In this document: one piece after another, positions 1 through 48,028 of the stretch
Numbering within the stretch: the stretch's first letter is position 1
Layout: each line of letters opens with the position of its first letter
Assembly: GCA_017483465.1 (NCBI GenBank)
Contig: JAFUWN010000019.1
Location: forward strand, 1 to 48,028
Length of the DNA stretch: 48,028 nt
Direction of reading: 5' to 3'
DNA from: Oscillospiraceae bacterium
Lineage (GTDB): Bacteria > Bacillota > Clostridia > Oscillospirales > Ruminococcaceae
Notes under the pieces: generated by a model
The model's database searches: none
The model's input: the letters and a program-made list of their open reading frames with translations, nothing else
What the model was told of the DNA's origin: nothing
Program-made: the position numbers and the translations under genes

Positions 1-50
1 CCGAATACGGTGAAGATAATGCAGATGCTGAAAATTCTCCGGAAGAATGA
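1..50 (+). CDS. 3' end of an unidentified gene with an acidic tail (partial)
   Basis: Reading from base 3, an open frame runs into the window from upstream and stops at TGA 48-50. It encodes EYGEDNADAENSPEE. The tail is strongly acidic. A rho-independent terminator follows 13 bases later, which supports this being the real end of a transcription unit. Fifteen residues are too few to identify the protein, so no function is assigned. Confidence 0.55.
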   Translation, partial: EYGEDNADAENSPEE

Positions 51-63
51 AATTGATTCAAAG

Positions 64-108
64 AGAAACAGGATTGTCTGCCTCAGACAATTCTGTTTCC
101 TTTTTTTT
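64..108 (+). terminator. Rho-independent terminator of the upstream gene
   Basis: A 16-bp stem (bases 64-79 or 80 with 84-99, one G-T pair) with a short loop is followed directly by a run of eight T. It separates the partial gene at the window start from the GGDEF gene. Confidence 0.9.
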
Positions 109-142
109 ATGAAATTATTTTTATCAGAAATGAGGTAATATC

Positions 143-1396
143 ATGGAAGTTATGACATCCAAACGCAATAAAAGAACTGTCCTGCTCGTAAAAGAAAACA
201 GTCAGGAAGCTTCTCAGCTTTGTAAGCTGCTCGCAGATATTTATAATTTTATGGTCACTACAACACTTGAAGAAGGTCTCAGTGCAGTCCGCAGAATGTG
301 CAATAATCTTTCTGCTGTACTGGTAGATTCAGAACTCCCTGACCATGCTTGTGAGACATTCCTGAAACAGATGAGCACACAGAAAAAATTGCAGGCTGTT
401 CCGGTGCTGGTAATCGCCTCTGAAGAAAGTGTGCCGCAGAAAATGCAGTATCTTTCACTGGGAGCAGCTGATTTTATTACTTCACCGTATTATAAAGAAC
501 TGATTATGAATCGCATTTCCAATGCGATTCATATTAAAGATTCGGCAACATTTCCGGAACTGGAAAAAATGCTCCGTGCTCTTCCGGCGAATATTTATCT
601 CAAAGATGCCGAAGGCAAATATGTATTCGCTACACATTACTGGCATCATATCGAACATGATAATGACCCTGACTGGACAATCCGAGGCAAGACAGATATT
701 GAAATCCGTAAAGATAAAGAAAATGCTATGCTGGCTTATCAAAGTGACTTGAAACTGCTCGCTGACGGAAAAGAGCGTTCTTATGTCATCGAAGTCAATG
801 CGGATAATATTCTGGAGTATCTCCAGATTACCAAAGCTCCCGTCAGAGATGAAAATAACGAAATTACCGGCATTATCGCCCTGATCAATAACGTCACGGA
901 ACAAGAACTTCTGAAACAGGAACTTCAGAGACAGGCCTATCTTGATCCGCTTACCGGACTTTATAACCGAAGCTATTATGAAAAATATATTCAGGAACTT
1001 CCGGAAGACTGTTTCCCTCTGAGTATTATTTCTGCTGACTGCAATGATCTGAAACATATCAATGATTATTATGGTCATCTGGCAGGAGATGAATATATCC
1101 GGATTTCTGCTTCTCTGTTCCGGTGGGTTCTGACAGCGGATAAAGCCGTTATGTGCCGTATCGGCGGTGATGAATTTCTGATCTTCCTTCCGCAGACTAC
1201 TGAACCCAAAGCTTTGGCCTTGGTTGATATGCTCCGGAAAAATGCCGATATGTTCTCGATTCAGGATCAGCATGTCAGTATTTCATACGGAGTCTGCACT
1301 ATGCCGGACAACAGCTGGAATCTCACAAACTGTATTCGTCAGGCCGATAAAAACATGTATGCAGACAAGAGCAGAATCAAGACAATGCGTAATTAA
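143..1396 (+). CDS. Receiver-PAS-GGDEF protein, putative diguanylate cyclase
   Basis: A 417-residue protein with three modules: a CheY-like receiver (about 1-135), a PAS-like sensor (about 138-255) and a GGDEF domain (about 265-415). The GGDEF half starts with DPLTGLYNR and has an intact GGDEF active-site motif at residues 341-345, so synthesis of cyclic di-GMP from two GTP is expected. No RxxD inhibitory site is seen at the usual position just before GGDEF. The receiver keeps the phospho-acceptor position (D62), but the acidic pocket reads VKENSQ and the usual lysine near residue 112 is replaced (DFITSP). It may therefore not be conventionally phosphorylated. There are no membrane segments, so it is cytoplasmic. 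A TGAGGT ribosome site lies 7 bases before the ATG. No clear promoter was found in the 34 bases after the terminator. Confidence 0.85.
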   Translation: MEVMTSKRNKRTVLLVKENSQEASQLCKLLADIYNFMVTTTLEEGLSAVRRMCNNLSAVLVDSELPDHACETFLKQMSTQKKLQAVPVLVIASEESVPQKMQYLSLGAADFITSPYYKELIMNRISNAIHIKDSATFPELEKMLRALPANIYLKDAEGKYVFATHYWHHIEHDNDPDWTIRGKTDIEIRKDKENAMLAYQSDLKLLADGKERSYVIEVNADNILEYLQITKAPVRDENNEITGIIALINNVTEQELLKQELQRQAYLDPLTGLYNRSYYEKYIQELPEDCFPLSIISADCNDLKHINDYYGHLAGDEYIRISASLFRWVLTADKAVMCRIGGDEFLIFLPQTTEPKALALVDMLRKNADMFSIQDQHVSISYGVCTMPDNSWNLTNCIRQADKNMYADKSRIKTMRN

Positions 1397-1404
1397 AAAA
1401 ACAG

Positions 1405-1433
1405 TTGCATTTTTTTATCAGTTATGCTATAAT
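1405..1433 (+). promoter_or_regulatory. Sigma-A promoter of the lipoprotein/membrane-protein operon
   Basis: TTGCAT at 1405-1410, a 17-base spacer, then TATAAT at 1428-1433 preceded by TGC (extended -10). It lies directly upstream of the gene at 1468. Confidence 0.8.
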
Positions 1434-1467
1434 AAATTATATTATGATTGAATGGAGAATGAAACAT

Positions 1468-2031
1468 ATGTATGTCAATAAAAATAAAAAAATATTATCT
1501 ATCTTATTAGCAGGATTCATGATTCTGTCAGCCGGCTGTCAGAGTCAGTCAAAAAATTCACAGATCGAAACAACCGCTCCGGCTGTGGAAATTCAGGCCG
1601 AACTCGGCAAAGAAGCGGAATACGGCGGTATGAAACTTACGGTTCTTTCTGCGGAAGACCCTGAAATCATCATGGAACAATCCGGAAAAATGGCGGTATT
1701 CTTTCAAGTGCAGATCAATAATTCCACAGATGAGACAATTCCGGCTAACTGGCTGAATAACTTCGCTCTTGCTGTTGACGGAACAGAGTATGATTCTGAT
1801 GTCTGCTGTACCATTCCGGTCATGAAAAAATTATATGATTTCTATGGCATTGATGCCATGAATGAAGAAATTCCCGCAGGACAGTCCGCAACCGGATATA
1901 TCGCCTGTGAAGCAGACAAAGATTTTCAGGAACTGGCTTTTCACTATATTCCTAAGACAACGGACAGAGCTTCTATGATTACTGTCACTGTCACAAAAGA
2001 TCAGCTCGAAAAAGCCGAAAAGAAATCCTGA
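1468..2031 (+). CDS. DUF4352-like lipoprotein
   Basis: A 187-residue exported lipoprotein. The N-terminus has lysines, a hydrophobic core and the lipobox LSAGC about 25 residues in, so the cysteine should be lipidated and the protein held on the outer face of the membrane. The rest is a beta-rich domain of the DUF4352 kind: a conserved middle (FFQVQINNSTDE), then the late motif EIPAGQSATGYIACE. In that family these domains are extracytoplasmic and of unknown function. The start was set at ATG 1468 because GGAGA at 1454-1458 is well placed for it. An in-frame ATG at 1459 is too close and ATGs further upstream lack a ribosome site. It is the first gene of a six-gene operon and overlaps the next gene by one base (TGATG). 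Confidence 0.75.
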   Translation: MYVNKNKKILSILLAGFMILSAGCQSQSKNSQIETTAPAVEIQAELGKEAEYGGMKLTVLSAEDPEIIMEQSGKMAVFFQVQINNSTDETIPANWLNNFALAVDGTEYDSDVCCTIPVMKKLYDFYGIDAMNEEIPAGQSATGYIACEADKDFQELAFHYIPKTTDRASMITVTVTKDQLEKAEKKS

Positions 2032-2684
2032 TGAACGGCTATATTACATTCTGGTCACAGGAATATGTCAGAGATCTCCGGAAAGCCGGAGATTCCGGAC
2101 AGTTTAAAGTTGTCTATGGCAGTCATCATACCAGAATGCCTTATATTTCTTCCCTGAAAATCGGAGATATTATCTATCCTGTTGCAATTGAAAACGGAAC
2201 ACTCTGTATTATGGCAAGACTGCCGATCGAAAAAATTGAACCCGCTTTTGATTATCTGCTTCGGGAAACAGGACAGGATTTCGGCTCACTGACTCCGGAG
2301 GGTGTGCTTTATCAAACTGTTCTGAACGGCAAAGATTATTATTTTACTTCCCAAGACTGCGGATTTGCGGATAAAATCAAACTTCCTGATCAGATTCATA
2401 CTATAATTCATGAAAAAAATCTGACTCCCCTGCCCCATCAGTTCCATCAGAAGCCAATCACCTGCTGTGCAAAACAGGCAGCAAGCGGTTCACATGGTTC
2501 TCTGATTCAAGCAAGAGAAATTCCGTTTGAAAAAATTCCGGAACTCCGGTTCGGAAAAACTCCCGATTCCCAGAAGCCCTTAAAACTTGATAAAAACGGA
2601 AAACTCCGGAGTACTTCCCTTGCCGGATTCATCCGGAAACTGAGTGACGAAACTTTCCGGTATTTTGAAACATTCTTTTCCTGA
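2031..2684 (+). CDS. Conserved hypothetical protein, possible PUA/EVE-like fold
   Basis: A 217-residue protein that I do not recognise. The start codon shares its A with the stop of the preceding lipoprotein gene, so translation is probably coupled. It has no signal peptide or membrane segment and is predicted to be cytoplasmic. The N-terminal half contains ISSLKIGDIIYPVAIENG followed by a short strand, a pattern that recalls PUA/EVE/ASCH-type beta-barrel domains. This is a weak resemblance, not an assignment. The C-terminal third is rich in Lys, Pro and Arg and ends in an aromatic stretch (FRYFETFFS). Confidence 0.65.
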   Translation: MNGYITFWSQEYVRDLRKAGDSGQFKVVYGSHHTRMPYISSLKIGDIIYPVAIENGTLCIMARLPIEKIEPAFDYLLRETGQDFGSLTPEGVLYQTVLNGKDYYFTSQDCGFADKIKLPDQIHTIIHEKNLTPLPHQFHQKPITCCAKQAASGSHGSLIQAREIPFEKIPELRFGKTPDSQKPLKLDKNGKLRSTSLAGFIRKLSDETFRYFETFFS

Positions 2685-2704
2685 CTTCATGAAAAGGTGA
2701 CATC

Positions 2705-3292
2705 ATGATTATTCATTATTATTCTCTCTCGTGGTGCAGTTATGGACTTTATCAGGAAAATCCGGCTGTCTTTGCTCCGGAAAATACAGACGAAATACTG
2801 CTCCGGCAGTACCATTTCCATCAGACAGAAGACGGCAGATGGTACAAATTTCTGACCGAAAAAGAATATGATATTATTATAAAAAATTCTTCTGCCAATA
2901 TTATCTCTTTTAGTTCTGAACCATCCTCTCCGCCCGAACACAGCCCGGAAAACAGAAACTCTATGAAATATTCCACAGCAAACTGGCTTTGTATCGGTTC
3001 AGTACTGGCTTTTCTGCTTGGGCTTGCCCCTTTGTTTTATACAGTTCCTGTCGGGTCAGAACCTGAACTGATTATGCTGTTATGTCCGCCGTTCATGTGG
3101 CTGACTGCTTTGATTCTGACGGCGATTGTACGTATCAGATGTCCGGAAAATCTGTTCGGGAAAATTCTTATGATATCTTACAGTCTGCTGATTTTGCTTG
3201 CTGTGATCGGAATTATGCTGCTCATAGCCGCTTGCAATGGGATAGCAGATGCCTGTTTCAATTGTGAATGCATCGGTTATGACATGAGTTAA
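2705..3292 (+). CDS. Tandem membrane protein 1 of 3, unknown function
   Basis: A 195-residue protein with a soluble aromatic-rich N-terminal domain (about 1-60) and two to three hydrophobic segments in the C-terminal half. The N-terminal domain has the pattern YY-(x)4-CSYG...FAPENTDEILLRQYHF...GRWYKFLTEKEYDIII. A conserved CPENLFGKI motif precedes the last membrane helix. The next two genes encode the same architecture, so the three form a tandem paralogous set. The N-terminal module is loosely reminiscent of GYF-like domains, which is inference only. AAAGGTG lies upstream of the ATG. Function is unknown. The shared operon with a lipoprotein and an Lgt-like protein suggests a cell-envelope role. 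Confidence 0.7.
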   Translation: MIIHYYSLSWCSYGLYQENPAVFAPENTDEILLRQYHFHQTEDGRWYKFLTEKEYDIIIKNSSANIISFSSEPSSPPEHSPENRNSMKYSTANWLCIGSVLAFLLGLAPLFYTVPVGSEPELIMLLCPPFMWLTALILTAIVRIRCPENLFGKILMISYSLLILLAVIGIMLLIAACNGIADACFNCECIGYDMS

Positions 3293-3304
3293 AGGGGGAC
3301 AGCT

Positions 3305-3964
3305 GTGTTTATTAATTATTATTTTATTTCCGGCTGTAACTATAAAAAATATGACGGAAAACCATGCATTTTCGCTCCTGATGATACTGACAGCAGTCTG
3401 CTTGATCAGTATCACTTTCAGCAGACGAAAGACGGCAGATATTATAAAATTCTGACAGAATCAGAATATGAAGCTATCATGCAGGGCTATCCGGATTATG
3501 ATATTTCTTTTACCTACGAGAATTCCAAGCCGCTCTATATTTTTCATGGCTCTGAAAAGATTCTGAAAGAAACTCCGGATTCTGATGATAATCATAAAAT
3601 ACCTGTGCAGTCTCCGCCGGATTATACAAATTATTATGACTCTCATCATTATTATGAACCGGACAGCGAGGAAAAATCGACAGCATTTATATTATCTTCC
3701 GCATCACTGGGCTGCTTTATTCTCAGTGCAGGTGTATTGATTCTGAATTTTAATATTCTGCTGAGCGGATTTTTTGCCTGTATCGCCTTGATTCTTATGA
3801 TTGTCGCAAGACTGCATTATCCTGAAAGCATTTTCGGAAAAATCGTCAGCGGTATAGGCGTTCTGCTGTTTATCGTCTGTCTGTTTTTTATGATTTATAT
3901 TATCATTGCATGTCATCAAGTAATTGAAGAATTTTCCAGCTGTTGCGGTTCGGGAATAGGATAA
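3305..3964 (+). CDS. Tandem membrane protein 2 of 3, unknown function
   Basis: A 219-residue paralogue of the neighbouring gene. It has the same N-terminal pattern (YYFISGCNYKKY, then IFAPDDTD, LLDQYHFQQT, GRYYKILTESEYEAIM) and the same hydrophobic C-terminal half with YPESIFGKI before the last helix. Its linker is longer, with a Tyr/Asp/Ser-rich stretch around residues 95-125. The start is GTG 3305. The AGGGGG at 3293-3298 is 6 bases upstream and no ATG is suitably placed. The stop of the previous gene overlaps this ribosome site, which suggests coupled translation. Confidence 0.7.
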   Translation: MFINYYFISGCNYKKYDGKPCIFAPDDTDSSLLDQYHFQQTKDGRYYKILTESEYEAIMQGYPDYDISFTYENSKPLYIFHGSEKILKETPDSDDNHKIPVQSPPDYTNYYDSHHYYEPDSEEKSTAFILSSASLGCFILSAGVLILNFNILLSGFFACIALILMIVARLHYPESIFGKIVSGIGVLLFIVCLFFMIYIIIACHQVIEEFSSCCGSGIG

Positions 3965-3974
3965 GGAGAATGTT

Positions 3975-4577
3975 ATGTTAATTTATTATTATATGATTCC
4001 GGATTGCAGTTATCTGAAAGATCAGAATTATATTCTTGCTCCGGAGGGAACTGCCGAGGGTCTGTTACAGCAATACGATTTTCAGCAGAATGAAAACGGA
4101 TTCTGGTATAAAATTCCCAATCATCAGGAATATGAAATTATCATGAAGGGCTGGCCGAATTATGATATTATATTCTCTTTTGATCATAAACCTGTTTATA
4201 AGCCGAATTCTGAACAGCCTGTGATATTTCATGATTCCGCTTCAAAATCTGAATCTATATTTCATGAACATCCCGAATTTCAGGAAAAACCGGAAATACA
4301 AGGCACTTCGACTGGAAATGTACTTTGTATTATTGCTCTGCTTCTGCTTTGTCTTTCTTTTCTATCTTTTATCGTCTCTCAGAATGATGAATTTATTCTG
4401 CCTGGTATCGGAGCAATACTGCTTTCTTGTATTCTGACGATTATCGTCAGACTTCGTTATCCTGAAAATCTGTTCGGAAAAATTCTGTTCGGAATTCATG
4501 TTCTGATTTTTATCCTCCTGATTCTGGCAATGATTGAAGTCATCCTCGAATGTGTCCAGTGCCTCAACAGCTGTTAA
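3975..4577 (+). CDS. Tandem membrane protein 3 of 3, unknown function
   Basis: A 200-residue third paralogue. The soluble domain (YYMIPDCSYLKD, ILAPEGTAEGLLQQYDF, FWYKIPNHQEYEIIMKG) aligns across its length with the two preceding proteins. Two hydrophobic segments follow, with YPENLFGKI between them. It sits 10 bases after the previous stop behind an AAGGAGA ribosome site. The next gene starts one base after its stop. Divergence between the three copies is substantial, so the duplication is not recent. Confidence 0.7.
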   Translation: MLIYYYMIPDCSYLKDQNYILAPEGTAEGLLQQYDFQQNENGFWYKIPNHQEYEIIMKGWPNYDIIFSFDHKPVYKPNSEQPVIFHDSASKSESIFHEHPEFQEKPEIQGTSTGNVLCIIALLLLCLSFLSFIVSQNDEFILPGIGAILLSCILTIIVRLRYPENLFGKILFGIHVLIFILLILAMIEVILECVQCLNSC

Positions 4578-4578
4578 T

Positions 4579-5289
4579 ATGATTATGATAGAAATTAATA
4601 CAGATTATAAATTTATTTCTCCTTATCCGGTCATGATTATTTTATCTCTGACTGTCGGAATTATCGTGATGTATATTTTGAACCGGAAAGATCAGATTCA
4701 GAAAAATGTTTCCGGCTATTTATGTATGCTTGCTCCGATGATGAGCCTTTTCTTCGGACTGCTTCTGACTTATATCACTTCCGGCGGACAGTATTTCGGA
4801 CTTTCTTCTCTCGGCGGACTCGCCGGAATGTATCTCGCCTGTCTGATTATGGCTCTGATCAATCCTCAGAAAGATACTGTCAGAATCATGATGAAAAACT
4901 GTACATTAGTTTTACCCTTGATTTACAGTATCTCAAAAATCGGCTGTCTGCTGGGCGGATGCTGTCGGGGAACTGCTTATCACGGGCCATTCTGCATTCA
5001 TTATGCCGGAAGCAAAACAGATTCTGCTGTTGTCTTTCCGGTACAGCCTGCGGAAACACTTGTATTTCTGATCATATTTATACTTGGTATATTCCTGCAA
5101 AAGAAACATCAGCATACTGTCTGGATGGTTTTTATTTTTTCAGCTTTAGCGAAATTTCTGCTTGACTTCCTGAGAGAATCGCATACTAATCAGATCATTT
5201 CTTTTACACAGATACTGTGTCTGCTTCTGCTTCTGACCGGATTCCTGATTTTATATCTTAATCATCAAAAATTAAAAAAACAGGCATAA
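4579..5289 (+). CDS. Lgt-family-like polytopic membrane protein
   Basis: A 236-residue protein with about seven membrane segments. The central motif IGCLLGGCCRGTAYHGPF and the later FPVQPAETL and LDFLRES resemble prolipoprotein diacylglyceryl transferase (Lgt) family members. Lgt moves diacylglycerol from phosphatidylglycerol to the lipobox cysteine. This protein is shorter and more divergent than housekeeping Lgt, so it may be a paralogue with another substrate. ATG 4579 or ATG 4585 could be the start. Neither has a strong ribosome site, and coupling to the upstream stop (TAA at 4575-4577) is likely. The same operon encodes a lipoprotein, which makes a lipid-modification role plausible but unproven. 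Confidence 0.65.
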   Translation: MIMIEINTDYKFISPYPVMIILSLTVGIIVMYILNRKDQIQKNVSGYLCMLAPMMSLFFGLLLTYITSGGQYFGLSSLGGLAGMYLACLIMALINPQKDTVRIMMKNCTLVLPLIYSISKIGCLLGGCCRGTAYHGPFCIHYAGSKTDSAVVFPVQPAETLVFLIIFILGIFLQKKHQHTVWMVFIFSALAKFLLDFLRESHTNQIISFTQILCLLLLLTGFLILYLNHQKLKKQA

Positions 5290-5308
5290 AAATTTATGCC
5301 TGTTTTTT
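5277..5308 (+). terminator. Terminator of the lipoprotein/membrane-protein operon
   Basis: AACAGGCATAAA and its complement TTTATGCCTGTT form a stem with a tiny loop, followed by a T run. The last codons of the Lgt-like gene lie within the 5' arm. Confidence 0.9.
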
Positions 5309-5329
5309 GTAATCATTTCACTAAAATAG

Positions 5330-5358
5330 TTGACAAAATATGAATTTTATGTTATAAT
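5330..5358 (+). promoter_or_regulatory. Consensus sigma-A promoter of the dockerin protein gene
   Basis: TTGACA 5330-5335, a 17-base spacer and TATAAT 5353-5358. Both hexamers match consensus exactly, so strong constitutive transcription is expected. Confidence 0.92.
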
Positions 5359-5395
5359 ATTGTTATCTTGAAAATTATACAAGGGGGAATTTTAT

Positions 5396-8161
5396 ATGAA
5401 AAATTATCAAAAGCTCATCGCCGGAATCTGCTCGGCTGTGATGTGCTTCAGTACAATTGCTGTACCTGTCAGTGCTCTGGAACTGAATCCGGTTGAAACT
5501 GTCAAAGCTCAGGCAGATACTCTCATGACCCGTGATGTCTGGTGTGCAAACGAAGATGTCAACAGATGGGAATCAGAACATTTCCAGTTTATCTGGGGCA
5601 AGAACGGTGCGGATTCTTCTAAGATTACAGAAAGCTTCTTACAGGAGAATGCGAAAAATCTCGAAGCCTGCTGGGATGTCTATATGAATGATCTCCAGAT
5701 GGAACCGCCGACACAATCCGTAAATCTGGGGCTTCGTGACGGCAATCAGTATAAAGTCAATTTCTATATCTCCGGAACAGGTCTTTCTCCGTTCGCTGAT
5801 GACTGGGCTTACATGGGCTATGATAATCAGGGTTATGCATTCATGTTCTGCTGTGTCGGAGCTATGCAGAACAGTCCTAACCCGTCATGGGTACTGCCTC
5901 ATGAATTCGGTCATGTTGTGACCGCTCATCAGCTCGGCTGGAATGAAAATAAATATGTTCAGTCCTGGTGGGAATCTATTGCTAACTGGTACAGAGAACA
6001 GTTCTTGTATTCTGATTATTATAGTCAATGGGTAACTGACCCTGCATCCGGAACAGACTATTTTGAAACTTATATGAAAAATCTCTGCTTTACGCCGATT
6101 CTTGGCCGTGATAACTATGCATCATGGGCATTTTTACAGTATCTGACAGATAATCCTGATCATCTTGACGGCTACGGAAAAGACTTTATGAAGACTCTCA
6201 TGCAGAACGGTCAGGTTGATGAATATCCTTATAAAGAAATTGACCGTCTGGCAAATGCCGACATCAAAGAAACACTCGGAAAATATGCCGCTCGCTTAGC
6301 GACTTTGGATTTCAATCAGCAGGAAAAATATCAGGCTCGTCAGTATCAGCTGTTAGCCAACGGCGAATGGAACTGGGGAGAAATCTATACAGTTCTTGAA
6401 AAAACTACTGATAAAAATAATTATTATACTGTTCCGACAGAAAGAGCACCTCAGCAGTTCGGTATCAATATCATTCCGCTGAAAGCTTACGGCGGTACAT
6501 GGGAAGATGGTGCTTCTGTTTCTGCCACATTAGAAGGCCTGACCGATGTACAGGGTGCAGACTGGAGAGCTTGCCTTGTTGTTTTGGAAAGTAATGGTAA
6601 TACCAGATATTCCGATTTGTTCAAGGCTGGTGAAACTGCAAGTATTAACGTTGGCGTTGCAGATGCTGTATTTCTCGTTGTGACGGCTACTCCCGATTCT
6701 GATACATGGCAGGAAAACGGCGTGCCGTGGGCTTACGGCGAAGGCGAATTTGATGAAAATAACCGTCCGTTCTTAGGGAAGACTAGATACCCCTATGCAG
6801 TCACCATTGACGGTGCAGAAATCAGGCAGACAGCTAACAACACCGGAATGGCACAGGGCAGTTATCATAGCAACGGCGGAGGCTTTGTCGCTTCTACTGC
6901 TCATGTAGATGATTCTGTCTATGTCGGAGAAAATGCAAAAGTTCTCGGCTATGCGACTGTTACCGGAAATGCTCAGATCAAAGATTATGCAACTGTTACA
7001 GGTTCAGCAAAGATTTCCGGAAATGCTGTTGTTTCCGGTCATGCCGTAGTCGCTGAAAATGCAACTGTCAAAGATAATGCCATTATCTCAGATTATGCCG
7101 GAGTCATGGGAAATTCTGTGATCTCTGATAATGCAAGAGTTCTCGAAAGCGGTCTTGTCTTTAATGATTATAGTGTCTCCGGAAATGCGACAGTCAAGGG
7201 TGTTACTTACGGATTAGCCAAAGGCTCTGCAACCGGTCAGGTCATCACTGACGGCGATTATTATGACGATTCCAGCAGAACCATACAGGCCGGAGCAGTC
7301 TACGGCTGGACAAGTCCGGATAAATATGTCAATTCCCGTCCGTATAATGACGGTCAGTATGCAGGCTTAGAATTTGATACAGACAGTTCTAAAATCGCAA
7401 AGGATAATTATATTTCTACTTACGGAGTCGCTGTGGGCGGTCCGGAATGGGCAGAAACCCGCACCAGCGGAAAGGGTGTTCTGACATTTAATAATAAAGA
7501 TCAGTATCTGATTGCTGACAGTTCCTATGCGAATTATCATGATGTCGATTATCAGACAGCAGTATTGCTGAAAAATAATGCTGCTATTTTCAGTTTTGGT
7601 TCATCAGATAATCTGATGACTCTGAAAGCAGAAAACGGAAATCTGATATTCAGCCTCAGCGGTGAAAGCATTGTTGCTGAAAATGCGGTTACTCTCGGAA
7701 AGTGGATGACAATCAGTGTAGTACTGAACGGCGATGAAGCCAAACTGGTTGTAAACGGTCAGACAGCGGCATCCGGCACAATCAAGACCGACCCTGTTGA
7801 TATTGTTTCTGATAATGCAGTCTATAAAATCGGCGGATTCACAGGATCAATGGATTTCTTCAGAGTGAACTTCAAGGAAGTCGCTGAACCCGAATATTAC
7901 TACACCGAAACAGAAGAAATTGCTGAACCCATCCCGACTGAAACAGAACCCGAACAAGACCCTTATATCATAGGCGATGTGAATTATGACAGCATAATCA
8001 ATATCTATGATTTAGTGAAGCTGAAAAAGAATATTCTGAACGGAGTCGCTCTGGATTATCAGACAGCCTCTTCTGATGTAAATGGTGACAGTCAGATTTC
8101 AGTAGCGGATATTATCGCATTGCAGAAATTCCTGCTCGGCAAATCCAAGACTTTAAGATAA
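5396..8161 (+). CDS. Secreted dockerin-bearing protein with a DUF6055-like metallopeptidase signature
   Basis: A 921-residue secreted protein. Residues 1-28 are a signal peptide. An N-terminal domain (about 45-480) resembles DUF6055 and carries HEFGH at 169-173 with a downstream WWESIANW (E193), the layout of a gluzincin-type zinc site. Residues about 504-602 are short repeats such as GNAQIKDYATVTGSAKI, as in left-handed beta-helix hexapeptide folds. A LamG/concanavalin-like domain follows (about 620-835). An acidic Thr/Pro/Glu linker leads to a type I dockerin (about 857-921) with two calcium loops beginning GDVNYDS and SDVNGDS. Dockerins bind cohesins on scaffoldins, so this is probably a cellulosome component. 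Proteolytic activity is inferred from the motif. The ribosome site is AAGGGGG. A monocistronic transcript is expected because promoter and terminator flank the gene. Confidence 0.88.
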   Translation: MKNYQKLIAGICSAVMCFSTIAVPVSALELNPVETVKAQADTLMTRDVWCANEDVNRWESEHFQFIWGKNGADSSKITESFLQENAKNLEACWDVYMNDLQMEPPTQSVNLGLRDGNQYKVNFYISGTGLSPFADDWAYMGYDNQGYAFMFCCVGAMQNSPNPSWVLPHEFGHVVTAHQLGWNENKYVQSWWESIANWYREQFLYSDYYSQWVTDPASGTDYFETYMKNLCFTPILGRDNYASWAFLQYLTDNPDHLDGYGKDFMKTLMQNGQVDEYPYKEIDRLANADIKETLGKYAARLATLDFNQQEKYQARQYQLLANGEWNWGEIYTVLEKTTDKNNYYTVPTERAPQQFGINIIPLKAYGGTWEDGASVSATLEGLTDVQGADWRACLVVLESNGNTRYSDLFKAGETASINVGVADAVFLVVTATPDSDTWQENGVPWAYGEGEFDENNRPFLGKTRYPYAVTIDGAEIRQTANNTGMAQGSYHSNGGGFVASTAHVDDSVYVGENAKVLGYATVTGNAQIKDYATVTGSAKISGNAVVSGHAVVAENATVKDNAIISDYAGVMGNSVISDNARVLESGLVFNDYSVSGNATVKGVTYGLAKGSATGQVITDGDYYDDSSRTIQAGAVYGWTSPDKYVNSRPYNDGQYAGLEFDTDSSKIAKDNYISTYGVAVGGPEWAETRTSGKGVLTFNNKDQYLIADSSYANYHDVDYQTAVLLKNNAAIFSFGSSDNLMTLKAENGNLIFSLSGESIVAENAVTLGKWMTISVVLNGDEAKLVVNGQTAASGTIKTDPVDIVSDNAVYKIGGFTGSMDFFRVNFKEVAEPEYYYTETEEIAEPIPTETEPEQDPYIIGDVNYDSIINIYDLVKLKKNILNGVALDYQTASSDVNGDSQISVADIIALQKFLLGKSKTLR

Positions 8162-8172
8162 GACAATAAAAA

Positions 8173-8204
8173 AGCAGAACCGCCTGAAATGAGCGGTTCT
8201 GCTT
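8173..8204. terminator. Bidirectional terminator between the dockerin gene and ferredoxin
   Basis: AGCAGAACCGC pairs with GCGGTTCTGCT across a 10-base loop. On the plus strand TTATTTTC follows. On the minus strand the run becomes CTTTTTTATTG, so it can also end the convergent ferredoxin transcript. Confidence 0.85.
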
Positions 8205-8242
8205 ATTTTCTGATTTTCCGAAGCATTCACATGAATCTGAAA

Positions 8243-8413
8243 TTATTCAGCCTGCGGAGCTTCAACGGGACATGTAGCTGCACATGCACCGCAGTCAAGA
8301 CAGACTTCTGCATTGATTTCATACTTGGTATCACCAGCGGAAATTGCATTTACAGGACATTCGTCTGCACATGCACCACAGCTGATGCAAGCATCACTGA
8401 TCTGATATGCCAT
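8243..8413 (-). CDS. 2[4Fe-4S] ferredoxin
   Basis: A 56-residue clostridial-type ferredoxin with two CxxCxxCxxxCP clusters (C9, C12, C15, C19 and C38, C41, C44, C48). It binds two [4Fe-4S] clusters and carries electrons in the cytoplasm, for example between pyruvate:ferredoxin oxidoreductase and hydrogenase in anaerobes. The start is the methionine of MAYQISDAC, because AGGAGG lies just upstream of it. Longer frames upstream have no ribosome site. The length and the short C-terminal tail (EAPQAE) are typical. It is a single gene with its own promoter. Confidence 0.97.
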   Translation of the reverse strand: MAYQISDACISCGACADECPVNAISAGDTKYEINAEVCLDCGACAATCPVEAPQAE

Positions 8414-8464
8414 AAATTCACACCTCCTGTTCTCAAAAATCAAGATACAAATCCTGTTAGTATT

Positions 8465-8493
8465 ATTCTAGCATATTTCATGAAAAAAAGCAA
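8465..8493 (-). promoter_or_regulatory. Promoter of the ferredoxin gene
   Basis: On the minus strand: TTGCTT (complement of 8488-8493), a 17-base spacer ending in TGC, then TAGAAT (complement of 8465-8470). The spacing is right and it has an extended -10. Confidence 0.7.
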
Positions 8494-8666
8494 GTGTTTT
8501 TTCAAATATTTTTCAAGTAATTTTCTGTATTTTTCAGCCTGTTTTTCATGATTTTCTGAATTAGTTAAATCAGAAAACAAATATAATAATTACTATGTAT
8601 TTTGACTGATTGTGCATATCTCACAGCGTTTTATTTATTTTTTTGTGTAAAATATTTGAAAAATGC

Positions 8667-8696
8667 TTGACAGATGGCGGTATTTTCTGTTATAAT
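8667..8696 (+). promoter_or_regulatory. Promoter of the 12-kb sugar ABC operon
   Basis: TTGACA 8667-8672, an 18-base spacer, TATAAT 8691-8696. The 170 bases before it, back to the ferredoxin promoter, are AT-rich and show no gene. Confidence 0.88.
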
Positions 8697-8721
8697 ATAA
8701 TATGTATGAATATCTATGAAG

Positions 8722-8777
8722 CTGATATTTCCGGTTTGTGCCGGAAATATCAGACTGACTGCTGTTCCGGACAGCAG
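8722..8777 (+). other. Two stem-loops in the 5' leader of the ABC operon
   Basis: CTGATATTTCCGG (8722-8734) pairs perfectly with CCGGAAATATCAG (8741-8753) around a 6-base loop. A second hairpin, CTGCTGT-TCCGG-ACAGCAG, occupies 8759-8777. Neither is followed by a T run, so they are not terminators. They sit between the promoter and the first ribosome site (8783-8790) and could stabilise the transcript or bind a regulator. Confidence 0.65.
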
Positions 8778-8797
8778 CAAAGAAGGGTGGAATCATT

Positions 8798-11773
8798 CTG
8801 AAAAACAAGAAGATGTATATTCTGAGTGCGTTTCTTGTCTTAGCTTTGTTTTCTGAATCGGCACTTCCGGCATTCGCCGCAAAAGAACCGCAGAGAACAA
8901 AAAAAGATACTTCCGAAACGGTTCTGACGGATACTGAGGAAACGCCCCTGTATATCGAACAGGCTACTTACAGTGATTACTATGATACCTATATCGGTGA
9001 AAAACGACCCGATCAGGAAATTTTAGTCATGGGAAAAGATTATGCCGATTTTAATCCCGGAAGTGAACCGGACGGCGTTTCTGTCGGCAGTTACGGAAGC
9101 GATTATGATCAGGAGAATAAAGATAATATTCTGATCTGGGATGCTCCGGACGGCAGTATCACCTATACTGTCAATGTTCCGGAAACCGGAATCTATTGTC
9201 TGGATTTCTCGTATATGCCGATTCCGTCAAATATGGCAAATATCGAATTCGGCATTCTGATTGACGGAGAATCGCCTTATGATACGGCTTCCCGTGCAAC
9301 ACTGAATAAGATTTATGTCAACAGTGAAGAAATCAAGCTCGACTCGAAAGGCAATCAGGTCAGACCGCCTCAGATTCAGACCGGCATGTGGCTGGAAACG
9401 CCGCTTCCTGATGTGGATGGATTATTCAATGAACCGCTGATTTTCTATCTCGAAAAAGGAAAGCACGAAATTGAATTTGATATTACCAAAGGCTATTTTG
9501 CTCTGGAATATTTCAAATTCTATCAGCCGGAAGATCTGCCGAGCTATACAGATTATAAAAACAATGTGAGTGCCGGAGTCTCCAAAGAAAGTACACCCTC
9601 TACCCTGCTCCGGATTGAGGGCGAAGCAGCGGCTTATAAAAGTGATTCTACGCTGTATCCGACTTCGGATAACTCCAGTTATTTAGCTTCTCCGTCGAAT
9701 CCGTCCAAAACCGTCTATAATACAATAGGTTCAGGAAACTGGAATCAGGCAATGCAGACGATCACCTGGCAGATAAACGGCAATGAAATTCAGGACGGCT
9801 GGTATAAATTAGGCATCAAAGCCCGTCAGAGCGAAATGCGCGGATTCTATTCCAACCGCAGAATTTATATTGATGATGAAGTCATCTGTCAGGAAATGAA
9901 TCAGGTCAAATTTTATTATGATACTGACTGGCAGGTGGTCTCTCCGACCGATGCCAATGGTGAAGAATTATATATTTATCTCAAAGGCGGAGAAAATCAT
10001 ACGATCAAAATGGAAGTCATCCCCGGTGAAATCGGAGAATCTATGAGAGTGCTCGATGCTGCTGTGCTGGATATTAACTCCTATTACAGAAAAATTCTGA
10101 TGATCACAGGCCCTTCACCGGACAAGTATACGGATTATTATGTACATGAACGTATTCCGGAATTACTGGGAGAATTCGAGAGATTGTCCAATGACCTGAA
10201 AGCGATTCAGAATAATATTGAAACTATGGCAGGTTCGGAAGGCTCCGAAGCCGCTTCTCTGGAGCGTATGTATCTGGTACTTGACAGCTGTATTGAAACA
10301 CCGCTGAAAATTCCGGATTATCTTTCTCAGATCAAAGATAATATCACAGCTCTTTCGGCATGGATGTTCGACTACAGAGGTCAGCCGCTGGAAGTGGATT
10401 ACTTGGAATTGGCTTCGGCAGATCAGAAATTCAGTTCCGTGAAGAGAAATGCTTTCAAATCTTTAAGCTTCGGCTGGAAAAGATTTTATAGTTCTTTCTT
10501 TGAAGATTATACCAATCTTTCTGACGATGCCGGAGAAGAAGCTATTAATGTCTGGGTCAGCTTAGGCCGTGATCAGGCAATGGTTGTCAAGTCTCTGGTA
10601 GAATCTGAATTCTCCGAACAGTATGATACTCCGATTGCTGTCAATCTGGTAGTCGGCGGCGTTGTCGAGGCGACTCTCGCCGGAAAAGGCCCTGATGTCG
10701 CACTGTTCCTCGGCGGTGAATTCCCTGTCAACTTAGCGGCCAGAGGTCTGCTTGTAGATTTAAAGAACGAATTTTCTGATTTCGACGAAGTAACACAGAG
10801 ATTTCAGGAAAATGCAACCGTTCCCTATTGCTATGAAAACGGCTGTTATGGTCTGCCGTTAAGTCAGAGCTGGGCCATGATGTTCTACAGAAAAGATATT
10901 CTTTCTGAAATGGGCTATACTGCTCCGCCGTCCACATGGGATGATATTATTGACATGCTCCCCGGACTACAGAGAAATTACATGTATGTCGGTCTGGTGC
11001 TTCCGGTTGTTTCCGGTACGAATGCGACAATCTCCGCCGCTACGGAATCCGGTCATACGTTCGCAATGTATATGCTTCAGAACGGTCTGAATTATTACAA
11101 TGCCGATCAGACACAGACCAATTTTGATGATATTATTGCCGTAAAAGCTTTCGAGAAATGGACGGATATGTATACCAAATACGGCTTTGAACAGTCTTAT
11201 GACGGTTTCTCCAGATTCCGGACGGGTGAATATCCGATTGTCATTTCTGACTATAGTTTTTATAATCAGCTTTCTGTTGCCTCTCCGGAAATCAAGGGCT
11301 TATGGGGCTTCACACAAGTCCCCGGCACAGTACAGGAAGACGGCAGCATTTCTCATGCTGTCAATTCAACCTCTTCCGGTGCAGTCATCTTCAATAAATG
11401 CAAAGATATTCAGGGAGCATGGGATTTCCTGAAATGGTTCAGCTCTACTGACGTACAAGTGGAATACGGTACACAGATTGAAGGCCTGCTCGGTCAGCTC
11501 GGCCGCTATACGACTGCCAATACAGCGGCTCTCCAGCAGCTGGCATGGTCGAAATCCGAACAGGAAATCCTGCTCAATGCTCAGAGCGAACTGCAGGAAA
11601 TTCCGATTATTCCGGCTTCGTATGCCGTTACCAGAAATATTATGAATGCATTCCGTGAAACGGTCAATAACAATGAAAATCCCCGTGATACGCTGTTATG
11701 GTATAACCGTGATATTAATACAGAAATCACCAGAAAGCGTGAAAATCTGGGGCTTTCCACGGCTTCTGACTAA
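8798..11773 (+). CDS. Extracellular solute-binding protein with two carbohydrate-binding-like modules
   Basis: An exported protein of about 990 residues. A signal peptide is followed by two beta-sandwich modules (about 75-245 and 270-420) that look like CBM/galactose-binding domains, then a helical linker (about 430-570). A family 1 solute-binding domain follows (about 580-965), with AINVWVSLGRDQ at its start and hinge-like motifs such as PLSQSWAMMFYRKDIL. It should present a sugar or glycan ligand to the permeases of the same operon. The signal peptide has no lipobox cysteine, so retention at the cell surface must work another way. The start is uncertain. AAGGGTGG at 8783-8790 fits a CTG at 8798 (giving MKNKKMYIL, a good signal-peptide start), while the first ATG is at 8813. 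Confidence 0.82.
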   Translation: MKNKKMYILSAFLVLALFSESALPAFAAKEPQRTKKDTSETVLTDTEETPLYIEQATYSDYYDTYIGEKRPDQEILVMGKDYADFNPGSEPDGVSVGSYGSDYDQENKDNILIWDAPDGSITYTVNVPETGIYCLDFSYMPIPSNMANIEFGILIDGESPYDTASRATLNKIYVNSEEIKLDSKGNQVRPPQIQTGMWLETPLPDVDGLFNEPLIFYLEKGKHEIEFDITKGYFALEYFKFYQPEDLPSYTDYKNNVSAGVSKESTPSTLLRIEGEAAAYKSDSTLYPTSDNSSYLASPSNPSKTVYNTIGSGNWNQAMQTITWQINGNEIQDGWYKLGIKARQSEMRGFYSNRRIYIDDEVICQEMNQVKFYYDTDWQVVSPTDANGEELYIYLKGGENHTIKMEVIPGEIGESMRVLDAAVLDINSYYRKILMITGPSPDKYTDYYVHERIPELLGEFERLSNDLKAIQNNIETMAGSEGSEAASLERMYLVLDSCIETPLKIPDYLSQIKDNITALSAWMFDYRGQPLEVDYLELASADQKFSSVKRNAFKSLSFGWKRFYSSFFEDYTNLSDDAGEEAINVWVSLGRDQAMVVKSLVESEFSEQYDTPIAVNLVVGGVVEATLAGKGPDVALFLGGEFPVNLAARGLLVDLKNEFSDFDEVTQRFQENATVPYCYENGCYGLPLSQSWAMMFYRKDILSEMGYTAPPSTWDDIIDMLPGLQRNYMYVGLVLPVVSGTNATISAATESGHTFAMYMLQNGLNYYNADQTQTNFDDIIAVKAFEKWTDMYTKYGFEQSYDGFSRFRTGEYPIVISDYSFYNQLSVASPEIKGLWGFTQVPGTVQEDGSISHAVNSTSSGAVIFNKCKDIQGAWDFLKWFSSTDVQVEYGTQIEGLLGQLGRYTTANTAALQQLAWSKSEQEILLNAQSELQEIPIIPASYAVTRNIMNAFRETVNNNENPRDTLLWYNRDINTEITRKRENLGLSTASD

Positions 11774-11798
11774 TTTTGAAAGCAAGGAGGAATCAGAT

Positions 11799-12752
11799 TT
11801 GGAACAGGTTGGAAAAACTTTGAAAAATTCTGAAATCGGAAAGCGTACCAAAGAAGAAGAACGCCGTATGTTATGGCTGCAAATCAAACAGAATAAAGAG
11901 TGTTATTTCATGATGCTCCCGTTTATGCTGGTATTCTTCATCTTTACAATTGTACCGGTTGTGATGTCCCTACCGATGGGCTTTACAGATTTCGATATGG
12001 TACAGCTTCCGAAATTTATCGGCTTATCGAATTATACAACTTTATTTTTAAATGACAGTATTTTTATCCAGTCGATTCGTGTCACACTGGTATTTGCCTT
12101 ATTCACAGGGCCTTTAAGCTATGTATTATGCTTCCTGCTGGCATGGCTGATTAACGAGCTTCATCCGAAGCTGAAAACAATTTTTACACTGATCTTCTAT
12201 GCACCGTCTATGGCAAATGTCTATACTGTATGGCAGCTGATCTTTTCAGGCGACTCTTACGGATATTTGAATTCTGTATTATTGAATTTAGGTCTTGTGA
12301 CCGCTCCGGTGCAGTGGCTGACAGACAGTTCTTATGTACTGGGTGTTGTTATTGTCGTACAATTATGGATTTCGCTCGGTGCCGGATTCCTGGCACTCCG
12401 TGCCGGATTCCAGAATATTGACCGTTCTCAGTATGAGGCCGGTGCAATCGAGGGTATTAAAAACAGATGGCAGGAATTAATTTATATTACCATTCCGTCA
12501 ATGGGGCCTCAGCTGATGTTTGCGGCAGTCATGCAGATTGTCAGCTCGTTCACAGCCGGAACGGTATCACAAAGCTTAGTCGGCTTCCCGAGTACGGATT
12601 ATAAAGCTCATACGATCATGACACATGCCTATGACTATGGCTGGGTACGTTACGAAATGGGTTATGCATCTGCGATCTGTATGGTATTATTTATCGCAAT
12701 GCTTGTCTGCAATAAGCTCATCAGCAAACTGCTGAGCAACTTCATGGATTAA
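11799..12752 (+). CDS. Sugar ABC transporter permease (MalF/UgpA type), first pair
   Basis: A 317-residue inner-membrane permease with about six membrane helices after a charged cytoplasmic N-terminus. The ATPase-docking EAA loop reads YEAGAIEGIKNRWQELIYITIP (shown here only as its key parts: EAGAIEG and ITIP) near residues 211-232. It is the first of two permeases that would form one heterodimeric channel with the next gene. The start is TTG 11799, eight bases after a perfect AAGGAGG at 11784-11790. The frame stays open upstream into the previous gene but has no ribosome site there. No ATPase gene accompanies it, so a shared ATPase encoded elsewhere (MsmX/UgpC type) is inferred. Confidence 0.9.
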   Translation: MEQVGKTLKNSEIGKRTKEEERRMLWLQIKQNKECYFMMLPFMLVFFIFTIVPVVMSLPMGFTDFDMVQLPKFIGLSNYTTLFLNDSIFIQSIRVTLVFALFTGPLSYVLCFLLAWLINELHPKLKTIFTLIFYAPSMANVYTVWQLIFSGDSYGYLNSVLLNLGLVTAPVQWLTDSSYVLGVVIVVQLWISLGAGFLALRAGFQNIDRSQYEAGAIEGIKNRWQELIYITIPSMGPQLMFAAVMQIVSSFTAGTVSQSLVGFPSTDYKAHTIMTHAYDYGWVRYEMGYASAICMVLFIAMLVCNKLISKLLSNFMD

Positions 12753-12769
12753 GGGGGGAATTGATTTTT

Positions 12770-13702
12770 ATGGCAGCTGTAAATGTTCAGGAAAAGAAAA
12801 AAGAAATCAAAGTTCCCCGCAAATATCAGGCAGGCAGCATTGAAAAATCCAAGGGTACAAATAAACAGGCCGGAAAGAAAATCGGCGGTACAGTCGGAAT
12901 TTTCATATTTTTAACTGTATTGGGCTTATTCATGGCTCTGCCGATTTATCTGGCAGTTATCATGAGTATCAAGCCGGTGCATGAATTATTCGTCTTTCCG
13001 CCGAAATTATATGTCATTGATCCGACTCTTGATAATTTCCGTGATATGTTCCAGACTCTCTCTGATATGTGGGTACCGTTCTCAAGATATGTATTCAACA
13101 GCGTATTTGTCACCGTCTGCGTTACTGTTGCACAGTGTGTCTTTGCTTCCATGGCGGCATTTGTACTGGCAAAATGCAGAATCCCCGGCAATAATTTTAT
13201 GAATAAATTAATCGTCACTTCGCTGTTATACCAGAGCAATGTTATTTATATCATGCAGTATATTGTCATGGCAAGACTCGGCATGATCAACACATACTGG
13301 GCACTGATTCTGCCCTCTGTGGCATCTCCGATGTGCTTGTTCTTAATGCGGCAGTCCATGACAACCGTACCGGATGCCATGATCGAAGCCGCTAAAGTAG
13401 ACGGTGCCAATATGTTTACAATCTGCTGGCGGATTGTTATGCCGAACCAGAAGCCGGCTCTGATGACTATGATTATCTTCGCATTTCAGGCAGCATGGAA
13501 TATTCAGGGCGGTACACTGGTCTATAAAGAATCGCTCAAGACTCTGCCGACTGTCGTACAGCAGGCCGCAAGTGCAGGCCTTGCCCGTGCAGGTGTCGCA
13601 ATGGCCGCCGCTGTCTTCATGTTGGTACCGCCGATTGTGATTTTCATGATGGCTCAGAAAAACGTTATCGAAACGATGGCACATTCCGGCATCAAGGATT
13701 GA
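12770..13702 (+). CDS. Carbohydrate ABC transporter permease (MalG/UgpE type), first pair
   Basis: A 310-residue permease with a basic N-terminal tail, six predicted helices and the EAA loop IEAAKVDGANMFTICWRIVMP near residues 205-225 (key residues EAA...G...MP). It partners the preceding permease. AAGGGGGG at 12751-12758 precedes both a TTG at 12761 (too close) and the ATG at 12770, and the ATG was preferred. The gene lies 17 bases after its partner and its stop is followed at once by the next ribosome site, in line with a single operon transcript. Confidence 0.9.
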   Translation: MAAVNVQEKKKEIKVPRKYQAGSIEKSKGTNKQAGKKIGGTVGIFIFLTVLGLFMALPIYLAVIMSIKPVHELFVFPPKLYVIDPTLDNFRDMFQTLSDMWVPFSRYVFNSVFVTVCVTVAQCVFASMAAFVLAKCRIPGNNFMNKLIVTSLLYQSNVIYIMQYIVMARLGMINTYWALILPSVASPMCLFLMRQSMTTVPDAMIEAAKVDGANMFTICWRIVMPNQKPALMTMIIFAFQAAWNIQGGTLVYKESLKTLPTVVQQAASAGLARAGVAMAAAVFMLVPPIVIFMMAQKNVIETMAHSGIKD

Positions 13703-13713
13703 GGAGGGGGACT

Positions 13714-15243
13714 ATGCAGAATAATTTCAAAAAGATGGCCTTTTCCGTTATGGCCGGATTACTGGCTTTTACCTCTCTGGCAGGTATGGCAGTCCATGCG
13801 GAAGAGCATTATGATGTGTATAATTATGACCGCTGGGAAGAAGCTATTCCCTCACAGGCCGGCTATCTGGCAGCCCGTTCCGTCAGCGGTCAGGACTTAG
13901 GAGTCGGCGATTTCTCTGAACCGAGTGATATTTTCAGAGATGCCTATGATCAGTTTTTTATTGCGGATTCTAAAAATAACCGGATTGTTGTAACAAATTC
14001 TGACCTGACAGAAGCCGTGATGGTTATGGATGAATTCAAATATTCTGACGGCAAGACCACGACACTCAAACAGCCGGAAGGTGTTTATGTCTCTCCGGAA
14101 ACCGATCTGGTCTATATTGCAGATTATAATAATTCCAGAGTTCTGGTTTGTGATTATGACTGTAATATCCAGCTGGAGATTACAAAACCGCAGTCAGAAT
14201 TATTCTCACAGGAACTGACTTTCATGCCGCAGAGAGTTCTTGCCGATAAAGCCGGGAATGTCTATATTGTCTTAGGCAACATCACAACCGGTGCGGCAAT
14301 GTTCAATAACAAAGGCGAATTTCAGGGCTATTACGGTGCAAATACTGTAGAAGCCACATCTGCCGTTATCGCAAATTATTTCTGGAAATTGATTTCCACA
14401 GATGAAATGCGTTCCAGAACCTCCAGAACAGTGCCTTCCGGTATTACAAGCTTTGATCTGGATGATGAGGGTTTTATTTATACCTGTACACAATCGACAT
14501 CTCAGAAAAAAGATACTGTCAAGAAACTGAATCCCGCAGGAACAAATTTATTCTCCAGTCTGGAAACTTCATGGGGAGATGTCGAATCTGTCTATGATTC
14601 CAATACGAATAAAAATTATCAGTCTATGATCTGTGATATTGAAATTGCTGATGACGGAAATATCAATTGCTTGGATCTGACATCCGGCCGTGTGTTCCAG
14701 TATGACGAAGAGGGAAATTTATTATTTATCTTCGGAAGTTCCTCAGAACAGCTGGGCGGCTTCACAGAAGTCACAGCAGTAGAATCTATCGGCAATAACG
14801 TGCTGGTTCTGGATACCAGAAAAAATACAGTGACCGTCTTTGAAGAAACCGACTTCGGCAGAATCGTGCACGATGCAACTGTCAAGTATAACGGCGGCTA
14901 TTATGAAGAAGCTCTCGAACCCTGGTATCAGGTTTTGCAGTATGACGGCAATTATCGCCGTGCATTCCTGGGAATCTCAGCGGCTCTTCTTGTACAGGGT
15001 GATTATGCAGGCTCTATGAAATACGCAAAATTAGCCGATTCGCCTTACAGATATAACCGGGCTTTCGAGGGCTACCGCACGGAATGGCTGACGGAACATA
15101 TCAAAGGCGTGACAATTGCAGTTATTTTAATTATTATTGCTATTATTGCTCTGAAATTCTATCTCAGGAAACATTATAAGCCGAATCTTGAATATGATAT
15201 CACACGCACTGACGAACGCAAGCGGCAGGAGGAGGGTGAATAA
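13714..15243 (+). CDS. Exported NHL-type beta-propeller protein with TPR-like region and C-terminal membrane anchor
   Basis: A 509-residue protein: a signal peptide (about 1-27), an NHL-like beta-propeller (about 45-390), a TPR-like helical stretch (about 393-455, YYEEALEPWYQVLQYDGNYR) and one membrane helix near 465-485 followed by a basic tail. Propeller blades show the usual pattern, for example DIFRDAYDQFFIADSKNNR and VYIADYNNSRVLV. The topology suggests an extracytoplasmic propeller anchored at its C-terminus. Function is unknown. Its place between permease genes suggests it assembles with or gates the transporter, which is inference. GAGGAGGGGG lies just before ATG 13714. Confidence 0.78.
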   Translation: MQNNFKKMAFSVMAGLLAFTSLAGMAVHAEEHYDVYNYDRWEEAIPSQAGYLAARSVSGQDLGVGDFSEPSDIFRDAYDQFFIADSKNNRIVVTNSDLTEAVMVMDEFKYSDGKTTTLKQPEGVYVSPETDLVYIADYNNSRVLVCDYDCNIQLEITKPQSELFSQELTFMPQRVLADKAGNVYIVLGNITTGAAMFNNKGEFQGYYGANTVEATSAVIANYFWKLISTDEMRSRTSRTVPSGITSFDLDDEGFIYTCTQSTSQKKDTVKKLNPAGTNLFSSLETSWGDVESVYDSNTNKNYQSMICDIEIADDGNINCLDLTSGRVFQYDEEGNLLFIFGSSSEQLGGFTEVTAVESIGNNVLVLDTRKNTVTVFEETDFGRIVHDATVKYNGGYYEEALEPWYQVLQYDGNYRRAFLGISAALLVQGDYAGSMKYAKLADSPYRYNRAFEGYRTEWLTEHIKGVTIAVILIIIAIIALKFYLRKHYKPNLEYDITRTDERKRQEEGE

Positions 15244-15248
15244 GCGTT

Positions 15249-15878
15249 ATGATGGATTTAACCAATAAGCAATGGGTCAAACATGCAGTCACCCATCCGA
15301 TGGAAGGCTTTGAAGATATGCGGTGGAAAAAAGCCGGTTCTATGAAGTATTCTATTGTGATTGTCCTGCTGTGGTTTGTTGCTTCGATTTTCTATAACAG
15401 ATTATACGGCTTCCAGTTCTATGCCGAAGCCGATAAGATGTTCAATATTATTCCCTATATTGTGCAGACAATTATCTTATTCTGTACATGGGTTGTCGGC
15501 AACTGGTCGATCTGTACGCTGCTCGAAGGCGAAGGAACCATGAAAAATATTTTCATCTACAGTGCTTATGCTCTGATTCCCTACGTTGCAAGCATTTATA
15601 TTGAAGTCTTTCTGTCACATTTCCTGATTCGTGACGAGGCTGTTTTCATCGAAGCTGTGCATATTATCGGTCTGCTCTGGTCAGGAGTCCTGCTGTTTTC
15701 GGCAATCAAGTCCGTACATCAGTATTCGTTCCTGAAAACCATCGGAGCGATTATCCTGACAATCTGTGCCATGCTGATTATGCTGTTTCTGCTGGTATTG
15801 TTATTATCTCTGTTCCAGCAGGTATATGTCTTTGCATATTCGATCTATACCGAAATTGCATATCGTCTGAAAGTGTAG
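15249..15878 (+). CDS. Yip1-family membrane protein
   Basis: A 209-residue polytopic protein with about five membrane helices. The conserved middle (WVVGNWSICTLLEGEGTMKN, then YALIPYV) matches the Yip1 domain, in which a glycine-rich short motif follows the second or third helix. In bacteria the family has no defined biochemical role. The gene starts 5 bases after the NHL gene with a GGAGGAGGGTG ribosome site overlapping its end. ATG 15249 and ATG 15252 are both possible. Conserved placement next to the NHL and DUF5696-like genes points to a membrane accessory complex. Confidence 0.78.
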   Translation: MMDLTNKQWVKHAVTHPMEGFEDMRWKKAGSMKYSIVIVLLWFVASIFYNRLYGFQFYAEADKMFNIIPYIVQTIILFCTWVVGNWSICTLLEGEGTMKNIFIYSAYALIPYVASIYIEVFLSHFLIRDEAVFIEAVHIIGLLWSGVLLFSAIKSVHQYSFLKTIGAIILTICAMLIMLFLLVLLLSLFQQVYVFAYSIYTEIAYRLKV

Positions 15879-15888
15879 GTGAGCAGTC

Positions 15889-18696
15889 ATGAAATTATTG
15901 AAATTCAAACATGTATTGGCCTGCCTGCTTTCGGCAATGCTGATCTGTTCCGCAGGTTCGGCCGCAGTCTTTGCAGAAGATATTGCTCCGGAAGAAGAGG
16001 CCGCCGCAGAAGATGTGCTTTCTGAAGAAGAGGAAGCTCTTTCCGAAGAAACGATCTCCGTCGAAGAGGAAGAAGAAGAATTTGATTCCACACCGGAAGA
16101 AGTCAAAGCTTATCTGAAATCTCTGGGTACCACAGACGGCTATGAGGTCTATCTCCGTGAGGATGACTATAAAGACAAGATCGAAGCCGATCTGAAGAAA
16201 AAATATTCTGATGAAGAGGAACTCAAAGATGCTGTCAAAGATCTTGAAAAGCATTTAAAACATGCCGAACTTGCCCTGATCGATGCCGAAACCGGCAAAA
16301 TGGCCGCAGAACTCGAAGAAATTGAACATGATAATGATCAGCATATTTATTATAGTGAAGCCGGAAATTATCTTGTTGTCTTAGATGCCGATCAGAAAAA
16401 AGTAAATAAAATCCGGTTCCGTGTTTCTACACTTGACAGTGAATATTTATTCCTGACAAAAGATCAGAATACACTGGAACTCTACAGTACGGATTATAAA
16501 TCCGTCCGTGCAGAAATGCAGAATGTCTGGAGTGCCGGAGAGACAACCCTCTATCAGAATGAAGACCGCTCCCGCTGGGCTGTTCTGGACGGCTATAAAA
16601 CACAGGTGCGTGTCTGCGTCAAGACAGCGGCAGAAAATGACAATTTCCTGATGTATTATGATGAAGATACCGGGCTGATCGGTCTGGAAAATAAGAAAAA
16701 TAACTATACCTGGTGGTCATCTCCGCCGACAGCCAACCGTGATGCAACGGCAACGCCTTTAGTTGTGACAGATTTACAGTCATCTGTAGTATTGACTTAC
16801 GGTGACAGCAACAGCCGTGGTACAACGAATCTGCGTTCCAGAAACGCTGCGGATATGACTTTCAAAGAAACAGACAAAGGCCTGAAAATCGAATATAAAT
16901 TCGACAAATGCGGCATTACTGTTCCGGTTGTCTATGAACTGGAAGATGACTATATGTCTGTCAGTGTCAAATGCAGCGACATCAAAGAAACCATGACGGA
17001 CAAAGGCCTTGTTGCAACACAGCTGACTTTACTGGGTGCATTCGGTGCAGGTGAAGGCGATGAAAACGGCTATTTTGTCATTCCTGACGGATGCGGTTCT
17101 CTGATCCGGTTCAATAACGGAAAAGAAACAACAAAAAGCTATTCACAAAGAGTCTATGGCCGTGATATTACAAACGTTCCGACTACCAAACCGGCCGTTA
17201 CAGAAGAAGTTCTCATGCCTGTCTATGGGATTGTCAAGAAAGATAACGCCATGACTGTCATCGTAGAAGAGGGCGACGGCAATGTTGCTCTGAATGCCAG
17301 TGTCAGCGGACAGTCACTGAGCAGTTTCAACACCTGTAATTTTACATTCCAGCTCCGTGGCTCAGATACTTATGCAATGTCCGGCGATTACGGCAATCTG
17401 ACCGTATTTGAAGACGGTGCGATCAAAACAGATACAATTAAATTAAGATATTATCCGACTGCGGATGAAAATGCAAGCTATATGGATGTTGCAGAAATCT
17501 ACAGAAATTATCTGCTGACTGACGGCAATGTCACACAGAAATCAGAAGCCAACTCCACACAGTTGTATCTGGATTTGTACGGCGGTACGCTGAAATCCCG
17601 ATCTGTACTGGGCATTCCGGTCACAATGAAAACTTCTATGACCAGTTATCCCGAAGCAGAAAAAATTATTGCCGAATTATCCTGCCTCGGTGTGGATGAT
17701 ATGTCTGTTATCTATAATAACTGGACAAATGACGGCATTTCCGGAAAAGTGGATTATAAATCCAAACCCTCGGCAACACTCGGCGGAGCCGCTAGTTTCA
17801 ACAGATTAGTAGACTATCTGGATGAAAAAGGCTATGACTTCTATCCGGCCGTGAATAACAAGACTTTCGATTCCGGAAACGGCTATTATACTTTTACAGA
17901 TACTACCATCCGGATTTCAAATTCTTATTCCAGACAGATGACTTATAATTTATCCTATGGCGTACAAAATACGAACGTCAAGACAAAATCTCTGTTATCT
18001 CCCGGAGTATTCACAGATTTGTATAACAAGCTTGCGAAAAATTATGCCGGCCGGAAGCTGACAGGTGTCTGCTTAGGAGAAATGACTTCTACTATCTGGG
18101 GCGATTACGGCAAACAGAACATGTCCCGTGATGACACTGTTACCGCTTTGCAGACATCCTATCAAAATATTCAGGATTCCGGAATTTCCCTGCTTGCCGA
18201 TACCTGTGCGGCCTATGCGTTCCCGTATGCCGATAAGATTTCTGATGTGCCTCTGCATTCGAGCGGTTTCGATGTCTTTGATGAAGAAATTCCGTTCTAT
18301 CAGCTTGTTATGCATGGTGTACTTCCCTATTCCAGTACGGCAATCAATGCCAGTGCCGACAGTACAGAATCTTTCCTGACTGCGATTGCAACAGGCTGTA
18401 ATCCGGCTTATGATATGATCTACGCCGAAGCAAGCGATCTGAAAGACACGCTTCTTGATAAATATTATTATTCTAATTATGCATTCTGGACAGATACTGC
18501 CGCACAGGAATATAAACTTGCAAAAGAAATCCTGTCCAGTGTCAGTGATAAAGTGATTACAGATTATACCCGTGAGGGTGATGTTTCCGTAACGACTTAT
18601 GAAGACGGTACACAGGTCACTGTCAATTATGCAGAAAAATCAATTACAGCAAACGGCATTGTCTATACCCTTGCCAGTGCTGAGAAAGGAGCGTGA
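15889..18696 (+). CDS. Large DUF5696-like exported protein, possible glycosidase-like fold
   Basis: A 935-residue exported protein. A signal peptide (about 1-29, ending VFA-ED) leads into a very acidic linker (about 32-65, runs of Glu) and then a globular region. I recognise it as DUF5696-like from the operon type and the central part, which alternates strands and helices in a TIM-barrel-like manner (YPEAEKIIAELSCLGVDDM; LDEKGYDFYPAVNNKTFD; RKLTGVCLGEMTSTIWGDYG). A barrel resembling glycoside hydrolases of the GH36/GH101 type is inference only, and no catalytic acids can be assigned with confidence. There is no C-terminal anchor. It probably processes or presents the glycan imported by this operon. 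Confidence 0.72.
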   Translation: MKLLKFKHVLACLLSAMLICSAGSAAVFAEDIAPEEEAAAEDVLSEEEEALSEETISVEEEEEEFDSTPEEVKAYLKSLGTTDGYEVYLREDDYKDKIEADLKKKYSDEEELKDAVKDLEKHLKHAELALIDAETGKMAAELEEIEHDNDQHIYYSEAGNYLVVLDADQKKVNKIRFRVSTLDSEYLFLTKDQNTLELYSTDYKSVRAEMQNVWSAGETTLYQNEDRSRWAVLDGYKTQVRVCVKTAAENDNFLMYYDEDTGLIGLENKKNNYTWWSSPPTANRDATATPLVVTDLQSSVVLTYGDSNSRGTTNLRSRNAADMTFKETDKGLKIEYKFDKCGITVPVVYELEDDYMSVSVKCSDIKETMTDKGLVATQLTLLGAFGAGEGDENGYFVIPDGCGSLIRFNNGKETTKSYSQRVYGRDITNVPTTKPAVTEEVLMPVYGIVKKDNAMTVIVEEGDGNVALNASVSGQSLSSFNTCNFTFQLRGSDTYAMSGDYGNLTVFEDGAIKTDTIKLRYYPTADENASYMDVAEIYRNYLLTDGNVTQKSEANSTQLYLDLYGGTLKSRSVLGIPVTMKTSMTSYPEAEKIIAELSCLGVDDMSVIYNNWTNDGISGKVDYKSKPSATLGGAASFNRLVDYLDEKGYDFYPAVNNKTFDSGNGYYTFTDTTIRISNSYSRQMTYNLSYGVQNTNVKTKSLLSPGVFTDLYNKLAKNYAGRKLTGVCLGEMTSTIWGDYGKQNMSRDDTVTALQTSYQNIQDSGISLLADTCAAYAFPYADKISDVPLHSSGFDVFDEEIPFYQLVMHGVLPYSSTAINASADSTESFLTAIATGCNPAYDMIYAEASDLKDTLLDKYYYSNYAFWTDTAAQEYKLAKEILSSVSDKVITDYTREGDVSVTTYEDGTQVTVNYAEKSITANGIVYTLASAEKGA

Positions 18697-18704
18697 ACGA
18701 ACTG

Positions 18705-19619
18705 ATGGCAACAGAAAAAAAACAAATCAAAATGCCCTATGAAAAACGAAAAGCCATGTACGGCTATGGATTTATTGCAGTATGGCTTGTCGGCACACTG
18801 ATCTGGTTCTTATATCCTCTGATGGAATCGCTGAGATATTCGTTCATGGAGGTCAAGCCCGAAAAAGGCGGTATGCAGGGTACATGGGTCGGTCTGGATA
18901 ATTATATCTATGTTTTTACAGGTGATGCCAATTACAGTAAATATCTGGTCAGTGTCTTAGTCGAGACACTCTGGAAAACACCATTGATTATTATTTTCTC
19001 TCTGTTTATCGCTGTTATCCTGAATCAGAAATTCAAGGGCAGAACTTTTGCAAGAGCGGTATTCTTCCTGCCGGTTATTATTGCAACAGGCCCTGTATAC
19101 AGCATCATCAACGGCAATATCTCCAGCAGCGGTGCAAGCAGTGCAGGACAGTTTTCAACTATGTTTTCTACAGACCTGATGGGAGAATTATTCCAGTTTA
19201 TCGGATTATATGGCATTAACGAAAATATTCAGAAAATGGTGGAAGCTGTATCAAATAATATTTTCGGCATCGTCTGGAATGCCGGTATTCAGATTCTGAT
19301 TTTCTTAGCCGCTTTGCAGAATATTCCCGTATCGGCAAAAGAAGCCGCTCAGATGGAAGGGGCTACGGCATGGGAATATTTCTGGAAAATTACACTTCCC
19401 TATGTCAGCCCGATGATTCTGGCTTGTCTGATTTTCACAGTTATTGATAGTTTTACCTCTCCGGATAATGCTGTCATGGGACGTGTGCTCGATATGCAGA
19501 AAGACTGGCAGTATGGCTATGCCGCTGCTATGGCATGGGTATATTTTATTATTGTACTGGCGGCTGTCGGACTGATTACTGTGATTCTGAATCATTTCAT
19601 CTATTACGAAGTAGACTAA
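18705..19619 (+). CDS. Sugar ABC transporter permease (MalF/UgpA type), second pair
   Basis: A permease of about 304 residues with six helices and the docking loop KEAAQMEGATAWEYFWKITLP near residues 210-230. It starts the second permease pair of the operon. A GTG at 18693 overlaps the previous stop (GTGA) but lies only 2 bases from AGGAG. The ATG at 18705 is 13 bases away. The true start is therefore uncertain between the two. A periplasmic-side insertion between helices (about 120-180, Ser/Gly/Asn-rich) is longer than in the first-pair permease. Confidence 0.88.
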   Translation: MATEKKQIKMPYEKRKAMYGYGFIAVWLVGTLIWFLYPLMESLRYSFMEVKPEKGGMQGTWVGLDNYIYVFTGDANYSKYLVSVLVETLWKTPLIIIFSLFIAVILNQKFKGRTFARAVFFLPVIIATGPVYSIINGNISSSGASSAGQFSTMFSTDLMGELFQFIGLYGINENIQKMVEAVSNNIFGIVWNAGIQILIFLAALQNIPVSAKEAAQMEGATAWEYFWKITLPYVSPMILACLIFTVIDSFTSPDNAVMGRVLDMQKDWQYGYAAAMAWVYFIIVLAAVGLITVILNHFIYYEVD

Positions 19620-19634
19620 AGGAGGGACTGTGTT

Positions 19635-20666
19635 TTGACTGCTATTTTCAAGAAAAAAGAAGCTCCCGCCGCAGAGGGAGAACATATCGTCGGAAACGGA
19701 CTCTCCAAAAAACAAATCCGTCAGATTCATATGCGGAATATGAATCAGGAAGAAATTGCGTATCTCAAACGCAAAGAAGCCATGGATAAAGTCTGGCCGG
19801 TTGCAAGATTTTTTATCCTGTTCGGATTATGTTTTATTATTCTTTATCCGTTGATTTACATGATCAGCTGTGCCTTCCGTGCTCAGGAAGATATGAGCGA
19901 CCCCACAGTTATGTGGATTCCCCGTCATCTGACACTGAAAATTCTCAAGCAGACTATGAATGCTATGGATTTCTGGCACACGCTTGCCAACACCCTGTTA
20001 CTGAATATCGGCTGTTCTCTGGTGCAGGTCGTCACCTGTGCCGTCACAGGCTACGGCTTTGCAAGATTCAAATTCAAAGGCAAGAATTTATTATTCGGCA
20101 TTGTCCTGATGATGATTCTCGTCCCGAATCAGATTATTGCCATTCCGCAGTATATGGAATTCCGATATTTCCTGTTCGGTGCATTTAATCTGATCGACAC
20201 GCCGTTCACAATGTATCTGCCTGCCCTGATGGCAAACGGAATCCGTGCCGGACTGATGATCTTTATTTTCAGACAGTTTTTCAAAGGTCTGCCGAAAGAA
20301 CTCGAAGATGCCGCCTATCTGGATGGATGCGGCCCGTTCCGGACGTTTATTCAGGTTATGGTGCCGAATGCGGCTTCTTCGTTCCTGACTGTATTTCTGT
20401 TTTCCGTTGTATGGTACTGGAATGATTATTATGTCAGCTCGACATTCTTTACAAATAACTCGACAATCGCTCTGATGCTGAAAAATCTGAATACGCTGCT
20501 TTCTCTGGAACTGTTCAACAGTGCTACTGTGGAAGTTTCTCCCCGTGAACAGATTATCTGGATGGAGGCCGGCTGTCTGCTTTCCGTAACACCGCTTCTT
20601 GTAATGTATACGTTCTTACAAAAATATTTTACAGAAGGTATTGAGCGTTCCGGTCTGGTAGGCTGA
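19635..20666 (+). CDS. Carbohydrate ABC transporter permease (MalG/UgpE type), second pair
   Basis: A 343-residue permease. It has an unusually long cytoplasmic N-terminus (about 60 residues, rich in Lys/Glu/Arg), then six helices with the EAA loop LEDAAYLDGCGPFRTFIQVMVP near 230-250 (key residues DAAYLDG...VP). The start is TTG 19635, eight bases after GGAGGG at 19621-19626, and there is no ATG in frame nearby. It is the last gene of the operon and ends 10 bases before the terminator hairpin. It would pair with the preceding permease. Confidence 0.88.
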   Translation: MTAIFKKKEAPAAEGEHIVGNGLSKKQIRQIHMRNMNQEEIAYLKRKEAMDKVWPVARFFILFGLCFIILYPLIYMISCAFRAQEDMSDPTVMWIPRHLTLKILKQTMNAMDFWHTLANTLLLNIGCSLVQVVTCAVTGYGFARFKFKGKNLLFGIVLMMILVPNQIIAIPQYMEFRYFLFGAFNLIDTPFTMYLPALMANGIRAGLMIFIFRQFFKGLPKELEDAAYLDGCGPFRTFIQVMVPNAASSFLTVFLFSVVWYWNDYYVSSTFFTNNSTIALMLKNLNTLLSLELFNSATVEVSPREQIIWMEAGCLLSVTPLLVMYTFLQKYFTEGIERSGLVG

Positions 20667-20675
20667 TTCCTGACG

Positions 20676-20714
20676 AACAGCACGTTTTCTGAAACAGCGT
20701 GCTGTTTTTCTTTT
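20676..20714 (+). terminator. Terminator of the 12-kb ABC operon
   Basis: AACAGCACG (20676-20684) pairs with CGTGCTGTT (20698-20706) and is followed by TTTCTTTT. The MATE gene's ribosome site begins immediately after, with no promoter of its own in view, so some read-through may supply it. Confidence 0.85.
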
Positions 20715-20726
20715 GGAGGTGAACGC

Positions 20727-22079
20727 ATGTATTTACCGGATCTGAAACAGGATTTCAGGAAATATGTATTTTTCAATATGATCGGTTCGTTCGGGATTTC
20801 ATTGTATATTCTGGCAGATACGTTTTGTATTTCTAAGGGGCTCGGTACGGATGGGCTTGCGGCATTGAATCTGGCTCTGCCGGTATTCAATTTTCTGAAC
20901 GGCTTCGGCCTGATGTTCGGCATCGGCGGTTCGACAAAATTTTCTATTTTTTACTGTCATACCGACCGCATTGATACTGACCGGATTTTTACTAATACAA
21001 TCTTAGGCATGGGCGGTATTGCTTTGATTTTTGAGATTCTGGGGATATTTTTCTCGGAGCCTCTGACGCTCCTGCTGGGTGCAGATGAGAGCATTTTTGA
21101 TCTGACACATACCTATCTGGAATTAGTATTATTATTTTCACCAATATTTTTATTAAATCAGGTGATGATCTGCTTTGTCCGGAATGACGGTGCTCCCCGG
21201 CTTGCGACAGCGGCAATGCTGACAAGCAGTGCTGTCAATGTGATTTTAGACTGTGATTTTATTTTTATCCGTCAGATGGGAATGCAGGGGGCTGCATTAG
21301 CAACTTGTATTTCTCCGTTGTTCAGCATTGCTGTGATGAGTCTGCATATCGTCAGCGGCTGGAATGCCTTTCAGTTCCGGTTTTTCAAGCCGTCATGGCC
21401 GATGATAAAAGAAATTGCTTCGCTTGGATTTTCAACATTTGTGAATGAACTCGCCGCCGGAATCGTCATGATTGTGTTTAATTTTCTGATTTTAAATCTC
21501 GAAGGCAATACCGGTGTTGCGGCTTATGGCATTGTAGCGAATATTGCCATTGTAGTCGTTTCGTTATATACAGGAATTTCCTACGGTGTTCAGCCGCTGA
21601 TGAGCCGTGAACATGGTGCTCATGATAAGAAAGCTCTGCAATATCTCCTGAAATCTGCCATGAAACTGACAATACAGATTTCTGTGGTTGTCTATTTCAG
21701 TGTATTTTTTACATCACAGGGAATCGCCGGCATTTTTAACAGCGATCATGATCAGAACTTACAGGCTATGGCCGAAGACGGACTCCGGTTATATTTCACA
21801 GCAATCCCGTTCATGGGAATGAATATTATTAACTCTGTATTTTTTACATCGCTTGAAAAGCCAAAGCCTGCACAGATTTTATCTCTGCTCCGGGGAATGT
21901 TTCTGGTGATTCCGATTGCATGGATTTTCTCAAAGCTCTGGAATATTACCGGAATCTGGCTGACTGTTCCGGTTTCGGAATTATTGGCCTGTATTACAGG
22001 AATTATTATTTATCTGGTCAGAATCAGACCGGAAATTATGGAAAAGCCCAAAGATCCATTTGAAATTTATTATGATTAA
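20727..22079 (+). CDS. MATE-family multidrug/metabolite exporter
   Basis: A 450-residue protein with about twelve membrane helices in the MATE family pattern: the early motif ILADTFCISKGLGTDGLAALNLALP and the repeat-equivalent region in the second half (GVQPLMSREHGAHDKKALQ). Proteins of this family exchange cations for drugs or metabolites across the inner membrane. The substrate cannot be read from the sequence. GGAGGTG is 7 bases before the ATG. The gene follows the ABC operon terminator closely and has its own strong terminator downstream. Confidence 0.92.
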   Translation: MYLPDLKQDFRKYVFFNMIGSFGISLYILADTFCISKGLGTDGLAALNLALPVFNFLNGFGLMFGIGGSTKFSIFYCHTDRIDTDRIFTNTILGMGGIALIFEILGIFFSEPLTLLLGADESIFDLTHTYLELVLLFSPIFLLNQVMICFVRNDGAPRLATAAMLTSSAVNVILDCDFIFIRQMGMQGAALATCISPLFSIAVMSLHIVSGWNAFQFRFFKPSWPMIKEIASLGFSTFVNELAAGIVMIVFNFLILNLEGNTGVAAYGIVANIAIVVVSLYTGISYGVQPLMSREHGAHDKKALQYLLKSAMKLTIQISVVVYFSVFFTSQGIAGIFNSDHDQNLQAMAEDGLRLYFTAIPFMGMNIINSVFFTSLEKPKPAQILSLLRGMFLVIPIAWIFSKLWNITGIWLTVPVSELLACITGIIIYLVRIRPEIMEKPKDPFEIYYD

Positions 22080-22087
22080 AATCAAAG

Positions 22088-22121
22088 CTCTCTGATAAAA
22101 TAATTTTATCAGAGAGTTTTT
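22088..22121 (+). terminator. Terminator after the MATE gene
   Basis: CTCTCTGATAAAA (22088-22100) and TTTTATCAGAGAG (22104-22116) form a perfect 13-bp stem with a 3-base loop and five T after it. Confidence 0.95.
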
Positions 22122-22168
22122 GCACATTCCGGTCTCCTGAAACGTTATGTTAACAGAAGGGAGTGAAC

Positions 22169-22600
22169 ATGCGTATGAAAATCGAAACAGAATATACACG
22201 AATCTTTCATTACTGTCTATATTATCTGCATCAGAAAGAAGATGCCGAGGATGCAACTCAGGAAACGTTTCTGCGATATTTGCAGCATCCGGAATATGAA
22301 AGCCATCCGAGACAGTATCTGTACAGAATCGCTAAAAATCTCTGCATTGACAAATTAAGAAAAATCCGGCCGGATTCCCTTGATGAAGAATTTACCCATG
22401 CAAATACTCCCGATATTCTGACACATGTTGCCCTTCGGATTGCTATGGACGAATTGCCTGACGAAGACAGGGAAATTATTTTTCTTCGCTATGTCAGCGG
22501 AGAGAAAATTTCTCTGATCGCCAATATGTACGGCGTTTCCCGTTTCGTCATGAGCAGAAGAATCAAGAAAATTACACAGATACTCAAAGAAAAATTATAA
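22169..22600 (+). CDS. ECF-type RNA polymerase sigma factor
   Basis: A 143-residue extracytoplasmic-function sigma factor. Region 2 (about 5-65) holds DAEDATQETFLRYLQH and the helix YLYRIAKNLCIDKLRK. Region 4 (about 90-140) begins LPDEDREIIFLRYVSGEKI and carries the helix-turn-helix ISLIANMYGVSRFVMSRRIKKI. Such factors direct RNA polymerase to a small stress or envelope regulon and are usually held by a membrane anti-sigma factor, which fits the next gene. The start was set at ATG 22169 after AGAAGGGAG. GTG 22163 overlaps that site and ATG 22175 is a further candidate. No promoter was recognised between the preceding terminator and the gene. Confidence 0.9.
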   Translation: MRMKIETEYTRIFHYCLYYLHQKEDAEDATQETFLRYLQHPEYESHPRQYLYRIAKNLCIDKLRKIRPDSLDEEFTHANTPDILTHVALRIAMDELPDEDREIIFLRYVSGEKISLIANMYGVSRFVMSRRIKKITQILKEKL

Positions 22601-22623
22601 ACTCATCAGAAAGGAGAATCACT

Positions 22624-23787
22624 ATGAGCAGAAAATTAAAAAAAGCTCTGAAAGAAATCTACGCTTCGGAACAGCCCTCGAATTTTCCGGAGTTTCTGAA
22701 AGAAATTCAGAAAGAGCGTAATAAGAGAAAATTCCGTTTTATGATGCCTGTTTCGGCAATGCTGTTTCTGTGCGTGATCGCCGGATATGGATATTTCAGT
22801 ACTCAAAATTTCTATCGTCCTGAAATTTCAGTACAGACAGCAGAACAGCAGATTCTTGTCTCCGAACCGGAAACAGTTCTCTATACTACAGAATTTCCTG
22901 TCACAACTATGCAGACAACTTTCACGACAATCAGAACAGAAACAACAATTCCGGAAACTTCTGTCACACAGATTCATCTGCCGATTCAGACCGTTACTGA
23001 ATCAATCTCCGAAACAACAACTTTTACTCCGGAAACAGAAACAATTCCGCCAGAACAAAATTTCACTCCAGAAACAGAAGCCGTTCAGCCTGAACCCGAA
23101 CCGGAAGAAATGATCATTCCGGAATCGAATCCGATTCAAACCGAAACCCAGCCGGAAACAGAAATACAAACAACGATTGATACAACCGGCACTACTCCCC
23201 TCCCTGAAACGACAACCATTCCGACAGAAACCAATCCGGAATATAATTATATTATGATTCCGATAGAAGAAATTGATCGGAAACAACTCAAGATGTTTGC
23301 ATATCGTCAGCTGGAAGTCTACGATCTTTCTATGAACAGCATGATTTATGCAGATGCTAAAATCAATGCCGATACTATGCTCAGCAAATGGAAAAACAGT
23401 TTGTTATACGCTCAGAATTCCTATTGGAGCGAGTATATGTATCGTCTTGATGTACTGAAAGGAACAGTCGGAGAGACTGCTTTTGAATGGGGTTTCCGTA
23501 ACAGTGTCTATCAGAATATTGTACTGAATGAAAGTCAGCTGATTGAACAGTATTTTATTGATAACAATCAGCAGGAAAATCTTGAAAAATTCTATGCTTC
23601 TCAGGAAAATTACGAACAGTTAAGAGAACGCTTCCGAACAGAGTGTCTACAGGAAGATTTTGATTATCCGCCCTATAACGGAGTATTTGAAGATGAAAAT
23701 CTGTCCGCTTATTTTGAAGCAAAACTGACCGAAATCCGTTCTGTCGCTCTGATGGAGTATTTTAATTATATTCCGTATGTTAAATAA
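22624..23787 (+). CDS. Putative membrane anti-sigma factor with Pro/Thr/Glu-rich extracellular linker
   Basis: A 387-residue single-pass membrane protein. A short basic cytoplasmic N-terminus (1-38, KKALKEIYASEQPSNFPEFL) leads to one helix (about 40-58). Then comes a long low-complexity linker rich in Thr, Pro and Glu (about 70-215), and a helical C-terminal domain (about 225-387) that I do not recognise. Position 24 bases after the ECF sigma gene and this topology make it the likely cognate anti-sigma or signal sensor. A classical zinc-binding HxxxCxxC motif is absent, so the mode of sigma binding is unknown. The Thr/Pro/Glu linker looks like a cell-wall-spanning spacer. AAGGAGA precedes the ATG. 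Confidence 0.7.
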   Translation: MSRKLKKALKEIYASEQPSNFPEFLKEIQKERNKRKFRFMMPVSAMLFLCVIAGYGYFSTQNFYRPEISVQTAEQQILVSEPETVLYTTEFPVTTMQTTFTTIRTETTIPETSVTQIHLPIQTVTESISETTTFTPETETIPPEQNFTPETEAVQPEPEPEEMIIPESNPIQTETQPETEIQTTIDTTGTTPLPETTTIPTETNPEYNYIMIPIEEIDRKQLKMFAYRQLEVYDLSMNSMIYADAKINADTMLSKWKNSLLYAQNSYWSEYMYRLDVLKGTVGETAFEWGFRNSVYQNIVLNESQLIEQYFIDNNQQENLEKFYASQENYEQLRERFRTECLQEDFDYPPYNGVFEDENLSAYFEAKLTEIRSVALMEYFNYIPYVK

Positions 23788-23801
23788 ATCTGATAAAACT
23801 A

Positions 23802-23830
23802 TTGACAAATTCCTGAAAATTTTATATAAT
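23802..23830 (+). promoter_or_regulatory. Consensus sigma-A promoter of sodA
   Basis: TTGACA 23802-23807, a 17-base spacer, TATAAT 23825-23830. Both hexamers are perfect. It begins 14 bases after the stop of the putative anti-sigma gene, with no terminator between. Confidence 0.92.
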
Positions 23831-23862
23831 AATAATATACTATTTTTCAGGAGGTAAATTTC

Positions 23863-24480
23863 ATGTTTACACAAATCACACTCCCCTATGCTTACGATGC
23901 CTTAGAACCCTATCTTGATGCTCTCACTGTGGAAACGCATTATGCAAAACATCATGCTGCTTATACGGCAAATTTCAATAAAGCTGTGGAAATGGCCGGC
24001 CTTCAGGATAAAGATGCTGTCTGGATTCTTGCAAATCTGGATTCTGTTTCCGATCCTGCTGTCAGAACCGCTCTGAAAAACAACGGCGGCGGCTATTATA
24101 ATCATAATTTATATTTTTCACAGCTTTCTCCGAATCCGGCAAATCAGCCGGCCGGAAAGCTTGCTGAAAAAATCAACAGTACATTTGGCAGTTTCGATCA
24201 TCTCAAAGAAGAACTGACCAGACTGGCACTCGGACAATTCGGCTCAGGATGGGCTTGGCTTTCCGCAAATAAAAACGGAGATCTGATGATTTCGGCCTCT
24301 CCGAATCAGGATAATCCGATTTCTGAAAAAACCGGCTATATTCCGATTCTGGCTCTGGATGTCTGGGAACATGCCTATTATCTGAAATATAAAAATCTCC
24401 GTGCGGATTATATCAAGTCTTTATTTAATCTGATTGACTGGAATGTTGTTTCTGAAAATTATAATGCTATTATAAAATAA
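23863..24480 (+). CDS. sodA: Superoxide dismutase (Fe/Mn family)
   Basis: A 205-residue Fe/Mn superoxide dismutase that turns superoxide into hydrogen peroxide and oxygen in the cytoplasm. The four metal ligands are in place: H26 (VETHYAKHH), H81 (YYNHNLYF), D166 and H170 (LDVWEHAYY). The N-terminal helical domain and C-terminal alpha/beta domain are complete and the length is standard. The segment NNGGGYYNHNLYFSQLSP is unlike the usual Fe- or Mn-type signatures, so metal preference cannot be read with confidence. The ribosome site is CAGGAGGT. It is a single strong-promoter gene followed by an intercistronic hairpin and kptA. Confidence 0.95.
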   Translation: MFTQITLPYAYDALEPYLDALTVETHYAKHHAAYTANFNKAVEMAGLQDKDAVWILANLDSVSDPAVRTALKNNGGGYYNHNLYFSQLSPNPANQPAGKLAEKINSTFGSFDHLKEELTRLALGQFGSGWAWLSANKNGDLMISASPNQDNPISEKTGYIPILALDVWEHAYYLKYKNLRADYIKSLFNLIDWNVVSENYNAIIK

Positions 24481-24486
24481 TATGTT

Positions 24487-24519
24487 AAGTCTGCGTTCCG
24501 GCCTCCGGAATGCAGACTT
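24487..24519 (+). other. Intercistronic hairpin between sodA and kptA
   Basis: A 15-bp stem (24487-24501 with 24505-24519, one G-T pair) closes a 3-base loop. The following bases are GCATTTCAAGG, without a T run, so it is not a standard terminator. It may protect the sodA mRNA end or set different expression of the two genes. Confidence 0.75.
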
Positions 24520-24541
24520 GCATTTCAAGGAGGAGTTTTAC

Positions 24542-25096
24542 ATGAAAGAACAGAATCTGACGAAAATCAGTAAATTTCTGAGCTTAGTTCTCCGGCACAG
24601 TCCGGAGACGATCGGAATTAAAATCGACTATCAGGGCGGATGGACAGATACAGAAATGCTGATTCAGAAAATAAATCAGCATGGGAAATATCATATTGAT
24701 ATGCAAATTTTAGAAGAAATCGTCCGTACTGATGAAAAACAGCGATACAGCTTCAATCCGGATAAGACTAAAATCAGAGCGAATCAAGGGCATTCCATTC
24801 CGATAGATCTGGAACTGAAAGAACAGATTCCGCCGGAAATTCTCTGGCATGGAACAGCAACCCGTTTTTTACAGGAAATTTCCGAAAAAGGTCTGAAACC
24901 GATGTCAAGACATCATGTCCATCTGTCAAAAGATGAAGAAACAGCATTGAAAGTCGGCAAACGCCACGGAAAGCCTTATATATTAAAAATCAAATCCGGA
25001 GAGATGTACCGGAAAGGAATCAAATTTTATTTATCTGAAAACGGTGTCTGGCTGACAGAGTATGTTGCTCCGGAATTTTTAATTTGGCCGGATTGA
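24542..25096 (+). CDS. kptA: RNA 2'-phosphotransferase (Tpt1/KptA family)
   Basis: A 184-residue KptA. The enzyme removes a 2'-phosphate from RNA with NAD+, giving ADP-ribose 1'',2''-cyclic phosphate. The four catalytic residues of the family are visible: R18-H19 in LVLRHSP, R79 in IRANQGHS and R123 in MSRHHVHLS. The N-terminal winged-helix part (LSKFL-like start, GGWTD) and the C-terminal ADP-ribosyltransferase-like part are complete. The start is ATG 24542 behind AAGGAGG. The gene probably depends on the sodA promoter. Bacteria lack tRNA splicing of the eukaryotic kind, so its natural substrate here is unknown. Confidence 0.93.
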   Translation: MKEQNLTKISKFLSLVLRHSPETIGIKIDYQGGWTDTEMLIQKINQHGKYHIDMQILEEIVRTDEKQRYSFNPDKTKIRANQGHSIPIDLELKEQIPPEILWHGTATRFLQEISEKGLKPMSRHHVHLSKDEETALKVGKRHGKPYILKIKSGEMYRKGIKFYLSENGVWLTEYVAPEFLIWPD

Positions 25097-25116
25097 TAAA
25101 ATTTACAAAAAGTTCC

Positions 25117-25145
25117 TTGACTTTTCTGTTGATATATGTTATAAT
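25117..25145 (+). promoter_or_regulatory. Promoter upstream of the poly-G leader ORF
   Basis: TTGACT 25117-25122, a 17-base spacer, TATAAT 25140-25145. It is the only promoter I see for the leader ORF and the DUF4230 gene. Confidence 0.85.
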
Positions 25146-25180
25146 ATAATATATCTTGACTAAGAAAGGTGGATGCTCTC

Positions 25181-25249
25181 ATGATTGAATTTTATGCAAA
25201 TGGCACAATCGACATTTTAAACAACGGGGGGGGGCGTTCTATCATTTAA
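25181..25249 (+). CDS. 22-codon leader ORF containing a run of nine G
   Basis: ATG 25181 follows AAAGGTGG by 8 bases, a good ribosome site. In the given frame it encodes MIEFYANGTIDILNNGGGRS followed by two isoleucines and stops at TAA 25247-25249. The codons after NN are a nine-base G run (25226-25234). If one base were gained, or the ribosome slipped by -1, the frame would continue to TAG 25303-25305 and add a plausible tail (AFYHLISQFAQIYKN and so on, 41 residues in all). That longer frame ends inside the loop of the hairpin at 25281-25322. The gene is not recognised. A sequencing error in the G run cannot be excluded. Confidence 0.5.
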   Translation: MIEFYANGTIDILNNGGGRSII

Positions 25250-25280
25250 TTAGTCAATTTGCACAAATTTATAAAAATAA

Positions 25281-25322
25281 ACACACACCAAAGGACAGCC
25301 TATAGGACTGTCCTTGGTGTGT
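25281..25322 (+). terminator. Hairpin after the poly-G leader, terminator or attenuator
   Basis: ACACACCAAAGGACAG pairs with CTGTCCTTGGTGTG (one bulged A) around the loop CCTATAGGA, followed by TTTTCTGTTT. It lies between the leader ORF and the DUF4230 gene, and no promoter is visible after it. Confidence 0.8.
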
Positions 25323-25346
25323 TTTCTGTTTAAGGAGGAAAATTTC

Positions 25347-26054
25347 ATGGAACTGAATGAAAACAGAGAAGAATTCAAGAAAAAGAACAAGTCAGGAAAT
25401 TTAAAAACTGTCTTAATTTCCGGAGGAATTGGTTTGATTATAGGATGCAGTATATTCGGTGCTGTTTATTATAACGCCGTTTTAAAGCCTGCAAAAACAA
25501 TCCCTGATGAAATTTTAGATGTAGCTATTGACGATATTATTGAAGAAGGCAATACTACAATCTCTATTTCAGAATTAGAAAAAGTAATTGAATCCGCCAG
25601 TGAATTAGTCAGTGAAAAATATCACTATCGTGAATTGCATAAAGAAGAAAAAGAAGGCACAAAAGTGGCTGGTGTCACACTTCCAGGCACAGAAGAATTA
25701 ACTTTAATTGTTTATGAAGGTACAGTCCGGGCAGGAATTGAAGTTTCTGAAATTGCATTTGACAGTGATGATGAAAAGAAAATTCTGACAGTTACTATGC
25801 CGGAAGCTAAAATTCTGTCTCACGAAATTGATGAATCCAGCATAGAATCGTATGATGTGAAAACAGCTTTATTCAGTAAGAAAACTTATGAAGACTATGC
25901 CGGAGTAATTGCAGAATGCAAAACTCAGAAAGAAGAAGCACTCGCAAAAGATGACGAATTTTTAAAAAATGTCCAGGCTGATGCAAAAAATACGATTTCG
26001 ACACTTTTGATAGCTTCCGGAGTTACAAAAGATTATACTATAATTTTTTCATGA
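25347..26054 (+). CDS. DUF4230 membrane-anchored protein
   Basis: A 235-residue protein with a short basic cytoplasmic start, one membrane helix (about 20-42) and an extracytoplasmic domain. The domain matches DUF4230: EKVIESASELVSEKYHYRELHKEE, then a beta region (ELTLIVYEGTVRAGIEVSEI), TVTMPEAKILSHEID, and a helical end with LIASGVTKDYTIIF. The family's function is not known. The start ATG lies after TAAGGAGG, directly behind the leader hairpin. Leu is often TTA and CCGG words are rare compared with neighbouring genes, which may point to a different origin. The gene ends 3 bases from the convergent Clp gene, with no terminator between. Confidence 0.82.
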   Translation: MELNENREEFKKKNKSGNLKTVLISGGIGLIIGCSIFGAVYYNAVLKPAKTIPDEILDVAIDDIIEEGNTTISISELEKVIESASELVSEKYHYRELHKEEKEGTKVAGVTLPGTEELTLIVYEGTVRAGIEVSEIAFDSDDEKKILTVTMPEAKILSHEIDESSIESYDVKTALFSKKTYEDYAGVIAECKTQKEEALAKDDEFLKNVQADAKNTISTLLIASGVTKDYTIIFS

Positions 26055-26057
26055 TTA

Positions 26058-28283
26058 CTATACTTGTTCTGTAATCTTAATCGCAAGCTGATGATGTTCA
26101 GCTGTAATAAACACAGTATCGCCTTTTTGGAGTTCGCCGTGCAGCCACATTCCGGAGAGCGGATTTTCAAGCTCCTGTGTGATAAATCTTCTGATCGGCC
26201 TTGCTCCGTACTGAGCGGTTTCAGGACAGTCAGCAATCACTTGAATTGCAGAGTAATCATATTCAAGTATGATCTGATTCTGAGCGATACGTTCAGCAAG
26301 CATTTGTATCTGACGTTCTGCGATTTTCATAAGGCTTTCCGGACTGAGTTTTTCAAACACTAAAATTTCATCAATTCTGTTGAGCAGTTCCGGAGAAAGT
26401 TTTTGTTTCAGAGTCTGCACAGCTCTTTTCTGCTGTTGATTTTGATCTTCTAGAAAACCCATTGTATTTTGATTTTCATGCATTCCGAGATTGGAAGTCA
26501 GAAAAATCATACAGTTCCGGAGACTGATTTTTCTGCCTGTACTGTCTGTGATCATACCGTCTTCGAGAATCTGGAGCAGAATATGAAGCACATCAGGATG
26601 AGCTTTTTCTATCTCATCAAATAAGACAATACTGCACGGATGTTTCCGGAGATGAGAACAAAATACAGGTTCTTCGGAGAATCCGACATAGCCGGCAGGT
26701 GCTCCGAGAAGTTTCGAGACCGAATGCTGTTCCATATATTCAGACATGTCTAACCGCAGAAGAGCTTTTTCCGTTCCATAGAGAGTTTCTGCCAGAGCAC
26801 GGACAAGAGCAGTTTTCCCGATTCCGGTTGAGCCTAAAAACAGGAAAGAACCGACCGGACGGCTGATTTCACGGAAACCGCTTCCGGCACGGCAGACCGC
26901 ATTGCAAAGCTGTGTGATTACTGCATCATGACCGATGATTTTTTGCTGTAATACTGTCTGGAGATGAGTTAATTTTTCCTGTTCTTCGGCGGTCATCTGT
27001 TCAAGAGGGATTCCCGTCCGGAGCGAGGCAACAGCAGCGACATCTTCGGGAGTGACCTCGGAGAAAGAGGCATTCCGGAGAGCAGCACGGGCACAGGATT
27101 CATCCAGCAGATCAATTGCTTTATCAGGAAAGCTTTTATCAGCAATATATTTTTGTGATAAATCAATACAGGACTGGAGTACCTGACGGGTTAAGAATAC
27201 ATGATGATAGTCTTCATAATTATTTTTCAGGCCTTCCAGAATCCGGAAAGTCTGTTCCGGACTGGGTTCCTGAATGGCGATGCTCTGGAATCTTCTGGCA
27301 AGAGCACTGTCTTTTTCGATTGTTCTGGAATATTCTGACGGAGTTGTCGCACCGATGATTCTGAGTTCACCTCTGGCGAGCTGTGGTTTGAGCATGTTAG
27401 CGGCATCAATTGCACCTTCGGCCGCACCTGCTCCGACGATCATATGCAGTTCGTCAATAAATAAAATAATTCTGCTGCTGTGTGTGACTTCCTCCACACA
27501 GGCACGAATCCGTTCTTCAAAATCTCCTCTGTATTTTGCTCCGGCCAGGAGTGCTCCCAGATCCAGAGAAAAAATAAACATGCCTGCCAGATGAGAAGGC
27601 ACTTCTCCCCTTGCGAATCTTCCTGCAACGCCTTGAATAATCGCTGTTTTTCCGACCCCTGCTTCTCCTATCAGACAGGGATTGTTCTTACTTTTTCTGG
27701 ATAAAATCTGGAGCACTCTGTCAATTTCGTTTTCCCTGCCGATCAGAGGATCATCCTGTTCAGACGGAAGCAGTAATTTTCCGTACCGGAATAACTGCGG
27801 AAAATCAGAAGCAGTCGGAATATTCCGGATAACAGGAATTTCTTCTGTATCGCAGGCTTTTTCAAGAGCAGTCATATCTGTCCGCATAAATTCAAGAAGT
27901 TCCGCAGCAGCACAATTTTCATCTTTGAGCATGGCAGATAACACAAGTCTGGTACTGATTCTGGAAAGATGTTTCTGATCAGCAATTTCCTGAGCTTCGG
28001 AAAGCACTCTGTGCAGGGCAGGTGTCATATTATGATACCCCGGAGCGGTACGGCTGCCCTTGCCGATTGTCTGAAGCATCTGCTGAGAAAATTTCTGTTC
28101 TGTAATGCCGGAATGCAGAAGAATTTCTGCTGCCGAATTCGGCTGCTGATGCAGAATGCCCAATAAATAATGTTCGGTTCCGATATAGGTATGTCCCATT
28201 TCACCGGAAAGACACATTGCTGCCTCCAGAGAGAGCATTGCATTTTCAGAAAATCTGTTGATCTCATAATCATAATTCTGCAT
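26058..28283 (-). CDS. Clp-family AAA+ ATPase (ClpA/ClpC type)
   Basis: A 741-residue Hsp100 unfoldase. It has a Clp N-domain with two helical repeats (about 1-145), a first AAA+ module with Walker A GEAGVGKTAI and a second with GSTGIGKTAL and DEIEKAHPD. Between them there is only a short linker (ASLRTGIPLEQMTAEEQEKL), without the long ClpB coiled coil or an evident ClpC UVR-type middle domain, so the layout is closest to ClpA. The motif MGF in the C-terminal module (NTMGFLED) fits the ClpP-binding loop, so delivery of substrates to ClpP is likely. Start at MQNYDYEI, behind AAGGAGA. No CtsR-type operator was seen. Confidence 0.9.
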   Translation of the reverse strand: MQNYDYEINRFSENAMLSLEAAMCLSGEMGHTYIGTEHYLLGILHQQPNSAAEILLHSGITEQKFSQQMLQTIGKGSRTAPGYHNMTPALHRVLSEAQEIADQKHLSRISTRLVLSAMLKDENCAAAELLEFMRTDMTALEKACDTEEIPVIRNIPTASDFPQLFRYGKLLLPSEQDDPLIGRENEIDRVLQILSRKSKNNPCLIGEAGVGKTAIIQGVAGRFARGEVPSHLAGMFIFSLDLGALLAGAKYRGDFEERIRACVEEVTHSSRIILFIDELHMIVGAGAAEGAIDAANMLKPQLARGELRIIGATTPSEYSRTIEKDSALARRFQSIAIQEPSPEQTFRILEGLKNNYEDYHHVFLTRQVLQSCIDLSQKYIADKSFPDKAIDLLDESCARAALRNASFSEVTPEDVAAVASLRTGIPLEQMTAEEQEKLTHLQTVLQQKIIGHDAVITQLCNAVCRAGSGFREISRPVGSFLFLGSTGIGKTALVRALAETLYGTEKALLRLDMSEYMEQHSVSKLLGAPAGYVGFSEEPVFCSHLRKHPCSIVLFDEIEKAHPDVLHILLQILEDGMITDSTGRKISLRNCMIFLTSNLGMHENQNTMGFLEDQNQQQKRAVQTLKQKLSPELLNRIDEILVFEKLSPESLMKIAERQIQMLAERIAQNQIILEYDYSAIQVIADCPETAQYGARPIRRFITQELENPLSGMWLHGELQKGDTVFITAEHHQLAIKITEQV

Positions 28284-28322
28284 AAAACCAAGAATCTCCT
28301 TTTCTGTTAAGATCACAATAAC

Positions 28323-28331
28323 AGTATAGCA
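28323..28331 (-). promoter_or_regulatory. Possible extended -10 element for the Clp ATPase gene
   Basis: On the minus strand the bases read TGCTATACT, an extended -10, 40 bases before the start codon. No good -35 hexamer is present at the right spacing, so this is a weak call. Confidence 0.4.
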
Positions 28332-28397
28332 TTTTTGCTCCGCAATATTTGTCGTAACAGCGAAAAAATACAATTCATTTCCAGGCAATCCGGAAAC

Positions 28398-28426
28398 TTG
28401 ACAAAATTCTGCAAATATGTTATGAT
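28398..28426 (+). promoter_or_regulatory. Promoter of the HNH endonuclease gene
   Basis: TTGACA 28398-28403, a 17-base spacer, TATGAT 28421-28426, located 34 bases before the start codon. Confidence 0.85.
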
Positions 28427-28459
28427 TAAAAATAATAACATACTTTCGGAGGTGAATTC

Positions 28460-28801
28460 ATGAATTACAGAGAATTATATTTTCAGCATCATAAAGGCAA
28501 AAAACTGCTGTTCCGGAAAGGCGTTTATTATAAATGCGTTTCCTGCGGAAAATGGTTCAGCAAATCAGAAATTACAGTAGATCATATTATCCCGAAACGC
28601 AAGGGCGGTCTGGATGTGATCAGCAATTTACAGGCAATGTGCCGCAGCTGTAATTCCCGCAAACGGGACAGACAGTCGAAAACAGATACTTTTAAAGGCG
28701 TTGTCGGCATGACAGCTCAGGGAGAACTCGGGCATTTTATCGAGAGTGCCGCAAAACAGAAAGTCAAAGATGCACTCGGCATTAAATACAAAAGAAAATA
28801 G
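28460..28801 (+). CDS. HNH endonuclease
   Basis: A 113-residue stand-alone HNH nuclease. The core has a zinc knuckle CVSCGK (first CxxC), the catalytic histidine motif VDHIIPKRKGG, the asparagine of SNLQAMC and a second CRSC. The fold cleaves DNA using one divalent metal. No intron, intein, phage or restriction gene is adjacent, so its role is unknown. It could be a remnant or a repair/defence nuclease. The C-terminal tail is basic (KDALGIKYKRK), which suits DNA binding. CGGAGGTG precedes the ATG. Promoter and terminator flank it, so it is transcribed alone. Confidence 0.88.
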   Translation: MNYRELYFQHHKGKKLLFRKGVYYKCVSCGKWFSKSEITVDHIIPKRKGGLDVISNLQAMCRSCNSRKRDRQSKTDTFKGVVGMTAQGELGHFIESAAKQKVKDALGIKYKRK

Positions 28802-28806
28802 CCTTC

Positions 28807-28837
28807 TCCCCTGTCCGGAAAGACAGGGGACTTTTTT
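28807..28837 (+). terminator. Terminator of the HNH gene
   Basis: TCCCCTGTC (28807-28815) pairs with GACAGGGGA (28822-28830), followed by CTTTTTT. Confidence 0.93.
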
Positions 28838-28899
28838 ATAAAAATCAGAAAAACATTTTATTTTTTATCAGATTTGTCTGTTTTTTTCCGGAAATTGCC

Positions 28900-28928
28900 T
28901 TGACATTCAGGGAAATCTGTGATAAAAT
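28900..28928 (+). promoter_or_regulatory. Promoter of xylA
   Basis: TTGACA 28900-28905, a 17-base spacer, TAAAAT 28923-28928. No repressor operator or catabolite-response element was recognised around it. Confidence 0.8.
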
Positions 28929-28963
28929 GAATATATATTTAATTAATTCAGGAGGAATCATGT

Positions 28964-30289
28964 ATGAATGAATTTTTCAAAGACATCAAAAAAATCCCCT
29001 ATGAGGGCAAAGGCTCGGATAATCCGTTAGCATTCAAGTATTATAACCCTGATGAAGTTGTTGCCGGCAAGCCTATGAAAGAACAGCTCAAATTTGCTCT
29101 CTCCTGGTGGCATACTATGGGCGGCGACGGTACGGATATGTTCGGTGTCGGCACTGCTGACAAAACCTGGGGGCAGGCTGATCCGGATGCAAGAGCGATT
29201 GCCAAAGTCGATGCCGCTTTTGAAATCATGGACAAGCTCTCTATTGAGTATTACTGCTTCCATGACAGAGATCTTTCTCCCGAATATGGCTCTCTGAAAG
29301 AAACTAACGAAAAATTAGATAAAATTACTGATTATATCGCTGAACGCCAGAAGGCAGACCCGTCTAAAAAACTCCTCTGGGGTACGGCAAAATGCTTTGA
29401 TCATCCGAGATATATGCACGGTGCAGGTACTTCCCCCAGTGCTGATGTCTTTGCTTATGCTGCTGCCCAGATCAAGAAAGCCATCGAAGCGACTGTCAAG
29501 CTCGGCGGTAACGGCTATGTATTCTGGGGCGGCCGTGAAGGTTATGAAACTCTGCTGAATACAAACATGGGTCTTGAACTCGACAATATGGCCCGCCTGA
29601 TGACCATGGCCAAAGATTACGGCAGAAAAATCGGCTTTACAGGCGATTTCTATGTAGAACCCAAGCCCAAGGAACCGACCAAACATCAGTATGATTTCGA
29701 TTCTGCGACTGTAATCGGCTTCCTGAATAAATACAATCTCCAGAATGATTTCAAACTCAATATCGAAGCCAATCATGCAACACTTGCTCAGCATACATTC
29801 CAGCATGAATTAAGAGTTGCCAGAGTCAACGGCATGTTCGGTTCTATCGATGCCAATCAGGGCGATACTCTGCTTGGATGGGACACTGACCAGTTCCCGA
29901 CAAATGTTTATGATGCTGCTCTGTGTATGTATGAAGTTCTCAAAGCCGGCGGCTTTACAAACGGCGGTCTGAATTTCGACTCCAAGGCAAGAAGAGGCTC
30001 TTTCACTCCGGAAGATATTTTCTATTCTTATATCGCCGGTATGGATACATTTGCACTCGGTCTGAGAATCGCTGATAAAATGATTTCTGACGGCAGACTG
30101 GATAACTTCGTTGCTGACAGATATGCAAGCTGGAATTCCGGCATTGGTGCGGACATCATCAGCGGCAAGGCGACTCTCGAAGATCTCGAAAAATATGCTC
30201 TCGAAAAAGGCGAAGTGACTGCTTCTCTGACAAGCGGAAGTCAGGAAAAACTCGAAAGCATTATGAATAATATCATGTTCAATCTTTAA
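28964..30289 (+). CDS. xylA: Xylose isomerase
   Basis: A 441-residue class II xylose isomerase converting D-xylose to D-xylulose in the cytoplasm, the entry step to the pentose phosphate pathway. The family motifs are present: the catalytic pair in [12 protein letters not shown] (His and Asp), the Trp of KLLWGTAK, the metal-site block [20 protein letters not shown], and [18 protein letters not shown] with GSIDANQGD. The length is complete. CAGGAGGA precedes ATG 28964. No xylulokinase or xylose transporter is adjacent. The gene is monocistronic, with its own promoter and terminator. Confidence 0.97.
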
Positions 30290-30308
30290 TTTTATAGTTC
30301 TATAAGAA

Positions 30309-30338
30309 AAAACGCTCTCCGTTAAGGGGAGCGTTTTT
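30309..30338 (+). terminator. Terminator of xylA (copy 1 of a 30-nt repeat)
   Basis: A hairpin with arms AAAACGCTCTCC and GGGGAGCGTTTT (one G-T pair) around GTTAA, ending in five T. The same 30 bases recur at 30692-30721. Confidence 0.92.
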
Positions 30339-30354
30339 CAGAAAGAGAAATCCT

Positions 30355-30708
30355 ATGAATTATTATAAGAAACTGTATGAAGCTGCTGCAATGCTTTTAC
30401 TGTATACGGAACAAATGAAAGATTGCAGTGATGCTGTCATCATAGAACGCTATATTGATGATTGTCTGTATGACAGAACTAATCATCCGAAAATCGGTGA
30501 AATAGATGCTTTATGCATTTTATTGTCTCTTGAAAGAACCAATGCAGATATATCAGAATATCAGCTTTCTTTAATGGAAGATGCGGTCAATCGCATTAAT
30601 GATGCATTCATTTCTGAACATATCAGGCAGGAAGAAAGAGAAGATTTTTCTTCGGATTTAAAATCAGCACAAAAAATGATATGTTACTATCAAAACGCTC
30701 TCCGTTAA
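30355..30708 (+). CDS. Small hypothetical helical protein
   Basis: A 117-residue protein, predicted to be nearly all helical and acidic, with no signal peptide or membrane helix. I do not recognise it. The ribosome site (AGAAAGAG) is weak and no promoter lies between the xylA terminator and the ATG, so expression would need read-through from xylA. The last codons (AAC GCT CTC CGT TAA) lie inside the second copy of the terminator repeat, so the stop codon sits in the hairpin loop. Its C-terminus NALR is thus dictated by the terminator sequence. This may be a real gene captured between two copies of a terminator. Confidence 0.6.
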   Translation: MNYYKKLYEAAAMLLLYTEQMKDCSDAVIIERYIDDCLYDRTNHPKIGEIDALCILLSLERTNADISEYQLSLMEDAVNRINDAFISEHIRQEEREDFSSDLKSAQKMICYYQNALR

Positions 30709-30721
30709 GGGGAGCGTTTTT
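30692..30721. terminator. Terminator overlapping the end of the 117-residue ORF (copy 2 of the 30-nt repeat)
   Basis: Identical to 30309-30338 over all 30 bases. The A run at its 5' side makes it able to terminate the convergent pflA transcript as well. Confidence 0.9.
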
Positions 30722-30724
30722 GTG

Positions 30725-31474
30725 TTATTTTTTGAGATTTTCTCTGAGCCGTTTCTTAATGCCCTTGATAATCTGTTCACGAGCCTGTACAGCCGTTTCT
30801 TTCTCTACGGGCTTGACATCTTCCAGCGGATAGGGAATGCCTAGTTCATGATATTTTGTTTTTCCCATATCATGATAAGGCAGAACATCCAGAGCTTTCA
30901 GCGTTTTCAGATTTCCAATAAAATAGCCTAATCTGGTTTGTTCTTCTTCGCCGTCCGTCCAGCCCGGAACAATTACATGACGAATCCAGACCGGAATATT
31001 TTTCTTGCTGAGATATTCAGCGAATGCTAAAATATTCTTGTTTGAATGCCCCGTCAGTTCTTTGTGCTTTTCATCATCAATATGCTTAATATCGAGCATA
31101 ACTAAATCAGTCACGCTCAGAAGCTGATCATATTTCTCCGGACAGACCGGATTAAAACAGATTCCTGACGTATCAAGACAGGTATGAATTTTTTTTTGTT
31201 TTGCGAGTGTGAATAATTCTGTTAAAAATTCCATCTGAAGCATAGGTTCTCCGCCGGTAGCTGTAATGCCTCCGTTGCGATAGAATTCCCTGTTATGTTC
31301 ATAGCACTGAATGAGTTCATCAGCGGTCATGGGCGTACCTGCTTTGACTTCCCATGTATCAGGATTATGACAGTATAAACATCGCATCGGACAGCCCTGA
31401 AAGAAGATTACAAATCTGACTCCGGGGCCGTCTACCGTACCGAACGAATCTGTAGAATGAATATATCCCTGCAT
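30725..31474 (-). CDS. pflA: Pyruvate formate-lyase activating enzyme
   Basis: A 249-residue radical SAM enzyme. It reductively cleaves S-adenosylmethionine and abstracts hydrogen from the glycine of pyruvate formate-lyase. The cluster motif is C28-x3-C32-x2-C35 (GCPMRCLYCHNPDTW), preceded by DGPGVRFVIFFQG. GGEPML, the SAM-binding GGE motif, follows. The length is normal. The start was set at the methionine of MQGYIHSTDSFG, 249 codons from the stop, since the frame upstream has no family similarity. It is the last gene of the pfl operon, 101 bases after the glycyl-radical domain gene, with a hairpin between. Confidence 0.95.
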   Translation of the reverse strand: MQGYIHSTDSFGTVDGPGVRFVIFFQGCPMRCLYCHNPDTWEVKAGTPMTADELIQCYEHNREFYRNGGITATGGEPMLQMEFLTELFTLAKQKKIHTCLDTSGICFNPVCPEKYDQLLSVTDLVMLDIKHIDDEKHKELTGHSNKNILAFAEYLSKKNIPVWIRHVIVPGWTDGEEEQTRLGYFIGNLKTLKALDVLPYHDMGKTKYHELGIPYPLEDVKPVEKETAVQAREQIIKGIKKRLRENLKK

Positions 31475-31516
31475 AAAAATCACTTCTTTCCTGATAATAT
31501 GAAATAATGCAGAACA

Positions 31517-31536
31517 GCCCGACTGAACAGCCGGGC
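31517..31536 (-). other. Intercistronic hairpin before pflA
   Basis: On the minus strand GCCCGGCT-GTTC-AGTCGGGC forms an 8-bp stem (one G-T pair) with a 4-base loop and no T run after it. It may mark an mRNA processing point that lets the structural genes be expressed more than pflA. Confidence 0.6.
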
Positions 31537-31575
31537 ATTCTGATATCATAAAAGGGGTAAGCTGATATGTCTGTT

Positions 31576-31824
31576 TCAGATTTTGTCATGAAATGTTCTG
31601 GAAATGACATCATCCTGCTGTTCTTTGGTCAGCTTGATAAAATTCACTGCATAACCGGATACACGGATTGTCAGCTGAGGATAATTTTCCGGATGTTTCT
31701 GAGCATCGAGAAGTGTTTCTCTTGTGAATACATTGACATTCAGGTGATGTCCGCCTTTGGAGACATAACCATCGAGTAATTCCACCAGATTGTCAACCTG
31801 CTGATCGTTCTGAATTTCTGCCAT
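31576..31824 (-). CDS. Stand-alone glycyl-radical domain of pyruvate formate-lyase (GrcA-like)
   Basis: An 82-residue protein equal to the C-terminal domain of pyruvate formate-lyase. Its order of motifs ([17 protein letters not shown], then [15 protein letters not shown], then [10 protein letters not shown] with radical glycine G57, then [15 protein letters not shown]) follows the end of E. coli PflB and GrcA/YfiD closely. It is the part that PflA activates and that inserts into the barrel of the core enzyme. It has its own AAGGAGG ribosome site and ATG, so it is made as a separate chain. Because the large pfl gene at 32097-34229 lacks this domain, it is probably an essential subunit here and not only a repair part. 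Confidence 0.93.
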
Positions 31825-31855
31825 GATAAATTCCTCCTTGATAAAATATTTTTAA

Positions 31856-32122
31856 TCAGAGTTCCCCGTTGTCAGGTTCTTCAGATTCTTCATCTTCCTG
31901 ATAATCAGGGTCTTCGTCATCAAAGTTCTGTACAGCACAGGCACCGAGTTTCGGATTGCATTCCGTACTGTTGACAGTCTGGACACGGGTCTGTTCGCCA
32001 ATATCCAGGTTGATATGCTGGCTTCCAGATGCTGCAAGAGCATCCAGAAGAGCAACTAAATCATCTGCCTGCTGATTCAGTTCAGAATCATCAGGATCAG
32101 TTATTTTCTTCGGATTCTTCAT
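31856..32122 (-). CDS. Small acidic protein resembling a degenerate glycyl-radical domain
   Basis: An 88-residue protein between the pfl core gene and the glycyl-radical gene. ATG 32122 has a perfect AGGAGG six bases upstream and overlaps the end of the core gene by 26 bases in another frame, so it is likely translationally coupled. The segment [20 protein letters not shown] aligns with [20 protein letters not shown] of the downstream radical domain, and [12 protein letters not shown] may align with YPQL...SGYAVNF. The radical RVSGYA loop is not conserved. A very acidic tail ends the protein ([13 protein letters not shown]). Homology and function are inferred from these short matches. Confidence 0.65.
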
Positions 32123-34229
32123 TGATAGCCTCCTGTGCGAGACGGTCAATATCGAGATCGCCGGCGAAGATTCTGGTATTCTTGCCGAGGGCATCCGGAA
32201 TGATGGAGAACGTATTGGAAATACCGTCCTGAGCGTGACGGAACGGAAGCTTTGCAACGGAACTCAGAGAAGCAACCGCACCATGTGTATCTCTGCCATG
32301 CATCGGATTTGCACCAGGAGCGAGCGGAATACCCTGTTTTCTGCCGTCTGGAGTATTACCGGTTTTCTTGCCGTATACGACATTGGATGTGATTGTCAGA
32401 ATAGACATTGTCGGCACACCGTCTCTGTAGGTATGATGTTTTCTGATTTTGTCCATGAACGTTCTGACGATATTCACAGCGATCTGGTCAACTCTGTCGT
32501 CATCATTGCCGTATTTCGGGAAGTCGCCTTCGATTTCATAATCTACGATTACGTTTTTAGTTACGCTGATGACATTTCCGGCCTTGTCCTTGACTTCGAT
32601 ATCTTTACGAATCGGCTTTACTTTTGCGTACTTGATGGCACTCAGGGAGTCAGCGACAACGGACAGTCCGGCAATGCCGGTAGCAAAATATCTCTTGACA
32701 TCACGGTCATGCAGAGCCATCTGTACTCTTTCATAGCTGTATTTATCATGCATGAAGTGAATAACATTCAGTGTATTGACATACAGACCGGCGAGCCATT
32801 CCATCATGTCGTCATATTTTTCCATGACATCATCATAATTTAATACATCACCCTCGACAGGTCTGTATTTCGGCCCCACCTGAACGCCGAGTCTTTCATC
32901 CACACCGCCGTTGATGGCATACAGCAGGCATTTTGCGAGATTCGCTCTTGCACCGAAGAACTGCATTTCCTTGCCGACTCTCATGGAAGATACACAGCAG
33001 GCAATTGCATAGTCATCACCGTGGGTAACTCTCATCATATCGTCATTTTCATACTGAATTGAACTGGATTTGATAGACATCTTGGCACAGAATCTCTTGA
33101 AATTGATCGGCAGTCTGGTAGACCAGAGAATTGTCATATTCGGTTCCGGAGCAGTACCCAGATTATTCAGTGTATTCAGATAGCGGAAAGAATTCTTTGT
33201 GACCATGTGCTGACCGTCAACAGAAACACCGCCGATGGATTCTGTTACCCATGTCGGGTCGCCGGAGAACAGGGAGTTATATTCCGGAGTTCTTGCGAAT
33301 TTTACAAGACGCAGTTTCATGATAAAATGGTCAATTAATTCCTGTGCTTCTGCTTCTGTAATCAGGCCTTTTTCCAGGTCACGCTGAATATAAATATCTA
33401 AGAAAGAAGATGTTCTGCCGATAGACATTGCCGCACCGTTCTGTTCCTTGACAGCTGCCAGATAGCCGAAATACAGCCACTGTACAGCTTCCTGAGCATT
33501 CTTTGCAGGACGGGAAATATCAAAGCCATAGATTTCTCCGAGTTTTTTCAGGTCTTTCAGAGCATTGATCTGTTCGGACAGTTCTTCACGAAGACGGATA
33601 TTTTTAGAAGTCATACGAACAAAATGTGTTGCTTTCTGATGTTCTTTGTCTTCGATCAGCATATCAATGCCATAGAGTGCCACACGTCTGTAGTCGCCAA
33701 TGATACGGCCTCTGCCGTAAGCATCCGGCAGACCGGTCAGGATAGCGGCATGTCTTGCGAGTTTCATTTCAGGCGTATAGGCATCGAACACACCCTGATT
33801 ATGTGTCTTTCTGTATTTTGTAAAAATTTCCACAACTTCGGGGTCTACTTCATAGCCGTATTCTTTGCAAGCCTGCTGAGCCATACGGATGCCGCCGAAC
33901 GGCTGAAGAGAACGCTTGAAAGGCTTGTCTGTCTGGAAACCGACAATTTTTTCCAGATCTTTATTTAAATAACCGGGGCCGTGAGAAGTAATGGTAGAAA
34001 TAATCTTGGTATCCATATCCAGAACACCACCGGCCTCACGTTCCTGACGAGATAAATCCATTACCTGTTCCCAGAGTTTTTTTGTAGCTTCTGTGGGACC
34101 TTCCAGAAATGCTTCATCTCCGTCATAGGGGGTAATATTCTTGTGAATGAAATCACGGACATTGACAGAAGTGTTACTCCATCTGCCGGGTGCAAAGCCT
34201 TCCCATTCCGGTGCAAAGTTTTTGAACAT
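32097..34229 (-). CDS. pflB: Pyruvate formate-lyase catalytic core lacking the glycyl-radical domain
   Basis: A 710-residue formate C-acetyltransferase core that converts pyruvate and CoA to acetyl-CoA and formate. The paired active-site cysteines are C411-C412 in [10 protein letters not shown], followed by [11 protein letters not shown] and the family blocks [20 protein letters not shown] and [22 protein letters not shown]. The chain stops after [20 protein letters not shown] and a short acidic tail (EESEENN), just where E. coli PflB (760 residues) enters its C-terminal glycyl-radical domain. The missing domain is encoded at 31576-31824. The start was set at MFKNFAPEW, 9 bases after AAGGAAG. 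The ATG three codons earlier is too close to it. Confidence 0.93.
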
Positions 34230-34296
34230 AAATGACATCTTCCTTTCCAGTATATGAATGCGTTTGAAATACATACATTCTTTCTTTACAATTATT

Positions 34297-34325
34297 ATCA
34301 TACTACTTTTTCAGAACTTTGTCAA
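34297..34325 (-). promoter_or_regulatory. Promoter of the pfl operon
   Basis: On the minus strand TTGACA, a 17-base spacer, TATGAT. A second TTGACA lies 11 bases further upstream. I looked for Rex- or Fnr-like dyads and saw none. Confidence 0.85.
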
Positions 34326-34609
34326 GGTTTTGTCAATCATGAGTATGATATTTTTTTAACATTCGTTTGGTATTTACAGAAAAATTCCCAATTTTTTGAT
34401 AAAAAATATATAAAATATCCGACAGGCGGCACTGTTTGACAGGTTAACTCCTGCTAATCAGTGTATCACAAAATGCTGAACAAATCAATCTTTTTTAATT
34501 TCAGAATTATGAACATATTTTTTTAAGATTTTCTGCTAAATCAGGATTTTTATGCATATACTCTAAAGAATCCTTAATTTTCTCTGTTTTGTGCAGAGAA
34601 TACTGAAAC
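34326..34609. other. 284-base AT-rich intergenic region between pfl and spoIIID
   Basis: It holds the upstream part of the pfl promoter region and the upstream region of spoIIID. No ORF with a ribosome site and no clear sigma-A promoter toward spoIIID is visible. A lone TTGACA at 34436-34441 has no matching -10. Confidence 0.5.
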
Positions 34610-34622
34610 AGGAGTGAAGATT

Positions 34623-34901
34623 ATGTACACAAGCGACAGAGCTGTCATGCTCGGAACGTATATTCTCGAAGAACAGACGACTGTACGTGCCGCAGCGAAG
34701 AAATACGGTATTTCCAAAAGTACCGTGCATAAGGATGTCAGTGAGCGGCTGCCTTACATACAGCCGGAACTTGCCGAACAGGTACACGCCGTACTTCTGA
34801 AAAACAAACAGGAACGTCATATTCGGGGCGGCATGGCCACCAAGCAGAAATATGCCCGTCTCCGGCAGGCACGTGATCAGGCACAAAATACAGAAAAATA
34901 A
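34623..34901 (+). CDS. spoIIID: Sporulation transcription factor SpoIIID
   Basis: A 92-residue helix-turn-helix regulator. In endospore formers SpoIIID switches genes of the mother cell on and off after engulfment. The family pattern is clear: RAVMLGTYILEEQTTVRAAAKKYGISKSTVHKDVSERL (seen in parts), where the recognition helix is in ISKSTVHKD, then QVHAVLLKNKQERHIRGGMATKQKY. The length is normal. The start is ATG 34623, eight bases after AGGAG. A GTG at 34614 overlaps that site. A terminator follows at once. No sigma-A promoter is visible, as expected if a sporulation sigma factor is used. A sigma-E site could not be identified. Confidence 0.95.
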   Translation: MYTSDRAVMLGTYILEEQTTVRAAAKKYGISKSTVHKDVSERLPYIQPELAEQVHAVLLKNKQERHIRGGMATKQKYARLRQARDQAQNTEK

Positions 34902-34907
34902 GTTCCG

Positions 34908-34947
34908 GAAAGGGTGCAGGATTCTGTACCCTTTCTGAGTTTTTTTA
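34908..34947 (+). terminator. Terminator of spoIIID
   Basis: GAAAGGGT (34908-34915) pairs with ACCCTTTC (34928-34935), followed by TGAG and seven T. Confidence 0.85.
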
Positions 34948-34958
34948 CTCTCTGTGTC

Positions 34959-34987
34959 TTGCAAAATTCCGGATTTTGTAGTATAAT
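34959..34987 (+). promoter_or_regulatory. Promoter of the recQ-tex operon
   Basis: TTGCAA 34959-34964, a 17-base spacer, TATAAT 34982-34987. Confidence 0.8.
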
Positions 34988-35018
34988 AAAACTATCGGAA
35001 AGAAAGGGGATTATTTTT

Positions 35019-35054
35019 ATGACATTATCTGCCAAAGGACGAGTTTCTGCATGA
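35019..35054 (+). CDS. 11-codon upstream ORF overlapping recQ
   Basis: ATG 35019 follows AAAGGGG at a normal distance and encodes MTLSAKGRVSA, ending at TGA 35052-35054. This stop overlaps the recQ ATG as ATGA. The recQ start has no strong ribosome site of its own, so recQ is probably translated by ribosomes that finish this short ORF. Whether the peptide has a function is unknown. Confidence 0.55.
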   Translation: MTLSAKGRVSA

Positions 35055-36874
35055 CAGCTTATGAAATTCTGAAACAGTATTTCGGCTATGACAAATTCCG
35101 CAGCGGTCAGGCCGAACTGATTTCGCATATCTTACAGGGACAGGACGTGTTCGGAATCATGCCCACCGGTGCTGGAAAATCGTTATGCTATCAGATTCCG
35201 GCTCTGATGATGAACGGCCTGACAATTGTGATTTCTCCCTTGATTTCGCTGATGCAGGATCAGGTAGCAGCTCTGCGGACAAACGGGATTCCGGCCGCCT
35301 GTCTGAACAGTATGCTGAATGAGACAGAATATAAATCTGTATTAAGACAAGTCTACCGGGGAGAACTCAAGATTCTCTATGTTGCTCCGGAACGGCTTGA
35401 AACATCCAGTATGCTGAAAATTGCCGAAACAGTTCCGGTTTCTATGGTTACTGTGGATGAAGTGCATTGTGTTTCACAATGGGGACAGGATTTCCGGCCG
35501 AGCTATTTAAATATTATTTCATTTCTGAAAGCTCTGCCGTACCGCCCTGTTCTGAGTGTCTTTACGGCAACAGCCACACAGGAAGTCGCTCAGGATGTCA
35601 GAAACATTCTGCAACTGAAAAATCCGTTCTGCCTGACAACCGGATTTAACAGAGAAAATCTTTATTTCGGCGTAGCACAGCCACGGGATAAATCAGAAGC
35701 TCTGCTGGAATTTCTCAGACATCATCCGGATGAGACAGGCATTATTTACTGTATTTCCCGCCGTCTGGTCGAACAGGTTACCGAAGATCTCAATGATGCA
35801 GGTTTTCCGGCCGTGCGGTATCATGCCGGACTGACTGATCAGGAAAGATACCGGAACCAGAATGATTTTCTATATGACAAAGTCCGGCTGATTGTCGCAA
35901 CCAATGCTTTCGGAATGGGAATTGACAAATCGGATGTCAGCTTTGTGATTCATTATAATATGCCCAAAAATCTGGAAAATTATTATCAGGAAGCCGGAAG
36001 AGCCGGCCGTGACGGGAGTCCGGCAAACTGTATTTTATTCTATGACGGTTCTGATTTAAGAATCAATCAGTTTTTTATTAACAATTTCGGTGAAAATCAG
36101 GAAATGGATCCTAAATTAAAACAAAAGCTCCGTGCAAAAGAAATGCAGAGACTCCGGACAATACAGAATTACTGCACAGGCCGCAGCTGTCTGCGGAATT
36201 ATCTGTTAAATTATTTCGGTGATACTGCTCCGGAATACTGCGGAAACTGTAGTTTCTGCCGGATTTACTGCGAACAGAAAGAAATTACCGTACCGACACA
36301 GAAAATTATTTCCTGCATTTATTATTTACATCAGAAAAATTTATATTTTGATTCCAAATCCCTGGTACAGATTCTCCGTGGCAGCAAAGCAAAAAAATAT
36401 CAGGATTTACAGCTTGAACAGATACTCCCTACTTATGGCATCATGAACGACACTCCGGAAAAAGAATGCCTTGCAATGATTCGGTATCTGATTCAGAACG
36501 GAATACTCACAGAAAAAAATCAGGAACTGCATCTGAACCGGAAAGCCGGTCTGTTCCTGAAAGAACAGCAGAAAATTTTCATGCCTGTCCGGAAGGCTCT
36601 GCCTTCGGCAGAATCCGCACATACAGGCCGTAAAAAAACAGTTTCCGATACAGATGAAATATTATTTTCTCTGCTTAAAGACTGCCGTCAGAAACTCTCA
36701 CAGAAAGAACATGTGCCCGCTTATGTAATCTTCACTGATATGACACTCCGGGATATGTGCCGGAAACTGCCCGTTTCTGATATGGCTTTCCTGAGTGTGG
36801 AGGGAGTCGGACGGGTCAAACTCGAAAAATACGGCGATGCCTTTATGAAAGTCATCCGCAGTTATCAAAAATAA
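35051..36874 (+). CDS. recQ: ATP-dependent DNA helicase RecQ
   Basis: A 607-residue 3'-5' DNA helicase of recombination and repair. Walker A is in MPTGAGKSLCYQ, the DExH box reads VDEVHCVSQWGQDFRPSY, and motif VI is QEAGRAGRDG. The RecQ C-terminal zinc site shows four cysteines (CTGRSCLRNYL, then CGNCSFC). A winged-helix part follows, and the end (LRDMCRKLPVSDMAFLSVEGVG) matches an HRDC domain. All modules of bacterial RecQ are present. Its start overlaps the 11-codon ORF. The next gene, tex, follows after 34 bases with no promoter, so the two genes share a transcript. Confidence 0.96.
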   Translation: MTAYEILKQYFGYDKFRSGQAELISHILQGQDVFGIMPTGAGKSLCYQIPALMMNGLTIVISPLISLMQDQVAALRTNGIPAACLNSMLNETEYKSVLRQVYRGELKILYVAPERLETSSMLKIAETVPVSMVTVDEVHCVSQWGQDFRPSYLNIISFLKALPYRPVLSVFTATATQEVAQDVRNILQLKNPFCLTTGFNRENLYFGVAQPRDKSEALLEFLRHHPDETGIIYCISRRLVEQVTEDLNDAGFPAVRYHAGLTDQERYRNQNDFLYDKVRLIVATNAFGMGIDKSDVSFVIHYNMPKNLENYYQEAGRAGRDGSPANCILFYDGSDLRINQFFINNFGENQEMDPKLKQKLRAKEMQRLRTIQNYCTGRSCLRNYLLNYFGDTAPEYCGNCSFCRIYCEQKEITVPTQKIISCIYYLHQKNLYFDSKSLVQILRGSKAKKYQDLQLEQILPTYGIMNDTPEKECLAMIRYLIQNGILTEKNQELHLNRKAGLFLKEQQKIFMPVRKALPSAESAHTGRKKTVSDTDEILFSLLKDCRQKLSQKEHVPAYVIFTDMTLRDMCRKLPVSDMAFLSVEGVGRVKLEKYGDAFMKVIRSYQK

Positions 36875-36908
36875 TCATTTTCAGACACAGAAAGGACGGA
36901 TATATCTT

Positions 36909-39086
36909 ATGATGGATATGATTCAGATACTCACAGAGGAATTTCAGGTCAGACCCGAACAGGTCACAAATATTATTGAACTTCTTGATGACGGAAAAAC
37001 TGTTCCGTTTATCGCCCGTTACCGGAAAGAACTGACCGGTGCTCTCGATGATCAGACAATCCGGAAAATGGCTCTGAGATTACAGGCTCTCCGGAATCTC
37101 GAAACCAGAAAAGAAGAAATCATTTCGGCAATCGAAAACAAAAACGCCATGACTGACGAAATCATGCAGGCTGTCGAAAAGGCCATGACACAAGTCGAAC
37201 TGGAAGATATTTACAGACCTTTCAAAGAAAAACGCAGAACAAGAGCTTCTGTCGCCCGTGAAAAAGGACTTGCTCCGCTTGCCGAACTTCTCCTTGCTCA
37301 GAATCCGGAGGATCAGCCTGATCAGCTCGCTGAAGCCTATCTCTCCGAAGGAAAGGAAATTCCGGATATTCAGACAGCATTACAGGGGGCAATGGATATT
37401 ATCGCTGAAGAAATTTCCGATAATGCTGAAATCCGTTCGGAAATGCGTGATTTATATCAGCGTTTCGGAACAATTGACTGCTCAGCTACAGACAAGATTG
37501 AAGAATCTCCCGAAGATGCCGCTGTTTATTTTGATTATTATGAATATGAAAAATTAGTTCCCCGTTTGCAGGGACATCAGATTCTTGCAATCAACCGGGG
37601 TGAAAAAGAAGGCTATCTGAAAGTCAATATCAATGCTTCCGAAACTATGGCAGAACGCACCTGCACCAAGCATTATGTCAAAGAAATTTCTACTCCCTCC
37701 GGAGATCTCGTCCGTCAGGCAGCCTGTGACAGTGCCAAAAGATTAATCATTCCGTCTACTGTCCGTGAAGTCCGGAATGCCCTCCTGGATGATGCCTGCA
37801 CCAAAGCCATCAAAGTATTTGCCTCTAATCTGAAACAGCTCCTGATGCAGCCGCCGCTGAAAAATACAGTCACACTTGGTTTTGACCCCGGTTATAAAAA
37901 CGGCTGTAAGCTCGCTGTCGTAGACGGAATCGGAAAAGTGCTCGATACAGCGATTATTTATCCGACATTCGGGGAATATAAGAAAAAAGAAGCCGCTCAG
38001 AAAGTGAAAGATCTTGTTGAAACTTATCAGGTTACGGCAATTGCGATCGGCAACGGCACGGCCTCAAGAGAATCAGAAAGCTTTATTGCCGAACTTCTGC
38101 CGGAATTTTCTCATAAAGTTTCTTATATGGTCGTATCTGAAGCAGGAGCTTCTGTGTATTCTGCCTCGGAACTCGCCGCCGAAGAGTTCCCGGATTATGA
38201 TGTTTCTTTGAGAAGTGCCGTTTCTATCGCCAGAAGATTACAGGATCCTCTTGCGGAACTGGTCAAGATCGACCCGAAAGCCATCGGTGTCGGCCAGTAT
38301 CAGCATGACATGCCGAAAAATGATCTTCAGACTGCTCTTGACGGTGTTGTCGAAGAATGTGTCAATGCTGTCGGAGTGGATTTAAATACTGCTTCTGTGC
38401 CGTTATTATCGCATATTGCCGGAATCAACAATACAGTTGCAAAAAATATTGTCAAGTACCGTGAAGAAAACGGAGCGTTCCGGAATCGCAAAGAATTACT
38501 CAAAGTTCCGAAGCTGGGCAGGAAAGCGTTTGAACAGTGTGCCGGATTTTTAAGAATCTCCGGCGGTTCTCAGCCTCTTGACAATACTGCCGTACATCCG
38601 GAATCCTATCAGGCCGCTGAAATTTTACTGAAAAAATTCGGCTATTCTCTGGAAGATGCCGCCGCCGGAAAACTGGATGCCCTGAACGAACAGGTCAGAA
38701 AATCCGGAACAGAAACCCTTGCAAAAGAACTGGGCATTGGTGTCTATACGCTTCAGGATATGACGGAAGAACTCCGCAAACCAGGCCGTGACCCCAGAGA
38801 TCTTCTGCCGCCTCCCCTGCTCAGGAGCGGTGATGTCATGCAGATGAGCGACCTCAAAGAGGGTATGAAACTGGTCGGTACTGTCCGGAATATTGTAGAT
38901 TTCGGCTGTTTTGTGGATATTGGCGTACATGAAGACGGCCTTGTGCATATCTCACAGCTGACAGACAAGAAATTTGTCAAGCATCCGCTGGAAGTCGTCA
39001 AAGTCGGTGATATTGTAGAAGTGACGGTTTTAAGTGTTGACCTGAAAAGAAAGCGTATCAGCCTGACCATGAAAAATCAGAAATAA
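36909..39086 (+). CDS. tex: Tex-family transcription accessory/RNA-binding protein
   Basis: A 725-residue Tex protein. The conserved N-terminal part (VTNIIELLDDGKTVPFIARYRKE) is followed by a YqgF-like RNase H fold (GFDPGYKNGCKLAVVDG), helix-hairpin-helix repeats (LSHIAGINNTVAKNIVKYREENG, quoted in part) and a C-terminal S1 RNA-binding domain (about 650-725, ending KRKRISLTMKNQK). Tex interacts with RNA polymerase and nucleic acids and influences transcription. Length and domain order are complete. ATG 36909 and ATG 36912 are both possible starts behind AGAAAGGA. It is co-transcribed with recQ and ends at a strong terminator. Confidence 0.95.
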   Translation: MMDMIQILTEEFQVRPEQVTNIIELLDDGKTVPFIARYRKELTGALDDQTIRKMALRLQALRNLETRKEEIISAIENKNAMTDEIMQAVEKAMTQVELEDIYRPFKEKRRTRASVAREKGLAPLAELLLAQNPEDQPDQLAEAYLSEGKEIPDIQTALQGAMDIIAEEISDNAEIRSEMRDLYQRFGTIDCSATDKIEESPEDAAVYFDYYEYEKLVPRLQGHQILAINRGEKEGYLKVNINASETMAERTCTKHYVKEISTPSGDLVRQAACDSAKRLIIPSTVREVRNALLDDACTKAIKVFASNLKQLLMQPPLKNTVTLGFDPGYKNGCKLAVVDGIGKVLDTAIIYPTFGEYKKKEAAQKVKDLVETYQVTAIAIGNGTASRESESFIAELLPEFSHKVSYMVVSEAGASVYSASELAAEEFPDYDVSLRSAVSIARRLQDPLAELVKIDPKAIGVGQYQHDMPKNDLQTALDGVVEECVNAVGVDLNTASVPLLSHIAGINNTVAKNIVKYREENGAFRNRKELLKVPKLGRKAFEQCAGFLRISGGSQPLDNTAVHPESYQAAEILLKKFGYSLEDAAAGKLDALNEQVRKSGTETLAKELGIGVYTLQDMTEELRKPGRDPRDLLPPPLLRSGDVMQMSDLKEGMKLVGTVRNIVDFGCFVDIGVHEDGLVHISQLTDKKFVKHPLEVVKVGDIVEVTVLSVDLKRKRISLTMKNQK

Positions 39087-39115
39087 AAAAAGCTCCCCTT
39101 TTCAGGGGAGCTTTT
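39087..39115 (+). terminator. Terminator of recQ-tex
   Basis: AAAAGCTCCCCT pairs with AGGGGAGCTTTT around a 4-base loop. The flanking A and T runs mean it can also stop the convergent minus-strand transcript of the 41-residue gene. Confidence 0.9.
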
Positions 39116-39127
39116 CGGTTTCAGAAC

Positions 39128-39253
39128 TCAGCAGCCACAGCCGCAGTTGTTATTGCATCCGCAGTTATTGTTGTTATTGCCGCAGCAGAAGAACAGAATG
39201 AGAATCAGGAAAATTACCCAGCAGCAGCCATTGTTGTTATTATCAAAACACAT
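39128..39253 (-). CDS. 41-residue Cys/Asn-rich membrane micropeptide
   Basis: A short ORF with an AAGGAG ribosome site 11 bases before ATG. The protein begins MCFDNNNNGCC, has a single hydrophobic stretch (WVIFLILILFF), then CCGNNNNNCGC and a tail NNNCGCGC. Ten of 41 residues are cysteine. It resembles in style the tiny YjcZ-type or high-cysteine peptides of Firmicutes, often linked to spores, but no family can be confirmed. The repeated AAC/AAT and TGC/GGC codons make a low-complexity DNA stretch. A 9-bp dyad lies in its upstream region. A terminator shared with tex lies just downstream. Confidence 0.7.
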   Translation of the reverse strand: MCFDNNNNGCCWVIFLILILFFCCGNNNNNCGCNNNCGCGC

Positions 39254-39308
39254 AAGACAAAATCTCCTTACTGTAAAATATATATATCTGAAACTTCGCT
39301 TTCAGCGT

Positions 39309-39334
39309 TGTTTCATAGTACATAATATGAAACA
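39309..39334. promoter_or_regulatory. 26-base inverted repeat, candidate operator
   Basis: TGTTTCATA (39309-39317) and TATGAAACA (39326-39334) are exact complements separated by GTACATAA. It is located between the membrane-protein gene at 39361 and the micropeptide gene at 39253. There is no T run, so a protein-binding site is more likely than a terminator. Confidence 0.55.
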
Positions 39335-39360
39335 GCAGAAAATGTGTGACAGCTGATTGA

Positions 39361-40518
39361 TTATAATAACGTAATATCCTGTTTTGAAATATCAAAATAC
39401 TGCTCCAACACAGCGATATAATACCGGAATACGATTTTGCCGTTATAATACATGATGTCGCCCTCTTCCGGAATGCCGAGCACAGCAAGTTCTTCATCTG
39501 TGAAATCCGCAAGCTTGACGGTTTTGAAATCTTCTACGGTAATTCCAAGACTTTCTTTCTGCTTATCCGTCATCTTATCGAGCATCAGCTGATCTTTTTC
39601 TGTATCTAATACTTTTTTCTCTCTTTCACCGAGAGCAATGACAGTCTTGTGATAAGCATCCTGTGTCATGGGGATGACATCGCCGTTATTGAACGTTACC
39701 TGATAGGCCTCCCAGCCGAGCATATCCATCTGCTTGTCTGTAAGCGTAACTTCAATTTCTTCTGAAATTTCCTCCAGTTCGGAAGTAATTTCCTGACGGG
39801 TTTTGGTATCCCATGTGATCTCCATTTCTTCCGGTTCTCTGAGAGGCCGTTCAATCACGACATCATGTGACAGGCCTCTGATCTTGAACCAGAACAGATG
39901 ATAATATACTTTATCCATCGTATTGCTTTCCATTGAGATTTTTGTACTGCCGTTGGAACTGTCCGTGGTATTATAAATTTCATACCGGTACAGCCCTGAC
40001 GGAGAAACACCCTCTTTGACCAGTGTCGTGACTGTAGACGGTGCAAACATGGAATTGACCAGAAAATACAGCAGTGCTCCGACTAAGTAAATCAATAAAG
40101 AAATTGTTCCCCAGACGGTTTTTGCTGTTTCGCCCAGTCCTGACAAAAAGAAAATAATCAACGCTGCTGCCAGCATAGGAGCAAGCACCCACCATTGGCC
40201 GAAATAGATCATTACCGGAAAAACCAGTGCAGGCAGCATAATCAGACTGCTGAGCTTTGTCAGCAACTGTTTCCGGGTATACAGCATAACTGTCAGGGCA
40301 AGAACAGAAACGCCGGTGACTGCCATACATGCTTTAGAGACATCAATTAATTCCAGCTTATAAAAAACAGAATGATAGGCAAAAAATACAATCACTGCAC
40401 AATACAGTGCACTGAGCAGCGACAGGATTCTTTTGACCCATATGATATAATCCGGCTTTGCGGCTTCCTTTTCATGCGGAGCGGTGTGTCTGTGGCGTAC
40501 CGCTGAAGTATTACTCAT
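39361..40518 (-). CDS. Hypothetical membrane protein with a C-terminal extracytoplasmic domain
   Basis: A 385-residue protein. The first 25 residues are hydrophilic (His/Ala/Lys-rich). Five hydrophobic helices follow between about 28 and 160. The rest (about 165-385) is a soluble domain with a beta part (YRYEIYNTTDSSNGSTKI), then an acidic helical part that repeats short turns such as LTDKQMDMLGWEA, MTDKQKESLGITVEDF and FTDEELAVLGIPEEG. These three share a T/D-x-x-x-L-G core, so the domain may contain small degenerate repeats. I do not recognise the family. AAGGATAA precedes the ATG. It is transcribed from a clear minus-strand promoter. Confidence 0.75.
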   Translation of the reverse strand: MSNTSAVRHRHTAPHEKEAAKPDYIIWVKRILSLLSALYCAVIVFFAYHSVFYKLELIDVSKACMAVTGVSVLALTVMLYTRKQLLTKLSSLIMLPALVFPVMIYFGQWWVLAPMLAAALIIFFLSGLGETAKTVWGTISLLIYLVGALLYFLVNSMFAPSTVTTLVKEGVSPSGLYRYEIYNTTDSSNGSTKISMESNTMDKVYYHLFWFKIRGLSHDVVIERPLREPEEMEITWDTKTRQEITSELEEISEEIEVTLTDKQMDMLGWEAYQVTFNNGDVIPMTQDAYHKTVIALGEREKKVLDTEKDQLMLDKMTDKQKESLGITVEDFKTVKLADFTDEELAVLGIPEEGDIMYYNGKIVFRYYIAVLEQYFDISKQDITLL

Positions 40519-40586
40519 AATTCAGATTATCCTTTCTTTACTTATTATTTTTTATTATTTTTCTCAAAACAGATACGTTCTTAGAT

Positions 40587-40615
40587 ATTATACCATTTTT
40601 ATTCAGAAATGGCAA
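40587..40615 (-). promoter_or_regulatory. Promoter of the membrane protein gene
   Basis: On the minus strand TTGCCA, a 17-base spacer, TATAAT, about 70 bases before the start codon. Confidence 0.8.
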
Positions 40616-40657
40616 GTAGTTTCTGAAAAATATTTTTAATTTTTTTCAAAAAACCTC

Positions 40658-40686
40658 TTGACAAATGACTGAAACTATGCTATACT
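40658..40686 (+). promoter_or_regulatory. Promoter of the trp operon
   Basis: TTGACA 40658-40663, a 17-base spacer ending TGC, TATACT 40681-40686. Confidence 0.88.
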
Positions 40687-40714
40687 AAACTTAGTTTTAA
40701 TTTTAATCAAATAA

Positions 40715-40984
40715 ATCCTGAGAACAGAAGCAAGTAACTTCCCGATACAGTATTCAGAGAGCCGCCGGCTGGTGAAAATGCGGTATACATGCCCTGAAGT
40801 GAATGGGTCTGTGAGGAGCAGAGGAGAATTTTCTTTCAGTATCTTCTGCCGTATGCCTTACGTTATCAAGGCAGGATATGTCAGTATCCGGAAAGAGGGA
40901 TAATTTTTTTATCATGAAAATTATCTGAAATTGGGTGGCACAACGGTCAATCGTCCCATAGTATGGGAGGATTGGCATTTTTTT
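40715..40984 (+). ncRNA. T-box riboswitch, tryptophan-specific
   Basis: The leader carries the T-box hallmark GGGTGGCACAACGG (40933-40946), then a terminator hairpin (40946-40977, TCCCATAGTATGGGA core) and a T run. Stem I upstream contains GAAGTGAATGGGTCTGTGAG, with a likely specifier codon TGG at 40804-40806, which is tryptophan. The antiterminator bulge UGGC would pair with GCCA, matching the G discriminator base usual in tRNA-Trp. Uncharged tRNA-Trp binding should favour the antiterminator and switch on the downstream trp genes. Exact helix boundaries were judged by eye. Confidence 0.9.
40946..40984 (+). terminator. T-box-controlled terminator of the trp leader
   Basis: CAATC-TCCCAT and ATGGGA-GATTG arms with small irregularities close a short loop, followed by seven T. 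It is alternative to the antiterminator that includes the T-box bases. Confidence 0.85.
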
Positions 40985-41026
40985 ATGCAGTTTTTTAAAT
41001 CAAATCATTCATAAGGAGGATTTACC

Positions 41027-42496
41027 ATGTTGTTTCCGTCATTGGAAGAAGTCAGAAAATTAGCCGGAAAATATACGGCCATTCCTGTATTCTTCACATT
41101 CCCGGCAGACCACAGAACCCCGATCAGTATCTATACCGCACTGTCCGAAGGCGAGGAAAATGCTTTCCTGCTGGAGAGTGTCAGCAACGGTGCACAATGG
41201 GACAGATATTCCTTTATCGGATTTCATCCGAGTCAGGAAATCCGTACACAGGGTGCTCAGATGCATATTACTGTCAAGGGTGTGCATGAGACTGTCACAG
41301 AAGAAAAGCCGTTTGAAAAATTACAGAAATTTCTGGATGCCAGAACTTCTCCGAAATTTGAAGATCTTCCCTATTTTACAGGCGGTCTGATCGGCTATTT
41401 TGCTTACGATGCTGTGAGATATACAGAAAAGAAATTAACCAATATCCCTGAAGATGATATTCATATGCCGGATATTCACTTATTCGGCTATGATGAATTA
41501 GTTGCTTATGACCATCTGAACAGTAATGCTCTTGTGATTATTAATCTGGATGCTTCCGGCAATCTCGAAGAACAGTATAAAAAAGCCGAATTCCGTGCTG
41601 CGGAAATTGCTGCTAAAATTGATAACTGTCATTGCCGTGGTCAGTTCCGGGATGATGAACCTGCTGTCCGTGTCGGCTCGAATGTTACGAAAGAAGAATA
41701 TATCTCCATGGTCAATCAGGCAAAAGAAAAAATCTATGCCGGAGATATTTTCCAGGTCGTTCTGTCACAGCGTTTTGAAATCGAAAATCCGCCCTCCAGT
41801 TTTGAAGTCTACCGCCGTCTGAGAGCAACAAACCCCTCTCCGTATTTATATTACTTCAAGACAAAAGACTACGAAATCGCCGGAGCTTCTCCGGAATTAC
41901 TCGTCAAAGTCACAGACGGCACCGCCGCTACCAAGCCGATCGCCGGCACCCGTCCCAGAGGCAAGACTCACGAGGAAGACAAAGCCCTTGAAAAATCCCT
42001 GCTCGCTGACGAAAAAGAAAAGGCCGAACATACCATGCTTGTCGATTTAGGCCGCAATGACCTGGGAAAAGTCAGTGAATACGGATCTGTTGAAGTGACC
42101 GATTTCATGTATGTCGAACGCTATTCCAAAGTCATGCATTTGGTTTCCGATGTCAAAGGCACACTCCGTCCGGACTGCAAGCCTCTGGATGCTTTACAGG
42201 CTGTTCTGCCTGCCGGTACGCTCTCCGGTGCTCCGAAAGTCAGAGCTATGGAAATTATTGATGAACTCGAAAATAAAAAGCGTGGTCTTTACGGCGGAAC
42301 TGTCGGCTATTTCGGCTATAACGGCGATATGAATACCTGCATTGCCATCCGTACTGTCCTGTTCCGTGACGGAAAAGCCTATGTACAGGCCGGTGCCGGT
42401 ATCGTAGCTGATTCCGATCCCGAAAAAGAATTCGCTGAAACCACTCATAAAGCCAAAGCTATGCTCAATGCCATCAAGGAGGCGAGACAATCATGA
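41027..42496 (+). CDS. trpE: Anthranilate synthase component I
   Basis: A 489-residue TrpE that converts chorismate and glutamine-derived ammonia to anthranilate together with TrpG. The chorismate-binding domain is complete: GDIFQVVLSQRFE, ATNPSPYLYYF, IAGTRPRGKT, MLVDLGRNDLGKV and GTLSGAPKVRAMEIIDELE. The N-terminal part holds LLESVSNG, where the serine is typical of the tryptophan feedback site. AAGGAGG precedes the ATG. It is the first gene after the T-box, and its end overlaps trpGD by four bases (ATGA). Confidence 0.97.
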   Translation: MLFPSLEEVRKLAGKYTAIPVFFTFPADHRTPISIYTALSEGEENAFLLESVSNGAQWDRYSFIGFHPSQEIRTQGAQMHITVKGVHETVTEEKPFEKLQKFLDARTSPKFEDLPYFTGGLIGYFAYDAVRYTEKKLTNIPEDDIHMPDIHLFGYDELVAYDHLNSNALVIINLDASGNLEEQYKKAEFRAAEIAAKIDNCHCRGQFRDDEPAVRVGSNVTKEEYISMVNQAKEKIYAGDIFQVVLSQRFEIENPPSSFEVYRRLRATNPSPYLYYFKTKDYEIAGASPELLVKVTDGTAATKPIAGTRPRGKTHEEDKALEKSLLADEKEKAEHTMLVDLGRNDLGKVSEYGSVEVTDFMYVERYSKVMHLVSDVKGTLRPDCKPLDALQAVLPAGTLSGAPKVRAMEIIDELENKKRGLYGGTVGYFGYNGDMNTCIAIRTVLFRDGKAYVQAGAGIVADSDPEKEFAETTHKAKAMLNAIKEARQS

Positions 42497-44112
42497 TTTT
42501 AGTGATCGATAACTACGATTCTTTTACGTATAATCTTTGTCAGTATCTCGGTGAAATGTACCCCGATATTCTGGTAAAACGCAATGATGAAATCACAATC
42601 GAAGAAATCAAGGCTCTCCGTCCTGAAGCGATTCTGATTTCTCCCGGCCCCGGCTATCCGGATTCTGCCGGTATCTCTATTGAGACAATCAAAACATTCT
42701 CCGGAACAATCCCGATCTTAGGCGTTTGCTTAGGTCATCAGGCAATTGTACAGGCATTCGGCGGAAAGATTATCCCGGCTCATCAGTTAATGCACGGAAA
42801 ATCCAGTCAGATTCGTTTTGAAGAAAAACATTCGCTGTTCCGTTATGTACCGCATCCGTTTATTGCCGGCCGTTATCATTCTCTGATTGCTGATGAAACC
42901 TCTCTCCCCGATTGTCTGCGTGTCATCGCTCTGGATGAAAACGGTCAGGTGATGGCCGTTTCCCATAACGAACATCAGACATTCGGACTGCAATTTCATC
43001 CGGAATCGGTTCTGACTGCTGACGGAAAACAGATTCTCCGGAATTTCTTAGTGATCGCCGGACTCCTCGAAGCCGAACCCGAACAGAAAAAAGTCAATCT
43101 CAAACCCTATTACAGCAAACTCATGCAGAATCAAAATCTTACTATGCAGGAAGCCGAAGCCTGCATGGATATGCTCATGAGCGGTCAGGCAACTCAGCTC
43201 CAGATTGCCGCCGTTCTGACTGCACTCGCTACCAAAGGCGAAACACCTGATGAAATCGCCGGATTCGCTAGGGGCATGAGAGCAAAAGCAAGTCTTGTTC
43301 CGGATGAAGCTGACAGTATTGATATTGTCGGTACCGGCGGAGATCAGTGTGCTTCGTTCAATATTTCGACTACTTCTGCATTTGTTGCCGCTGCTGCCGG
43401 TGCAAAAGTTGCTAAACACGGAAACAGAAGCGTTTCCAGCAAGAGCGGTGCGGCAGATGTTCTTGAAGCTCTGGGAGTGAAAATCGCCTCGAAACCGGAA
43501 CAGGCTAAGAAATGCCTTGAAACAACCCGTCTTTCCTTCCTGTTTGCTCAGAGCTATCATGCAAGTATGAGATTTGTAGGCCCTGTCAGAGGTCAGCTCG
43601 GTGTCAGAACCGTATTCAATATCTTAGGGCCTTTGACAAATCCTGCTAAGGCTGATTATATTGTTCTTGGTGTCTATGAAAAATCCCTGACAGAAATCAT
43701 GGCCAGAGTGCTCCAGCAGGTCGGAATCAAAAGGGCTATGGTCGTATTCGGCAATGATGTCATGGATGAAATTTCCGTTTCTGATGCGACGACTGTCACC
43801 GAAGTCAACGGCGATGATCTCAGAACTTATGAAATCACTCCTGAACAGTTCGGCCTGAAACGCTATCAGAAATCTGAAATTGTCGGCGGTACACCTGCCG
43901 AAAACGCTCAGATCACCAGAGGGATTCTCGACGGCTCTGTTACCGGTGCGAAACGTGATATTGTCCTGATGAATGCCGGAGCTGCTCTCTATACTTACGG
44001 TGTTGCCGATACCCTTGCTGACGGCATTCAGAAAACTGCTGAAGCAATCGACAACGGCTCTGCCCTTGCAAAACTTGATGAATTTGTCAAGTTCACCAAC
44101 GAAATGGAGTAA
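42493..44112 (+). CDS. trpGD: Fused anthranilate synthase component II / anthranilate phosphoribosyltransferase
   Basis: A 539-residue fusion. Residues about 1-190 are the glutamine amidotransferase TrpG, with nucleophile C79 in GVCLGHQAIVQAFGG and the His-Glu pair in FGLQFHPES. Residues about 200-539 are TrpD, which transfers phosphoribosyl to anthranilate. Its motifs are DIVGTGGDQCASFNIST and KHGNRSVSSKSGAADVLEALG (read in part). The two domains are linked by a short charged stretch. The fusion occurs in enterobacteria and some anaerobes and ties ammonia delivery to the next step. The ATG overlaps the trpE stop. Confidence 0.96.
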   Translation: MILVIDNYDSFTYNLCQYLGEMYPDILVKRNDEITIEEIKALRPEAILISPGPGYPDSAGISIETIKTFSGTIPILGVCLGHQAIVQAFGGKIIPAHQLMHGKSSQIRFEEKHSLFRYVPHPFIAGRYHSLIADETSLPDCLRVIALDENGQVMAVSHNEHQTFGLQFHPESVLTADGKQILRNFLVIAGLLEAEPEQKKVNLKPYYSKLMQNQNLTMQEAEACMDMLMSGQATQLQIAAVLTALATKGETPDEIAGFARGMRAKASLVPDEADSIDIVGTGGDQCASFNISTTSAFVAAAAGAKVAKHGNRSVSSKSGAADVLEALGVKIASKPEQAKKCLETTRLSFLFAQSYHASMRFVGPVRGQLGVRTVFNILGPLTNPAKADYIVLGVYEKSLTEIMARVLQQVGIKRAMVVFGNDVMDEISVSDATTVTEVNGDDLRTYEITPEQFGLKRYQKSEIVGGTPAENAQITRGILDGSVTGAKRDIVLMNAGAALYTYGVADTLADGIQKTAEAIDNGSALAKLDEFVKFTNEME

Positions 44113-44116
44113 TCTC

Positions 44117-44896
44117 ATGATTTTAGACGACATCTGCAAACAGAGAGAAATTCAGCTGACAGCCGAAAAACAGAAGCTCTCCCCTGCTGAAATCCGGAAT
44201 CTTGCGGAACATGCTCCTCAGAAAGCCGGATTTATCAAAGCTCTGTCGAAGTCAGGCTTATCCTGTATCTGCGAAGTCAAGAAAGCTTCTCCCTCGAAAG
44301 GCCTGATCAGACCGGATTTTCATCCTGTGGAGCTTGCCAGAGAATACGAATCAGCCGGAGCCGACTGCATTTCCTGTCTGACAGAAGAACATTATTTTCA
44401 GGGAAGCAGTCAGTATTTAAAAAATATTGCCGATGCTGTAAATATTCCTGTTTTAAGAAAAGATTTTATTATTGATGAATATCAAATTTATGAAGCAAAA
44501 TATCTCGGAGCTTCTGCGGTTCTGCTGATCGCCGCCGTTCTGGAATATTCCAGAATGAAAAGCTATTTTGATTTAGCTCACTCGTTAGGCCTTGACTGTC
44601 TGATTGAAGTCCATACCCGTGAAGAAATGGAAACCGTTCAGAAATTCAATCCGAAGCTGATCGGCGTGAATAACCGGAATCTCAAAACATTTGAAGTCAA
44701 TCTGAATACCACTGCCGAACTTGCTTCCATGCGGCAGAAAGATCAGCTTTTTGTTTCTGAAAGCGGAATCAAAAACAATCAGGATATGAAAACTGTGCAG
44801 AATCTCGGAGCAGATGCTGTCCTGATCGGTGAAACTCTCATGAGAAGCGACCATATTACTGAAACGCTTCATCAGCTCAGAGAGGGTACAGTATGA
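44117..44896 (+). CDS. trpC: Indole-3-glycerol phosphate synthase
   Basis: A 259-residue TIM-barrel enzyme that closes the indole ring from carboxyphenylaminodeoxyribulose phosphate. Signature: CEVKKASPSKGLIRPDF with the catalytic lysines, then SCLTEEHYFQGSSQYL, VLRKDFIIDEYQIYEA, LIGVNNRNLKTFEV and SESGIKNNQDM. The start was set at ATG 44117 (MILDDICKQRE), five bases after the trpGD stop, with TGGAG upstream. The longer open frame before it is inside trpGD and has no ribosome site. Its end overlaps trpF as ATGA. Confidence 0.96.
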   Translation: MILDDICKQREIQLTAEKQKLSPAEIRNLAEHAPQKAGFIKALSKSGLSCICEVKKASPSKGLIRPDFHPVELAREYESAGADCISCLTEEHYFQGSSQYLKNIADAVNIPVLRKDFIIDEYQIYEAKYLGASAVLLIAAVLEYSRMKSYFDLAHSLGLDCLIEVHTREEMETVQKFNPKLIGVNNRNLKTFEVNLNTTAELASMRQKDQLFVSESGIKNNQDMKTVQNLGADAVLIGETLMRSDHITETLHQLREGTV

Positions 44897-45513
44897 ATAC
44901 AAAAATCAAAATCTGCGGTATCAGACGGCCGGAAGATATCAGAATTTTGAATCAGTATCCGCCGGATTATGCAGGATTTATTCTCTCCGGCGGTTTCGGC
45001 AGAAGCATTGTCATGGGAACTTTTTATGAGCTGAAATCTTATCTTGATAAAAATATTCAGACTGTCGGTGTTTTCGTCAATGAACCCATTGCGGAAATCA
45101 AAAAATGTGCCTATCATGAAGAACCGCATGTGATTCAGCTCCATGGAGAGGAAGACAAAGCCTATATTCAGGAACTCCGGAACATCTTTCACGGAGAAAT
45201 CTGGAAAGCCGTCCGGGTTCGCACGCCGGAGGATATTCAGAAAGCGGATGCTCTCCCTGTAGATAAGCTTGTTCTTGACAGCTTTTCGGCCGTCAGTCAC
45301 GGCGGAACGGGAACGCTCGCCCCTTGGAATATCATCAAAGAGAATCGGCCGGAACATGAATTTTTCCTCGCCGGAGGAATTTCATCAGAAAATGTGGAAA
45401 AAGCTGTCAGAGAAGTTCAGCCGTTCGGGGTGGATGTCTCCAGCAGTGTCGAAACGGATAAATATAAAGATATTGATAAAATCAAAAAAATTATGCAGAT
45501 CATCAGAAACTAA
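44893..45513 (+). CDS. trpF: Phosphoribosylanthranilate isomerase
   Basis: A 206-residue TIM-barrel isomerase for the Amadori rearrangement before TrpC. Catalytic motifs: KICGIRRPEDI (Cys) and LVLDSFSAVSHGGTGTLAPW (Asp), then LAGGISSENV. The N-terminal glycine motif is FILSGGFGRSI, where most relatives have a Ser-Pro-Arg-like motif. It overlaps trpC by four bases. Separate trpC and trpF, as here, is the usual Gram-positive arrangement. Confidence 0.95.
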   Translation: MNTKIKICGIRRPEDIRILNQYPPDYAGFILSGGFGRSIVMGTFYELKSYLDKNIQTVGVFVNEPIAEIKKCAYHEEPHVIQLHGEEDKAYIQELRNIFHGEIWKAVRVRTPEDIQKADALPVDKLVLDSFSAVSHGGTGTLAPWNIIKENRPEHEFFLAGGISSENVEKAVREVQPFGVDVSSSVETDKYKDIDKIKKIMQIIRN

Positions 45514-45531
45514 GAAAGAAGGAATTTATTT

Positions 45532-46719
45532 ATGAGTAAAATCGGAAGATTTGGCGATTTCGGCGGTCAGTACGTGCCTGAAACCGTCATGAATGCAGTC
45601 TCGGAATTACAGGAGGCTTATGAAAAATACAGCAAAGACCCGGAATTCCTGAAAGAATTACAGGATTTATATCATAACTATGCGTTCCGGCCGTCTCTGT
45701 TGTATTATGCCGATAAGATGACAAAAGATTTGAACGGCCCTAAAATTTATATCAAGCGTGAAGATCTGAATCATACAGGCTCTCATAAGATCAACAATGC
45801 TCTGGGTCAGGTGCTTCTTGCTAAGAAAATGGGTAAAAAGCGTGTGATCGCTGAAACCGGTGCCGGTCAGCACGGTGTTGCTACTGCGACAGTATGTGCT
45901 TATTTCGATATGGAATGTGAAGTCTACATGGGTCGGGAAGATATGGAGCGTCAGGCTCTGAACGTCTACAGAATGGAACTGCTCGGAGCCAAAGTCACCG
46001 GTGTCGACTCCGGTACGGCTACCCTGAAAGATGCCATCAATGAAGCCATGAGAGACTGGGCGACAAATATCGCAACAACTTTCTATTGTATCGGTTCTGT
46101 TATGGGGCCTCATCCCTATCCGACTATGGTCAGAGACTTTCAGAAAATTATTGGTGAAGAAGCCAAACAGCAGATTCTTGCCGCAGAAGGCAGACTGCCT
46201 GACTGTGTTGTGGCCTGTGTCGGCGGCGGCTCGAATGCAATGGGGATCTTCTATGATTTCATTCCGGATACTTCTGTCAGATTAGTCGGTGCAGAAGCCG
46301 GCGGCAAGGGTGCTGATACGGATTTTCATGCTGCTACGCTTACAAAAGGTGATCTGGGTATTTTCCACGGTATGAAATCAATCTTCTTACAGAACGATGA
46401 AGGTCAGATTGCTCCGGTATTCTCGATTTCTGCCGGACTGGACTATCCGGGTATCGGCCCTGAACATGCTTATCTGCATGAGACAGGCCGTGCGGATTAT
46501 ATCAGCATTACAGATGAAGAAGCTGTTCAGGCTTTTGAATATCTCTCCAAAACAGAAGGTATTATTCCGGCTGTGGAATCGGCTCATGCTGTTGCCGCTG
46601 CCCTCAAAATCGCACCGACTATGACAAAAGATCAGATTATGATTATCAACCTCTCCGGCCGTGGAGATAAAGACGTTCAGCAGATTGCAAGATACAGAGG
46701 AGTGAATTTAAATGTCTAA
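45532..46719 (+). CDS. trpB: Tryptophan synthase beta chain
   Basis: A 395-residue PLP enzyme that joins indole and serine. The PLP lysine is K86 in [10 protein letters not shown]. Other family blocks are FGGQYVPE at the start, [25 protein letters not shown] (phosphate-binding) and SGRGDKD near the end. It is of the main TrpB1 type, which works in a complex with TrpA. AAAGAAGG lies upstream of the ATG. The stop overlaps the trpA start by eight bases, so translation of the two subunits is coupled. Confidence 0.98.
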
Positions 46720-47503
46720 TAGAATTGATAAAAAATTTGCACAGCTCAAAGCTCAGAATAAAAAAGCTCTGATTACTTATATCTCCGCAGGTGACGGCGG
46801 TCTGGAACTCACAGAAAAAGCCGTTCTCGAAATGGAGAAAAACGGTGCGGATATAATCGAAATCGGTGTGCCGTTCTCTGACCCCATTGCAGAAGGCCCT
46901 GTTATTCAGGAAGCAAGTCTCCGGTCTCTGCGTGATTATCATACAACTCTCAAGAGTGTATTCGAGATGGTCAAAAAACTCAGAACACAGACAGATATGC
47001 CTCTGCTTCTGATGCTCTATGCCAATACAGTATTCCGGACTCCGGATTTCTTTGACAAGTGTCATGAAGTCGGCATTGACGGGGTAATTATTCCCGATCT
47101 GCCTTTTGAAGAACATGACGAATTCAAACAGGCTGCCGAAAAAAATAATATCTACAACATCAGCCTTGTGACTCCGGCCTCTACCGGACGTATTGAGAAA
47201 ATCGCCTCTGCTGCTCAGGGATTTTTATACTGTGTTTCTTCCGTAGGTGTAACGGGAATGCGTGACAATTTCACGACCGATTTTGATGCCTTCTTCAGCG
47301 AAGTCAAAAAATATGCAAAAATCCCCTACTGTGTCGGATTCGGCATCCGCAACGGTGAGGCAGCCCGCAAAATGGGTTCTTACTGTGACGGTGTAATTGT
47401 CGGAAGTGCAGTTGTCAATCAGATCGGACAGTATCAGCAGGAGGCTCTGCCGCATGTTGCCGACCTCTGTCAGGATCTGCGGAACGGTCTTGATCAGGCA
47501 TAA
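46712..47503 (+). CDS. trpA: Tryptophan synthase alpha chain
   Basis: A 263-residue TIM-barrel subunit that cleaves indole-3-glycerol phosphate and passes indole to TrpB. The catalytic Glu and Asp lie in [20 protein letters not shown] and [11 protein letters not shown]. The phosphate loop is [12 protein letters not shown]. The length is usual. Its ATG lies within the end of trpB. It is the last trp gene. No convincing terminator is seen in the 95 bases before the HU promoter. Confidence 0.96.
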
Positions 47504-47598
47504 CCCACGATTTTCAGGGATTTTATATAGTATATTACCCAAAATTAAGCCGCTTTTGGCGTGAATTTGCACAGAAATGCCGATTTTACGGAATTTCC

Positions 47599-47627
47599 TT
47601 GACAAATCGCTTGAAATCGTATATAAT
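47599..47627 (+). promoter_or_regulatory. Consensus promoter of the HU gene
   Basis: TTGACA 47599-47604, a 17-base spacer, TATAAT 47622-47627, matching a highly expressed gene. Confidence 0.92.
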
Positions 47628-47662
47628 ACTAGTATATTAATTATTTTGGAGGAGTTCATATT

Positions 47663-47938
47663 ATGAAAAAAGCAGAACTGATTCAGGCTGTTGCCGAAAA
47701 AACAGGTAAGTCCAAAAAGGAAGCCGCTGTCTATGTAGACGCTGTTTTTGACAGTGTAAAAGATGCTCTCGTTGCTGGTGATAAAGTAACTCTGACAGGC
47801 TTTGGCGTATTTGAAGTACGTGAACGTGCCGCTAAGAAGTGCAAGAACCCCAGAACAGGCGAAATGCAGGATGTTCCGGCTTGCAAGGCTCCGGCATTCA
47901 AGGCTGGCAAGAACCTGAAGGAAGCTGTCAACAAGTAA
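47663..47938 (+). CDS. hup: HU-family DNA-binding protein
   Basis: A 91-residue histone-like protein. The helical dimer part (MKKAELIQAVAEKTGKSKKE) and the body VTLTGFGVFEVRERAAKKCKNPRTGEM are standard, and KAPAFKAGKNLKEAV closes it. HU coats and bends chromosomal DNA. The DNA-binding arm has CKNPRTGEMQDVPACK, where cysteines replace more usual residues. That is a small peculiarity. GGAGGAG precedes the ATG, and promoter and terminator make it monocistronic. Confidence 0.97.
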   Translation: MKKAELIQAVAEKTGKSKKEAAVYVDAVFDSVKDALVAGDKVTLTGFGVFEVRERAAKKCKNPRTGEMQDVPACKAPAFKAGKNLKEAVNK

Positions 47939-47954
47939 TTGACTTTCAAATCAC

Positions 47955-47986
47955 AAAAAACGCTCTCCATCCGGAGGGCGTTTTTT
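47955..47986 (+). terminator. Terminator of the HU gene
   Basis: AAAAAACGCTCTCC (47955-47968) pairs with GGAGGGCGTTTTTT (47973-47986) around ATCC. Its arms resemble the xylA terminator repeat, so this hairpin type may recur in the genome. Confidence 0.95.
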
Positions 47987-48028
47987 ATTGCAGAAACCAC
48001 TTGCTTTTTTATGCATTTTATAGTAAAA

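Follow-up and report, generated by a model that had tools for sequence, protein, structure and literature searches.

A pyruvate formate-lyase encoded by two genes

The window, a stretch of 48,028 nucleotides from an Oscillospiraceae bacterium (contig JAFUWN010000019.1 of assembly GCA_017483465.1), carries a pyruvate formate-lyase (PFL) whose catalytic core and glycyl-radical domain are encoded by separate genes, and this split is a recurrent design in Clostridia. The explanation that best accounts for the data as a whole, and which is considered probable, is that the two products form the only PFL of the cell as a hetero-assembly with an exchangeable radical subunit, and that a cysteine-bearing element, located either on a small third protein (here X) or on the tail of the core itself, gates or guards the empty core. 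In gut and rumen bacteria PFL has a central place in fermentation, and its radical domain is cut by oxygen. With a natural obligate split, the exchange of a spare part, which serves E. coli as a rescue, would be the normal design. The genes are all read from the minus strand in the order core, X, GrcA3 and pflA, and the features of the locus are the following:

32097..34229, minus strand: core gene (pfl), 710 aa from the ATG at 34229 or 713 aa from the ATG at 34238, without a glycyl-radical domain
32994..32999, minus strand: codons of the active-site Cys-Cys (IACCVS) in the core gene
31856..32122, minus strand: middle gene X, 88 aa, with GrcA-like helix and strand, Cys55, Cys62 and an acidic tail, without a glycine loop
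31576..31824, minus strand: radical subunit GrcA3, 82 aa, matching NF038360
31654..31656, minus strand: radical glycine codon, Gly57 of GrcA3, equivalent to Gly734 of E. coli PFL
30725..31474, minus strand: pflA, radical-SAM activating enzyme (TIGR02493, 313 bits against a cut-off of 231.75)
34297..34325, minus strand: promoter-like site upstream of the core gene (TTGACA-17-TATGAT, 11 of 12 positions), a consensus match only

The core matches positions 1 to 663 of the 744 in the PFL model TIGR01255 (1114 bits, cut-off 994) and holds the catalytic Cys-Cys at residues 414-415 of the 713-residue reading, with IACCVS starting at residue 412. The glycyl-radical loop falls outside this coverage and is absent from the chain, as it is in relatives. 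The remainder of the same model, positions 663 to 744, is covered by the small open reading frame at 31824-31576, which has an intact RVSGYA loop and is a member of the NCBIfam family GrcA3 (NF038360; 167.6 bits, cut-off 158), a family name which the first-pass annotation had missed. Against GrcA/YfiD (TIGR04365) the same protein reaches 97.2 bits, below the cut-off of 170. The locus thus shares with PflB (TIGR01255; E. coli 1h16) the core sequence, the Cys-Cys site, the glycine loop sequence and PflA, but the E. coli enzyme is one chain of 759 residues while here two genes are present, cut between residues 680 and 681. When aligned to the E. coli chain (1h16) the core reaches residue 680 and the GrcA3 profile takes up residues 681-759, so that no piece is missing and the enzyme is divided by one clean cut. 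The first-pass annotation, made from the window sequence, had claimed that the core keeps its cysteine pair and ends where the radical domain should begin, and that this domain is a separate downstream gene with its own ribosome site and an RVSGYA loop; both claims are confirmed and the split is real.

The start of X overlaps the 3' end of the core gene by 26 nt, and the ribosome sites of X (AGGAGG, 32134-32129) and GrcA3 (AAGGAGG, 31839-31833) are both judged to be good. For the core, the ATG at 34229 is better spaced from an upstream purine-rich site than that at 34238. The region contains 14 promoter-type sites, while shuffled versions average 10.5. Among 69 split loci (L095-L174), pflA follows within 2.5 kb downstream in 43, is not found there in 20, and six loci are cut.

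Search for a whole enzyme and spread of the split

The genome to which the window belongs is a draft (95% complete, 118 contigs), and within it only one PFL-like match and no full-length PFL was found. A third match to the Gly_radical model is an 818-aa frame on another contig, beside a radical-SAM gene; judged by eye from its RITGY loop and this neighbour, it appears to be a class III ribonucleotide reductase. The genome search thus bears out the earlier statement that no full-length enzyme accompanies the split genes. The further statement, that core and radical subunit form an obligate hetero-assembly, gains from the same search: the split stands, no whole PFL was found, and from these two results an obligate assembly is strongly inferred and regarded as likely. 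The split PFL is probably the sole pyruvate formate-lyase of the cell.

Within the genus, TIGR01255 is matched in 33 of 38 genomes (five have no match), and this search returned no full-length PFL in any of the 38. The core ends at model position 662-669 in 30 of the 33 and only an N-terminal piece is present in the other three, while core and radical piece are found apart in 29 of the 38 genomes. At the family level, 85 of 396 genomes contain GrcA3 above the cut-off. The TIGR01255 search was extended to 80 family genomes, comprising 78 of these 85 and two just under the GrcA3 cut-off, the window genome included (the remaining seven belong to the genus of the window and were covered by the genus search). 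In all 80 the core ends at position 663-677, and one (G435) has a full-length PFL besides its split core, among the matches listed. A stand-alone GrcA3 frame also occurs in at least 16 of the 293 genomes sampled from the class. Each of the 15 besides the window genome has a truncated core (in pieces in G618), and one of them (G662; loci L185 and L200) has a whole PFL besides the split one. The split is seen in many Oscillospiraceae and Lachnospiraceae records. The relatives, in which the first-pass annotation proposed to look for the same split, thus carry it widely, a recurrence which that annotation had not noted.

This distribution bears on whether an assembly error, a frameshift or a decaying pseudogene could mimic a split. 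With 118 contigs the window genome is still a draft, and most of its relatives are metagenome-assembled genomes (MAGs), conditions under which such errors may be suspected. However, a local frameshift joining the two frames, which had been named as a possible refutation, is not what is found, as both pieces lie apart in 29 of 38 genus genomes and the core is truncated in 80 of 80 family genomes. The split is also carried by isolates (Claveliimonas bilis c-25, with a complete chromosome, Lacrimispora amygdalina, Ruminococcus sp. YE71 and Beduini massiliensis GM1), and pN/pS ratios across 13 genus loci are about 0.08 for the core and 0.06 for GrcA3, values which are rough since synonymous sites are near saturation in core, GrcA3 and X alike. 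An error or pseudogene is refuted by this conservation and can hardly be entertained further.

Some core frames of 790-1030 aa appeared at first sight to be fusions and were rejected as such: stop codons lie between core and GrcA3 in the loci that were read, and the GrcA3 frames above the cut-off are themselves 81-161 aa long in family genomes, among the matches listed. An apparent fusion of core and X in Ruminococcus UBA3855 (L095) was likewise dismissed, as its frame crosses N-masked stretches where the core has its own stop. Read-through of stop codons as a mechanism is not favoured, the genes being in different frames in many loci and core and X overlapping in the window. An AlphaFold model of a read-through pseudo-fusion of core, X and GrcA3 from L140 (45 alignment rows) had a mean pLDDT of 54, too low for use.

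A quick tree of 70 cores places the split ones in one group, apart from nine full-length PFLs of the order. One full-length row (L168) falls inside the split group, a placement that makes a re-fusion probable. A radical domain resembling GrcA3 was observed in the full-length PFLs at L168, L216 and L215.

Comparison with known radical-domain partners

Stand-alone glycyl-radical domains that complement a PFL lacking one are already represented by YfiD/GrcA (TIGR04365) and T4 Y06I. These are rescue parts beside a whole PFL, while GrcA3 here is encoded within the operon and is the only PFL radical domain found. One explanation would be that GrcA3 is nevertheless an ordinary spare of the YfiD type, serving a whole PFL elsewhere in the genome; its NCBI name, ‘autonomous glycyl radical cofactor’, would fit this, as would the full-length PFLs of G435 and G662. 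A YfiD-type part has a whole PFL beside it in the same genome, however, and none was found in the window genome, in the 38 genus genomes, in 79 of the 80 family genomes or in 14 of the 15 from the class. This near-absence of whole PFLs from genomes with GrcA3 argues against a spare for a hidden enzyme. The protein also falls short of the GrcA model (97.2 of 170 bits), and GrcA3 starts at the stretch equivalent to PFL residue 681 with a profile whose alignment to YfiD begins only at residue 68 of the latter. A spare role of this kind is thus very improbable, and GrcA3 is better regarded as one of two obligate parts of the enzyme. An additional, unlinked GrcA3 (L148) besides the split operon (L123) in MAG RGIG6987 fits a supply of spare parts. 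GrcA3 genes with no core gene for PFL within the roughly 1 to 4 kb of flanking sequence retrieved were also noted at L136, L134, L148, L158, L165 and L172, and L136 has two of them (1390-1645 and 4522-4777) with identical protein sequence.

According to one study (PMC8683613), YfiD has a disordered N-terminus of 60 residues, and an E. coli core cut at residue 695 did not detectably bind YfiD and formed 32-fold less radical. As regards affinity, these E. coli data run counter to the proposed assembly. As the split cores are cut even earlier than 695, their interface with the radical subunit must differ from that between the E. coli core and YfiD.

The closest solved chains to the core are two named ‘Formate acetyltransferase’, PDB 38la_A and 38lb_A (1141 and 1117 bits). 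The former ends where split cores end and the latter has Cys in its tail, while the GrcA3 profile matched no chain of either entry; both look like split cores. Given these chains and the NCBI name GrcA3, the split can be regarded as partly known, although, among the matches listed from the open-licence PMC literature, no paper was found that describes a split PFL or X.

A cysteine-bearing element in trans or in cis

The most unusual part of the operon is X, a conserved third component, which the first-pass annotation had mentioned as an intervening cistron but had not described. It has no family of its own in Pfam or NCBIfam, and the only family match of the X in the window is a weak one to GrcA3 (E 5.6e-4), which recurs, weakly, in 34 of 60 X proteins. 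In a profile-profile comparison X and GrcA3 align over 28 columns (probability 94, E 1.4e-7), and the X profile also meets the radical domain of full-length PFLs (E 3e-5 to 9e-4). Judged from these profiles, the first half of X is homologous to the first half of GrcA3. The glycine loop is lacking, as SGY occurs in none of 87 distinct X sequences, and all 87 have at least two Cys. The number in the counted part is two or three in 81 of the 87 (two in the window), below the four that make up a HiPIP-type or rubredoxin site, and the spacing is loose, with 4 to 9 residues between in 86 of the 87. One Cys is invariant in 60 aligned X proteins and an Asp, a Gly, a His, an Ala and a Pro are nearly so, the Pro being replaced by Gln in the window. 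An ACCxP motif in X resembles the ACCVS loop of the active site. Modelled alone with AlphaFold, X has a long helix (12-32) and a hairpin of two strands (36-41 and 45-50) and is otherwise undefined, the model being weak (mean pLDDT 65). No credible match was found among solved structures, nor any sequence match to HiPIP-type or rubredoxin folds. Among the 293 class genomes X exceeds 50 bits in eight, each with a stand-alone GrcA3 nearby.

The presence of X was compared with the tail of the core in 121 distinct split cores remaining after removal of duplicates, with X called above 36 bits, a threshold at which a diverged X could be missed. The loci were fetched as best matches, and their counts therefore do not represent a random sample. 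X without any Cys in the tail is found at 76 of these cores, and a tail with at least two Cys without X at 40; neither occurs at five, and none of the 121 cores has both. The motif of the tail (C..AC..PT-like) resembles the end of X. On the tree the X label changes eight times, at least four of them on well-supported branches, but only four pairs of X against tail are phylogenetically independent, none of them to the contrary (median p 0.25). A short tail motif like VFxGDL is present in 109 of the 121 split cores and absent from ten of ten full-length PFLs. The re-fused genes L168 and L216 have no Cys, and L215 has CDNC in its linker. Since the two deepest split rows (L164 and L198, in a tree rooted at the midpoint only) and PDB 38la are without a cysteine element, it is suggested that the split preceded this element. 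The five split cores with neither X nor tail Cys, among which L164 and L198 are counted, indicate that not every split enzyme needs one.

Alternatively, a radical domain may once have been duplicated and X may be what is left of the copy, without a function today. It is half such a domain, varies faster than core and GrcA3, and was not seen beside 45 of the 121 cores. However, its mean pN/pS in 78 pairs from the 13 genus loci is 0.226/0.747, a rough ratio of 0.30, and this constraint, the invariant Cys and the near-invariant residues all argue against decay. Moreover, X is retained in G578 (L187, L219) where the order is changed to core-GrcA3-X, and 40 of the 45 cores without X have a Cys tail instead. 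A functionless remnant is accordingly an unlikely account of X.

A role in gating has its nearest precedent in other glycyl radical enzymes, for which small Cys-bearing subunits, such as BSS-beta and MASS-delta, have been proposed as gates of the radical domain (PMC12358834). These two partners and HPAD-gamma bind Fe-S or Fe and have HiPIP-like or rubredoxin-like folds. X or the tail could be a metal-binding accessory of this kind, and the conserved Cys and His of X would suit it. The low number of cysteines in X and the absence of a sequence match to such folds speak against it, leaving metal-dependent gating possible although doubtful. The Cys pair might instead serve as a thiol switch or a hydrogen donor, either to quench the radical or to report on oxygen. 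Loose spacing is more in keeping with a thiol or disulfide than with a single fixed metal site, and the element is found on either chain; on the other hand, AlphaFold leaves the Cys-bearing part of X without a defined fold, and this reading is likewise held only as a possible one, on balance unlikely. X also differs from the three known partners in cysteine number and in descent, being a paralogue of the radical domain itself. Together with the cis tail it may represent a new kind of accessory, in which a radical-domain paralogue has exchanged its glycine loop for a Cys pair and docks at the GrcA3 site; this is proposed tentatively, with somewhat less than even confidence. The same tentative reading holds that the element controls the empty, loaded and oxygen-shut states of the enzyme, as a separate subunit or as the core's own tail depending on lineage. 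A conserved cysteine partner tied to the split would add a new means of regulation to the glycyl radical enzymes, and it would allow a direct test of how the radical domain gets out of the barrel and back in.

Proposed working of the split enzyme

The split, its conservation, the homology of X to GrcA3 and the alternation of X with the tail are shown by the data, while the complex, the exchange and the role of X are inferred. In the proposed hetero-assembly, the barrel would be built largely by the core, which carries the catalytic Cys pair, and completed by a final strand from GrcA3, the chain that would bring in the glycine loop and the C-terminal helix as well. PflA would set the radical on Gly57 of GrcA3, the loop of which would sit at the Cys pair of the core as in PFL, and the radical would then pass to a core cysteine; such transfer from glycine to a core cysteine is standard PFL chemistry. 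Oxygen would cut the 82-aa GrcA3 alone, and the 710-aa core could be kept while only the small subunit is made anew. The part of the interface that is missing in the truncated core may be supplied by the core tail, by X or by both. The role judged most likely for X, as a helix-and-strand copy of GrcA3, or for the cysteine tail where X is missing, is to occupy the GrcA3 site or a position next to it and keep the core closed while GrcA3 is activated or exchanged, with its cysteines acting as a metal or redox element; for X, a role as stand-in for GrcA3 is put forward as a hypothesis. The split would allow radical subunit and core to be made, activated and exchanged separately. What deserves work at the bench is the cysteine element, whether in cis or in trans.

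Other features of the locus

A gene for a SpoIIID-like regulator (34614-34898, plus strand) starts divergently beside the upstream region of pfl and scores 109.8 bits against TIGR02844, just below the cut-off of 111.5. Further along the window, a small open reading frame (28460-28798, plus strand) resembles parts of the IscB (E 6e-11) and Cas9d (E 9e-9) models, far below their cut-offs, and its motif reads, by eye, as that of an HNH nuclease.
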